Below, piece by piece: positions 1-38,241 of a DNA stretch of 38,241 nt. Both the position numbers and the translations under genes were made by a program. The notes below the pieces were generated by a model. That model was not told the DNA's origin and made no database searches. It worked only from the letters and a program-made list of their open reading frames with translations. The stretch comes from Candidatus Uhrbacteria bacterium (lineage in GTDB: Bacteria > Patescibacteriota > Patescibacteriia > UBA9934). Positions within the stretch are counted from its first letter, which is position 1. Each line of letters begins with the position of its first letter. The stretch covers positions 1-38,241 of the forward strand of contig CALRGY010000011.1 of assembly GCA_943358395.1 (NCBI GenBank). The letters run 5' to 3'.

Positions 1-221
1 TCCAATACTGTTGCAAGCTGAATCACGGGTTCACCAGGATCGACGATGATCGTCGACTGCAGAAGCGAATCTCCGGTGGGATGTGCGTACCATGCAGAGT
101 TGATGAACATCGCTGCACGTACACCAACAACGATGAAGACGACTCCGATGACCGCCACAACGATTCGGGCACCTCCGCGGAAAGAGATGCTTGACTGACT
201 TTCCCAAGAATAGCGCTGCAT
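1..221 (-). CDS. Membrane-anchored protein, N-terminal part (cut by window edge)
   Basis: An open frame runs from an ATG at 221 to the left edge without a stop, giving 73 residues. The start reads MQRYSWESQSS, followed by one hydrophobic segment at about residues 20-37 (IVVAVIGVVFIVVGVRAAM) and then a polar stretch (SAWYAHPTGDSLLQST). This suggests a single N-terminal anchor with the rest of the protein outside the cytoplasm. The ATG lies 1 nt after the stop of the RNase H gene, so it is the last visible member of the lepA-recJ-RNase H operon. I do not recognise the family; most of the protein is outside the window. Confidence 0.6.
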   Translation of the reverse strand, partial: MQRYSWESQSSISFRGGARIVVAVIGVVFIVVGVRAAMFINSAWYAHPTGDSLLQSTIIVDPGEPVIQLATVL

Positions 222-222
222 A

Positions 223-642
223 TTACCGTTGATCATCAAGAGTCTTGTTGACGAGTGCGTCTGCGGCGGTGTTTTGCTCGCGGAAGACGTGGGAGAATGT
301 GACTTTGTGGAATTTGGTGCGAAGGTTGTGAACCTCTAAGAATCGTTTTGCGATTTCTGGATTTTTCACCCGATAGATTCCGTTCAATTGTTTGACGGCA
401 AGCTCAGAATCCAGTCGCACGTCGACCTCATCATATCCAAGATCGAGCGCCTTTTGTAAGCCGACGATGATGCCCGTATATTCCGCTTGATTATTCGTGT
501 CGATCCCGATGTACTTTGCCGCATCTGCCACGCGTTCCCCTTGCTCACCGTTTTCCGATAACGCAAACAGAACCGCTGCCCCTGCTGCTGGGCCAGGATT
601 CCCGCGCGAACCACCATCTGCGTACATGCGAATTCTTTTCAT
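223..642 (-). CDS. RNase H family protein (RNase HI-like)
   Basis: Predicted to cleave the RNA strand of RNA:DNA hybrids in the cytoplasm. The 139-residue protein is one RNase H fold. The four acidic catalytic positions are visible: D9 in YADGGSRGNPG, E54 in NNQAEYTG, D78 in RLDSEL and D128 in NTAADALVN. The N-terminal GGSRGNPGPAA and the missing basic protrusion place it nearer the short RVT_3/YpdQ-like RNase H group than E. coli RnhA. It overlaps recJ by 4 nt (639-642), so translation is probably coupled. The neighbourhood (recJ, uvrA and uvrB further on) suits R-loop or primer removal. Family assignment is firm; whether it is the main RNase H of the cell is unknown. Confidence 0.88.
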   Translation of the reverse strand: MKRIRMYADGGSRGNPGPAAGAAVLFALSENGEQGERVADAAKYIGIDTNNQAEYTGIIVGLQKALDLGYDEVDVRLDSELAVKQLNGIYRVKNPEIAKRFLEVHNLRTKFHKVTFSHVFREQNTAADALVNKTLDDQR

Positions 643-2339
643 AGTCGAATATCTACGATCCTACATTGTACCTCTTTTCTTCCGTTCCATTCGTTGATGC
701 CGGGTTCGTATGCCACATCGATGACTCTCCCCCGATGAAGCGCCTCTGCCATATCGCCCATGCCAAACCCCACCATCTTACACACCTTTTGTACATCATC
801 GAGCGCCGTCAATCGCAAATGCGTTCCGGTTGCACCCATGGTTTCTGCCATCATCACCGTCATTTTTAATGCCGCAAATACCGGCGGACGATTCCCTTCG
901 CCAAACGGTGCACAGGCGTTCAATGCACCGATGTCATCGAGAGTAAATGTCGACGGAGTAACAACGGCATCGATGGGAAACGTGACCACCGCGCCAGCCT
1001 CGCCGAAGACTGATTGTGCAAACGCATTCATCTGCTCTCGAAACATCTGCACCTCTGTCATCGACGGCACAGAAAGCCCGCATGCTTGAGGATGCCCGCC
1101 TTTTTTTAAAAAAATATCACCACATGCATTCATAGCCTCCACCAGATGCAAGCCACCAGCCGTACGCCCGCTTCCCACATAATGATCGCCGACCTTCGTC
1201 AGTGCGAATGCTGGCACTGCAAAGTCGGTAACAAGTCTGCCGGCAATAAGGCCGACAATTCCCGGAAGCCATGTTTCCGATGAAACGACGAGAACGCTAC
1301 AATCAGCACCAATCATCGATCGCGCCATTTGCTCCGCCTCCTTGTACGAATCACGAAAAATGGATTGACGTTCTTTGTTCAAGGATTCGAGTTTTGTTGC
1401 GGCAACATTGGCAGCCTCGGGAGTTCGTGCCGTCAATGTATCGAACGCGAGTTTCGCACTTTGTAATCTCCCAGCGGCATTCAATCGAGGGCCGATACGG
1501 AATCCTATTGCTTGCGTATCGATGGTTCCAAGATCGGTTCCCGACATCGTGAGCATGGCGCACAAACCTGGACGACGTGTTTTATTCAGCACCTGTAAAC
1601 CAAATGTTTCGAGCGTGCGATTTTCTCCCAGGAGCGGCATCACATCGGTCACCGTTGCGATGGCGACAAAGTCGAGGAACCATTTTTCGTATCCCTCGGG
1701 AATGTTAGCGCCTCGATGCTGCGCTTCATGAATCAGCGCCGATGCAAACTTGAACGCAACACCGGTGCCACATAATGTTTTGTTTGCGTATGTTTCCCCT
1801 GGCGCTAACGGATGAAGAATAATCGCGTGCCCCGGAAAATGCGTTCCCATTTGATGATGGTCACACACAACGACATCGATTCCCGCTTCGAATGCGCGAT
1901 CGAGTTCCAAACCGTTCGCGATTCCGCAATCAACAGTTACCAAGAACTTCTTCTTCTCGTCGATGAATCGTTCGATCGTATGCATCGCCACACCATATCC
2001 GTCTTTTTCCCGATCAGGAAGAAAAACTTCCACATGAAAACTCAACGACATTTTCTCGGTGATGTAGCGCAATGCCTCGAAGAGTAACGCCGATCCCGAA
2101 ACGCCGTCCGCATCATAATCGCCGTGAATAACGATCGCGTCACCACGCTCAAGCGCACCAAACATTGCCGCAACTGCCTTCTTCATGTTCGTAAAATCAC
2201 TGGGAGGAAATGTGTCACGCTCCCAATGCGGATTCAAAAACTTTTCGCGATTCTCCACCGCAACACCACGATTCGCCAAAAGCTGCGATACCAGATCACC
2301 TTCCGTACGCTCCGCAATGCTCCACGTGGTTTTCGCCAC
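639..2339 (-). CDS. recJ: Single-stranded-DNA-specific exonuclease RecJ
   Basis: A 5'-3' exonuclease on single-stranded DNA in recombination and mismatch repair. The DHH family motifs are in order: DYDADG at 74-79, VDCG at 136-139, DHH at 160-162, GPRLNAAGR at about 283-291, the DHHA1 motif GGHPQACG at 414-421 and a C-terminal OB-like part. At 566 residues it matches the usual bacterial length. The start is GTG at 2339, 1 nt after the stop of a small upstream ORF; an ATG at 2341 is out of frame. It overlaps the RNase H gene by 4 nt. No palindromic repeat is inserted here, unlike in lepA, mnmA and uvrB. Confidence 0.95.
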   Translation of the reverse strand: MAKTTWSIAERTEGDLVSQLLANRGVAVENREKFLNPHWERDTFPPSDFTNMKKAVAAMFGALERGDAIVIHGDYDADGVSGSALLFEALRYITEKMSLSFHVEVFLPDREKDGYGVAMHTIERFIDEKKKFLVTVDCGIANGLELDRAFEAGIDVVVCDHHQMGTHFPGHAIILHPLAPGETYANKTLCGTGVAFKFASALIHEAQHRGANIPEGYEKWFLDFVAIATVTDVMPLLGENRTLETFGLQVLNKTRRPGLCAMLTMSGTDLGTIDTQAIGFRIGPRLNAAGRLQSAKLAFDTLTARTPEAANVAATKLESLNKERQSIFRDSYKEAEQMARSMIGADCSVLVVSSETWLPGIVGLIAGRLVTDFAVPAFALTKVGDHYVGSGRTAGGLHLVEAMNACGDIFLKKGGHPQACGLSVPSMTEVQMFREQMNAFAQSVFGEAGAVVTFPIDAVVTPSTFTLDDIGALNACAPFGEGNRPPVFAALKMTVMMAETMGATGTHLRLTALDDVQKVCKMVGFGMGDMAEALHRGRVIDVAYEPGINEWNGRKEVQCRIVDIRL

Positions 2340-2340
2340 A

Positions 2341-2436
2341 TTAGTATCCCAACTGCACCATAGAAACCAACATCGATACCATCACGCACAGCGCCACAAT
2401 CGCCCAGAACCTCTTCGTTCGTTTGCTATTCATCAT
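2341..2436 (-). CDS. Small single-span membrane protein (31 aa), between lepA and recJ
   Basis: The 108-bp gap between lepA and recJ holds an ORF of 31 codons. It starts at tandem ATGs (2436), begins MMNSKRTKRFW and continues as one hydrophobic helix (IVALCVMVSMLVSMVQLGY), then TAA at 2341-2343. A positive N-terminus followed by one helix is the usual pattern of a small inner-membrane peptide. It starts 10 nt after the lepA stop and ends 1 nt before the recJ GTG, so it fits the operon spacing exactly. I recognise no family. It could also be a chance ORF whose only role is to couple translation into recJ. Confidence 0.45.
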   Translation of the reverse strand: MMNSKRTKRFWAIVALCVMVSMLVSMVQLGY

Positions 2437-2446
2437 AGAAGATTGA

Positions 2447-4279
2447 TTACCGTTTAAGCACCTTCATGTACGCCTCGCTCGGAATCTCGACGCTGCCGAC
2501 GCCCATCGCTAACATCTTCTTCTTTCCTTTTTTCTGCTTCTCCAACAACTTCAGCTTTCGCGTAAAGTCGCCACCATATAATCCCGATGTCACATCTTTG
2601 CGCATCGCGGAAATGCGTTCACCGGCAACCACTTTCCCGCCGATCATCGCCTGGAGCTTGATAACGAATTGCTGACGAGGAATACTTTCTTTCAAAATTT
2701 CGAGCACCCGCCTGCCCACACGTTCTGCCTCGTTGCGATAAACGATCATCGCAAACGCATCCACGTTTTCATCGGCAACAGAAATATCTAATCGGCACAC
2801 ATCTGCTTCACGATAGGTAAATACTTCATAACTCATCGACGCATATCCGCTCGATGCCCCCTTCAGTTTATCATTAAAGTCGACGATGATTGCGGATAAT
2901 GGCAATTCATAATGAATGAGCGCACGCCCTTCAGAAAGATAATCGGTGTTGATGTAAATGCCCCGGCGATCCTGCGCTAGAGACATCACGTTCCCAATAG
3001 AATCAATCGGCGTAATAATATCGACCTTTGCCCACGGCTCGTCGATGTGATCAATGAAGCTTGGATCTGGGAGATCGAGTGCGCTTTTCACGGTGTCATA
3101 GGTCGAATGAGACGCATTCGACCGATAAACGTGATACGCCACGCTCGGCAACGTCACCACCAAATCAATTTCAAATTCTCTACTCAATCGCTCTTTCAAG
3201 ATCTCAAGGTGCAGCATCCCGAGGAATCCGCATCGGAATCCGTACCCGAGCGCCGGAGAATGCTCTGGTTCAAAAACAAGTGCAGCATCGTTCAGCTTCA
3301 AGCGATCCATCGCATCGCGCAATGAGCCGTATTCATCGCCCTGCGCTGGGAACACGCCAGCGAACACCATTGGCCGCACTTCGCGATACCCCGGCAACGG
3401 CACGACCCCCTCCGACTCCCCCTTCGTAAGGGGGAGAGCACTCGTCGTGATCGTGTCACCCACGCGACAGGCGCGAATGTCTTTTAAGCCTGTAACGATG
3501 TACCCGATCTGCCCGGTTTCTAATTCTTCCAGCGGAGAAAACTTTGGGGTCAGCGCGCCGATCTCGAGAATTTCCCCATCTGCATCTGTTGCCAATAATT
3601 TCAATTTGTCCCGTTTTTTAAATGTTCCGTCCATCACTCGCACATATGCCACAACGCCTTTGTAATCGTCGTACGCAGAGTCGAAAATAACGGCACGGGG
3701 TGGCTTTGATTCCGATCCTTCTGGCGAAGGAATGCGATCAATAATCACATCAAGCAATTCTCGAACCCCAGCACCCGTTTTCCCCGACACTTCCAAAATG
3801 GAATCCGGATCGCACCCAAGCAGCTTTACGAGCTCGGCTTTCCGAGTAGGGACATCAGCTGCCGGCAAGTCAATCTTGTTCAGCACCGGGATGATTTCAA
3901 GATTTTCTTCAACAGCGAGGTACAAATTCGCAATCGTCTGCGCTTGCACGCCTTGAGTTGCGTCGACGAGAAGCACCGCGCCATTCACCGATGCTAATGA
4001 TCGGCTCACCTCGTAGTTAAAGTCGATGTGTCCAGGGGTGTCGATCAAGTTCAGCGTGTAATCAACATCGCCCTTTTTCCACACCATCCGTGCCGGAGCA
4101 AGCTTAATGGTAATACCACGTTCGCGCTCAATATCCATGGAATCCAACACCTGATCCTTCATCACCCGCTTATCAATGGTTCCCGTCACCTCCAGCAACC
4201 GATCAGAAAGCGTCGACTTCCCATGGTCGATATGCGCAATAATGCAAAAGTTCCGAATATTCTTCTGAGGAACAGCCAT
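2447..4279 (-). CDS. lepA: Elongation factor 4 (LepA), ribosome back-translocase GTPase
   Basis: A translational GTPase acting on stalled or mistranslocated ribosomes. The G domain shows AHIDHGKST at 15-23, DTPGH at 80-84, NKID at 134-137 and the G5 region SGKTG near 166. The C-terminus ends in the LepA-specific basic tail (KQKKGKKKM, then GSVEIPSEAYMKVLKR). Length 610 is slightly above the usual ~600. The excess is a palindromic repeat read in frame at about residues 281-294 (ALPLTKGESEGVVP) between DTIT and LPGYREVRPMVFAG, where other LepA proteins have a short linker. A -10 box TACAAT lies 15 nt before the ATG. It heads the lepA-smORF-recJ-RNase H unit. Confidence 0.97.
   Translation of the reverse strand: MAVPQKNIRNFCIIAHIDHGKSTLSDRLLEVTGTIDKRVMKDQVLDSMDIERERGITIKLAPARMVWKKGDVDYTLNLIDTPGHIDFNYEVSRSLASVNGAVLLVDATQGVQAQTIANLYLAVEENLEIIPVLNKIDLPAADVPTRKAELVKLLGCDPDSILEVSGKTGAGVRELLDVIIDRIPSPEGSESKPPRAVIFDSAYDDYKGVVAYVRVMDGTFKKRDKLKLLATDADGEILEIGALTPKFSPLEELETGQIGYIVTGLKDIRACRVGDTITTSALPLTKGESEGVVPLPGYREVRPMVFAGVFPAQGDEYGSLRDAMDRLKLNDAALVFEPEHSPALGYGFRCGFLGMLHLEILKERLSREFEIDLVVTLPSVAYHVYRSNASHSTYDTVKSALDLPDPSFIDHIDEPWAKVDIITPIDSIGNVMSLAQDRRGIYINTDYLSEGRALIHYELPLSAIIVDFNDKLKGASSGYASMSYEVFTYREADVCRLDISVADENVDAFAMIVYRNEAERVGRRVLEILKESIPRQQFVIKLQAMIGGKVVAGERISAMRKDVTSGLYGGDFTRKLKLLEKQKKGKKKMLAMGVGSVEIPSEAYMKVLKR
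3404..3437. repeat. GC-rich palindromic element, in frame inside lepA
   Basis: Perfect 9-bp arms CTCCCCCTT (3416-3424) and AAGGGGGAG (3428-3436) around loop CGT, preceded by the conserved flank GACCCCCTCCGA. Read on the minus strand it adds about 11-14 codons to lepA without a frame change. Confidence 0.85.
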
Positions 4280-4294
4280 AATAATGTTTGCCCG

Positions 4295-4300
4295 ATTGTA
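4295..4300 (-). promoter_or_regulatory. -10 box of the lepA operon (TACAAT)
   Basis: TACAAT on the minus strand, 15 nt before the lepA ATG, predicts a 5' leader of about 8 nt and no room for a Shine-Dalgarno. No convincing -35 is seen. Confidence 0.4.
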
Positions 4301-4321
4301 CCCTGATTTTGAGGCACTTGG

Positions 4322-5278
4322 CTATTGCGCACCAATACCCAGCTGCTGCATCAACATCTGTGCTTGATTCATATATTCCTTCTGCTTATCTGGACGATGC
4401 GTCCATTGTGGTACCTCCGGCAAGACGGTAAGAAAATAGAGTAAGGCGTAGGCGAGGTATCGACGATCAAATGCTGAATCGATAGCACGATGCTTCGTAT
4501 AGCCCCTCCTGAAACATTCGCGCTGGTGATCGTGAGAAAAGACGCGATACAGCACCACTGCCAATTCTTCTTCACTGTGCCCAACACTGGAAAACTCCCA
4601 ATCAATGATGCCGACAATCTTCTTTTCTGCAACGATAGTATTTCCAAACGTATAATTCCCGTGCAGAAGCGATGGCAAAACACTGTCGTTAAACATTTCG
4701 CTTTCCACATAGAAACGCCGAATCCCCTCTCTTTCATCGTGAGGTAAAACATCAGAGCTTTTGAGTTTCTCAACAATCGCTTCAATTCTTTGCGTGATAG
4801 TATTTCGTAAACCTGGATAGATTTTTTGACCGGGCAGATGCACGTTTTCTAACGAAATACCGTGAATCTTCCCCAATAATTCTCCCATCTCTTCCGCAAG
4901 GCGCTCCTGATCTTTTGCATCGTACTCTTGCCACACACCGTCCAGCGATTCACCAGGAATTGCGCGATAGACGAGATATGGAAAAGGAATCACGCTCAAC
5001 GAATCATCGTACGCCACAAAGACGGGAACAGGAATAATACCCGAAGAACATGCTTGATATATCACTCCTTCTTTTTCCAGTTTCGGCCAATCTGGATGCG
5101 CAGTATTCACCTTCACCACATACGCATCATTCACCAAAAACGTATCGTTGATCATCCCTTTTTCAAATCGCTTTACCGCAAAAACACTACCAAGATTCCA
5201 TCGATTCGCTATGGCCTGCACAGTGATCGTGTCGAGTTCAAAGATCCGATATCCTTTTTTCGCTTCATTGTTTTTCAT
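4322..5278 (-). CDS. Aminoglycoside/choline kinase-like phosphotransferase
   Basis: A protein-kinase-like fold that would transfer phosphate from ATP to a small hydroxyl compound; the substrate is unknown. Visible elements: N-lobe lysine K56 (AYVVKVNT), hinge FPYLVYRAIPGE at 99-110, the catalytic loop LLHGNYTFGN at 204-213 and the metal-binding IIDWE at 224-228. The catalytic loop reads HGN where most members have HGD. The codon is a clear AAT, so catalysis may be weak or use another residue, although HGN variants also occur in annotated members of this superfamily. Length 318 is typical. It starts 9 nt after the HTH-methyltransferase and is probably co-transcribed with it. A resistance or small-molecule modification role is only an inference. 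Confidence 0.75.
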   Translation of the reverse strand: MKNNEAKKGYRIFELDTITVQAIANRWNLGSVFAVKRFEKGMINDTFLVNDAYVVKVNTAHPDWPKLEKEGVIYQACSSGIIPVPVFVAYDDSLSVIPFPYLVYRAIPGESLDGVWQEYDAKDQERLAEEMGELLGKIHGISLENVHLPGQKIYPGLRNTITQRIEAIVEKLKSSDVLPHDEREGIRRFYVESEMFNDSVLPSLLHGNYTFGNTIVAEKKIVGIIDWEFSSVGHSEEELAVVLYRVFSHDHQRECFRRGYTKHRAIDSAFDRRYLAYALLYFLTVLPEVPQWTHRPDKQKEYMNQAQMLMQQLGIGAQ

Positions 5279-5287
5279 AGTGCAACT

Positions 5288-6280
5288 CTACGGTTTCTTC
5301 GCGATGAAAAATATACGATTATGTTTCACCGTTGTGATTCCTGTTTCTTTCACCGCATAATTGTGGGCATTCTGAAAAATCTCCATACGCTTCTCATCGG
5401 AAATGCCCGGCAACCATGGGCGCAAACGACCAGGAATCTTTATCGTTGACTGCACAACCTCATCCGTCGTCATGTATTTGTCGATGGAAATTGTTTCGTC
5501 GACCACAAATCCATGTACCATAGCAAGTGATCGATACGCCTCCAGGCTCTGCTCATTCGACCATAACGGTCGCTGTGATGTTGTTCCAGCTTCTAATGCA
5601 AGGCGAGCAAATTCTCCCTTTTCCGCTTCAAGAAAGTCTTGTGAGATCTGATCACGAATGCCCTTCGTAGAGACGTCAAAAATGAGATAGCCTCCTGGTT
5701 TCAACATCGCAAAGCATCCGCGCAAGAAATCCTCCTTCCGATCAAGATAAATATGAAAGCCGTTTAAACAGAATATTGCGTCGACTTTTTCGGGAACGAG
5801 ATCGGCGATATCACCGGCATCACCAAGAATAAACGTGCCTGCATTTGAGACGAGTTCGAGGCTTGCTTGGGCGGCTTGAATCATGTCCGCATTAATATCA
5901 ATCGCGTAAAACTTTCGCCCAAAACCTCTGCGCACCAATTCCTTAACCATTTCCCCTGTGCCGCAAGGGACGTCGACAAACACCGAATCTGACGTAAGAC
6001 GCCCCCATTGCGCCAAAATCCCCGCATATTCTTGAAAATATCCCTTACGAACCTCTGAAACTTGGGTTACTTCTTGAGCGCTTTTGACGTAACTCGATTT
6101 CCCAATCAATCGCAAAACATCTGCTTTTCGATAATATCTGTCTTTTCTTGCCCCAAGACGCACTGCCACCAGCGTACCGTTATTGTCCCATTGCCGTAAT
6201 GTATTGGGATGACAGCCCAAAAGCTCGCTTGCGGTCTTCAACGTCAAAAGAGATGAATCTTCTTGTATTTCTTCTTTCAT
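5288..6280 (-). CDS. MerR-type helix-turn-helix fused to SAM-dependent methyltransferase
   Basis: Residues 12-59 form a MerR/HTH_17 winged helix (LLTLKTASELLGCHPNTLRQW, then RKDRYYRKADVLRLIG). Residues about 75-330 are a class I methyltransferase with the SAM-binding motif DVPCGTGEM at 103-111, an acidic second-strand residue in YAIDIN (D128), AIFCLNGFHIYLDR in place of the usual post-II motif, and MLKPGGYLIFDVS. The two parts suggest a DNA-binding methyltransferase or a regulator that senses SAM or a methylation substrate. A perfect palindrome ends 2 nt before the ATG, so autoregulation is likely. A phosphotransferase gene follows 9 nt downstream. The methylated substrate cannot be read from sequence. 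Confidence 0.8.
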   Translation of the reverse strand: MKEEIQEDSSLLTLKTASELLGCHPNTLRQWDNNGTLVAVRLGARKDRYYRKADVLRLIGKSSYVKSAQEVTQVSEVRKGYFQEYAGILAQWGRLTSDSVFVDVPCGTGEMVKELVRRGFGRKFYAIDINADMIQAAQASLELVSNAGTFILGDAGDIADLVPEKVDAIFCLNGFHIYLDRKEDFLRGCFAMLKPGGYLIFDVSTKGIRDQISQDFLEAEKGEFARLALEAGTTSQRPLWSNEQSLEAYRSLAMVHGFVVDETISIDKYMTTDEVVQSTIKIPGRLRPWLPGISDEKRMEIFQNAHNYAVKETGITTVKHNRIFFIAKKP

Positions 6281-6282
6281 AC

Positions 6283-6309
6283 TGTAAGGTTAGTTACTAT
6301 AACCTTACA
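6283..6309. promoter_or_regulatory. Perfect 10-bp inverted repeat, probable operator
   Basis: Arms TGTAAGGTTA (6283-6292) and TAACCTTACA (6300-6309) with a 7-nt spacer, lying 2 nt upstream of the HTH-methyltransferase ATG and 15 nt beyond the mnmA stop. No T-tract follows on either strand, so it is not a typical terminator. MerR-family proteins bind dyads of this size. The minus-strand spacer contains TATAGT, a possible -10 box. Confidence 0.6.
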
Positions 6310-6324
6310 ATACCATACATTCGT

Positions 6325-7464
6325 CTATCCATCAATCACCCCACTCCCAATCAACTCCTCCCCCCGATAAAAAGCGATGAATTGCCCCGGGGCAACGGCG
6401 CGTTGGGGGGAAGTGAAGTGAACCACGAATTCGGTCGCGATCTCCCCCTCCTTACGAAGGAGGGGGTGGGGGGAGGTTTCAATCACACACTCCGCCAAAG
6501 GCTGACGATAACGAATACGCGCCATAATTGGTTCCCCGACTGCGCGATCGATTGCGCCCGGAACCGTTTCGCTGATATTCGTTGCGATCAAATCTGATCG
6601 GAACAGTGCTGGATCATCGGCACCGATGGCGACGACGACCTCATTTGTTTCAGGGTTCCGATCGACGACGTACAACGGCGTGCCACCGCCAATGCCCAAG
6701 CCGCCACGCTGACCAATAGTGTAGAATTCGAATCCACGATGTGTGCCAAGAATCTTTCCGTCCGTCGTTACAATATTTCCCTCATGTGGCGGAATGCGTG
6801 CCTCCAAAAACTGCTGCATATCCACTTGGCCAACGAAACAAATGCCTTGGCTGTCCTTCTTTTCCGCAACCGGAAGTTTATGTTCGCGGGCGATTTCCCG
6901 AACCCGAGATTTCTGTAAGTCTCCGATCGGAAACAGTGATCGCTGCAGTTGATCCTGATTCAACTGACATAAGAAGTACGTCTGATCTTTGTTCTCGTCG
7001 ATGCCGGTGAGTAGATGCGCAAAACCTCCTTCATCATCAATTCTCCTTGCGTAATGCCCTGTTGCGATGAAATCACAACCGAGTTTATCCGCTTCTTTCA
7101 AAAACAGATCGAATTTCATGTACTTATTACACAAAACATCCGGGTTTGGCGTGCGCCCAGCCTTATACTCATCGATCATGTACTCGTACACTTTTGCCCG
7201 ATACTGCTCTTCGAAATCGAAGGTGTAAAACTTCAGCCCCAGCTGCCCTGCCACCCGCATCGCATCACGCCGCTCCCTCCGCCACTCGCATTCTTCAGGG
7301 TCTGGATGTGAACCCTCCCCCCTTTCAAGGGGGAGTTGGAGGGGGTCTGCACTCCAATTCTTCATAAATCCCCCAATCACCTCATACCCCTGTTCCAACA
7401 ACAACACCGCAGCAACACTGCTGTCGACTCCGCCAGACATTCCGAGTAAAACACGTTGCTTCAT
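6325..7464 (-). CDS. mnmA: tRNA-uridine 2-sulfurtransferase MnmA
   Basis: Makes 2-thiouridine at position 34 of tRNA Lys, Glu and Gln using ATP and a persulfide. The PP-loop SGGVDSS is at 10-16. Catalytic cysteines C112 (NPDVLCNKYMKF) and C209 (SQGICFVG) are both present, as are the tRNA-binding DQTYFL (160-165) and GHYARR. Length 379 is above the usual ~360. The excess comes from two palindromic repeats read in frame: residues about 39-51 (ADPLQLPLERGEG) in the loop after FMKNW, and 328-342 (TSPHPLLRKEGEI) in the C-terminal barrel. Both sit outside motifs. The gene stands alone, bounded by repeats upstream and the palindromic operator downstream. Confidence 0.96.
   Translation of the reverse strand: MKQRVLLGMSGGVDSSVAAVLLLEQGYEVIGGFMKNWSADPLQLPLERGEGSHPDPEECEWRRERRDAMRVAGQLGLKFYTFDFEEQYRAKVYEYMIDEYKAGRTPNPDVLCNKYMKFDLFLKEADKLGCDFIATGHYARRIDDEGGFAHLLTGIDENKDQTYFLCQLNQDQLQRSLFPIGDLQKSRVREIAREHKLPVAEKKDSQGICFVGQVDMQQFLEARIPPHEGNIVTTDGKILGTHRGFEFYTIGQRGGLGIGGGTPLYVVDRNPETNEVVVAIGADDPALFRSDLIATNISETVPGAIDRAVGEPIMARIRYRQPLAECVIETSPHPLLRKEGEIATEFVVHFTSPQRAVAPGQFIAFYRGEELIGSGVIDG
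6437..6483. repeat. Palindromic element, in frame near the 3' end of mnmA
   Basis: Perfect 10-bp arms CCCCCTCCTT (6444-6453) and AAGGAGGGGG (6457-6466) around ACG, followed by GTGGGGGGAGG. It encodes about residues 328-342 of MnmA. Confidence 0.8.
7312..7350. repeat. Palindromic element, in frame near the 5' end of mnmA
   Basis: CCCTCCCCCCTTTCAAGGGG followed by GAGTTGGAGGGGGTC. The stem is imperfect by one pair. It encodes about residues 39-51 of MnmA, between FMKNW and a DPEECEWRR segment. Confidence 0.8.
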
Positions 7465-7476
7465 ATATTCACATGC

Positions 7477-7529
7477 ACCCCTCTAATCCCCCTCCTCCCC
7501 CTAACCCCTCCATAAATGGAGGGGAGTTC
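7477..7529. repeat. Palindromic element, intergenic copy 1 upstream of mnmA
   Basis: 9-bp arms CCCCTCCAT (7505-7513) and ATGGAGGGG (7516-7524), with CT-rich left flank CCCCCTCCTCCCCCTAA and right end AGTTCAC shared with other copies. Confidence 0.75.
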
Positions 7530-7554
7530 ACAATCGAGATCCATCTTTTTGCTT

Positions 7555-7607
7555 CTCTCCCCCATTCATGGGGGAGTAAGGAGGGGGCGGGAGTCGGAGG
7601 GGGTTCA
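7555..7607. repeat. Palindromic element, intergenic copy 2, abutting the RluA-type stop codon
   Basis: 9-bp arms CTCCCCCAT (7557-7565) and ATGGGGGAG (7568-7576), then a doubled right flank GGAGGGGGCGGGAGTCGGAG and the end GTTCAC. On the minus strand the GTGAA end supplies the TGA stop (7605-7607) of the pseudouridine synthase gene. Confidence 0.8.
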
Positions 7608-8282
7608 CAAAAGAAACACCTCAAGTTCCGGTTCTGCAACTACCGTGACCCGTTCTTTGGTGACCGGCTGATCAAAGCTCAACGATCGCGCCATGAGGGC
7701 AAGCGCCGTCGATCCGTTTGGCAACTGAATCGCTGCCTTTGCCCCGTACTTCATATCCCCCACAATCGGCATACCAATCGACTGCATTGCTACACGAATT
7801 TGATGCGAACGCCCCGTTTTTGGCTTTACCTCGACGAGCAAACGACCGTTATCGAGGTTCTTGATCACCGACCATGCCGTCTCCGCATACTGCGATCCAG
7901 GCACCTCGTGATCAAACGCCTTCGAAGTATTCGTCGATTCGTCTTTGACGAGCCAGTGCTTCACAGTCCCCGCCCTCTCCGATTCCCCGCCCCCTTCCAC
8001 CACTGCCCAATACACTTTTTCAACGGAATGAGTGCGGAATTGATCGCATAATCGGGATGATCCTTTACTCGTCTTCCCAAACACCACTACCCCGCCTACT
8101 GGTCGATCAAGACGATGAATAAGCCCCAAAAACACATTTCCCGGCTTATTTTCGCGCTGTTTCAAAAAATACCGCACCTCATTAATCAAGGTGCCGTCCC
8201 CGGTTTCATCCGCCTGCACCAGCATTCCATGCGGCTTTTGCACCGCAATCACATGATTGTCTTCGTAGAGAATAGGTACCAT
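7605..8282 (-). CDS. RluA-family RNA pseudouridine synthase
   Basis: Converts uridine to pseudouridine in rRNA or tRNA. The catalytic motif HRLDRPVGG is at 56-64 with nucleophile D59. Other family blocks are YEDNHVIAVQKPHGML at 6-21, EKVYWAVVEG and KTGRSHQIRVAM near the C-terminus. At 225 residues it lacks the N-terminal S4 domain of RluC/RluD, so it is closer to the short single-domain RluA/TruC type; the target uridine is unknown. The last codons run into a palindromic repeat, which supplies the TGA stop. An extended -10 (TGCTACACT) lies 10 nt before the ATG. The gene is divergent from the NUDIX gene. Confidence 0.9.
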   Translation of the reverse strand: MVPILYEDNHVIAVQKPHGMLVQADETGDGTLINEVRYFLKQRENKPGNVFLGLIHRLDRPVGGVVVFGKTSKGSSRLCDQFRTHSVEKVYWAVVEGGGESERAGTVKHWLVKDESTNTSKAFDHEVPGSQYAETAWSVIKNLDNGRLLVEVKPKTGRSHQIRVAMQSIGMPIVGDMKYGAKAAIQLPNGSTALALMARSLSFDQPVTKERVTVVAEPELEVFLL

Positions 8283-8292
8283 AGTCCAAAAA

Positions 8293-8301
8293 AGTGTAGC
8301 A
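8293..8301 (-). promoter_or_regulatory. Extended -10 of the RluA-family gene (TGCTACACT)
   Basis: TG-C-TACACT on the minus strand, 10 nt before the ATG at 8282; predicts an almost leaderless mRNA. Confidence 0.45.
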
Positions 8302-8346
8302 CGGAATTGCCACCCCCCCCTTTTCGCGCTACTGTCGGGCGGTCAC

Positions 8347-8354
8347 AAGGAGGA
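8347..8354 (+). promoter_or_regulatory. Strong Shine-Dalgarno of the NUDIX gene
   Basis: AAGGAGGA, 7 nt before ATG 8362 (4 nt before GTG 8359). It is the only textbook ribosome binding site I see in the window, and it favours the ATG at 8362. Confidence 0.7.
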
Positions 8355-8361
8355 CAACGTG

Positions 8362-8946
8362 ATGAAACAACGCCCCAAGATACCGGCGCATTTCGTGCCG
8401 GTTTTCTGCGATAAATGTTCGGCACCGATCCGAGAACGGCTGCCTGCAGACGACTGGAATCAGTACGTCTGCTCCGAGAATCCCCGACATTCCCGGTGGG
8501 TGCAATCCCCGCCGGTCGCCTACGCAATTCTCCTCGATGAAAAAGGTTTGACCTATCTCATCCGTAGGGGAATTCCTCCAGCAGTCGGTGGTCTCTGCTT
8601 CCCAGGCGGATACGTCGACTTCGGGGAGACCCCCGAAGAGACGGTAAACCACGAGGTTCAAGATGAAGCCGGAATCGACATCGAAGCACTCAAGAAGCTC
8701 TACATAGGATCATGGTTCGAGGTGGCGGGAGTCACTGTGACCTGCTTCCTTGTTCGCATTCGGAAACATTCGGTCGGAGAATTCGTTCCCAGTCATGAGT
8801 CGACCGAACGAGTCGCCGTCGATTTCCGGAATCTTGATCCGGAAATTCTCGCATTTACGGCAAATCGCCTCGCTCTCCAGGCGGCGAGGGACTATCTTCA
8901 AAAAATCGGCTGGTGGGGAGACGAGCCGTCCATACCCCGCCCCTAA
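8362..8946 (+). CDS. NUDIX hydrolase with N-terminal zinc ribbon
   Basis: Predicted hydrolase of nucleoside diphosphate-linked compounds. Numbered from ATG 8362 (194 residues): a zinc-ribbon-like part with C16, C19 and C37 (FCDKCSAP, YVCSENPRH), similar in layout to NADH pyrophosphatase-type NUDIX proteins, then a NUDIX fold. The box reads GGYVDFGETPEETVN HEVQDEAGI. The usual Arg of REUXEE is His and the first Glu of the EE pair is Asp, while the other acidic residues remain. It is the only plus-strand gene between 1 and 21,491 that I fully trust. It has a strong Shine-Dalgarno and a strong terminator of its own, and its codons look more GC-rich than its neighbours'. Acquisition by transfer is an inference from this. 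Confidence 0.88.
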   Translation: MKQRPKIPAHFVPVFCDKCSAPIRERLPADDWNQYVCSENPRHSRWVQSPPVAYAILLDEKGLTYLIRRGIPPAVGGLCFPGGYVDFGETPEETVNHEVQDEAGIDIEALKKLYIGSWFEVAGVTVTCFLVRIRKHSVGEFVPSHESTERVAVDFRNLDPEILAFTANRLALQAARDYLQKIGWWGDEPSIPRP

Positions 8947-8960
8947 TCACTGCGCTGCGT

Positions 8961-8995
8961 GCCGCCCCAGAACGTCTGGGGCGGCGATTATTTTT
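8961..8995 (+). terminator. Rho-independent terminator of the NUDIX gene
   Basis: Perfect 11-bp stem GCCGCCCCAGA (8961-8971) and TCTGGGGCGGC (8975-8985), loop ACG, then GATTATTTTT. It starts 14 nt after the stop. Confidence 0.9.
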
Positions 8996-9041
8996 AGGGG
9001 AGGGATCGGAGAAGTGATGAGAGTCTTTGGAGGGGGTTGTG

Positions 9042-9170
9042 ATGGAGGAAACAGGAATCGGGACAGCCCAGATCCTGAGGCTTTGCCGAAGGATCTCGAA
9101 CGCAGTCTACGGCGAGACGATCGAACGACTGGCGGAGACCCTTCGTATGTACTCAGGGTCTAGAGCTTGA
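9042..9170 (+). CDS. Possible 42-aa protein downstream of the NUDIX terminator
   Basis: ATG 9042 to TGA 9170, preceded by GGAGGGGG at 9029-9036. The product is mainly amphipathic helix: MEETGIGTAQILRLCRRI followed by SNAVYGETIERLAETLRMY. The codons 9070-9100 coincide with a 31-bp repeat that occurs inverted at 9433-9463, so part of the ORF is repeat-derived. It lies beyond a strong terminator, so it would need its own promoter, which I do not see. It may be a real small protein, a gene remnant, or a chance ORF. Confidence 0.3.
   Translation: MEETGIGTAQILRLCRRISNAVYGETIERLAETLRMYSGSRA
9070..9100 (+). repeat. 31-bp repeat, copy A (inverted partner at 9433-9463)
   Basis: AGATCCTGAGGCTTTGCCGA followed by AGGATCTCGAA. 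It is itself palindromic (AGATCCT ... AGGATCT). The partner differs at 3 of 31 positions. Confidence 0.8.
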
Positions 9171-9392
9171 GGGTACTCAATTTCAAACAGGGTACTTTGC
9201 TAACGCGAATGATTCGCAAGAAGAAATCGCTGGTCGATACTGATGATGACAACCCAGGACAGGTGACGACGTATGCCATCGATTGCGCACTGCTACATCT
9301 ATTTAAGACACTTTTCATCGATTTCACGATCATGTCATGGCACAATGCGCTGTTGAAAAACGTCGAAAATGGGGGGTGCCTTCGCAAATCGC

Positions 9393-9430
9393 GACCCCCT
9401 CCGACTCAGCCTCCTCCTTACTCCCCCGCT
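9393..9430. repeat. Partial palindromic element
   Basis: Left flank GACCCCCTCCGACT and a CTCCTTACTCCCCC half-stem are present; the right arm is replaced by copy B of the 31-bp repeat. Confidence 0.55.
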
Positions 9431-9432
9431 CA

Positions 9433-9463
9433 TTCGAGGTCCTTCGGCGGAGCCTCAGGATCT
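9433..9463 (-). repeat. 31-bp repeat, copy B
   Basis: On the minus strand: AGATCCTGAGGCTCCGCCGA followed by AGGACCTCGAA. Inverted relative to copy A, 332 bp apart. Confidence 0.8.
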
Positions 9464-9474
9464 GGCTGCCGTCA

Positions 9475-9516
9475 TTCACGTCCAGGTTCACATCCAGGTT
9501 CACATCCGGATTCACA
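9475..9516 (+). repeat. 12-bp tandem repeat, about 3.5 units
   Basis: Units TTCACGTCCAGG, TTCACATCCAGG, TTCACATCCGGA, then TTCACA. The unit starts with the TTCAC end found on the palindromic elements. Confidence 0.85.
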
Positions 9517-9550
9517 ACCCACTCAAAAGACTCACCTCACTTCCCACGCA

Positions 9551-9591
9551 CGACCCCCTCCTTACTCCCCCTTTGCAGGGGGAGGGTTCAC
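9551..9591. repeat. Palindromic element, intergenic, downstream of clpC
   Basis: CGACCCCCTCCTTA, arms CTCCCCCT (9565-9572) and AGGGGGAG (9577-9584), then GGTTCAC. It lies about 50 bp beyond the clpC stop. Confidence 0.8.
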
Positions 9592-9642
9592 GTTCCATTC
9601 CCACCACCCTCCAAAGACTCCCCTCACATCCGATCACGTCCC

Positions 9643-12300
9643 CTACAACGCCTCCGCTTTTTCAACGGTAACAGTGCCGCCTTTGTGATAGACGATGGTA
9701 TCCCGGCGGGAAACGTCGCCGTGAAGAATGCGATCGGCGATGAGGTTTTCCAGCTTGTCTTGAAGTACACGGCGAAGTGGGCGAGCACCGAACTTTGGAT
9801 CGTAGCCTTGTTGCGCAAGTTCGAATACCGCGTCGTCGTCGATATGAAAATTCAATCCTTTTGCTTTCAACCGTTCTTCAATCTTTCCAAGAAGCAAATA
9901 TGCAATCGCTGCAACGTCGTCTTGCGTAAGCGGCGTAAACACAATCACGTCATCAAACCGGTTCAAGAACTCTGGTCGATAGACTTGCCGCAATTGTGTT
10001 TCCAATAATTCTGCCTTAATCGCTGGCAATTCAGTTCCTTTCTGCACCTCGTCTTGAATAAACTGTGTGCCCGCGTTCGACGTTGCAATGAGAATCACAT
10101 TCGTAAAATCGATGGTGCGGCCCATACCGTCTGTAAGCCGTCCGTCATCCATGACCTGCAAGAACAAGTTCAAAATGTCGGAATGCGCCTTTTCTAACTC
10201 GTCGAGCAGCAACAACGTAAACGGCGTTTTGCGGATAGCCTCAGTGAGCAAGCCCGCTTCGCCATTACCACCAATCAGCCGTGCAACAGAGGCTTGATCT
10301 TGATATTCGCTCATATCAAACCGCACCATGGCATTCTCGCTGCCGAAATATACTTCCGACGTGGTTTTGGCGAGCTCGGTTTTTCCAACACCCGTTGGCC
10401 CAAGGAACAAAAAGTTCGCAATTGGCTTACTCCCGGAACGGAGTTCGGTACGAGCTCGGCGCAAGGCGGACGATACGGACGTAATCGCCGCTTCCTGCCC
10501 AATGACCCGTTCGTGCAATCGCGCCTCTAAATGAAGCAACTTTTCCCCTTCATTTTGTGAAATCGACGTCACTGGAACCTTTGATTGCTCAGAAACACGC
10601 GCAGCAATATCCTCCCGATTCACCCATACTAACCCTTTCCCCCGTGGTCGCTTCCCCACATCCAACGCCGCTTCACGTGCCACAGATAACGCCGATGTTG
10701 GCAAAACCGTATCGTGAAGATAGCGTGCAGCTAAGTCAACGCATGCCGCAACGGCATGATACGTAAACACCACCGTATTCTGATGCTCAATGCCCCCGAT
10801 GTGCGATTCGAGAATACGAATCGCAAGGTTCCTGTCCGGCTCGTCGATCGCGATACGTTGCAGCTTCGGGCCAAGACTCGAACGCTCAAGCTTTTCCGTA
10901 TATCCATTTGGCGTTGCAGTGGCGATGACGAATGTATAGCCCTTCTCCAGCTCACCTGCCAAAATCGACGAAAGGTCGATCGAGCCACCAATGCCCACAA
11001 GCTCATGAATATTCTCGATCACCAATACGATATTCCCCGATGCCGCAACCTCGCTCATCGCGTATAAGAATCGTTCCTCCGCACCATTGCCACCCTCCGC
11101 GCTCACAATGTGCGCTACATTCAATCGAAGTAATCGTTTATCTTTCAAAATCTCTGGAACCCTTTCCTCCACCATCAACTGCGCAAGCCCTTCGATGATC
11201 GCCCCTTTTCCAACCCCCGGGCTTCCCACCAGCACAACACTCTGATTGCCACCCTCGATCGATCGCAACAATGCCTTCATTTCACCATCACGATCCACGC
11301 AAAATTCAGACTGCCCATATACCGCGCGTTTGGTAAGATCGTCTGTCACCCCATCAAGAAACGGTGTTGCCACGGCGGTATATGCACGATCCATGTTGCC
11401 TGTTGGCTTGAACCCAGCAGCTTTGCGGAATTCTTGGTACCTCCGGCGCAGCGCATCTTGAATATGCATCCATGCAATAGCATTCGTCATGGCATCGCGA
11501 TCGACTCCCACCGCAAACATCACCTCCTGCAAGAACGCATCCGCATCATATGCGGCAGAAAAGAATTCCAATGGCGCAACGTGCGGAGCACCCCGTGTGG
11601 CAGCAGTATGGAATGCCGTCACTCCCATTGCTACTGCAGAAGCACCGAACACCGTCTCCCCCGTTTCCAGCACTGCCATTTTTCTTCGTAATGGATCAAT
11701 CACCGCAGAAACGCTTACACCAAGCCGCGCAAACAGCACCCGCACATCCCGATCCGCCGTGGCTGCAGCAAAGATGTGCATTGGGGTTACTGCACGATGA
11801 TTGGATTGTTTCGCTAACGTAAATGCTTCCTCAATAACTCCAATTGATTCCGCAGAACACGCATTGAATATTCCCTTATGGTGTGCCGTTGCGCTCAATG
11901 AGCCGATGATTGTTTGCTCTGGCATTCCCTGCTTTGCTTTGGGAATACTGGTAAAGGCATCGTGAATGGATCGCGTTTTGTACCAGGCGAAACATGCAAA
12001 AAGCACACCAAGCCACAATGCAAAAAGGTCGACGTGCGGTGTGAGCCAAAAATCACTATCAACAATATCCGTGGCATGCGTAGTGACGATGCCGATGACG
12101 AAAACCAAAAATGCAACACATGCACAGCCTACGCCAATCCACTGCAGCATCTTGGCAATAGCATGCGTATGTTTGCGATACGCAATTGCTGACACGTCGA
12201 TAACCCCATCCCAATACCAAAACGTTCCATCAATCAATACGCCGGGGATTCCTGTCGGCGCATCCTGCTCTTCGTTCATCCGCAAAAGATCGACGGTCAT
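9643..12300 (-). CDS. clpC: Membrane-anchored ClpC/ClpA-type AAA+ unfoldase with degenerate first ATPase domain
   Basis: An HSP100 unfoldase of 885 residues. The N-terminal ~120 residues are additional and contain two hydrophobic segments (about 52-73 and 91-106), so the motor is probably tethered to the membrane. Clp_N-like repeats follow (about 137-280), then D1 and D2. D2 is intact: GPTGVGKT 634-641, LLLLDELEKAH 696-706, TSNAG and YRPEFLNRFDD. D1 looks damaged: Walker A is GSPGVGKG (Thr/Ser replaced by Gly, about 359-366) and Walker B is VLVIEN where DE is normal (425-430). The ClpC middle coiled coil is absent. It overlaps the next upstream membrane gene by 4 nt. No clpP is in the window. 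Confidence 0.88.
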   Translation of the reverse strand: MTVDLLRMNEEQDAPTGIPGVLIDGTFWYWDGVIDVSAIAYRKHTHAIAKMLQWIGVGCACVAFLVFVIGIVTTHATDIVDSDFWLTPHVDLFALWLGVLFACFAWYKTRSIHDAFTSIPKAKQGMPEQTIIGSLSATAHHKGIFNACSAESIGVIEEAFTLAKQSNHRAVTPMHIFAAATADRDVRVLFARLGVSVSAVIDPLRRKMAVLETGETVFGASAVAMGVTAFHTAATRGAPHVAPLEFFSAAYDADAFLQEVMFAVGVDRDAMTNAIAWMHIQDALRRRYQEFRKAAGFKPTGNMDRAYTAVATPFLDGVTDDLTKRAVYGQSEFCVDRDGEMKALLRSIEGGNQSVVLVGSPGVGKGAIIEGLAQLMVEERVPEILKDKRLLRLNVAHIVSAEGGNGAEERFLYAMSEVAASGNIVLVIENIHELVGIGGSIDLSSILAGELEKGYTFVIATATPNGYTEKLERSSLGPKLQRIAIDEPDRNLAIRILESHIGGIEHQNTVVFTYHAVAACVDLAARYLHDTVLPTSALSVAREAALDVGKRPRGKGLVWVNREDIAARVSEQSKVPVTSISQNEGEKLLHLEARLHERVIGQEAAITSVSSALRRARTELRSGSKPIANFLFLGPTGVGKTELAKTTSEVYFGSENAMVRFDMSEYQDQASVARLIGGNGEAGLLTEAIRKTPFTLLLLDELEKAHSDILNLFLQVMDDGRLTDGMGRTIDFTNVILIATSNAGTQFIQDEVQKGTELPAIKAELLETQLRQVYRPEFLNRFDDVIVFTPLTQDDVAAIAYLLLGKIEERLKAKGLNFHIDDDAVFELAQQGYDPKFGARPLRRVLQDKLENLIADRILHGDVSRRDTIVYHKGGTVTVEKAEAL

Positions 12301-12674
12301 ACATCGAAAAGCGACACGCTATGAAAGAGTGTAAATGCACCCGCGACAATCGGCAATGCAACGTACAGCGCAAAAATAGCCATCACGATGACTGCAACAA
12401 TTATGGTGACGAACCCGCGCGCGATAACATTTGCCAGCCGCACGAACACGCTGATTATTCTACTTTGCCAGTCATATCGCCCGAACATTGGCACAAAAAT
12501 ATTCTTCGCCCACACCATCACGCCAATACTCCGCGCATATCCACGCACAAACTGCAGGCACGATTGCGCCGCATGCAGCAACCCCTTTCCATACCACCAC
12601 GCCGGGAAACGCAAAACATCTCCCCCAATTTCCCAAAATATTCCCGCAGCATTTCCTCCATGCGCTCCCTGCAT
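12297..12674 (-). CDS. Small membrane protein co-transcribed with clpC
   Basis: 125 residues. The N-terminal half is polar and aromatic (FPAWWYGKGLLHAAQSC), and the C-terminal half carries a long hydrophobic stretch (about 88-120, VTIIVAVIVMAIFALYVALP) that could cross the membrane once or twice. The stop overlaps the clpC start by 4 nt, so the two proteins are made in coupled fashion. Together with the membrane anchor of ClpC this suggests a membrane complex; that is inference. A perfect TATAAT in an extended context lies 8 nt before the ATG. I do not recognise a named family. Confidence 0.75.
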   Translation of the reverse strand: MQGAHGGNAAGIFWEIGGDVLRFPAWWYGKGLLHAAQSCLQFVRGYARSIGVMVWAKNIFVPMFGRYDWQSRIISVFVRLANVIARGFVTIIVAVIVMAIFALYVALPIVAGAFTLFHSVSLFDV

Positions 12675-12682
12675 ATGAAGGG

Positions 12683-12691
12683 ATTATATCA
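12683..12691 (-). promoter_or_regulatory. Extended consensus -10 (TGATATAAT) of the clpC unit
   Basis: TG-A-TATAAT on the minus strand with exactly 8 nt to the ATG at 12674. Transcription would begin at or 1-2 nt before the start codon. Confidence 0.65.
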
Positions 12692-12701
12692 CGCCCCTTT
12701 C

Positions 12702-13049
12702 CTATTCTTTCTTAAAACTCACCTTGAACACTGGTGACCATTTCACGTTCATGTCATCGACAATTTCCACCGGCATTTGCTGGACGTACATGTTGAGCGC
12801 AATGTCTGCTAAAAGAATCGTGTCGGTTTGAATATCTACCTTCAGCTCTTCAATCTTTGCGGTATCCATATCTCTTCCCCGTGCTTCATTCTCAATGCTC
12901 TTCTTTTCCGCCTTCAATGCCTCAATTTTCTCCAAAATCTCCATGTAATGCGCATTATTACGCAACTCATCCTGAAACGACCGCACCATTTCCCGCTTTT
13001 CCTTTTTCTTTTTCAATAATCTTCCATGAACATCGTGAAGTTGTGGCAT
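12702..13049 (-). CDS. Coiled-coil protein of unknown function (115 aa)
   Basis: Residues about 10-75 are highly charged and helical (RLLKKKKEKREMVRSF, LEKIEALKAEKKSIENEA), which fits a coiled coil. The C-terminal third is strand-like (VEIVDDMNVKWSPVFKVSFKKE). There is no signal or membrane segment, so it is probably cytoplasmic. It lies between the DUF1653 gene and the clpC unit on the same strand. The -10-like TAGAAT about 14 nt upstream is weak. I do not recognise the family. Confidence 0.65.
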   Translation of the reverse strand: MPQLHDVHGRLLKKKKEKREMVRSFQDELRNNAHYMEILEKIEALKAEKKSIENEARGRDMDTAKIEELKVDIQTDTILLADIALNMYVQQMPVEIVDDMNVKWSPVFKVSFKKE

Positions 13050-13091
13050 ACGGTGGAAAGAAAATTCTAAAGTGCGAATATGGTACCACGG

Positions 13092-13310
13092 TCACTCATC
13101 AACCCGCCGAAATCGGGGAACCGTCTTCCCCTCCACCACAACATTCTCCGCAAACATTGTTGCCGGACGCACCCACATGCCCAACAACCCCGTATCTCCA
13201 TCAACATGATTATAAACGACATGCCCCTCCAACGTCTCCGAATGCCGCGCAACCCCAATCACCTCACACCTCCCGCCCTTATAATGGATGTACGTTCCTG
13301 GGGTGATCAT
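13092..13310 (-). CDS. DUF1653 family protein
   Basis: 72 residues from ATG 13310. The family signature is clear: PGTYIHYKGGRCEVIG, ARHSETLE, VVYNH, MWVRPATMF and KTVPRFRRV. DUF1653 is a small beta-rich domain of unknown function. The frame is open further upstream, but the chosen ATG lies 4 nt after the stop of the YqfO-like gene and begins exactly at the domain. Four short genes in a row share this close spacing, so they form an operon. Confidence 0.88.
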   Translation of the reverse strand: MITPGTYIHYKGGRCEVIGVARHSETLEGHVVYNHVDGDTGLLGMWVRPATMFAENVVVEGKTVPRFRRVDE

Positions 13311-13314
13311 ATAT

Positions 13315-13629
13315 TTAAATGAATTCCAACGAATACACATCAATCACCGGCTCCTCGTACGGATGTACTACCCTAATCGCTGCAATAATTCCCGCAACAC
13401 CTTCTCGCGTGCAACTAATTTCGATACGCTCTTCTTCAACCGCTTCTATGTTTCCCACAGTGCCGATCGTAGGACTCGCACCATCAAGAGGAAGAAATCG
13501 TCCAACGCCCTTCGTCGAAAAACTACAGTACCCGTAATTCCCAACACGATCGAGTCCTGTTTTTCCGATAGCGTCACGAAGAATATCAGCATGGGTAACA
13601 GGAACGGTGACGACGAGTTTGCATTTCAT
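13315..13629 (-). CDS. YqfO/NIF3-associated PII-like domain protein
   Basis: 104 residues from ATG 13629 (MKCKLVVTVPVTHAD). Conserved blocks of the PII-like domain found inside YqfO-type NIF3 proteins are present: GNYGYCSFSTKGVGRF, PTIGTVGN, ERIEISC and the end HPYEEPVIDVYSLE. The catalytic NIF3 half is absent, so this is the stand-alone form. The longer frame (to 13680) would overlap the upstream gene by 43 nt; ATG 13629 sits 8 nt after its stop and is preferred. The function is unknown; metal or nucleotide binding is likely by family. Confidence 0.85.
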   Translation of the reverse strand: MKCKLVVTVPVTHADILRDAIGKTGLDRVGNYGYCSFSTKGVGRFLPLDGASPTIGTVGNIEAVEEERIEISCTREGVAGIIAAIRVVHPYEEPVIDVYSLEFI

Positions 13630-13637
13630 AAAAGTTT

Positions 13638-13994
13638 CTATCTTAAAACTCGCCAGGTTCCATATCTTCCAGCTGCCCATGCCCAGCCGCGTTCACCGTA
13701 TTCTTGTGGAGTGATAAAAATAACGTCCAGCAAAAGCGCTATGCCTATTCCGGAGAGCAACAGAAGAAATGCCACCGCAGGAAACACATACCAATCATGC
13801 CGACGAAGTAATACAACGATCAGTACAGTACCTGCTAAAGAGATAATTCCGGAAACAAACAGTATCCATGAAACAATAATTCCAATGTTTTGTCCCTGTG
13901 ATGTTCCGCTACCTTCTCCGGTAAAAAGTGAAGATGCAATGAATCCCAGAAAAAAATATCCGATGGCAAGCGCAATTTGTAGGATTTTCTTCAC
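13638..13994 (-). CDS. Four-helix membrane protein of unknown function
   Basis: 118 residues from GTG 13994 (VKKILQIALAIGYFFLGF). Three to four hydrophobic segments are seen at about 4-22, 36-62 (IGIIVSWILFVSG, ISLAGTVLIVVLLR) and 68-92 (VFPAVAFLLLLSGIGIALLLD), with a short polar C-terminus. The frame is open up to 14042, but that longer start overlaps the 22-codon SEC-C ORF, and its extra residues are just that ORF in another frame. I therefore choose the GTG 7 nt after the SEC-C stop. No family recognised. Confidence 0.6.
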   Translation of the reverse strand: MKKILQIALAIGYFFLGFIASSLFTGEGSGTSQGQNIGIIVSWILFVSGIISLAGTVLIVVLLRRHDWYVFPAVAFLLLLSGIGIALLLDVIFITPQEYGERGWAWAAGRYGTWRVLR

Positions 13995-14001
13995 ATTTTT
14001 A

Positions 14002-14070
14002 TTATTTTCGATAACACTTCTTAAACCTCTTCCCCATTCCACAAGAACATAATCCGTTACCGTCTTTCAT
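14002..14070 (-). CDS. 22-residue SEC-C zinc-finger microprotein
   Basis: ATG 14070 overlaps the TGA of the deaminase gene (ATGA). The product is MKDGNGLCSCGMGKRFKKCYRK, written here in two parts: MKDGNGLCSCG and MGKRFKKCYRK. The pattern CxCGxGKRFKKC is the SEC-C zinc motif as seen at the end of SecA in this same window (CFCGSGKKFKKC). All three cysteines are kept; the fourth ligand would be Tyr in place of the usual Cys/His. It may be a free-standing zinc knuckle, or a C-terminal tail of the deaminase separated by a stop. Either way the coding match is too good for chance. Confidence 0.6.
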   Translation of the reverse strand: MKDGNGLCSCGMGKRFKKCYRK

Positions 14071-14528
14071 TCCTTATGAAATGCGTACGACGATTGATTG
14101 TATTCGTCGGTGCGATACACGCGAATGCCCGACTCTTGCCACAAGGCAAAGTGCGCAATGCCGACGTCGAGTGCTAAACGACTACATACCGTACAGTAGG
14201 GCTCACCAGATTTCAGAATGCTTCCTTCCGTATTAATGCGCGTAAGATACAGCGTCGATCCAAGAATCTCATCAGGGTGACGGCGCAGCGCATCGATGAT
14301 CGCTCGCCATTCTGCGTGCATGCAGCATGTTTTGTCTGACTTTTTCTTCTTCAGCCAATCATACTCCTCCACCGCGCACATCCGTTGGTCTTCACTATTC
14401 CCCGGCGGTGAATTCCACCCTTCTCCGATCACATCGCCGTTCTTCACAATCACTGCCCCACACAAATCTCTCCCACACGTCGCATGCTTCGCAATTCCAG
14501 CAGCAAGAGTAAAAAAATGCTCGTGCAT
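14067..14528 (-). CDS. Cytidine/deoxycytidylate deaminase family protein
   Basis: Zinc-dependent deaminase of 153 residues. Zinc and catalytic residues are H71-A-E73 (CCMHAEWRAI) and C112/C115 (EPYCTVCSRLALDVGI). The N-terminal half contains the substrate loop region GWNSPPGN, which resembles dCMP deaminase more than cytidine deaminase. A -10-like TACGAT lies 7 nt before the ATG and overlaps the 3' end of the PPOX gene, so it may be transcribed separately. The final TGA overlaps the SEC-C ORF start. A role in dUMP supply or nucleotide salvage is an inference from the family. Confidence 0.85.
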   Translation of the reverse strand: MHEHFFTLAAGIAKHATCGRDLCGAVIVKNGDVIGEGWNSPPGNSEDQRMCAVEEYDWLKKKKSDKTCCMHAEWRAIIDALRRHPDEILGSTLYLTRINTEGSILKSGEPYCTVCSRLALDVGIAHFALWQESGIRVYRTDEYNQSSYAFHKE

Positions 14529-14533
14529 ATATA

Positions 14534-14971
14534 TTATCGTACTTTTTGCCGATCATATCCAAACCTCGCCTGATCGATGAGTTCAATTCGTGTTGGACGA
14601 AGGACGTACCATTGGTGTTCCTCGGAAACGACAAAATCTTCAGCCGGCTCTGGTTTATTTCGTTTGTGGAAATAGCGAAGTATAACCTCACGAGGCACGG
14701 AATCGGTCATCTCAGCAACCCCACTCATCTGCACACCACGATCTGGCTCACCAGGTTGCATCGTCGCCGTTATTGCTGCTGCGACATTTGGATTCGATTC
14801 GATCGCCACCGAATGCCGTCGGTCTACTGTACTCATCCAATAAACATTCAAATCATCATCACACACAAAAATCACATCCGCGACCCAGACACCTTGTTCA
14901 TCGGAAACGCCAAGAGACATGAGATAAGAAGCGTCAAGCGTTTCGCAAGTGAGGATTAATAAGTCATTCAT
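14534..14971 (-). CDS. Pyridoxamine 5'-phosphate oxidase-like flavin-binding protein
   Basis: 145 residues with the split-barrel pattern of the PPOX class: LGVSDEQGVWVADVIFVCDD, VYWMSTVDRRHSVAIESNP and VAAAITATMQ, then GVQMSGVAEM. Such proteins bind FMN or F420, or act in heme/pyridoxal chemistry; the real substrate cannot be told from sequence. It stops 5 nt before the deaminase start. It follows secA after a short interval containing a gene remnant. Confidence 0.82.
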   Translation of the reverse strand: MNDLLILTCETLDASYLMSLGVSDEQGVWVADVIFVCDDDLNVYWMSTVDRRHSVAIESNPNVAAAITATMQPGEPDRGVQMSGVAEMTDSVPREVILRYFHKRNKPEPAEDFVVSEEHQWYVLRPTRIELIDQARFGYDRQKVR

Positions 14972-14974
14972 AGT

Positions 14975-15070
14975 CTATCCTCGGCTCTCTTTACGCATAT
15001 TGTACAGCCTTTCAGTAAATCCTCCGTTCTCAAGAAACGCTTGTTCAAGGGCACGGAGCTGCTGATCTAT
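14975..15070 (-). pseudogene. Possible remnant of a four-helix-bundle protein C-terminus
   Basis: Between secA and the PPOX gene an open frame of 31 codons reads IDQQLRALEQAFLENGGF then TERLYNMRKESRG and a TAG. It resembles the end of four-helix-bundle suffix proteins as I remember them (LEqxFLEeGGFtERl). No ATG, GTG or TTG start is available: an in-frame TAG lies 2 codons upstream of the ATA. I read it as a broken gene end. Confirmation would need a homologue. Confidence 0.3.
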
Positions 15071-15083
15071 GACCTATTTTACC

Positions 15084-17870
15084 CTATCCCCCATGACACT
15101 TTTTAAACTTCTTCCCACTTCCACAAAAACACGGTTCGTTCGGACGGGGTTTCTTTGAGGGCTCTGCTGCGGTGGATTGCTTTGCTACACTCGCAATGAC
15201 GGCAGATTCTTGTTTCTGTGCTGGCACGTCGATAACAGTGGTGGTGCCGGAAGATTGTTGGGATAAGAATTGGGCGGCTTGACGGATAAGGTGGGGAGCG
15301 GCTTCGAACATTGCTTTTGCTGCAACAGATTGATCGATGATTTTGAAAAGATTGTACGCAACTTCGCGACCAGTTTCTGAGCGCATGGTGTTATACAGGC
15401 GATACGATTCGCGTTTGTATTCAACAAGCGGGTCGCGCTGGGCATAGCCTTGCAGCCCAATGGTACGACGAAGATACGTCATGTCATCCAAGTGCTGCAT
15501 CCATAAGGTGTCGTTCGCGCGAAGCAAAATGTTGCGCTCAAGCGTCATCAGGTGCTTTGCATCACCAAACTTTTCGATTGCGCCACTATACGCCCGCTGA
15601 ATAGCGCCATTTACAACATCAATAACACGCGTGCGCTGATGTGCAAGCTGTTCCTTGTCGATGGACAACGTTGCAAGCTCATCAAGAATCGCAGCAGACT
15701 CAGTATCTTCCAACTTCACGATGGTACTCAAACTCTCCACAATTTCTTTTGGATCCCAATCAGCTTTTGCAACCTCGGCGTCTTCGACAAAATCTTTGGG
15801 CACATCGGCCTCCGCTTTGCTTGTATGAAAGAACACCACACGCTCAACCTCTTTCTCAATGATTGCAGCAACAAGCTCGTGCGCCTTTTCCTCGCTCTTC
15901 ATCACCTCACGACGTTCGCTGTACACGGCAGTACGATGCTTATTCAATACATCATCGTATTCCAACACATGCTTACGCGTATCAAAATGATGCCCCTCAA
16001 CACGTTGCTGCGATTTCTCGAGCGCCTTTGTGACCATCTTGCTCTCAATCGGCGTAGCATCGTCAATACCCAACTTGTCCATCATGCCTTTCACTCGATC
16101 GCTTCCGAAGATACGCATCAAATCATCATCGAGTGATACGAAAAACTGCGTGCTTCCCGGATCGCCTTGGCGGCCAGCACGCCCACGAAGCTGATTATCA
16201 ATACGACGTGATTCGTGACGCTCTGTTCCGATGACATGCAAGCCACCGAGCTTCTTCACTTCTTCTGCCACTGCAGCATCTACCGGGTTCCCACCGAGCA
16301 AAATGTCTACACCACGGCCTGCCATGTTCGTGGCAAGCGTTACCGCACCCTTGCGACCAGCCTGGGCGATAATCTCTCCTTCACGCTCGTGATTCTTTGC
16401 GTTCAATGTGTTGTGAATAATGCCCGCCGCCGTTAAAAACTTCGACAACGATTCATTCTTCTCAATAGACACCGTTCCAATAAGAACAGGCTGTCCGATG
16501 GTATTCAAACGCCTCACTTCCTCTACCACCGCCATCCACTTCCCTGTTTCATTTTTATAAATCCTGTCTGGCAAATCTTTTCTGTTCGCCGGGTGATTCG
16601 TAGGAATTGTTACGACATCAAGAGTATAAATCTTCGCAAACTCCTCTGCTTCCGTATTTGCGGTTCCCGTCATACCCGCAAGCTTTTCGTACATGCGGAA
16701 ATAATTCTGGAACGTAATCGTTGCCATGGTTTTGCTTTCGCGCTGAATCTTTACACCTTCTTTTGCTTCAATCGCCTGGTGCAAACCCTCCGAGTATCTG
16801 CGGCCTTCCATAATGCGCCCCGTAAACTCATCAACGATCTTTACCTCACCGTTTTGGACGACGTAATCACGATCCACTTTGAACAATGCGTGCGCTTTTA
16901 ATGCCTGCTCGGCATGATGCACCATTGCTAAACCCTCTTCGTAAAGATTACTCACATTGAGCAATCGCTCAAGCTTCTGTAAGCCATTCTCTGTAAATGT
17001 GCTCACTCGCATTTTTTCGTCGATATTGAAATCCTCTTTCTCTGCACACTGTGTAATAACATCCGCAAACCGATAATATAAATCTGCAGACTCTTGTGCT
17101 GGGGCAGAAATAATCAACGGCGTGCGCGCTTCGTCGATTAAAATAGAATCGACTTCGTCAACAATGGCATAGTGCAATCCGCGTTGCACCACATCTTCGG
17201 CACGGCTTGCCATGTTGTCGCGCAAGTAATCAAAACCAAACTCGTTGTTTGTACCGTACGTAATATCTGCCGCATATGCCATGGGTCGGCTCACGGGGCG
17301 CAGAGAATCCGAAGCAACGTGGAATGACGCCGTGGTTTCCGCGCCTTCTGCCGGCGCATCGACCTTAAAGTCAGCATCGTAAACGTACCCACTTTCATGT
17401 TGAATGCACCCAACCGTTAACCCAAGTGATGCAAAAACTTTACCCATCCATACCGCATCACGCTTTGCGAGATAATCGTTGACGGTAACGACGTGAACGC
17501 CCTTTCCGACAAGCGCATTCAGGTACGTTGGCGCGGTGGCCGTCAACGTCTTCCCTTCACCGGTGCGCATTTCCGCAATGGCGCCCCGATGCAGCGCAAG
17601 CCCACCCATCATCTGCACATCAAAATGCCGTTGCCCTAACACACGTCTACTCGCCTCCCGCACCACAGCAAATGCTTCATGCGTTATGGAATCGAGCACC
17701 TCGCCTTTCGCTAAACGCTCCCGAAATTCAACAGTCTTCGCCTTCAACTCATCCGCAGAAAGCGCCTTCATCACCTCCTCAAACCCCCCAATTTTCTGAA
17801 TATCTTTCTGAAAACTCTTAATCACTTTTGCGTTCGGATCCCCAAAAATCGTGGAAAATATTGATGCCAT
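15084..17870 (-). CDS. secA: Preprotein translocase ATPase SecA
   Basis: The Sec motor that pushes unfolded proteins through SecYEG at the membrane. Key blocks: MRTGEGKT near residue 105, VDEVDSILIDEARTPL, TGRIMEGRRYSEGLHQAIEA, MAGRGVDI and the RGRAGRQGDPG helicase motif. The C-terminus carries the zinc SEC-C motif (PNEPCFCGSGKKFKKCHGG). Length 928 is normal. The frame also opens with GTG at 17879, but ATG 17870 (MASIFSTIFGDP) fits the family. A weak CATACT lies 10 nt upstream. A linker of about 45 residues before SEC-C is rich in Ser/Thr/Ala and poorly conserved. The upstream interval carries the DUF559-repeat unit. Confidence 0.97.
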   Translation of the reverse strand: MASIFSTIFGDPNAKVIKSFQKDIQKIGGFEEVMKALSADELKAKTVEFRERLAKGEVLDSITHEAFAVVREASRRVLGQRHFDVQMMGGLALHRGAIAEMRTGEGKTLTATAPTYLNALVGKGVHVVTVNDYLAKRDAVWMGKVFASLGLTVGCIQHESGYVYDADFKVDAPAEGAETTASFHVASDSLRPVSRPMAYAADITYGTNNEFGFDYLRDNMASRAEDVVQRGLHYAIVDEVDSILIDEARTPLIISAPAQESADLYYRFADVITQCAEKEDFNIDEKMRVSTFTENGLQKLERLLNVSNLYEEGLAMVHHAEQALKAHALFKVDRDYVVQNGEVKIVDEFTGRIMEGRRYSEGLHQAIEAKEGVKIQRESKTMATITFQNYFRMYEKLAGMTGTANTEAEEFAKIYTLDVVTIPTNHPANRKDLPDRIYKNETGKWMAVVEEVRRLNTIGQPVLIGTVSIEKNESLSKFLTAAGIIHNTLNAKNHEREGEIIAQAGRKGAVTLATNMAGRGVDILLGGNPVDAAVAEEVKKLGGLHVIGTERHESRRIDNQLRGRAGRQGDPGSTQFFVSLDDDLMRIFGSDRVKGMMDKLGIDDATPIESKMVTKALEKSQQRVEGHHFDTRKHVLEYDDVLNKHRTAVYSERREVMKSEEKAHELVAAIIEKEVERVVFFHTSKAEADVPKDFVEDAEVAKADWDPKEIVESLSTIVKLEDTESAAILDELATLSIDKEQLAHQRTRVIDVVNGAIQRAYSGAIEKFGDAKHLMTLERNILLRANDTLWMQHLDDMTYLRRTIGLQGYAQRDPLVEYKRESYRLYNTMRSETGREVAYNLFKIIDQSVAAKAMFEAAPHLIRQAAQFLSQQSSGTTTVIDVPAQKQESAVIASVAKQSTAAEPSKKPRPNEPCFCGSGKKFKKCHGG

Positions 17871-17917
17871 AGATTGCACCAGTATGCCTGATTTGGGGGG
17901 AATTCACAAATAATCCC

Positions 17918-18307
17918 TCAAGCTCCACCCCCTCCTACTCCCCCTTGTAAAGGGGGAGAGATCGCATCCTGAATTCGGATTAAGACCCCATCGAGATTCT
18001 TCATAACCTCATCGTTCGTGAATCGAAAAACCTGAATTTCCATAGCGAGCATATATGCGTCGCGCTCTCGATCGTATGCGATAGCCAAAGAATCAGTATG
18101 GGACTCTCCGTCAACTTCGATAACCATTTGATGCATCGGAGAACAGAAATCAACAATGTATGGACCGATGCCGAATTGACGACGAAACTTTATGCCAAAG
18201 CTTCTCTTCCGTAACGCATTCCAAAGTTTCTTTTCTGCGCGCGTCATGTTCCCACGAAGCTCACGACGACGCTCCATGCTCCACCGGGGATTAAACAGTG
18301 TTGTCAT
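17918..18307 (-). CDS. DUF559 (Vsr-like) endonuclease
   Basis: 129 residues from ATG 18307 (MTTLFNPRWSMERRRELRGN). The pattern is that of DUF559/MTES_1575, a PD-(D/E)XK nuclease related to very-short-patch repair endonuclease: TRAEKKLWNALRKRSFG, FRRQFGIGPYIVDFC with D53, IEVDGESH with E64, D66 and H70, DRERDAYML, and VFRFTNDEV. The ORF ends by reading through a palindromic repeat (SPPLQGGVGGGGA). Its frame is also open upstream through a second, inverted repeat (RPPPTPPCKGGEF). It sits alone between murC and secA, cutting an otherwise tight gene row. DNA cleavage activity and mobility are inferences. Confidence 0.85.
   Translation of the reverse strand: MTTLFNPRWSMERRRELRGNMTRAEKKLWNALRKRSFGIKFRRQFGIGPYIVDFCSPMHQMVIEVDGESHTDSLAIAYDRERDAYMLAMEIQVFRFTNDEVMKNLDGVLIRIQDAISPPLQGGVGGGGA
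17926..17961. repeat. Palindromic element, 3' side of the DUF559 gene
   Basis: CACCCCCTCCTA, arms CTCCCCCTT (17938-17946) and AAGGGGGAG (17950-17958), loop GTA, then AG. It encodes the last residues of the DUF559 ORF and is inverted relative to the copy at 18321. Confidence 0.85.
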
Positions 18308-18320
18308 AATCAGTTTCAGA

Positions 18321-18361
18321 GTGAACTCTCCCCCTTTACAAGGGGGAGTCGGAGGGGGTCG
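18321..18361. repeat. Palindromic element, 5' side of the DUF559 gene and 3' end of murC
   Basis: GTGAACT, arms CTCCCCCTT (18328-18336) and AAGGGGGAG (18340-18348), loop TAC, then TCGGAGGGGGTC. On the minus strand its stem-loop supplies the murC stop codon TAA (18336-18338). Confidence 0.85.
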
Positions 18362-19649
18362 CGATAAGATTCCTCGCCACCACATCCACATCCCCTGCCC
18401 CCATCACAATAATCACGTCGCCTTCGCGAATGAGCGATCGGAGTTGCGCCTCTGCATCGGCAAGATCCTTTGCGTAATATCCTTCTTTTGGTGCGTTGTT
18501 CGACTTCATCGCCGCATCAAGAAGCGTTTTGCTGGATACTGCGGCATCGGCGTTCTCCGTTCTCCCAAGCACACCGTAGATTTCCGACAATATTACAACA
18601 TCAGCCCCACCAAACGATTGCGCGAACTCGTTGAACAGTTCCTTTGTGCGATTATGCTGGTGTGGTTCAAAGAGAAGCACAATCCGATTCTCTGAAAAAA
18701 ACTCTCTCGCACCTTCTAGTGTTCCCCGTACTGCCGTTGGGTGATGCCCATAATCCGAAATCACGGGGCACCCCTTGAATTCTCCCACGCGTTCAAATCG
18801 CCGCCAGATACCCTGAAATGATTCGAGGGACTTGAGTGCAACTGCGTCATCAATTCCATATTCACGCGCAACACTCATCGCCGCCGATGCATTCATTCGA
18901 TTAAACGCACCCGGCATCTGTAACGCCACTTCACCAATCACCGATGCATCAAACGGAATCATCGATGCCCCTTCAAGTCTCATCGAATTCGAATCTTCCC
19001 GATTGATGAACGTCTTCCCCTGTGTTTTATTCACCAACTCTTGAAACGTGGCAACAATATGATCGATATCGCGATACACATCTAAATGATCCTCTTCAAT
19101 ATTCGTTATCGCCGTCGTTTCAGGCCAGAGCTTCACCATCTTCTGCTTGTACTCATCTCCTTCGATAATAAGAATGTCACTCTTCCCAACAGCAACGTTT
19201 CCGTATTTCCATCCTGGAACGATTGATCCTACGAATACTGTTGGATCGAGTCCGGCGTCGATAAAGATCTTTCCCGTCATTGCCGTTGTGGTCGACTTTC
19301 CGTTTGTGCCGGTAATGCAAATGGTTCGATAGTCTTTGGATAATTCTCCAAGGAAGTCGAAGTGGCCCATTTGTGGAATATTTCTCGATGCCGCTTCGAC
19401 GCGCTCAACATTCTCTTCGATTGCTGCCTCCGTATATACGATGAGATCAGTATTCGATGGAATATTTTTTGCATCATGTCCGATCGAAACTGAAATGCCA
19501 AGATCGATAAGACCGTCAGTGATCATCGACTGCTTCGCATCACTTCCAGAAACCGTAACACCTTTGGCATGCAAAAACTTCATCACGCCACTGATTCCAA
19601 TTCCTCCAGCACCAATACAATGAACGTGACGGTATGATTGCAACTGCAT
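18336..19649 (-). CDS. murC: UDP-N-acetylmuramate--L-alanine ligase MurC
   Basis: Adds L-alanine to UDP-MurNAc, the first peptide step of peptidoglycan synthesis, in the cytoplasm. GAGGIGISG is at 13-21, the ATP loop TGTNGKST at 113-120, EDHLDVY mid-protein, DYGHHPTAV in the C-terminal domain and FEPHQHNRTKELF after it. At 437 residues it is slightly shorter than E. coli MurC. Its last residues PSDSPL and the stop codon come from the palindromic element, so the natural C-terminus was probably replaced by the insertion. It is followed by the DUF559 unit, and preceded by hpf with a 3-nt gap and murB before that. Confidence 0.96.
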   Translation of the reverse strand: MQLQSYRHVHCIGAGGIGISGVMKFLHAKGVTVSGSDAKQSMITDGLIDLGISVSIGHDAKNIPSNTDLIVYTEAAIEENVERVEAASRNIPQMGHFDFLGELSKDYRTICITGTNGKSTTTAMTGKIFIDAGLDPTVFVGSIVPGWKYGNVAVGKSDILIIEGDEYKQKMVKLWPETTAITNIEEDHLDVYRDIDHIVATFQELVNKTQGKTFINREDSNSMRLEGASMIPFDASVIGEVALQMPGAFNRMNASAAMSVAREYGIDDAVALKSLESFQGIWRRFERVGEFKGCPVISDYGHHPTAVRGTLEGAREFFSENRIVLLFEPHQHNRTKELFNEFAQSFGGADVVILSEIYGVLGRTENADAAVSSKTLLDAAMKSNNAPKEGYYAKDLADAEAQLRSLIREGDVIIVMGAGDVDVVARNLIATPSDSPL

Positions 19650-19652
19650 ACC

Positions 19653-19979
19653 CTATTCACCTTTTCGCGCGTCGAGCATTTTTTCCTTCTTGTCGACCAG
19701 TTGGCGCTTAATATCGTCCTTCGCTTCGTCGATTGCCGCATACACATCGTCACGCTCAACGTGTGAGCGCAAAACATCGCCAGGCAAAGACACATTCATC
19801 TCCGCAAAGAACACATCGCCCTTATGATGATGTCCGCTCGTCTTTCCAACCTCAATCGCAACATCACACGGGTCAAAGCGCTCGGTAAATCGCGAAAGAC
19901 TTTCAACTTTTTCATTGACGTATGCGCGAATCGCGTCAGTCATTTCCATGTTCGTTCCCTGCAGCTCGGTAATACGCAT
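19653..19979 (-). CDS. hpf: Ribosome hibernation-promoting factor, short form (HPF/RaiA)
   Basis: 108 residues with the S30AE fold. It binds the 30S decoding region and inactivates or dimerises ribosomes under low energy. Family pattern: AIRAYVNEKVESLSRF, VAIEVGKTSGHHHKGDVFFAEM, LRSHVERDDVYAAIDEAKD and IKRQLVDKKEK. The long-form C-terminal dimerisation domain is absent. It lies between murB (11-nt gap) and murC (3-nt gap), so its level should follow cell-wall precursor genes. Confidence 0.93.
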   Translation of the reverse strand: MRITELQGTNMEMTDAIRAYVNEKVESLSRFTERFDPCDVAIEVGKTSGHHHKGDVFFAEMNVSLPGDVLRSHVERDDVYAAIDEAKDDIKRQLVDKKEKMLDARKGE

Positions 19980-19990
19980 ACAAAAAATCG

Positions 19991-20965
19991 TTAAGAATGA
20001 AACCCTATCTGTACGACCTCCTCCTCCAATACTACACCAACTTCAGCTGTCACGTGTTTTTTAACTCTCGAAACCAACGCCACAATATCTGCGGCAGTGG
20101 CATGACCTTTATTCATCAAAAAGTTCCCATGTTGCAGCGACACCTCTGCATCACCAACAGCAACGCCTTTTAATCCAAGCTTTTCGATGATCCATCCCGC
20201 AGGAATGCGCTTACGTTCCAAAAATTCTTTTGGAACGTCGAATCGAGACTGCAAACGATCCATCTGTGTATCATCGATCCACTCAACATTCTTAAACATG
20301 CATCCCGCCGATGATGCACCAAGCGGCTGGGTTGCCTTGCGCCCCGCAAGATTTTTTTCAATCTGCGCCAATGCCTCGTCACGATCTCCGAACGTCAGCT
20401 TCAATACCGCGTCAAGAACGACATCATCATTCTCTGATTCCTTCAAAAGGCTATGCCGATATGCAAAATGAAGATCGGCATTCGATATCGTTATCACCGT
20501 ACCACGACGCAATACACGAACCGATTCCACGCTATCCTTCATTTCGCCGCCAAAACAGCCGGCATTGCCACGGACAGCTCCACCGATCGTGCCAGGCAAC
20601 GATACTGCCCATTCAAATCCTCGAAGTCCTGCCTCTGCGCTTGCGCGTGCCGCAGCAGAAGAAATCACCCCCGCTTCAACAATCACGCGATCGCCTTCGA
20701 TGCGCATCGACCGATTTGCTGCCTTAATGACCAAGCCAACAAAACCCTTATCAGCAATGAGCGTATTTGATCCACCGCCAAGAATAAAATATTCCACCGC
20801 GAAATCTTGTGCCATGTTCACCGCGTCGATCAGATCCTGCGTACTACGCGCCTCCACAAACATCGCCGCTGGCCCGCCAATACGCATATTGACGTGACGC
20901 GCCAACGCCTCGTTCTCTTTGAACTGTGCCCCGAAACGTTCTCGAAATTTGTCCGCGAGCTTCAT
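19991..20965 (-). CDS. murB: UDP-N-acetylenolpyruvoylglucosamine reductase MurB
   Basis: FAD-dependent NADPH reductase making UDP-MurNAc. FAD-binding blocks are MRIGGPAAMFVEA at 27-39, GGGSN at 63-67 and PGTIGGAVRGNAGC at 124-137. The Y169-R170 substrate pair is seen in FAYRHSLL. The segment ASSAGCMFKN (217-226) has Cys222 where the catalytic Ser of E. coli-type MurB lies, a plausible proton donor but a change worth noting. The end EVGVVLEEEVVQIG carries the expected acidic residue. Length 324. It starts 3 nt after the coiled-coil gene and is followed by hpf and murC. Confidence 0.95.
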   Translation of the reverse strand: MKLADKFRERFGAQFKENEALARHVNMRIGGPAAMFVEARSTQDLIDAVNMAQDFAVEYFILGGGSNTLIADKGFVGLVIKAANRSMRIEGDRVIVEAGVISSAAARASAEAGLRGFEWAVSLPGTIGGAVRGNAGCFGGEMKDSVESVRVLRRGTVITISNADLHFAYRHSLLKESENDDVVLDAVLKLTFGDRDEALAQIEKNLAGRKATQPLGASSAGCMFKNVEWIDDTQMDRLQSRFDVPKEFLERKRIPAGWIIEKLGLKGVAVGDAEVSLQHGNFLMNKGHATAADIVALVSRVKKHVTAEVGVVLEEEVVQIGFHS

Positions 20966-20968
20966 AAC

Positions 20969-21412
20969 TTACCGATGAACAAACATTCGCGATGATCGCT
21001 CTATTGCCTCACGATCATAATCCGCAAATTTTCGATCGATATAATCTTTGGTGGGCATTTCTGTACGAGTCCGATCAATTTTGTCTCCAAGAGTTTCCAA
21101 CGTATGTTCGACGGCATCAAATCGCTCATCAGTCGATGACGAAAGGAGATGAATAGCTTCCATCGCCTCATTGTGAAGCGTTTCAACTTTTGTCTCGAGA
21201 CTATCGAATCGCGTTTCAAGAACATCAACCTTGGTTTCAAGATTATTCACCTTCGTTTCGAGACCATCAAATCTCACTTCAAGATGATCCACTTTGACTT
21301 CAAGGTTATCAACCTTTACCCCAAGATGATCGATCTTTCCTTCAAGACCATCAACCTTTTTCCCCAATACTCCAATTGCCTCCAGGATTTCTTGCTTTTC
21401 ATTCTTCTCCAT
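20969..21412 (-). CDS. Long heptad-repeat coiled-coil protein
   Basis: 147 residues from ATG 21412 (MEKNEKQEILEAIG). Residues about 20-85 are near-perfect 7-residue repeats (LEVKVDH, LEVRFDG, LETKVNN, LETKVDV, LETRFDS, LETKVET), also visible as 21-bp DNA repeats. The C-terminus (DKIDRTRTEMPTKDYIDRKF) is helical and basic. There is no signal or membrane segment. It heads the murB-hpf-murC unit with a 3-nt gap to murB. A longer frame begins at 21430, but TGATACGAT lies between, exactly 8 nt before ATG 21412, which favours the shorter start. Function unknown. Confidence 0.75.
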   Translation of the reverse strand: MEKNEKQEILEAIGVLGKKVDGLEGKIDHLGVKVDNLEVKVDHLEVRFDGLETKVNNLETKVDVLETRFDSLETKVETLHNEAMEAIHLLSSSTDERFDAVEHTLETLGDKIDRTRTEMPTKDYIDRKFADYDREAIERSSRMFVHR

Positions 21413-21420
21413 ATGCCAAA

Positions 21421-21429
21421 ATCGTATCA
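21421..21429 (-). promoter_or_regulatory. Extended -10 (TGATACGAT) of the murB-murC unit
   Basis: TG-A-TACGAT on the minus strand, 8 nt before ATG 21412. It is divergent from the glyA promoter within an 79-bp interval. Confidence 0.55.
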
Positions 21430-21452
21430 CATTCCTGCTAAATCCTGAATTT

Positions 21453-21481
21453 TTTACACCGTACCCAAAAACGGCTATTCT
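21453..21481 (+). promoter_or_regulatory. glyA promoter
   Basis: -35 TTTACA (21453-21458), 17-nt spacer, -10 TATTCT (21476-21481), then 10 nt to the ATG. It predicts a leader of only a few nucleotides and no Shine-Dalgarno. Confidence 0.65.
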
Positions 21482-21491
21482 ATACGCATCT

Positions 21492-22739
21492 ATGAATATC
21501 CTTTCTTCCGACCCCGCCGTTGCTCATGCAATGCAGAATGAATTAGAGCGCCAGCGCAACGGGCTTGAAATGATTCCATCGGAAAACTTTGTTTCGCGAA
21601 CAGTCCTTGCTGCACTTGGCAGTGTAGCGACAAATAAATACGCAGAAGGGTACCCAGGAAAACGCTATTACGGCGGATGCGCAAATATTGATGTCATTGA
21701 GTCCTTGGCAATCGATCGTGCAAAACAATTATTTAGCGCAGAACACGTCAACGTACAGCCGCATTCCGGAGCACCAGCAAATAATGCTGTGTATGCTGCA
21801 CTTCTTTCCCCAGGCGATACTATTCTCGGAATGGATTTATCACACGGTGGACACCTCACTCACGGCCACCCCGTCACCGATGGCGCAAAACGCTACAATT
21901 TTCTGCGATACAAAACCACCGCAGATGGCGCGATTGATTACAATGAAATTGAGCATCTTGCGCGCGAACACAAACCAAAGATGATTCTTGTTGGGTACTC
22001 TGCGTATTCCCGAGAAATTGATTACGCTCGCATTGCACTCATCGCAAAAGAAGTTGGTGCATTAACCATGGCAGACATTGCACACATTGCAGGGCTTATT
22101 GCCGGAGGAGAAATGAATAATCCAGTTCCTCTCTTCGATGTTGTTACCACAACCACACACAAAACACTGCGTGGCCCACGGGGCGGCATGATTATATGCA
22201 AAGCTGTTCACGCAAAAGCGATCGATAAAATGGTATTCCCAGGCATGCAGGGCGGACCACATGAAAATGGTATCGCCGCAAAAGCGGTGGCGTTTGGTGA
22301 GGCATTGCAGCCTGATTTCAGAATCTACGCGCAGCGCATTCGTGCAAATGCAAAAGTCCTTGAGCACGAACTTCGTCAACGCAATTTCACGCTCATGTTT
22401 GGTGGAACCGATAATCACCTCCTTCTTATCGACGTCAGCAATAAAGGCGTGACCGGCGCGCAAGCAGAAGTCGCACTGGATCATGCGGGAATTACCGTCA
22501 ACAAAAACACCATTCCCAACGATCCTCGTGGACCAATGGATCCTTCCGGCATTCGGCTTGGCACACCAGCAATTACAACACGAGGATTAAACGTTGAGCA
22601 CATGCCGCTCATCGCAGAGTGGATTGATCGCGCGATTGCGCATCACAATGATCTCGATGCATTGCGCGCCATTGGTCACGAGGTTAAAACGCTCATGTCT
22701 GATTTTCCTCTGTATCCGAATCTTTCATACATCGATTAA
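21492..22739 (+). CDS. glyA: Serine hydroxymethyltransferase
   Basis: PLP enzyme converting serine and tetrahydrofolate to glycine and 5,10-methylene-THF. The active-site lysine is K224 in VVTTTTHKTLRGPRGG. Other blocks are IPSENFVSRTVLAALGS, YAEGYPGKRYYGGC, QPHSGAPANNAVY and ADIAHIAGLIAGG. Length 415 is normal. It has its own promoter and is followed 3 nt later by folD, so the pair supplies and interconverts one-carbon units for thymidylate, purine and formyl-Met synthesis. Confidence 0.97.
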   Translation: MNILSSDPAVAHAMQNELERQRNGLEMIPSENFVSRTVLAALGSVATNKYAEGYPGKRYYGGCANIDVIESLAIDRAKQLFSAEHVNVQPHSGAPANNAVYAALLSPGDTILGMDLSHGGHLTHGHPVTDGAKRYNFLRYKTTADGAIDYNEIEHLAREHKPKMILVGYSAYSREIDYARIALIAKEVGALTMADIAHIAGLIAGGEMNNPVPLFDVVTTTTHKTLRGPRGGMIICKAVHAKAIDKMVFPGMQGGPHENGIAAKAVAFGEALQPDFRIYAQRIRANAKVLEHELRQRNFTLMFGGTDNHLLLIDVSNKGVTGAQAEVALDHAGITVNKNTIPNDPRGPMDPSGIRLGTPAITTRGLNVEHMPLIAEWIDRAIAHHNDLDALRAIGHEVKTLMSDFPLYPNLSYID

Positions 22740-22742
22740 CGT

Positions 22743-23585
22743 ATGACGGAGATTCTCAACGGAAAGGTGCTCGCAAAAACCATTCATGGAAAAGCAAAGC
22801 AACGCGTGGAAGGAATGGAATTTCCTCCTGGGCTTGCGGTGATTCTTATTGGGAAAAATTCTGCATCACGGCTGTATGTAAAGCTCAAAGAAACTGCTGC
22901 ACGCGACGTGGGAATTTATGTTGAACGCCATGCGTATTCCTCCAAAGCAACCACAGAAGAAGTCGTAGAAAAAATTCACGAAATCAATGAGCGCAATGAC
23001 ATTCACGGCATTCTGGTCCAGCTCCCGCTCCCAAAACATTTTGACACCAATGCAATCATTGGAGCGATGAATCCCAATAAAGATGTTGATGGGTTTCATA
23101 TCGAGAATCGAAAAGCGCTCATAGCACACACGCCAAACATCGTTCCTCCCATCGCTCTTTCGCTCATGCGGCTTTTACAAGCAAGCCATGTGCCGCTGAA
23201 AGGAAAAACAGCTGTCATTGTTGGGAACTCCACTATTTTTGCAGAACCACTCATCGAATTACTTCGCGATGCCGGCGTTCCCGCAACATTCATTCCAAAG
23301 CACACCGAAGGGCTTGCAGCAATTACGCGCGCCGCAGATATTCTCATTGTTGCCATTGGGTCTGCTCACTGCATCACCGCAGACATGGTAAAGCCTTCCG
23401 CCGTGGTGCTCGACGTTGGTGCAAACAAACTGAACGGCGTTACCGTTGGCGACGTTGCCCCAAATGTCATCGGTCACGCCGGCTTTCTCAGCCCCGTCCC
23501 CGGCGGCGCCGGCCCATTAACCGTTGAATATCTTCTATTCAATGTGATTAAAGCGAAAGAGATTCAGGAACGAGAACGCGAATAA
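22743..23585 (+). CDS. folD: Bifunctional methylene-THF dehydrogenase/cyclohydrolase FolD
   Basis: Oxidises 5,10-methylene-THF and hydrolyses it to 10-formyl-THF. The catalytic Y45-x3-K49 (SRLYVKLKET), VQLPLPKHFD at 92-101, KDVDGFH at 113-119 and the ending PVPGGAGPLTVEYLL are present. The nucleotide loop is GNSTIFAEPL where GRSxIVGxP is usual; the Arg that helps NADP binding is Asn, so cofactor preference may differ (inference). 280 residues. The stop codon is directly followed by the stop of uvrA on the other strand, so there is no intergenic space for a terminator. Confidence 0.95.
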   Translation: MTEILNGKVLAKTIHGKAKQRVEGMEFPPGLAVILIGKNSASRLYVKLKETAARDVGIYVERHAYSSKATTEEVVEKIHEINERNDIHGILVQLPLPKHFDTNAIIGAMNPNKDVDGFHIENRKALIAHTPNIVPPIALSLMRLLQASHVPLKGKTAVIVGNSTIFAEPLIELLRDAGVPATFIPKHTEGLAAITRAADILIVAIGSAHCITADMVKPSAVVLDVGANKLNGVTVGDVAPNVIGHAGFLSPVPGGAGPLTVEYLLFNVIKAKEIQERERE

Positions 23586-26102
23586 CTATTTCAAATATTT
23601 TCTCAGATACTTCCCCGTGTGACTCTTTGTCATTCGGGCAATGTCCTCTGGAGTACCGACGCCGACGACGGTGCCGCCTAAGTCGCCGCCTTCTGGGCCC
23701 ATGTCGATGAGCCAGTCTGCGGTTTTGATGACGTCCAAGTTATGCTCGATGACGATCATGGTATTGCCTTTGTCGACTAATCGATGAAGAACATCGAGTA
23801 ATTGCTTTACGTCGTCGAAGTGCAAACCTGTTGTGGGCTCGTCGAGCAGATACAATGTTTTCCCCGTTTGACGTTTTGAAAGCTCGGATGCCAATTTCAC
23901 GCGCTGTGCTTCGCCGCCGGAAAGCGTGGTCGCAGATTGCCCCAGGGTAATGTACGAAAGCCCCACCTCGTTGAGTGCTTTCAACTTATCGGCAATATCG
24001 GGGATGTCTTTAAAGAACGGTGCCGCTTCCTCGATGGTCATGTCGAGAATCTGACTAATGTTCTTTTCTTTATACGTCACCTCTAACGTTTCCCGATTGA
24101 ATCGCTTTCCTTTACACACCTCACACGTCACATACACCGTTGGCAAAAAATGCATTTCGATTTCAATTTCTCCATGACCTTCGCAATTCTCGCATCTGCC
24201 GCCAGGCACGTTAAAACTAAATCGTCCCGGCTTGTACCCGCGGAATCGCGCCTCCTCTGTTGCGGTAAACAATTCACGAATCGGTGCCCACGCCCCAGTG
24301 TACGTCGCGGGGTTCGATCGGGATGTCCTCCCAATGGCGCCTTGATCGATGAGAATTGCTTTATCAATATACTCAACGCCGAGCACAGATTTCGCTGCGC
24401 CAGGATGATCTTTTCCACCGTACAACTTCCTTGCAATCGACTTGTACATCACGTCATACGCAAGCGTGGACTTCCCCGAACCAGAAACACCGGTGACACA
24501 AATAAACTTTCGCAGTGGAAAATCAACATCGATATTTTTTAAATTATTCTCCGTTGCGCCACGAACCTTGATGGCTCCCGCCGAACTCTCACGGCGCTCT
24601 TCTGGAACCGCGATAACGGCATCGCCGCGAAGATATGCGCCGGTTCGTGATTTTTTATTCTCGAAGACTTCCGGCGTTTTTCCTGCCGCAACAACGTATC
24701 CGCCATGTTTCCCAGCACCAGGACCGATCTCGATCATGTAGTCCGATCGACGAATCGTATCTTCGTCATGTTCAACAACGAGAACAGTGTTTCCGATGTC
24801 TCGGAGATGTTCTAATGTTTCGATCAGTCGTTCATTATCACGTTGATGTAATCCGATGGTTGGCTCGTCGAGTACATACAACGCACCAACCAAACTCGAA
24901 CCAATTTGCGATGCTAAACGAATACGCTGCGCCTCGCCACCGGATAATGTTCCCGCAGTTCTATTCAACGTGAGGTAATGCAAACCCACATCAAGCATAA
25001 ACGATAATCGCGACTCAACTTCCTTCAGCACCGCACTCGCGATAGTTCGTTCACGATCGGAAAGCCCGAGTTCCAGAAAAAATGTGACTGCACCATCAAT
25101 CGACATCGCTGTAACATCCACAATCGATTTTGTTCCGACAAACACGGAAAGTGCTTCTTTTCGTAGCCTGTCACCGTGGCACGATTCGCATTTCTCCGAT
25201 GAAAAAAGATCCACCGTTCCTAAACCGGAACATGCCGTACACGCACCATACGGACTATTGAACGAGAATAATCGCGGTTCAATATCGGGGAACGAAAATC
25301 CACAATCAACACAACTAAACTTCGACGACAACAATCGTTCTTCCTTGTTCGGCATTACCGCGATTGCAAGATCGGATCCTTGACTGAGCGCTTTTTCTAA
25401 TCCCTCGCTGAGTCGCTGCCGACTGTCTTTTGTGGGCGAAAGCAATGTGCTTGCCGTGAGCGTATCAATAACAACCTCAATGGTGTGCTGCTTGTATCGC
25501 GAGAGCTCGATCTTTTCACTCAATCGATGAAGCTTGCCGTCAACACGCACTTTTGCAAAACCACTGTTGTACAAATCGTACAGCAATTGATAGTACTCAC
25601 CTTTTCTTCCGCGGATGATTGGCGCAAGAATCAGAACCTCGTCACCAGATTTCAGCTTCGCGATTCCCTCAACATCACGAATCACAATGTCGCTCATCTC
25701 ATCAACCGTCAGCTTTTCAATTTTCTTGTGGCAGTTCGGGCAAAACGGCACACCAATTCTGGCGTAGAGCACGCGAAGATAATCATAAATCTCGGTAATC
25801 GTCGCAATAGTGCTGCGTGGATTTCGTGAATGCGCCTTCTGATCAATACTAATCGCTGGCGACAGACCCTCAATCTCATCCACATCCGGCTTTTGCATCT
25901 GCCCCAAAAATTGCCGCGCATACGCCGACAATGATTCAACATATCTCCGCTGCCCCTCCGCAAAAATCGTATCAAACGCCAAGCTCGACTTCCCACTCCC
26001 CGATAATCCCGTAATACACGTCATCCGATTCCTCGGAATCGTCACCGTAATATTCTTAAGATTGTGTTGCCGCGCCCCTTTGACAATAATGGAATTGAGC
26101 AT
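23586..26102 (-). CDS. uvrA: Excinuclease ABC subunit A (UvrA), shortened form
   Basis: DNA damage sensor of nucleotide excision repair. Both ATPase halves are complete: GLSGSGKSS at 32-40, [14 protein letters not shown] and [12 protein letters not shown] in the first; [21 protein letters not shown] and [12 protein letters not shown] in the second. Zinc cysteines are kept (CVDCG, ACTAC; CENCEG, CEVCKG). At 838 residues it is about 100 shorter than E. coli UvrA. The loss maps between ACTACSGLG and [10 protein letters not shown] (about residues 283-305), where only ~10 residues replace the usual ~100 of the signature I region. The UvrB-binding domain is present. It starts 6 nt after uvrB. Confidence 0.96.
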
Positions 26103-26108
26103 ACAGAT

Positions 26109-28199
26109 TTATGATTTCGTTTTTCGCTTCCCTTTCTTCCCCTTTTTCATCCCCTCAAGTTCCTTCGTAAGCATAACGATCTCATCCCTCAATATCGCTG
26201 CAGTCTCGAAGAGAAGATTCGCTGAGGCTTTGTCCATTTCGATTTCTTTTTCGCGAATGGCTTCTTCGATCTCTATTGGGGTTGCGCCGATTTCGATGTT
26301 CAGAATCTTTGAGGTATCGCGGTCAAAGTTTCTGTCGAGCTCGGCGCGAATATCCTTAATCGTCTTGATAATCGTTTGTGGGGTAATGCCGTGTTTGGTG
26401 TTATACGCGATCTGAATATTTCGGCGACGTTCTGTTTCTTTGAGCGCACGGTCGAGCGATCCCGTCATCTTATCGGCATACAAAACAACTAATCCGTTGA
26501 CGTTTCGTGCAGCTCTTCCGATGGTTTGAATGAGCGACGTTTCAGATCGGAGGAATCCTTCTTTGTCCGCATCGAGCACACCGATAAGTGAAACCTCCGG
26601 GAGATCGAGTCCTTCACGTAAAAGGTTTACACCTACAACAACGTCATACGTTCCCCTCCGAAGATCGGACAGAATCGTAATGCGATCCAACGTTTCAATA
26701 TCCGAGTGCAGATATGCCACCTTCATCCCTCCCTCTTTCAAATACGTCGTTAAATCTTCTGCCATTTTTTTCGTGAGCGTCGTCACTAAGGCTCGCTCAC
26801 CCTTTGTTACCCGATCCTTAATGCGCTCGATGATGTCTGCGACTTGCCCAGCGTACCCTCCCCCATTTCCCTGTCCCACCGAAGCTTTAGCGAAGGGGGA
26901 TGGGGAGTCGGAGGGGGCTTGAGCGATGACAGGCAACACCAACGTCTCTGGATCAACTAATCCCGTTGGACGAATGATTTGCTCCACGATCTGTTCCGAC
27001 GTTTCCTTTTCCACCACACCAGGCGTTGCCGAAACATACACCGTCTGCCCGATGAGATGATCGAATTCTTGATACGTCAACGGCCGATTATCTTTTGCCG
27101 ATGGAAGACGGAATCCGAAGTCGACAAGCGTTTGCTTACGCGCTTGATCCCCCGCAAACATGCCGCCGATCTGCGGAAGGGTCACATGAGACTCATCGAT
27201 GATCGTTAAAAAATCTTTCGGAAAGTACGATAATAACGTATGCGCTGGTTCTCCGATCTTCCGACCGTCAAAGTGACGAGAATAATTTTCAATCCCACTG
27301 CAGTACCCAACATTTCGAATCATCTCAATGTCATACCGTGTTCTGCGCGTGAGGCGCTCGGTTTCCAAAAGCTTCCCCTCGCGATCGAATTCTTTCAACC
27401 GATCAGCAAGCTCGCTCTCGATATCCCGAATTGCTCGTTCACGCTCTGCACTATCGGACATGAAGTGTTTTGCGGGAAAAAACCACGCATCTTCGTTCTG
27501 TGTCAAAATCTTTCTCGTTACTTTATTCAACGCAAAAATCTCTCGTACTGCATTCCCTTCGATGACGATGCGATACACCGTTTCATCACTCGGCGGCATC
27601 ACCTCGATGACGTCGCCCTGCGCACGGAAATGACCGCGGGTCAGATCGGCAGTCGTTCGCTCATACTGCATAGCGATAAGTTGACGAAGAAATTCCGCAC
27701 GATCGATCCTATCGTTCATGCGAATATGCAGCACCTCGCGCTTATACGCTTCTGGCGAACCCAAGCCGTAAATACAACTCACCGATGCAACCACGATCAC
27801 GTCACGTCTCGATAACAATGACTGCGTTGCCGCATGACGCAACCGATCGATCTCTTCATTAATCTGCGCATCTTTTTCAATGTACGTATCCGTTCGTGGC
27901 ATGTATGCCTCTGGCTGGTAGTAGTCGTAATACGAAACAAAGTACGAAACAGCGTTCTCTGGAAAAAACTCTCGGAACTCAGAACACAGCTGCGCCGCCA
28001 GCGTTTTATTGTGCGCAATCACCAGCGTTGGCTTTTGTATATTCTGAATCACATTCGCCATGGTGAATGTTTTTCCAGAACCCGTTACCCCAAGCAACGT
28101 TTGACGTTGCAAGCCCCTCTGAATGCCATCCGTCAGATCCGCAATGGCTTTTGGTTGATCCCCAGCTGGTTGATATTGAGAAACAAGATTGAATGGCAT
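26109..28199 (-). CDS. uvrB: Excinuclease ABC subunit B (UvrB)
   Basis: Helicase-like subunit that verifies damage and loads UvrC. From ATG 28199 (MPFNLVSQYQPAGDQPKAI, 696 residues): Walker A GVTGSGKT at 37-44, the beta-hairpin region YFVSYYDYYQPEAYMP, the DESH box (IIDESHVTLPQ), VSATPG, TTLTKKMAEDL and GLDLPEVSL. The C-terminal UVR motif (MDKASANLLFETAAILRDEI) is intact. Residues about 427-447 (PSDSPSPFAKASVGQGNGGG) are an in-frame palindromic repeat before GQVADIIERI. A longer frame to 28223 exists, but ATG 28199 matches the family start. It is co-transcribed with uvrA. Confidence 0.96.
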   Translation of the reverse strand: MPFNLVSQYQPAGDQPKAIADLTDGIQRGLQRQTLLGVTGSGKTFTMANVIQNIQKPTLVIAHNKTLAAQLCSEFREFFPENAVSYFVSYYDYYQPEAYMPRTDTYIEKDAQINEEIDRLRHAATQSLLSRRDVIVVASVSCIYGLGSPEAYKREVLHIRMNDRIDRAEFLRQLIAMQYERTTADLTRGHFRAQGDVIEVMPPSDETVYRIVIEGNAVREIFALNKVTRKILTQNEDAWFFPAKHFMSDSAERERAIRDIESELADRLKEFDREGKLLETERLTRRTRYDIEMIRNVGYCSGIENYSRHFDGRKIGEPAHTLLSYFPKDFLTIIDESHVTLPQIGGMFAGDQARKQTLVDFGFRLPSAKDNRPLTYQEFDHLIGQTVYVSATPGVVEKETSEQIVEQIIRPTGLVDPETLVLPVIAQAPSDSPSPFAKASVGQGNGGGYAGQVADIIERIKDRVTKGERALVTTLTKKMAEDLTTYLKEGGMKVAYLHSDIETLDRITILSDLRRGTYDVVVGVNLLREGLDLPEVSLIGVLDADKEGFLRSETSLIQTIGRAARNVNGLVVLYADKMTGSLDRALKETERRRNIQIAYNTKHGITPQTIIKTIKDIRAELDRNFDRDTSKILNIEIGATPIEIEEAIREKEIEMDKASANLLFETAAILRDEIVMLTKELEGMKKGKKGKRKTKS
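26858..26921. repeat. Composite palindromic element, in frame inside uvrB
   Basis: Outer parts are CCCTCCCCCAT and ATGGGGAGTCGGAGGGGGC, as in the other copies. The loop is expanded by a second palindromic core (CGAAGCTTTAGCGAAGG). It encodes about residues 427-447 of UvrB. Confidence 0.75.
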
Positions 28200-28220
28200 A
28201 GTTATGATATATTTCACAAA

Positions 28221-28241
28221 CATCGTGGGTGACTCACGATG
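28221..28241. promoter_or_regulatory. Inverted repeat upstream of uvrB, possible operator
   Basis: Perfect 7-bp arms CATCGTG (28221-28227) and CACGATG (28235-28241), 7-nt spacer, 22 bp upstream of the uvrB ATG. It would overlap the -35 region of a promoter with -10 TATATC (28206-28211). A damage-response operator is a guess; it does not match LexA boxes that I know. Confidence 0.4.
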
Positions 28242-28255
28242 ATTACACCACGAAA

Positions 28256-28301
28256 GAAACCCTTATACGGATGCGTCCGTATCGGGGGTTCTTTTATTTT
28301 T
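28256..28301 (+). terminator. Rho-independent terminator-like hairpin on the plus strand
   Basis: Stem ATACGGA/TCCGTAT (28265-28271, 28276-28282) with loop TGCG, extended by GAAACCC/GGGTTC, then CTTTTATTTTT. No plus-strand gene precedes it; the preceding DNA is antisense to uvrB. Confidence 0.6.
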
Positions 28302-28330
28302 AGACGGCAAGCATTTTTCCTTTATACAAT
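28301..28330 (+). promoter_or_regulatory. Possible promoter upstream of the alpha-CTD-like gene
   Basis: -35-like TAGACG (28301-28306), 18-nt spacer, -10 TACAAT (28325-28330). It would give a leader of about 140 nt that includes the hairpin at 28351-28373. A second TACAAT at 28463-28468 is 10 nt before ATG 28479. Confidence 0.35.
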
Positions 28331-28350
28331 TAAACGACATAGAAATTTCA

Positions 28351-28373
28351 CCCCTGGAGAAGGACTCTAGGGG
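28351..28373 (+). other. Stem-loop in the leader of the alpha-CTD-like gene
   Basis: 9-bp stem CCCCTGGAG/CTCTAGGGG with one GU pair and loop AAGGA. No T-tract follows, so it is not a terminator. It may be a structured leader element. Confidence 0.4.
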
Positions 28374-28462
28374 CACATAGGGCAAATCAATGTAGAACGA
28401 GTATACCAAACAAGAAACGAACAAACAAGAATTATGCACAATGAAACTGTGGACTAATCACG

Positions 28463-28468
28463 TACAAT
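28463..28468 (+). promoter_or_regulatory. -10 box (TACAAT) of the alpha-CTD-like gene
   Basis: Lies 10 nt before ATG 28479 and overlaps the earlier ATG at 28467, which argues against use of that earlier start. Confidence 0.4.
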
Positions 28469-28478
28469 GCAGAAAGAA

Positions 28479-28988
28479 ATGTTTAATGAAGATTCTATGT
28501 CACACGAAAAAGTAGGGGAAACTATAACCATAGAAACCATCGTCAATGACCTGAGAAAACAAAATGCCGTACTCGCACAGAGTAACGAAAACCTGAAAAA
28601 TGAGAATCAAGAACTCAAGGAGAAAGTTAAGGTGCTCGAAGCAAGATTATCGGAGCTTCAAAATCAATCACCGAAGAAAAACAGTGGTGATTCGAATACT
28701 GAATACTTTGATCCAACACTTGCCAAAGCGCTAAGAAAGCAATTTTGTGAAGCCGATTTGGGATCTGTCGTTTCCGTGAGACTCTCTGGAATCCTCGACG
28801 CGATCGGTATTCAATACGTATGGCAAGCCGTACAACAGTCAGAAAGCAAGATCATCAGCTTATTCATTCAACAGTATCGAACTCCTCGGAAACCCCTCAA
28901 TGAATTAAAAGAAATCATCAAGGATCTTCATCCTCAAATAAAATTCGGCATGACGATCCCTGACTTTATTACACAGCCCGAGAAATAA
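28479..28988 (+). CDS. Coiled-coil protein with RNA polymerase alpha-CTD-like C-terminus
   Basis: 169 residues from ATG 28479 (MFNEDSMSHEKVGETITI). Residues about 22-70 form a coiled coil (LRKQNAVLAQSNENLKNENQ, LKEKVKVLEARLSEL). After a polar linker (SPKKNSGDSNTEY), residues about 100-165 follow the pattern of the alpha subunit C-terminal domain: VRLSGILDAIGIQYVWQAV aligns with VRSANCLKAEAIHYIGDLV, then QQSESKI, NELKEIIKDL and the end IKFGMTIPDF aligned with LSLGMRLENW. The R265 equivalent is kept; the NxGxKS loop is not. A DNA- or sigma-contacting regulator is an inference. The gene looks more AT-rich than its neighbours. Confidence 0.7.
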   Translation: MFNEDSMSHEKVGETITIETIVNDLRKQNAVLAQSNENLKNENQELKEKVKVLEARLSELQNQSPKKNSGDSNTEYFDPTLAKALRKQFCEADLGSVVSVRLSGILDAIGIQYVWQAVQQSESKIISLFIQQYRTPRKPLNELKEIIKDLHPQIKFGMTIPDFITQPEK

Positions 28989-28999
28989 CATCCTTGATC

Positions 29000-29024
29000 G
29001 ATCGCCTCAAAAGGGCGATCTTTT
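29000..29024 (+). terminator. Terminator of the alpha-CTD-like gene
   Basis: Stem GATCGCC (29000-29006) and GGCGATC (29014-29020), loop TCAAAAG, then TTTT. Confidence 0.7.
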
Positions 29025-29026
29025 AA

Positions 29027-29035
29027 TGCTACAAT
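29027..29035 (+). promoter_or_regulatory. Extended -10 (TGCTACAAT) of the GNAT/FemAB-like gene
   Basis: TG-C-TACAAT with 8 nt to ATG 29044, so transcription would begin at the start codon. It overlaps the tail of the preceding terminator and supports ATG 29044 over the upstream ATG at 29026. Confidence 0.55.
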
Positions 29036-29043
29036 CCCTCCGT

Positions 29044-29910
29044 ATGCGGATTTTCCAGAACCTTAATCGATTACGGATAGTGAGGGATATTTGCCCGTTG
29101 CCGGGGTTTCCTTCGCATGATTCGGCGGTATGGAAGGGGCGGGCAACGCAGTCTGCTTTTCCGATCATCGAGCATTCACATGGATATACGGTCACCGATT
29201 TCAAAAATCGATTCATCACCTGGCACCGCACGTTTACCAACAATCACGTCATCCCCGATCTTCCCTCAACCAGCCTCATCCATATCCACGAATGGATCCC
29301 GCCAACGCATCCGCCGAAAATCCCCGGATTCTTCCAGTTCAGCATGAATCATTTCGAGGCGGTTACGATTCTCACCCCCGATTTCACCAAACACTGGAGC
29401 ACACAGGCGAAGCGCCATTTATCATCGGCGAAAAAGAATCCCCATCTCTCCCTCCGCCTTGGCACTATCGACGAGATCGCATCAATACTCCCCCATTCCC
29501 AAGTCCCCAAATCTCTCCACACCACATTCCTCGACTTTGCCAAACGCCACATTGCTGCACACCCCGATGATATCGAAGTCCTCATCGCCGTGATCGACAA
29601 TCAGCCCGTTGCCGGATTCATTGCCGGATATTGCATCGATGCCCGCGAAAGCACATATCTCGTCGGCTGCTTTACCCCCGCCGGCGGCAAAGCCCACGCC
29701 ATGGTTGCCCTCATCGAACACTGGTTCCAACGTTGCATAGATCGATCCCTCCTCCACGCCAACTTCGGCGACATCGTCGGCCCCCACCCCTTCCCTTTTG
29801 ACGACATGATCGGCTACTCAACCTTCAAAACCCACTTCAGTGTTCATCGAGTGTGGATGCCGGGAAGTCGGTGGAGAGTACGGGTGAATTGGCGGAAGTT
29901 GAAGAAATGA
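29044..29910 (+). CDS. GNAT/FemAB-like protein of unknown substrate
   Basis: 288 residues from ATG 29044 (MRIFQNLNRLRIVRDI). The C-terminal half looks like an acyltransferase core: IEVLIAVIDNQPVAGFIAGY, then STYLVGCFTP, AHAMVALIEHWFQRCIDRS and HANFGDIVGPHPFPFD. This order (strand, GG/AG loop, helix with alternating hydrophobics, FG-D motif) fits GNAT or the second half of FemAB-type peptidyltransferases. The N-terminal half (TFTNNHVIPDLPSTSLIHIH) is not recognised. No signal or membrane segment. If FemAB-like, it could add residues to a peptidoglycan precursor; that is inference. Confidence 0.55.
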   Translation: MRIFQNLNRLRIVRDICPLPGFPSHDSAVWKGRATQSAFPIIEHSHGYTVTDFKNRFITWHRTFTNNHVIPDLPSTSLIHIHEWIPPTHPPKIPGFFQFSMNHFEAVTILTPDFTKHWSTQAKRHLSSAKKNPHLSLRLGTIDEIASILPHSQVPKSLHTTFLDFAKRHIAAHPDDIEVLIAVIDNQPVAGFIAGYCIDARESTYLVGCFTPAGGKAHAMVALIEHWFQRCIDRSLLHANFGDIVGPHPFPFDDMIGYSTFKTHFSVHRVWMPGSRWRVRVNWRKLKK

Positions 29911-29919
29911 GGAAAAACG

Positions 29920-32634
29920 TCATCGGGAGAATGAAGTACCGCCAACCGAAGACGCCCGCTCGTCGTTCACATTGACGTACATCCCGATGACAGTGAAGTG
30001 CCCAATGAAGGCGAAATGCCCGGAGGCTGTTTTAACATCAGATAGGTCCCCGACTCTTTGCATCAATCGCTCTCCAGTATTTTTGAAACCCGCAATCAAT
30101 GAAAAGAACCGCAACGCCGGAGGTGTTCTACGACATTTTCCCGAATGCAATCCTAATCGATCCATCTCCACAAGCAACGGTCCGTTCTGCGCTCCTCTTG
30201 GCTGATTCAAGGTACGGTCAAGAATATTCTTCTGAACAAAATGCCATCCGGACCGCATTGGTTCTGTAAAAAATTCCTCTTCACGAAACCGTTGTATAGT
30301 TCCCTGAGGATCATATACCAAATTCTCCTGCGGCTTCTTTGCCCGAGCATCCGCGTCCAACGTCTCGATCATACTCATCATCGAAATCTCTTTCCCACCC
30401 TCCATCTTCCCCTTCGGCACATACACCAACATCCACTTTTCTCTTTCCTTCTCATCCCTCTTCAATAACTCCACAAACTGCGCCACATCTGGCTCCGCAA
30501 GCTTTTCCTTCAGCTCCTTCATTGCCTGTGCACGATCTTGCTCATTCAACGTCACCATCTTTTTTCCATCATGCAACGTAAACGTCTTCTCTGTCTCGTC
30601 ACATCCAAGATAATATTTTCCGAAGAGCTGAAGCATTTCGAAATGAGTACCGTTTTCCTCTAACTCATCGATCACATCTCTTCGCCCTGCACTCACCGCC
30701 TCAGGCGAAAGCATTCCTGCATACTGCCTAAATACCTCTGCAACACGCAAACTTCTTTCGCGCACATTCATTTTTGTAGATATTCGTAAAAACTTTTTTG
30801 CGAAATCCAAGGAATACTCGTTCGATGCTTTCACTCTTTCCACAGAAGAATCGGGGTAAATGAAATCCTTATATAAAAAATGCGACATCGGATAAATGCC
30901 CGCAACAATATTCAACAAAAAAATATGATTCTTCTCGCTTGTCCGGCTAGTTATCGTCTCTATCACTCCTGCTCTTTCTCGTATTGCTCGTCTGACAATG
31001 CCATACAAAATATCATCTTGCGATCTTGTTTCATCGGTGAACGCACGAAGAAAAATTCTCCTCACCACATCCGGTGACTCATCTCTGCACTTCTTCTGAA
31101 AAACCTCCGTGTCCGAATACAGCTCTTCACCGAAAATCTCCATCAATCGCGTAACGATTTCTCGATCGTGGAATGCCACTTGAGGAAGTGTGGCAATGGC
31201 GCGGAGGGCAAGCATTGGGCGTTCGTGGTCGGCGAGCTTGGGGAAGAGATTCTTTTTAACTTCCTCGAAATTCAAAGCGCGCATCGCCTCGAGCTGACGA
31301 CGGACTTCGTATTCCATCGCACGTTTTGCGAATACGGTGCCGAGCATCACTGATGCAATCATTGGATCGCCTTTCTGCTTCCCAATATCACTCATCGCCT
31401 CCCCCGCTTCCTGTCCCAACGCATGCAACGCCTCTTTGCTAATCATGTTCGCAAAGTCCCACGCCTCAACGTCTGCATCGATGGTAAGCAATTGATCGAG
31501 AGAAATACGAAGGACTTTCGCAGAAGCATCATCACCCTGCTTGCGTGCTAATCGCTGGGTATTGAAAAGTGCTTTATGCAAGAACGATCCAAAGTATGGG
31601 CTGCGTTCATTGCGCGGAGCAACGCCAAGGAGTGCGACGAAAAATTGTGGGTCGTGATGTTTGAGAATATCGAGGGCATGCAAAATCTCCATGAAATCTT
31701 CCGCGCCCTCCATCGTTAGTGTGTAATTCTCAACCTCGGAATTGCTCTTTGCCTGATACCACACCATGTTCTGCTCGATCCATGATTCGATCACTTCAAG
31801 TGCGTGCTCAAGTTCGGGATGCTGCTTCGATTCTCCTCCTTGCTCCCGATCACGATGCGCTTGGCGCAGCAATTCAAGATCATAAAGCACAGCGCGAGTC
31901 TTGCTCGCTGATGCATCCAGAATCGACGAGCCTTCAGCACGATGGCTCCAATACTCCGCCGTTGGCTCATCGACCGCAAATGGATCCGCGATGATGACTT
32001 TTGGTGCAAGGCGTTCGCGACTGCTGTCATCGAAATTCCATGCAGAATATTCTGGAGGAATCGGCGTGATGTCGTCTTCGATGGCAAGTGTACGCATCCT
32101 GTTGCCGAGAATCGTAAGAACGCCGATGAGTGTATTGCGCTTAGGCTGAATGACCACGCCGTGAACATTTTTTCCTTCCAACGTTTCACCAACCCCAAGC
32201 CTTGCAATCACCGCATCACGAGTCATCGCAGGATTCAACGCGCAGAGGCGATCGACGAGTGGAGCAAGGCGATGCGCGAATGCAGAAGCACTTCGTAGAA
32301 TGGGATCGATGAAATTCCGATGTGAACGCAACTCTACGTCACTAAACCCAAGATAATTCAAAAACTCTTTCGCAAAATCTTCGTGCCCTTTGCCAAAAAA
32401 CGCTTCTTCCAATTCAGTATTCACTACAATCCATTCCTGACACGACGCGCCTTTATGTGCGGCTTTCTCCGCATCCCACAAACTCAATGTATCTGTCGCG
32501 AAGAAATTCGCATCATCCGTTGCTTGTTCTAATTCCTCGACCGTCGACGGAATATGAACCTCGAGTGTGCTCAAGATCTCTGCATCATCAGAAAGCGGTT
32601 CCTGGACGTGATCGATTTCCGGAAGTTCCCGCAT
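29920..32634 (-). CDS. Large soluble protein of unknown function (904 aa)
   Basis: No membrane segment, signal peptide or motif that I recognise. The body (about 120-620) is strongly helical and charged (LARKQGDDASAKVLRISL, ALHALGQEAGEAMSDIGKQK), with HEAT-like alternation in places (ERPMLALRAIATLPQVAF, REIVTRLMEIFGEELY). The C-terminal ~90 residues are strand-rich (PALRFFSLIAGFKNTGERL, SGHFAFIGHFTVIGMYVNVN). It starts 1 nt after the DUF1003 stop, so the two are probably one transcription unit. It may be a scaffold or a lineage-specific factor. Confidence 0.75.
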   Translation of the reverse strand: MRELPEIDHVQEPLSDDAEILSTLEVHIPSTVEELEQATDDANFFATDTLSLWDAEKAAHKGASCQEWIVVNTELEEAFFGKGHEDFAKEFLNYLGFSDVELRSHRNFIDPILRSASAFAHRLAPLVDRLCALNPAMTRDAVIARLGVGETLEGKNVHGVVIQPKRNTLIGVLTILGNRMRTLAIEDDITPIPPEYSAWNFDDSSRERLAPKVIIADPFAVDEPTAEYWSHRAEGSSILDASASKTRAVLYDLELLRQAHRDREQGGESKQHPELEHALEVIESWIEQNMVWYQAKSNSEVENYTLTMEGAEDFMEILHALDILKHHDPQFFVALLGVAPRNERSPYFGSFLHKALFNTQRLARKQGDDASAKVLRISLDQLLTIDADVEAWDFANMISKEALHALGQEAGEAMSDIGKQKGDPMIASVMLGTVFAKRAMEYEVRRQLEAMRALNFEEVKKNLFPKLADHERPMLALRAIATLPQVAFHDREIVTRLMEIFGEELYSDTEVFQKKCRDESPDVVRRIFLRAFTDETRSQDDILYGIVRRAIRERAGVIETITSRTSEKNHIFLLNIVAGIYPMSHFLYKDFIYPDSSVERVKASNEYSLDFAKKFLRISTKMNVRERSLRVAEVFRQYAGMLSPEAVSAGRRDVIDELEENGTHFEMLQLFGKYYLGCDETEKTFTLHDGKKMVTLNEQDRAQAMKELKEKLAEPDVAQFVELLKRDEKEREKWMLVYVPKGKMEGGKEISMMSMIETLDADARAKKPQENLVYDPQGTIQRFREEEFFTEPMRSGWHFVQKNILDRTLNQPRGAQNGPLLVEMDRLGLHSGKCRRTPPALRFFSLIAGFKNTGERLMQRVGDLSDVKTASGHFAFIGHFTVIGMYVNVNDERASSVGGTSFSR

Positions 32635-32635
32635 A

Positions 32636-33151
32636 TCATCGTTCCAATTCTTTCACCACTTTCTTTTCAAGATCAACAAGATCAAGTACTTCCTTCATCC
32701 GCGCTAAATCTTTTCCATTTCGCTCATGCACCAAAAGCTTTTTCTCAATGCTCTCGAGCATTCTCAGCATTTGGGTGATCTCTTGTTCAGACGCAACGTT
32801 CACGCGCAGATCCATTTCTTCGCGAACATCCGCGATCTTCGCCGCACGGTTCTGACTGATTAAAACAATCACCGAAAGAAAGATGGCTTCAAGTGATACA
32901 AGCATCGTTAACATGCCAAACGGATACGGATCGAATGGAGTGAAGCCGGGAATGATGTTCGCGTTCACCACAATCCAGCCAAAGAACAGCATCGCATTGA
33001 ATACGAAAAAAGCGATGGTGCCGAAAGCATCGGTAAGAAAATCCGCAATGCGCTCGCTTGGCGAACGATGATGACTCATCGAACCAGAAAACATCTGTTC
33101 CTTCATCTTCTTCAGTCGAACCGTCGTGCGTTTCCTCCGTTGCTGTGGCAT
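32636..33151 (-). CDS. DUF1003 membrane protein
   Basis: 171 residues. The family core is clear: RIADFLTDAFGTIAFFVFNA, FFGWIVVNANIIPGFTPFDP, YPFGMLTMLVSLEAIFLSV and IVLISQNRAAKIADVREEMD. Two hydrophobic segments are followed by a cytoplasmic coiled coil (QMLRMLESIEKKLLVHER). DUF1003 proteins are uncharacterised inner-membrane proteins. An extended -10 (TGGTAAAAT) lies 8 nt before the ATG, inside the last codons of the upstream gene. It is followed at 1 nt by the 904-residue unknown, perhaps its partner. Confidence 0.88.
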   Translation of the reverse strand: MPQQRRKRTTVRLKKMKEQMFSGSMSHHRSPSERIADFLTDAFGTIAFFVFNAMLFFGWIVVNANIIPGFTPFDPYPFGMLTMLVSLEAIFLSVIVLISQNRAAKIADVREEMDLRVNVASEQEITQMLRMLESIEKKLLVHERNGKDLARMKEVLDLVDLEKKVVKELER

Positions 33152-33157
33152 ATGCCA

Positions 33158-33985
33158 CTATTTTACCACGATTGTTCCCAGCTCCTCCCGGGTAAGTTCT
33201 ACAACGATCGAACCAGCGACGTATGGGGCGATCGCGTAAGAATTGTAGACGATTCCGATTGCGGTTGGCGTGGTGTAAAAGAGTGCGTCGTCGATGTACC
33301 GATTCGTTTCATCGATGCTCGGTGCTGCGAGATACGCCTTAAACTCATTCAATGATTCTTCAAAAAGCTGATCCGCACTATGATCGATGAGCCACTGCTT
33401 TTCCTTTACCTCGAATGATTCGATCTGTGCAGGATCGAGAATGTCACGAAGAGAAAGCTGCATGCCGGTAGTAACATCGAAGGTTAAAAAGAGCTGCGTG
33501 ATATTCGGATGCGCTCCACCTTGATTCAGATAATTTGAAAGCGCGATGGACAAGATGCCATTCGTATTCTGCTTCACGTCATACCCCACTTCGCTTACCC
33601 ATGACTGAACATCCGTCATATCTGCCGCGCATGATTCCGTCCATTCCGTTGCCGCATCGTCGATGGAAGCATCACTCGTCGTTAAAAATTGCTTCACCAT
33701 GTTTTGAATATCACCATTCATCCTGTCTCGAGCATCGGAACCTAACGCTGACGAATCGATTTGCGGATACAACAGATTCACATCGCATCCCCCAGCCCCA
33801 GCAACGTCTTTATGGAATGTTTTTGTTACTTCACGTAAGGCGAAATCGTTACCTGCGGCACTATTCGTTTCCGACCCAATACCATCAAGGTCACGTGAAG
33901 GATTCGCTTGCCGCCATAGAAATAATCCAGCAGCACCAAGAATAACAATAATCGCAAGACCAATGATAAGTGTATGAAGCTTCAT
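33158..33985 (-). CDS. Membrane-tethered DUF4163/DUF3298-like protein (PdaC/RsiV type)
   Basis: 275 residues. One N-terminal helix (LIIGLAIIVILGAAGLFLW, about 5-23) anchors the rest outside. The ectodomain resembles the DUF4163 plus DUF3298 pair of RsiV and PdaC: DVNLLYPQIDSS, DIQNMVKQFL, GILSIALSNYLNQGGAHPN, TFDVTTGMQLSLRDIL and the end FYTTPTAIGIVYNSYAIAPY. In these families the domain binds cell-wall sugars or lysozyme. Here no sigma-factor partner is visible, so it is probably a wall-associated binding module. Confidence 0.75.
   Translation of the reverse strand: MKLHTLIIGLAIIVILGAAGLFLWRQANPSRDLDGIGSETNSAAGNDFALREVTKTFHKDVAGAGGCDVNLLYPQIDSSALGSDARDRMNGDIQNMVKQFLTTSDASIDDAATEWTESCAADMTDVQSWVSEVGYDVKQNTNGILSIALSNYLNQGGAHPNITQLFLTFDVTTGMQLSLRDILDPAQIESFEVKEKQWLIDHSADQLFEESLNEFKAYLAAPSIDETNRYIDDALFYTTPTAIGIVYNSYAIAPYVAGSIVVELTREELGTIVVK
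33160..33168 (-). promoter_or_regulatory. Extended -10 (TGGTAAAAT) of the DUF1003 unit
   Basis: TG-G-TAAAAT on the minus strand with 8 nt to ATG 33151. It overlaps the 3' codons of the DUF3298-like gene. Confidence 0.5.
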
Positions 33986-34011
33986 ATGGGGGAATGGTAA
34001 TCATTTTCCCC

Positions 34012-34791
34012 TCATCGCACCACAATCACGTTGGGGACAGCGGCAGAATGGATTTCGATGTCCCACGGGGATGAGGGTGCAGAAAGCCCGGTTGAGGGGC
34101 CGCCGTCAATGTTGCCCGCAATGCGGAAATGCTCCGGCTGAGCAGCAAGCCACTGCGCCATTTGGTACAGAGATGCCTCGCCAGACTCACTGACAATACC
34201 GTACGTGGTGCCATCATCCGTTTGCGCAAGCACCGTACGGCGGGCATGAAGACCGCTATCTGCCTTGATCATCGATACATCGTCGACGACTAACGTTGGA
34301 AACGAAAGTAACGTCGATCCTTCTGGTGGCGTTGCCGATGCCTCTTGGGGAAGATACAAAAGATGCATGCGTCCATCATCGTTCACATTCACACCGAATG
34401 TGTACCCAGAAGCATCAGCTTCTGGCCACGGCACCATCGATGAACCGTTCTCGATAGCATAGAATCCTGACGGCTGATATGTTTCCGTAAAATACGAACC
34501 GTTGATGACGAATTGCGCGCCCGATGTTTCCCGCCATTCATGTACCGATCGTGGTGACGATGGATCATTCATCAATGCCCACCGCGCATTATCGGAATCA
34601 AACTTTGATACAAGAAACGAAACCTCGTGACCATCGAATGTAGCAATACGGCGTTCGATGAATGAAGGGAGATCCGCATAGCCGTACTGCATATACTGCA
34701 CCGCCGGAGGAAGCCACACTGCCAGCGCAATACCAAACACTATGCCAACCGCCACCATTACTGCACATCCTCCAACAATCACCTGCTTCAT
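34012..34791 (-). CDS. Phosphodiester glycosidase family protein (NAGPA/DUF2233-like), secreted
   Basis: 259 residues. A signal/anchor helix (VIVGGCAVMVAVGIVFGIAL) is followed by an extracytoplasmic domain. Family blocks are VINGSYFTETYQPSGFYAIE near 95-115, the ARRTVLAQTDDGTTYGIVS block and NIDGGPSTGLS at about 227-237, matching the NGGFF...GP.Rta.G...dG...nlDGGgSs pattern. Members remove sugar caps from phosphodiesters in wall or capsule polymers. The stop of the upstream gene overlaps its start by 4 nt, so the two are made together. Confidence 0.83.
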   Translation of the reverse strand: MKQVIVGGCAVMVAVGIVFGIALAVWLPPAVQYMQYGYADLPSFIERRIATFDGHEVSFLVSKFDSDNARWALMNDPSSPRSVHEWRETSGAQFVINGSYFTETYQPSGFYAIENGSSMVPWPEADASGYTFGVNVNDDGRMHLLYLPQEASATPPEGSTLLSFPTLVVDDVSMIKADSGLHARRTVLAQTDDGTTYGIVSESGEASLYQMAQWLAAQPEHFRIAGNIDGGPSTGLSAPSSPWDIEIHSAAVPNVIVVR

Positions 34792-35519
34792 AGATTCTGT
34801 ACGCGAAGTGTTTCCATAATATCCTTAAAGAGCTTCGTGTCTTGCACTTCATGGAATTCACGCGCCACGCATTCCTTTTTCTGTTGATCCATGACTGTTT
34901 CGCATCCAGCATACATGCTCACGTCACTTGCGTAGTGAATAGTAAATGCCAACGCAAACGGATGCGTATGATCGGCTTTGGTGTAAATGGTGGTGCGATA
35001 GACTTGCCCAGCGCCAACGCTCAACCCCGTCACCACACAATATGACGCACCGTTGATCGTCATCATCGATTCTTCTGTAATGCGCTCGATGTCGTTCGAC
35101 GTCATGCATCCCTTCTCGTCGAACACCGTGCTTTGCGTAAACAATTCAAGCTTCATGCTTCGTGATTTTTGAAGATACGCTGCTGGCAACGTCCACTGAT
35201 ACTTCGCACCATCTGTGGCAAATGCGCTCTGTGGCAAATCCACCGTTGCACGCACACCCTCATTTAAAATAACCGTGCTTACCCATTTCACCCCTGGCAA
35301 TTCATCGATTCCATCATCACCCACTTCGTCATCTGCATCATTGTCTGTGCTCGGTACTTCTTCTGTATCTGGCGTTGTTTGTGAAACTGGCGCACCTTCT
35401 TCATTATTACTTTCAGCGATGATCGGTTCCCCTGAACGGAAAAAGACTTGTGTCGTTACCAGTGCAACAACCAACACAATCACCGCACCTGCGCACACAC
35501 TCACCAAAAGTCGCTTCAT
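34788..35519 (-). CDS. Membrane-tethered protein of unknown function (243 aa)
   Basis: An N-terminal hydrophobic helix (LLVSVCAGAVIVLVVALVTT, about 4-23) is followed by an acidic linker of about 50 residues (TDNDADDEVGDDGIDEL) and a folded, strand-rich domain with four Cys (DEKGCMTSND, GASYCVVTG, YAGCETVMD, KECVARE) that may form disulfides outside the cell. It overlaps the phosphodiester glycosidase gene by 4 nt. A -10-like TACGAT lies 8 nt before the ATG. Family not recognised. Confidence 0.72.
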   Translation of the reverse strand: MKRLLVSVCAGAVIVLVVALVTTQVFFRSGEPIIAESNNEEGAPVSQTTPDTEEVPSTDNDADDEVGDDGIDELPGVKWVSTVILNEGVRATVDLPQSAFATDGAKYQWTLPAAYLQKSRSMKLELFTQSTVFDEKGCMTSNDIERITEESMMTINGASYCVVTGLSVGAGQVYRTTIYTKADHTHPFALAFTIHYASDVSMYAGCETVMDQQKKECVAREFHEVQDTKLFKDIMETLRVQNL

Positions 35520-35527
35520 AGAACACC

Positions 35528-35533
35528 ATCGTA
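35528..35533 (-). promoter_or_regulatory. -10 box (TACGAT) of the wall-protein pair
   Basis: TACGAT on the minus strand with 8 nt to ATG 35519. Confidence 0.45.
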
Positions 35534-35609
35534 CCTCATTTACAGAAAAGAAGTTTTTTTGTAGAATACGCTCACTCCGTATGGTTTCGACTGAACTGAG
35601 TAACCAAGT

Positions 35610-35637
35610 AGGACTTTCTCTTTACCGAGAAAGTCCT
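35610..35637 (+). other. Long perfect stem-loop in the interval before the tRNA-Trp remnant
   Basis: Arms AGGACTTTCTC (35610-35620) and GAGAAAGTCCT (35627-35637), loop TTTACC. No T-tract. It lies within a 30-codon ORF (35581-35673) that I do not believe. Confidence 0.6.
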
Positions 35638-35673
35638 ATGTGTGGGCTTGTGAAAAGAATTCTCTTCTCATGA

Positions 35674-35745
35674 GCATCGTACAACGGTCTCCACCCAGCC
35701 GTTCGCGAACGGCGGGGTCCAAAACCGTTAGCGTGGGTCCGATTC
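35674..35745 (+). pseudogene. Broken tRNA-Trp copy
   Basis: Matches intact tRNA-Trp (36012-36066) with three changes. GCATCGTA then CAACGGTCTCCA match, but 11 nt of the D arm (36020-36030) are missing. 28 nt are added after the anticodon CCA. Then AAACCGTTAGCGTGGGTCCG ATTC matches with one difference. Both acceptor strands are lost; beyond ATTC the sequence becomes TAAAATATG, the start of the GIY-YIG gene. It cannot fold as a tRNA. Confidence 0.8.
35694..35721 (+). repeat. Hairpin insert in the anticodon loop of the tRNA-Trp copy
   Basis: 24 nt of palindrome (35694-35717) with core GCCGTTCGCGAACGGC (35698-35713), bounded by TCCA on both sides (35690-35693 and 35718-35721), like a 4-bp target duplication. 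Confidence 0.7.
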
Positions 35746-35751
35746 TAAAAT

Positions 35752-36003
35752 ATGTATTTCGTCTACCTTCTCAGAACACAGAGTGAGAATCTCAAATTCT
35801 ACATTGGATTCACTGAAGATATCGAACGACGTATTGAAGAGCACGCACGTGGTTCCGTTACAACAACACACAGGCTCGGCATTGCTGAACTTATCTATTA
35901 CGAAGCGTATCGTGATCGAGAAGCGGCACAGGAACGCGAAAAGAAACTGAAACAGTTTGGATCGTCATATGTAGGATTATTAAAACGCCTACGTCTGAAA
36001 TAA
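35752..36003 (+). CDS. Small GIY-YIG endonuclease-like protein 1
   Basis: 83 residues. The GIY-YIG fold is visible: YFVYLLR at 2-8, FYIGFTEDIERRIEEHARG at 16-34 with the catalytic Arg, and YYEAYRDREAAQEREKKLKQ with the metal-binding Glu. It is of the stand-alone UvrC-like/YhbQ type without a known DNA-binding domain. The gene is flanked by a broken tRNA-Trp (ends 6 nt before the ATG) and intact tRNA-Trp (begins 4 nt after the stop). The leader is thus tRNA-derived. Codons look more AT-rich than in the housekeeping genes. Confidence 0.87.
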   Translation: MYFVYLLRTQSENLKFYIGFTEDIERRIEEHARGSVTTTHRLGIAELIYYEAYRDREAAQEREKKLKQFGSSYVGLLKRLRLK

Positions 36004-36007
36004 TTAT

Positions 36008-36081
36008 AGGGGCATCGTATAATGGTAGTACAACGGTCTCCAAAACCGTCAGCGTGGGTCCGATTCCCCCTGCCCCTGCCA
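36008..36081 (+). tRNA. tRNA-Trp (CCA anticodon)
   Basis: Acceptor AGGGGCA (36008-36014) and TGCCCCT (36071-36077), discriminator G, and encoded CCA (36079-36081). D stem GTAT/GTAC with loop AATGGTA. Anticodon stem ACGGT/ACCGT with loop CTCCAAA, anticodon CCA at 36040-36042. The T arm has loop TCCGATT: position 55, nearly always T (pseudouridine), is C. One T-stem pair is mismatched (T/C). The same T arm occurs in the broken copy at 35674, so the change is not a reading error. Confidence 0.92.
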
Positions 36082-36180
36082 CCGAGCTGAGCTCGGTTTG
36101 TCCACGAAGACCAACGCTTAGCGTTGGTTCGCCGAGATCAGCTCGGTGATAGGTCAGCTCAGCTGACCCACAGGACAAAT
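36081..36180 (+). ncRNA. Cloverleaf-like structured RNA downstream of tRNA-Trp
   Basis: A first hairpin ACCGAGCTGAGCTCGGT (36081-36097) touches the CCA end of the tRNA. Then an outer 7-bp stem TTTGTCC (36097-36103) and GGACAAA (36173-36179) encloses three hairpins: ACCAACGC/GCGTTGGT with loop TTA (36110-36128, extended by CGA/TCG), CCGAG/CTCGG (36132-36146) and GGTCAGC/GCTGACC (36152-36168). A terminator follows 21 nt later. No coding potential is seen. It may be a small RNA processed from the tRNA transcript, or an array of palindromic repeats; the closed outer stem favours the former. Confidence 0.5.
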
Positions 36181-36200
36181 CGAGAAATGCTTCGGCAAGT

Positions 36201-36233
36201 AAAACGAGCTGCACACGCGGCTCGTTTTATATT
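36201..36233 (+). terminator. Terminator after tRNA-Trp and the structured RNA
   Basis: Arms AAAACGAGC (36201-36209) and GCTCGTTTT (36220-36228), inner pairs TGC/GCG, then ATATTT. Confidence 0.85.
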
Positions 36234-36242
36234 TGATACACT
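36234..36242 (+). promoter_or_regulatory. Extended -10 (TGATACACT) of GIY-YIG gene 2
   Basis: TG-A-TACACT with 11 nt to ATG 36254, directly after the terminator. Confidence 0.45.
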
Positions 36243-36253
36243 GACAACGATGT

Positions 36254-36529
36254 ATGTTTTTTACCTATATTCTCTATAGTGAACATGATGGAAAGCTCTA
36301 CATCGGATATTCTTCCGATGTCACAGAGCGGTTTCGTCGACATTGCAATGGAGATGTTACGGCAACAAAACATCGTCGACCCCTCATACTCATTTACTAC
36401 GAAGCGTATCTCACCGAACAAGAAGCGAAACGGCGCGAAAAGTTTTTAAAAGGTGGTGCAGGAAGAATCCAACTTAAAGCACAGCTTGAGTTAACTTTTA
36501 AACGAATCGGGTACAGATTCTTCAAATAG
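36254..36529 (+). CDS. Small GIY-YIG endonuclease-like protein 2
   Basis: 91 residues. FFTYILYSEHDGKLYIGYSS at 2-21 carries the Y..Y pair, then DVTERFRRHCNG with the catalytic Arg and YYEAYLTEQEAKRREKFLKG with the Glu. It differs from GIY-YIG 1 across most of its length, so the two are not a recent duplication. An overlapping ATG at 36252 is out of frame. It follows the tRNA-Trp/structured RNA unit; both GIY-YIG genes therefore have a tRNA-Trp sequence on their 5' side. Confidence 0.86.
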   Translation: MFFTYILYSEHDGKLYIGYSSDVTERFRRHCNGDVTATKHRRPLILIYYEAYLTEQEAKRREKFLKGGAGRIQLKAQLELTFKRIGYRFFK

Positions 36530-36672
36530 ATGTTATGTCCGAAAGGCAAAAGACAATAATTCTCACGTCGCGTACCAGTCCCTGCCAAACGCCGTTATGG
36601 GGCGAAATATTTGAATATCCGAAGGTGCAACACATTTATCCTGATATAAATTAGCTATCCTATCCATCAATT
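36530..36672. other. Gap between GIY-YIG 2 and the UbiA-type gene
   Basis: 143 bp, no ORF. A possible -10 TATCCT (36656-36661) lies 11 nt before the UbiA ATG; otherwise I see no structure. Confidence 0.4.
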
Positions 36673-37488
36673 ATGAACCTATCTTCGGGTAAAACACTGG
36701 GAATGATTGGAATAAGACTTCGGCCCGCACTCGGAAGCTCAGTAGGCCTTCTCCTTTTTACATCAATCCTTCTTTCTGGAGTTCAGTCAATAAACATTTT
36801 TGTCATTTTAGGCATTGGCTTTATCCACCTTTTCGGCGACCTCTACAATGATCTTACAGATATTGAGGAGGATCAGCGAAACGGTCGTATGGAAAAACTT
36901 ACACTCAACGGAATTTTTACCCACCAAGAGATACAATTCATAACACTGTGTGCTCTTATATTCGGATACACACTTACACTGATCGGGGGAGGAGTCATTT
37001 GGCTTTCCTTAGGCTTCGCATACTCCATTACATTATTTTCATACTCCTATCAAAAGATACGTTTAAAGTCCCTTGGAGTTTTTGGATATTTTATTACATT
37101 TTTCCCTCTTTTCTCGACTCCTCTCATTATTAGCGACGGACAACTATATACAAAAATTCTTCTCATGTTATTTCTTACTTCATACACCCTCTATATCATG
37201 TGCCAAAAGGACTCCACGGATACTCATGACGTGACCAATGTTTTTTTAGCAAAAGGCTGGAGCTATGCCAGCATTCTCTGTCTTTTCTATGGTTCACTCA
37301 CCATAATCACACTCGCAATTCTTGCAGCGATCAAACCAATGCTCTGGATTGGCTGGCCCTTCTTTTCACTTCCAATATTCCTCAATGTCTATCTAATTAA
37401 AACACGAAAGATTCAACGTCCAATGCGTAAAAGAATTATTACCATGCAATTTTTATCTTTATACATCTTGAGTATCTGTGCCTTGTAG
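36673..37488 (+). CDS. UbiA-family prenyltransferase
   Basis: 271 residues, about eight hydrophobic segments. The first aspartate motif NDLTDIEEDQRNG is at 59-71 and the second is DSTDTHDV at about 183-190, both needed to bind Mg and the prenyl diphosphate. UbiA enzymes attach isoprenoid chains to aromatic or other acceptors in the membrane. The acceptor cannot be read; no quinone, heme or lipid partner gene is in the window. The gene looks clearly more AT-rich than the rest of the window, which suggests transfer or relaxed codon use. Confidence 0.87.
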   Translation: MNLSSGKTLGMIGIRLRPALGSSVGLLLFTSILLSGVQSINIFVILGIGFIHLFGDLYNDLTDIEEDQRNGRMEKLTLNGIFTHQEIQFITLCALIFGYTLTLIGGGVIWLSLGFAYSITLFSYSYQKIRLKSLGVFGYFITFFPLFSTPLIISDGQLYTKILLMLFLTSYTLYIMCQKDSTDTHDVTNVFLAKGWSYASILCLFYGSLTIITLAILAAIKPMLWIGWPFFSLPIFLNVYLIKTRKIQRPMRKRIITMQFLSLYILSICAL

Positions 37489-37563
37489 ACTCAAACGTAA
37501 AACGAGGACACAAAGAACCAAAAAAGCTCTGAAAATTGAGTTTAGTGGTCATGTGCATTGCCA

Positions 37564-37597
37564 CGAAAAACACAGCTGCCTCCAGCTGTGTTTTTCG
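37564..37597. terminator. Bidirectional terminator after the UbiA-type gene
   Basis: Perfect 15-bp arms CGAAAAACACAGCTG (37564-37578) and CAGCTGTGTTTTTCG (37583-37597), loop CCTC. A-rich and T-rich ends allow function on both strands. Confidence 0.85.
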
Positions 37598-37603
37598 ATT
37601 GTG

Positions 37604-37612
37604 TGCTAATAT
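37604..37612 (+). promoter_or_regulatory. Extended -10 (TGCTAATAT) of the last plus-strand gene
   Basis: TG-C-TAATAT, 26 nt before ATG 37639, so this gene would have a short leader containing TGAGGAAA. Confidence 0.4.
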
Positions 37613-37638
37613 TGAGGAAATTTATCATCGGTATTTTT

Positions 37639-38082
37639 ATGCTGCATTATCTTCGTCAACTCCTCAAACCATTATTTGCTCGCATGCGCGGGCTTGAAAA
37701 GAGATTCGGTCCAAAGGCGCATTATAGTGAAACGGCATTGGTGTTTGTTGTTCTCGCGTCTACTGCCATCATTTCCGGCAAGGGATGGATTGAGTGGCTT
37801 GGCGTTTTTGGTGTGATCTTTACGTTTGAGTATCAAGTTCTTTCCACCTATCTCCGCGAACATGCAGAGGCAAAAAAGAAACGCGGCGTGCACGGAAAAT
37901 CTGATGGCTTCTACAAAGAAATTCAAATCCTCTATTACGCTAAAGAGCTCATCTGGATTCTCTATTTCATTGTGTTAGGAGCGTATTCAGCCATTGTCGG
38001 AACAATCGTTTTCATTCTTTACGGAACATGGAGAAAGCTCTATCGACAAGAATTCCCACTCTCAGATGACGATATTTTGTAG
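37639..38082 (+). CDS. Small two- to three-helix membrane protein
   Basis: 147 residues from ATG 37639 (MLHYLRQLLKPLFARMRG). Hydrophobic segments at about 33-50 (ALVFVVLASTAIISG), 55-70 (WLGVFGVIFTFEYQVL) and 108-135 (LIWILYFIVLGAYSAIVGTI). Basic loops (AKKKRGVHGKSDG) are probably cytoplasmic. A longer frame begins at 37558, but its first 27 codons overlap the terminator hairpin and the promoter, so ATG 37639 is preferred. No family recognised. Confidence 0.7.
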   Translation: MLHYLRQLLKPLFARMRGLEKRFGPKAHYSETALVFVVLASTAIISGKGWIEWLGVFGVIFTFEYQVLSTYLREHAEAKKKRGVHGKSDGFYKEIQILYYAKELIWILYFIVLGAYSAIVGTIVFILYGTWRKLYRQEFPLSDDDIL

Positions 38083-38099
38083 GCTATTAGTGACTCACC

Positions 38100-38241
38100 T
38101 TACGCAGCCCTTACCCGCAGTTTCTTCAATTGCGTGAGTTCATCCATACTTGAACGAAGCGCGCTCACATACAGCTTCGCCTTCAGCGCAAAGTGATTGA
38201 GTCCGGTCTTGATCTTCATTTTCTCAAGTTTGACAAACGCA
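38100..38241 (-). CDS. C-terminal part of an unknown protein (cut by window edge)
   Basis: A minus-strand frame enters from the right edge and stops with TAA at 38100-38102. The visible 46 residues are basic and helical (FVKLEKMKIKTGLNHFALKA, then LRSSMDELTQLKKLRVRAA). It is convergent with the small membrane protein gene, 17 bp apart. I do not recognise it; the codon pattern fits a real gene. Confidence 0.5.
   Translation of the reverse strand, partial: AFVKLEKMKIKTGLNHFALKAKLYVSALRSSMDELTQLKKLRVRAA

What the first reader, a model, noticed from the sequence alone, without database searches (positions are those of the whole stretch)
17918..18361. DUF559 nuclease gene bracketed by inverted palindromic elements: a candidate minimal mobile unit
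A Vsr-like nuclease ORF sits between two copies of the GC-rich palindrome (17926-17961 and 18321-18361) in opposite orientation, about 435 bp in all. Its frame reads into both copies. The unit interrupts a tight murC-secA row, and murC now takes its last residues and stop from the element. The same element occurs about eight more times in the window without a nuclease. This parallels REP/RAYT systems, in which one enzyme drives many non-autonomous palindromes, but with a PD-(D/E)XK nuclease instead of a Y1 transposase. I recall DUF559 proteins in databases with similar Pro/Gly-rich repeat-like ends, which would fit.
Basis: partly seen in the sequence, partly recalled or inferred. Interest (0 to 1): 0.78.

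Follow-up and report, generated by a model that had tools for sequence, protein, structure and literature searches.

The report
Nuclease gene bracketed by triplex-forming repeats
A small nuclease gene in this bacterium sits between two inverted copies of a known but unexplained DNA repeat (called BoxC in E. coli), and the same pairing recurs across bacterial phyla, which makes this nuclease the best candidate so far for the enzyme that spreads these repeats.

Summary
A DUF559 (Vsr-like) nuclease ORF at 17918-18391(-) lies between two inverted copies of a C-rich hairpin element, and MurC takes its last residues and stop codon from one copy. This is not coincidence: all 14 DUF559 genes in this family, 83/91 in a phylum sample and 46/74 named genes from other bacteria have inverted flanking arms above the 95% control level. 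Element copy number tracks DUF559 (at least 2 copies: 50/72 genomes with it, 8/279 without; OR 77). Each element has a 5' head that mirrors its stem, the intrastrand-triplex design published as BoxC/PIT/TM (PMC4666352). That paper found no mobility gene near these elements and does not mention DUF559.

Signs of mobility: empty sites in Deinococcus and cyanobacteria, related units at different junctions of one operon, in-frame solo insertions in lepA and mnmA that relatives lack, and about 17 copies of a roughly 125-nt gene-less derivative with the same two end types as a resident unit.

Best reading: a mobile nuclease unit with non-autonomous derivatives, built like RAYT/REPIN but with a Vsr/EDxHD-fold nuclease and triplex-forming ends. 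Linkage and mobility are well supported; that DUF559 catalyses the spread, and how, is inferred.

The parts
17918..18391 (-). DUF559 (Vsr-like) nuclease ORF; PF04480 domain at about 17960-18274
   Evidence: Pfam E=5.6e-30; model matches 3hrl, I-Bth0305I and Vsr
17924..17960 (+). Terminal element at the 3' side of the gene: head CCCCCTCC, stem CTCCCCC, loop TTGTAAA; head points out of the unit
   Evidence: Inverted repeat I2; mirror-palindrome scan
18326..18362 (-). Terminal element at the 5' side of the gene, inverted; also encodes the last residues and stop codon of MurC
   Evidence: MurC ORF end at 18336
18336..19649 (-). murC, upstream neighbour, terminates inside the element
   Evidence: Mur ligase domains; relatives end ...VARNLVR*
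15084..17879 (-). secA, downstream neighbour
   Evidence: SecA domains
3402..3438 (+). Solo element in frame inside lepA; absent from a 97%-identical LepA copy (G000:C26) and from G001, G003, G004
6442..6482 (-). Solo element in frame near the 3' end of mnmA
7315..7349 (-). Solo element in frame near the 5' end of mnmA; +13 residues against congeners
7491..7590 (.). Inverted doublet of elements (B-type ATAAA loop, A-type ATGAA loop): gene-less derivative with the end types of DUF559 unit L001; about 17 further copies in the genome
9551..9584 (+). Solo element in an intergenic stretch

Best explanation
The roughly 430-500 bp unit [element - DUF559 gene - inverted element] is a minimal mobile genetic element. 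Its ends are intrastrand-triplex (BoxC/PIT/TM) elements. The DUF559 protein, a nuclease of the Vsr/EDxHD fold, is the enzyme that moves the unit and, in trans, its gene-less doublets and single elements. Most likely mechanism (inferred): DUF559 nicks or cleaves DNA at folded elements or at targets, and the broken or single-stranded element DNA is then joined or copied in during repair, without target duplication and with some loss of target bases. Shown: architecture, enrichment, copy-number coupling, empty sites, purifying selection, fold. Inferred: catalysis by DUF559, its substrate, and the order of steps. The confidence is for 'mobile unit whose spread depends on DUF559'; I give the exact break-and-repair route about 0.3.
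For: Inverted elements flank 14/14, 83/91 and 46/74 DUF559 genes, and 5/5 DUF559 genes against 55/824 other ORFs in one genome. Copy number is coupled to DUF559, also within families. Two ends of a unit share loop letters that differ between units. Empty and alternative sites: Deinococcus hpa operon, split DUF1156 gene in a Synechocystis plasmid, lepA and mnmA solo insertions. DNA similarity between units at different loci often stops near the element ends. Gene-less doublet with the ends of unit L001, up to 98% identical copies. dN far below dS. Fold of homing endonuclease and Vsr.
Against: No biochemistry. A few genomes have many elements with no or only weak DUF559 (G167 13, G337 9, G090 69, G328 15). 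28 of 74 named DUF559 genes fail the inverted-arm test. In E. coli, ycjD has the published element on one side only, and strains with another gene set at that locus still carry elements. No clean target duplication or exact junction at strain level was obtained.
Confidence: 0.68

Rival explanations
1. DUF559 is a free-standing homing endonuclease gene. It spreads into homologous alleles by cutting and gene conversion and settles between elements because these are recombination-prone; the elements themselves spread by another agent.
For: The closest characterised fold is the homing endonuclease I-Bth0305I. The same junction (murC-secA, trxA-trxB, hpa operon, a Nitrospira site) is occupied in several species.
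Against: Element number depends on DUF559 genome-wide, the two ends match each other within a unit, gene-less derivatives carry the ends of a resident unit, and related units sit at non-homologous junctions. Homing alone explains none of these.
Confidence: 0.17
2. DUF559 is a domesticated house-keeping nuclease that processes triplex or hairpin obstacles made by the elements, and is kept beside elements as its binding sites or operators. It does not move them.
For: Purifying selection; E. coli ycjD is widespread and one-sided; RAYT proteins are an analogy for domestication.
Against: Patchy distribution (9/23 genomes of the family, 101/380 of the phylum sample), several copies per genome at different sites, and empty sites.
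Confidence: 0.1
3. The flanking palindromes are ordinary transcription terminators or composition effects around a small gene.
For: They are hairpins and often sit at gene ends.
Against: They carry a mirror head and lie in frame inside lepA and mnmA; PIT elements had no promoter or terminator activity in earlier work cited in PMC4666352. Shifted controls and random sequence give next to none, and other ORFs of the same genome are rarely bracketed.
Confidence: 0.03

Closest known systems
BoxC / PIT / TM intrastrand-triplex elements (Holder et al. 2015, PMC4666352)
   Same: Same design (mirror head, hairpin, about 36 nt), same letters in E. coli, inverted pairs; TMECO no. 9 of K-12 lies beside ycjD, the E. 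coli DUF559 gene
   Different: No enzyme or mobility had been assigned; here they bracket a nuclease gene, occur in frame inside genes and belong to a unit
REP/REPIN elements with RAYT (TnpA-REP)
   Same: One enzyme gene flanked by inverted palindromes, many non-autonomous copies, inverted doublets
   Different: RAYT is a Y1 HUH transposase and REPs carry a GTAG or CGTC tag; here a Vsr-like nuclease and a C-rich mirror head
EDxHD / Vsr-like homing endonucleases (I-Bth0305I, PDB 3r3p)
   Same: Same fold and weak sequence similarity; selfish nuclease genes
   Different: I-Bth0305I belongs to an intron; it is not bracketed by palindromes and has no repeat family that I know of
YcjD and NGO0050 (PDB 3hrl), DUF559 proteins
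   Same: Same family; an E. coli and a gonococcal member both lie next to elements
   Different: Function unassigned; the E. coli locus is not a clean two-sided unit
Rickettsia palindromic elements (recalled from general knowledge)
   Same: Palindromic repeats inserted in frame into conserved protein genes, as in lepA and mnmA here
   Different: Unrelated sequence; no bracketing nuclease known to me

Membership tests
BoxC/PIT/TM intrastrand-triplex elements | 5' head that mirrors the pyrimidine arm of the hairpin | tested here: met
   104/227 perfect 7/7 mirrors against mean 26, max 39 in 500 permutations; mirror beats direct 117 to 12
BoxC/PIT/TM intrastrand-triplex elements | Triplex forms on an isolated strand | not testable with these tools
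   Shown for the E. coli sequence in PMC4666352, not for these letters
BoxC/PIT/TM intrastrand-triplex elements | Multi-copy and dispersed in the genome | tested here: met
   About 30 strict sites in the genome; 72 elements in 335 kb of G351
REP/RAYT | Y1 HUH tyrosine transposase | tested here: not met
   The gene is DUF559 with a Vsr/homing-endonuclease fold
REP/RAYT | GTAG or CGTC tag at the foot of the hairpin | tested here: not met
   Linkers are GA, TAA, TAG, TG and similar, with a C-rich mirror head
REP/RAYT | Enzyme gene flanked by inverted palindromes; inverted doublets elsewhere | tested here: met
Homing endonuclease gene (EDxHD/Vsr-like) | Fold of the family | tested here: met
   Foldseek probability 1.0 to 3r3p, 0.99 to 1vsr
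Homing endonuclease gene (EDxHD/Vsr-like) | Lies in an intron or intein, or homes into one cognate site | tested here: not met
   No intron or intein; units sit at many unrelated sites, e.g. two junctions of the hpa operon
DDE insertion sequence with MITEs | DDE transposase between the ends | tested here: not met
   DUF559 is the only ORF of the unit
DDE insertion sequence with MITEs | Target-site duplication | tested here: inconclusive
   None seen at the lepA, mnmA, murC or hpa sites, but the sequences compared are too diverged for a strict test

The most novel reading that the evidence does not exclude
A class of mobile elements whose only enzyme is a Vsr/EDxHD-fold nuclease and whose ends are intrastrand triplexes. 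It is spread over many phyla and is the source of the BoxC/PIT/TM repeats, including those of E. coli, whose DUF559 protein YcjD would be a remnant or domesticated member.
Probability: 0.55. Interest if true: 0.93.

Novelty: categorically new. Interest (0 to 1): 0.86.

Why it matters
[quoted passage not shown] They were noticed in the 1990s and shown to form triplexes, but had no known origin or enzyme (PMC4666352 states that no mobility genes were found near them). DUF559 is a widespread family of unknown function. Linking the two gives each a testable role. It would mean that a nuclease of the homing-endonuclease/Vsr fold can drive a REP-like repeat family, with a DNA triplex or hairpin as substrate. 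E. coli K-12 holds both parts, so the test can be run in a laboratory strain.

Tried and rejected
Composition or chance: rejected. Direct-repeat head instead of mirror: rejected; my first test was inconclusive because it fixed the linker and let the stem run into the loop, and the corrected test is. E. coli sapF-fabI as an empty site: strains without ycjD carry an RND/TetR efflux operon there, so it is a replacement. murC-secA in G001 and G003 as clean empty sites: other small ORFs are present. Gene-less inverted pairs in G351 as decayed DUF559: no relic found. Rfam: no match to the elements. PADLOC: only a weak hit to DpdF. Literature searches for DUF559 or ycjD with palindromes, transposition, BoxC or triplex found no link; the library lacks most subscription papers. 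Assembly artefact: rejected, since the unit occurs in complete isolate replicons (Deinococcus, Synechocystis).

Full report
What is there. The window is contig C11 of a 912-kb genome. It belongs to a family that includes Candidatus Uhrbacteria, because contig G020:C4 has the same length as a named Uhrbacteria contig (inference). ORF 17918-18391(-) is DUF559 (PF04480, 103.9 bits). It lies between two inverted 37-nt arms, 95% complementary. The element reads, head first, ACCCCCTCCGA-CTCCCCCTT-GTA-AAGGGGGAG. MurC runs into one copy and stops on the TAA in its loop; two congeners end MurC ...VARNLVR*. The window has eight complete elements. Three lie in frame inside conserved genes, one in lepA and two in mnmA. 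Most relatives lack the lepA element, including a 97%-identical LepA copy, and the three congeners compared lack the first mnmA element.

Is the pairing real? The genome's second DUF559 gene, between trxA and trxB by my reading of the flanks, is also bracketed by inverted elements. In the family, 9 of 23 genomes hold 14 DUF559 genes, and all 14 are bracketed. Units are mostly 426-497 bp long, with one at 570. Heads-out and heads-in versions exist, but in these 14 the pair is always inverted. Within a unit the two ends usually share loop letters (ATAAAT, TTACTAA, TTCCCAA and so on) that differ between units. I extended the test to 74 named genes from many phyla and 91 genes of a phylum sample. 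With shifted windows in the same loci as control (n=697; 95% level 11.5, 99% level 14), 46/74 and 83/91 pass the 95% level (counted against a slightly stricter 12.0). In one genome, 5/5 DUF559 genes pass against 55/824 other ORFs.

Copy number. A specific pattern for common element types gives almost no hits when reversed. At least two copies occur in 50 of 72 genomes with a strong DUF559 match, 2 of 29 with a weak match, and 8 of 279 without. The odds ratio is 77 (p=1e-34), and it stays at 77 when stratified by family (z=5.4, counts transcribed by me). In the genus, the one species without DUF559 (G003) has the fewest element hits.

What the element is. The head is the mirror of the stem's pyrimidine arm: CCCCCTC with CTCCCCC, CCTCCCC with CCCCTCC, CCTCTCCC with CCCTCTCC. 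In 227 flanking elements, 104 show a perfect 7/7 mirror against a mean of 26 and a maximum of 39 in 500 permutations; mirror beats direct repeat 117 to 12. This is the design of an intrastrand triplex. The literature has exactly this kind of element: BoxC in E. coli, renamed PIT and TM, with 23 copies in K-12, present in more than 260 genomes, some in inverted pairs, triplex-forming in vitro (PMC4666352). [quoted passage not shown] Their TMECO no. 9 (1351239-1351204) is next to ycjD (1351407-1351760), the E. coli DUF559 gene. I found no paper in the library that links the two.

The enzyme. An AlphaFold2 model (mean pLDDT 71; domain core mostly 75-94) matches 3hrl, the homing endonuclease I-Bth0305I and Vsr. 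YcjD had been grouped with PD-(D/E)XK nucleases and its profile finds Vsr (PMC1189080). Pairs of related DUF559 genes show dN well below dS where dS could be computed, so the protein is kept functional.

Mobility. (a) In Deinococcus, the oxidoreductase-hpaB junction is -4, 12, 33 and 35 bp in four species and 487 bp in D. proteolyticus, which holds the full unit with long terminal inverted repeats. D. wulumuqiensis has a truncated copy there. Strain NW-56 has a 79%-identical unit at the oxidoreductase-hpaE junction instead, which has no room between the genes in the species compared. (b) In a Synechocystis plasmid the unit splits a DUF1156 gene that is whole in Nostoc and Planktothrix. (c) DNA similarity between units at different places often stops close to the element ends. 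(d) The doublet at 7491-7590 carries the same two end types as unit L001 without the gene and has about 17 further copies in the genome, up to 98% identical. (e) In 335 kb of genome G351, neighbours closer than 120 bp are 11 inverted to 1 direct, the REPIN arrangement.

Mechanism. The parts behave like an autonomous unit, gene-less doublets and single relics. I infer that DUF559 starts the movement by nicking or cutting, and that folded element DNA is joined or copied in by repair. In lepA the element adds only 18 nt net, so about 21 target bases were replaced, and no target duplication was seen; this suits break-and-repair better than a classical transposase (inference). Substrate and step order are not shown.

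Weak points. A few genomes have many elements and little or no DUF559 (G090, G328, G167, G337); they may have lost it or lack it in the assembly. 28 of 74 named DUF559 genes fail the inverted-arm test, so the family also has members outside this arrangement. In E. coli the arrangement is one-sided, and elements exist in strains where the ycjD locus is replaced. Sequences in each sample are related, so p-values are indicative.

Novelty. By membership it is neither a RAYT, nor an insertion sequence with a DDE enzyme, nor a classical homing gene; by architecture it works like REP/RAYT. The repeat and the protein family are each known; the pairing and the mobile unit appear to be new. I rate it categorically new as a class of mobile element, with two cautions: the plan parallels REP/RAYT, and papers outside the open library were not searched.

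Noticed in passing
G000:C26:1-1810 (locus L245): A second lepA copy, 92% identical in DNA, on its own short contig: the assembly probably holds a piece of a closely related strain. It lacks the lepA element.
   Followed up: partly
window 9011-9630: Two further inverted repeat pairs of another family (9068-9100/9433-9465, 91%; 9011-9042/9599-9630, 81%) around a stretch with no Pfam match.
   Followed up: no
L041 and L039 (murC-secA junction in G001 and G003): Where DUF559 is absent the junction holds unrelated small ORFs followed by an ACGCCGCCTC...GAGGCGGCGT-type hairpin, so this junction looks like an insertion hotspot.
   Followed up: partly
E. coli sapF-fabI (L218, L219, L222): Two alternative gene sets: ycjD with a TM element (at least 3362 of 5426 genomes) or, in the three other strains opened, an RND/TetR efflux set.
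   Followed up: partly
G002 lepA (L244): LepA of another species carries a different element-like insertion (ITPLLTKEGLGEVV) at the same place as this genome: independent hits or a type switch.
   Followed up: no
element heads in other phyla (e.g. L090, L121, L144): The head often has A where a perfect mirror would have T (CCTCACCC with CCCTCTCC; CCACCCC with CCCCTCC), a consistent single exception to the mirror rule.
   Followed up: no
L001, L025, L031: The two ends of one unit are of swapped type (head CCCCCTCC/stem CTCCCCC and head CCTCCCCC/stem CCCCTCC) with the same loop, which a copying mechanism would have to explain.
   Followed up: partly
G351 C16 and C10 (L256-L272): Inverted doublets and single elements lie inside long open frames that look like conserved genes (one resembling a cysteine desulfurase, one a CarA-type amidotransferase), so host proteins may carry element-encoded insertions.
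   Followed up: partly
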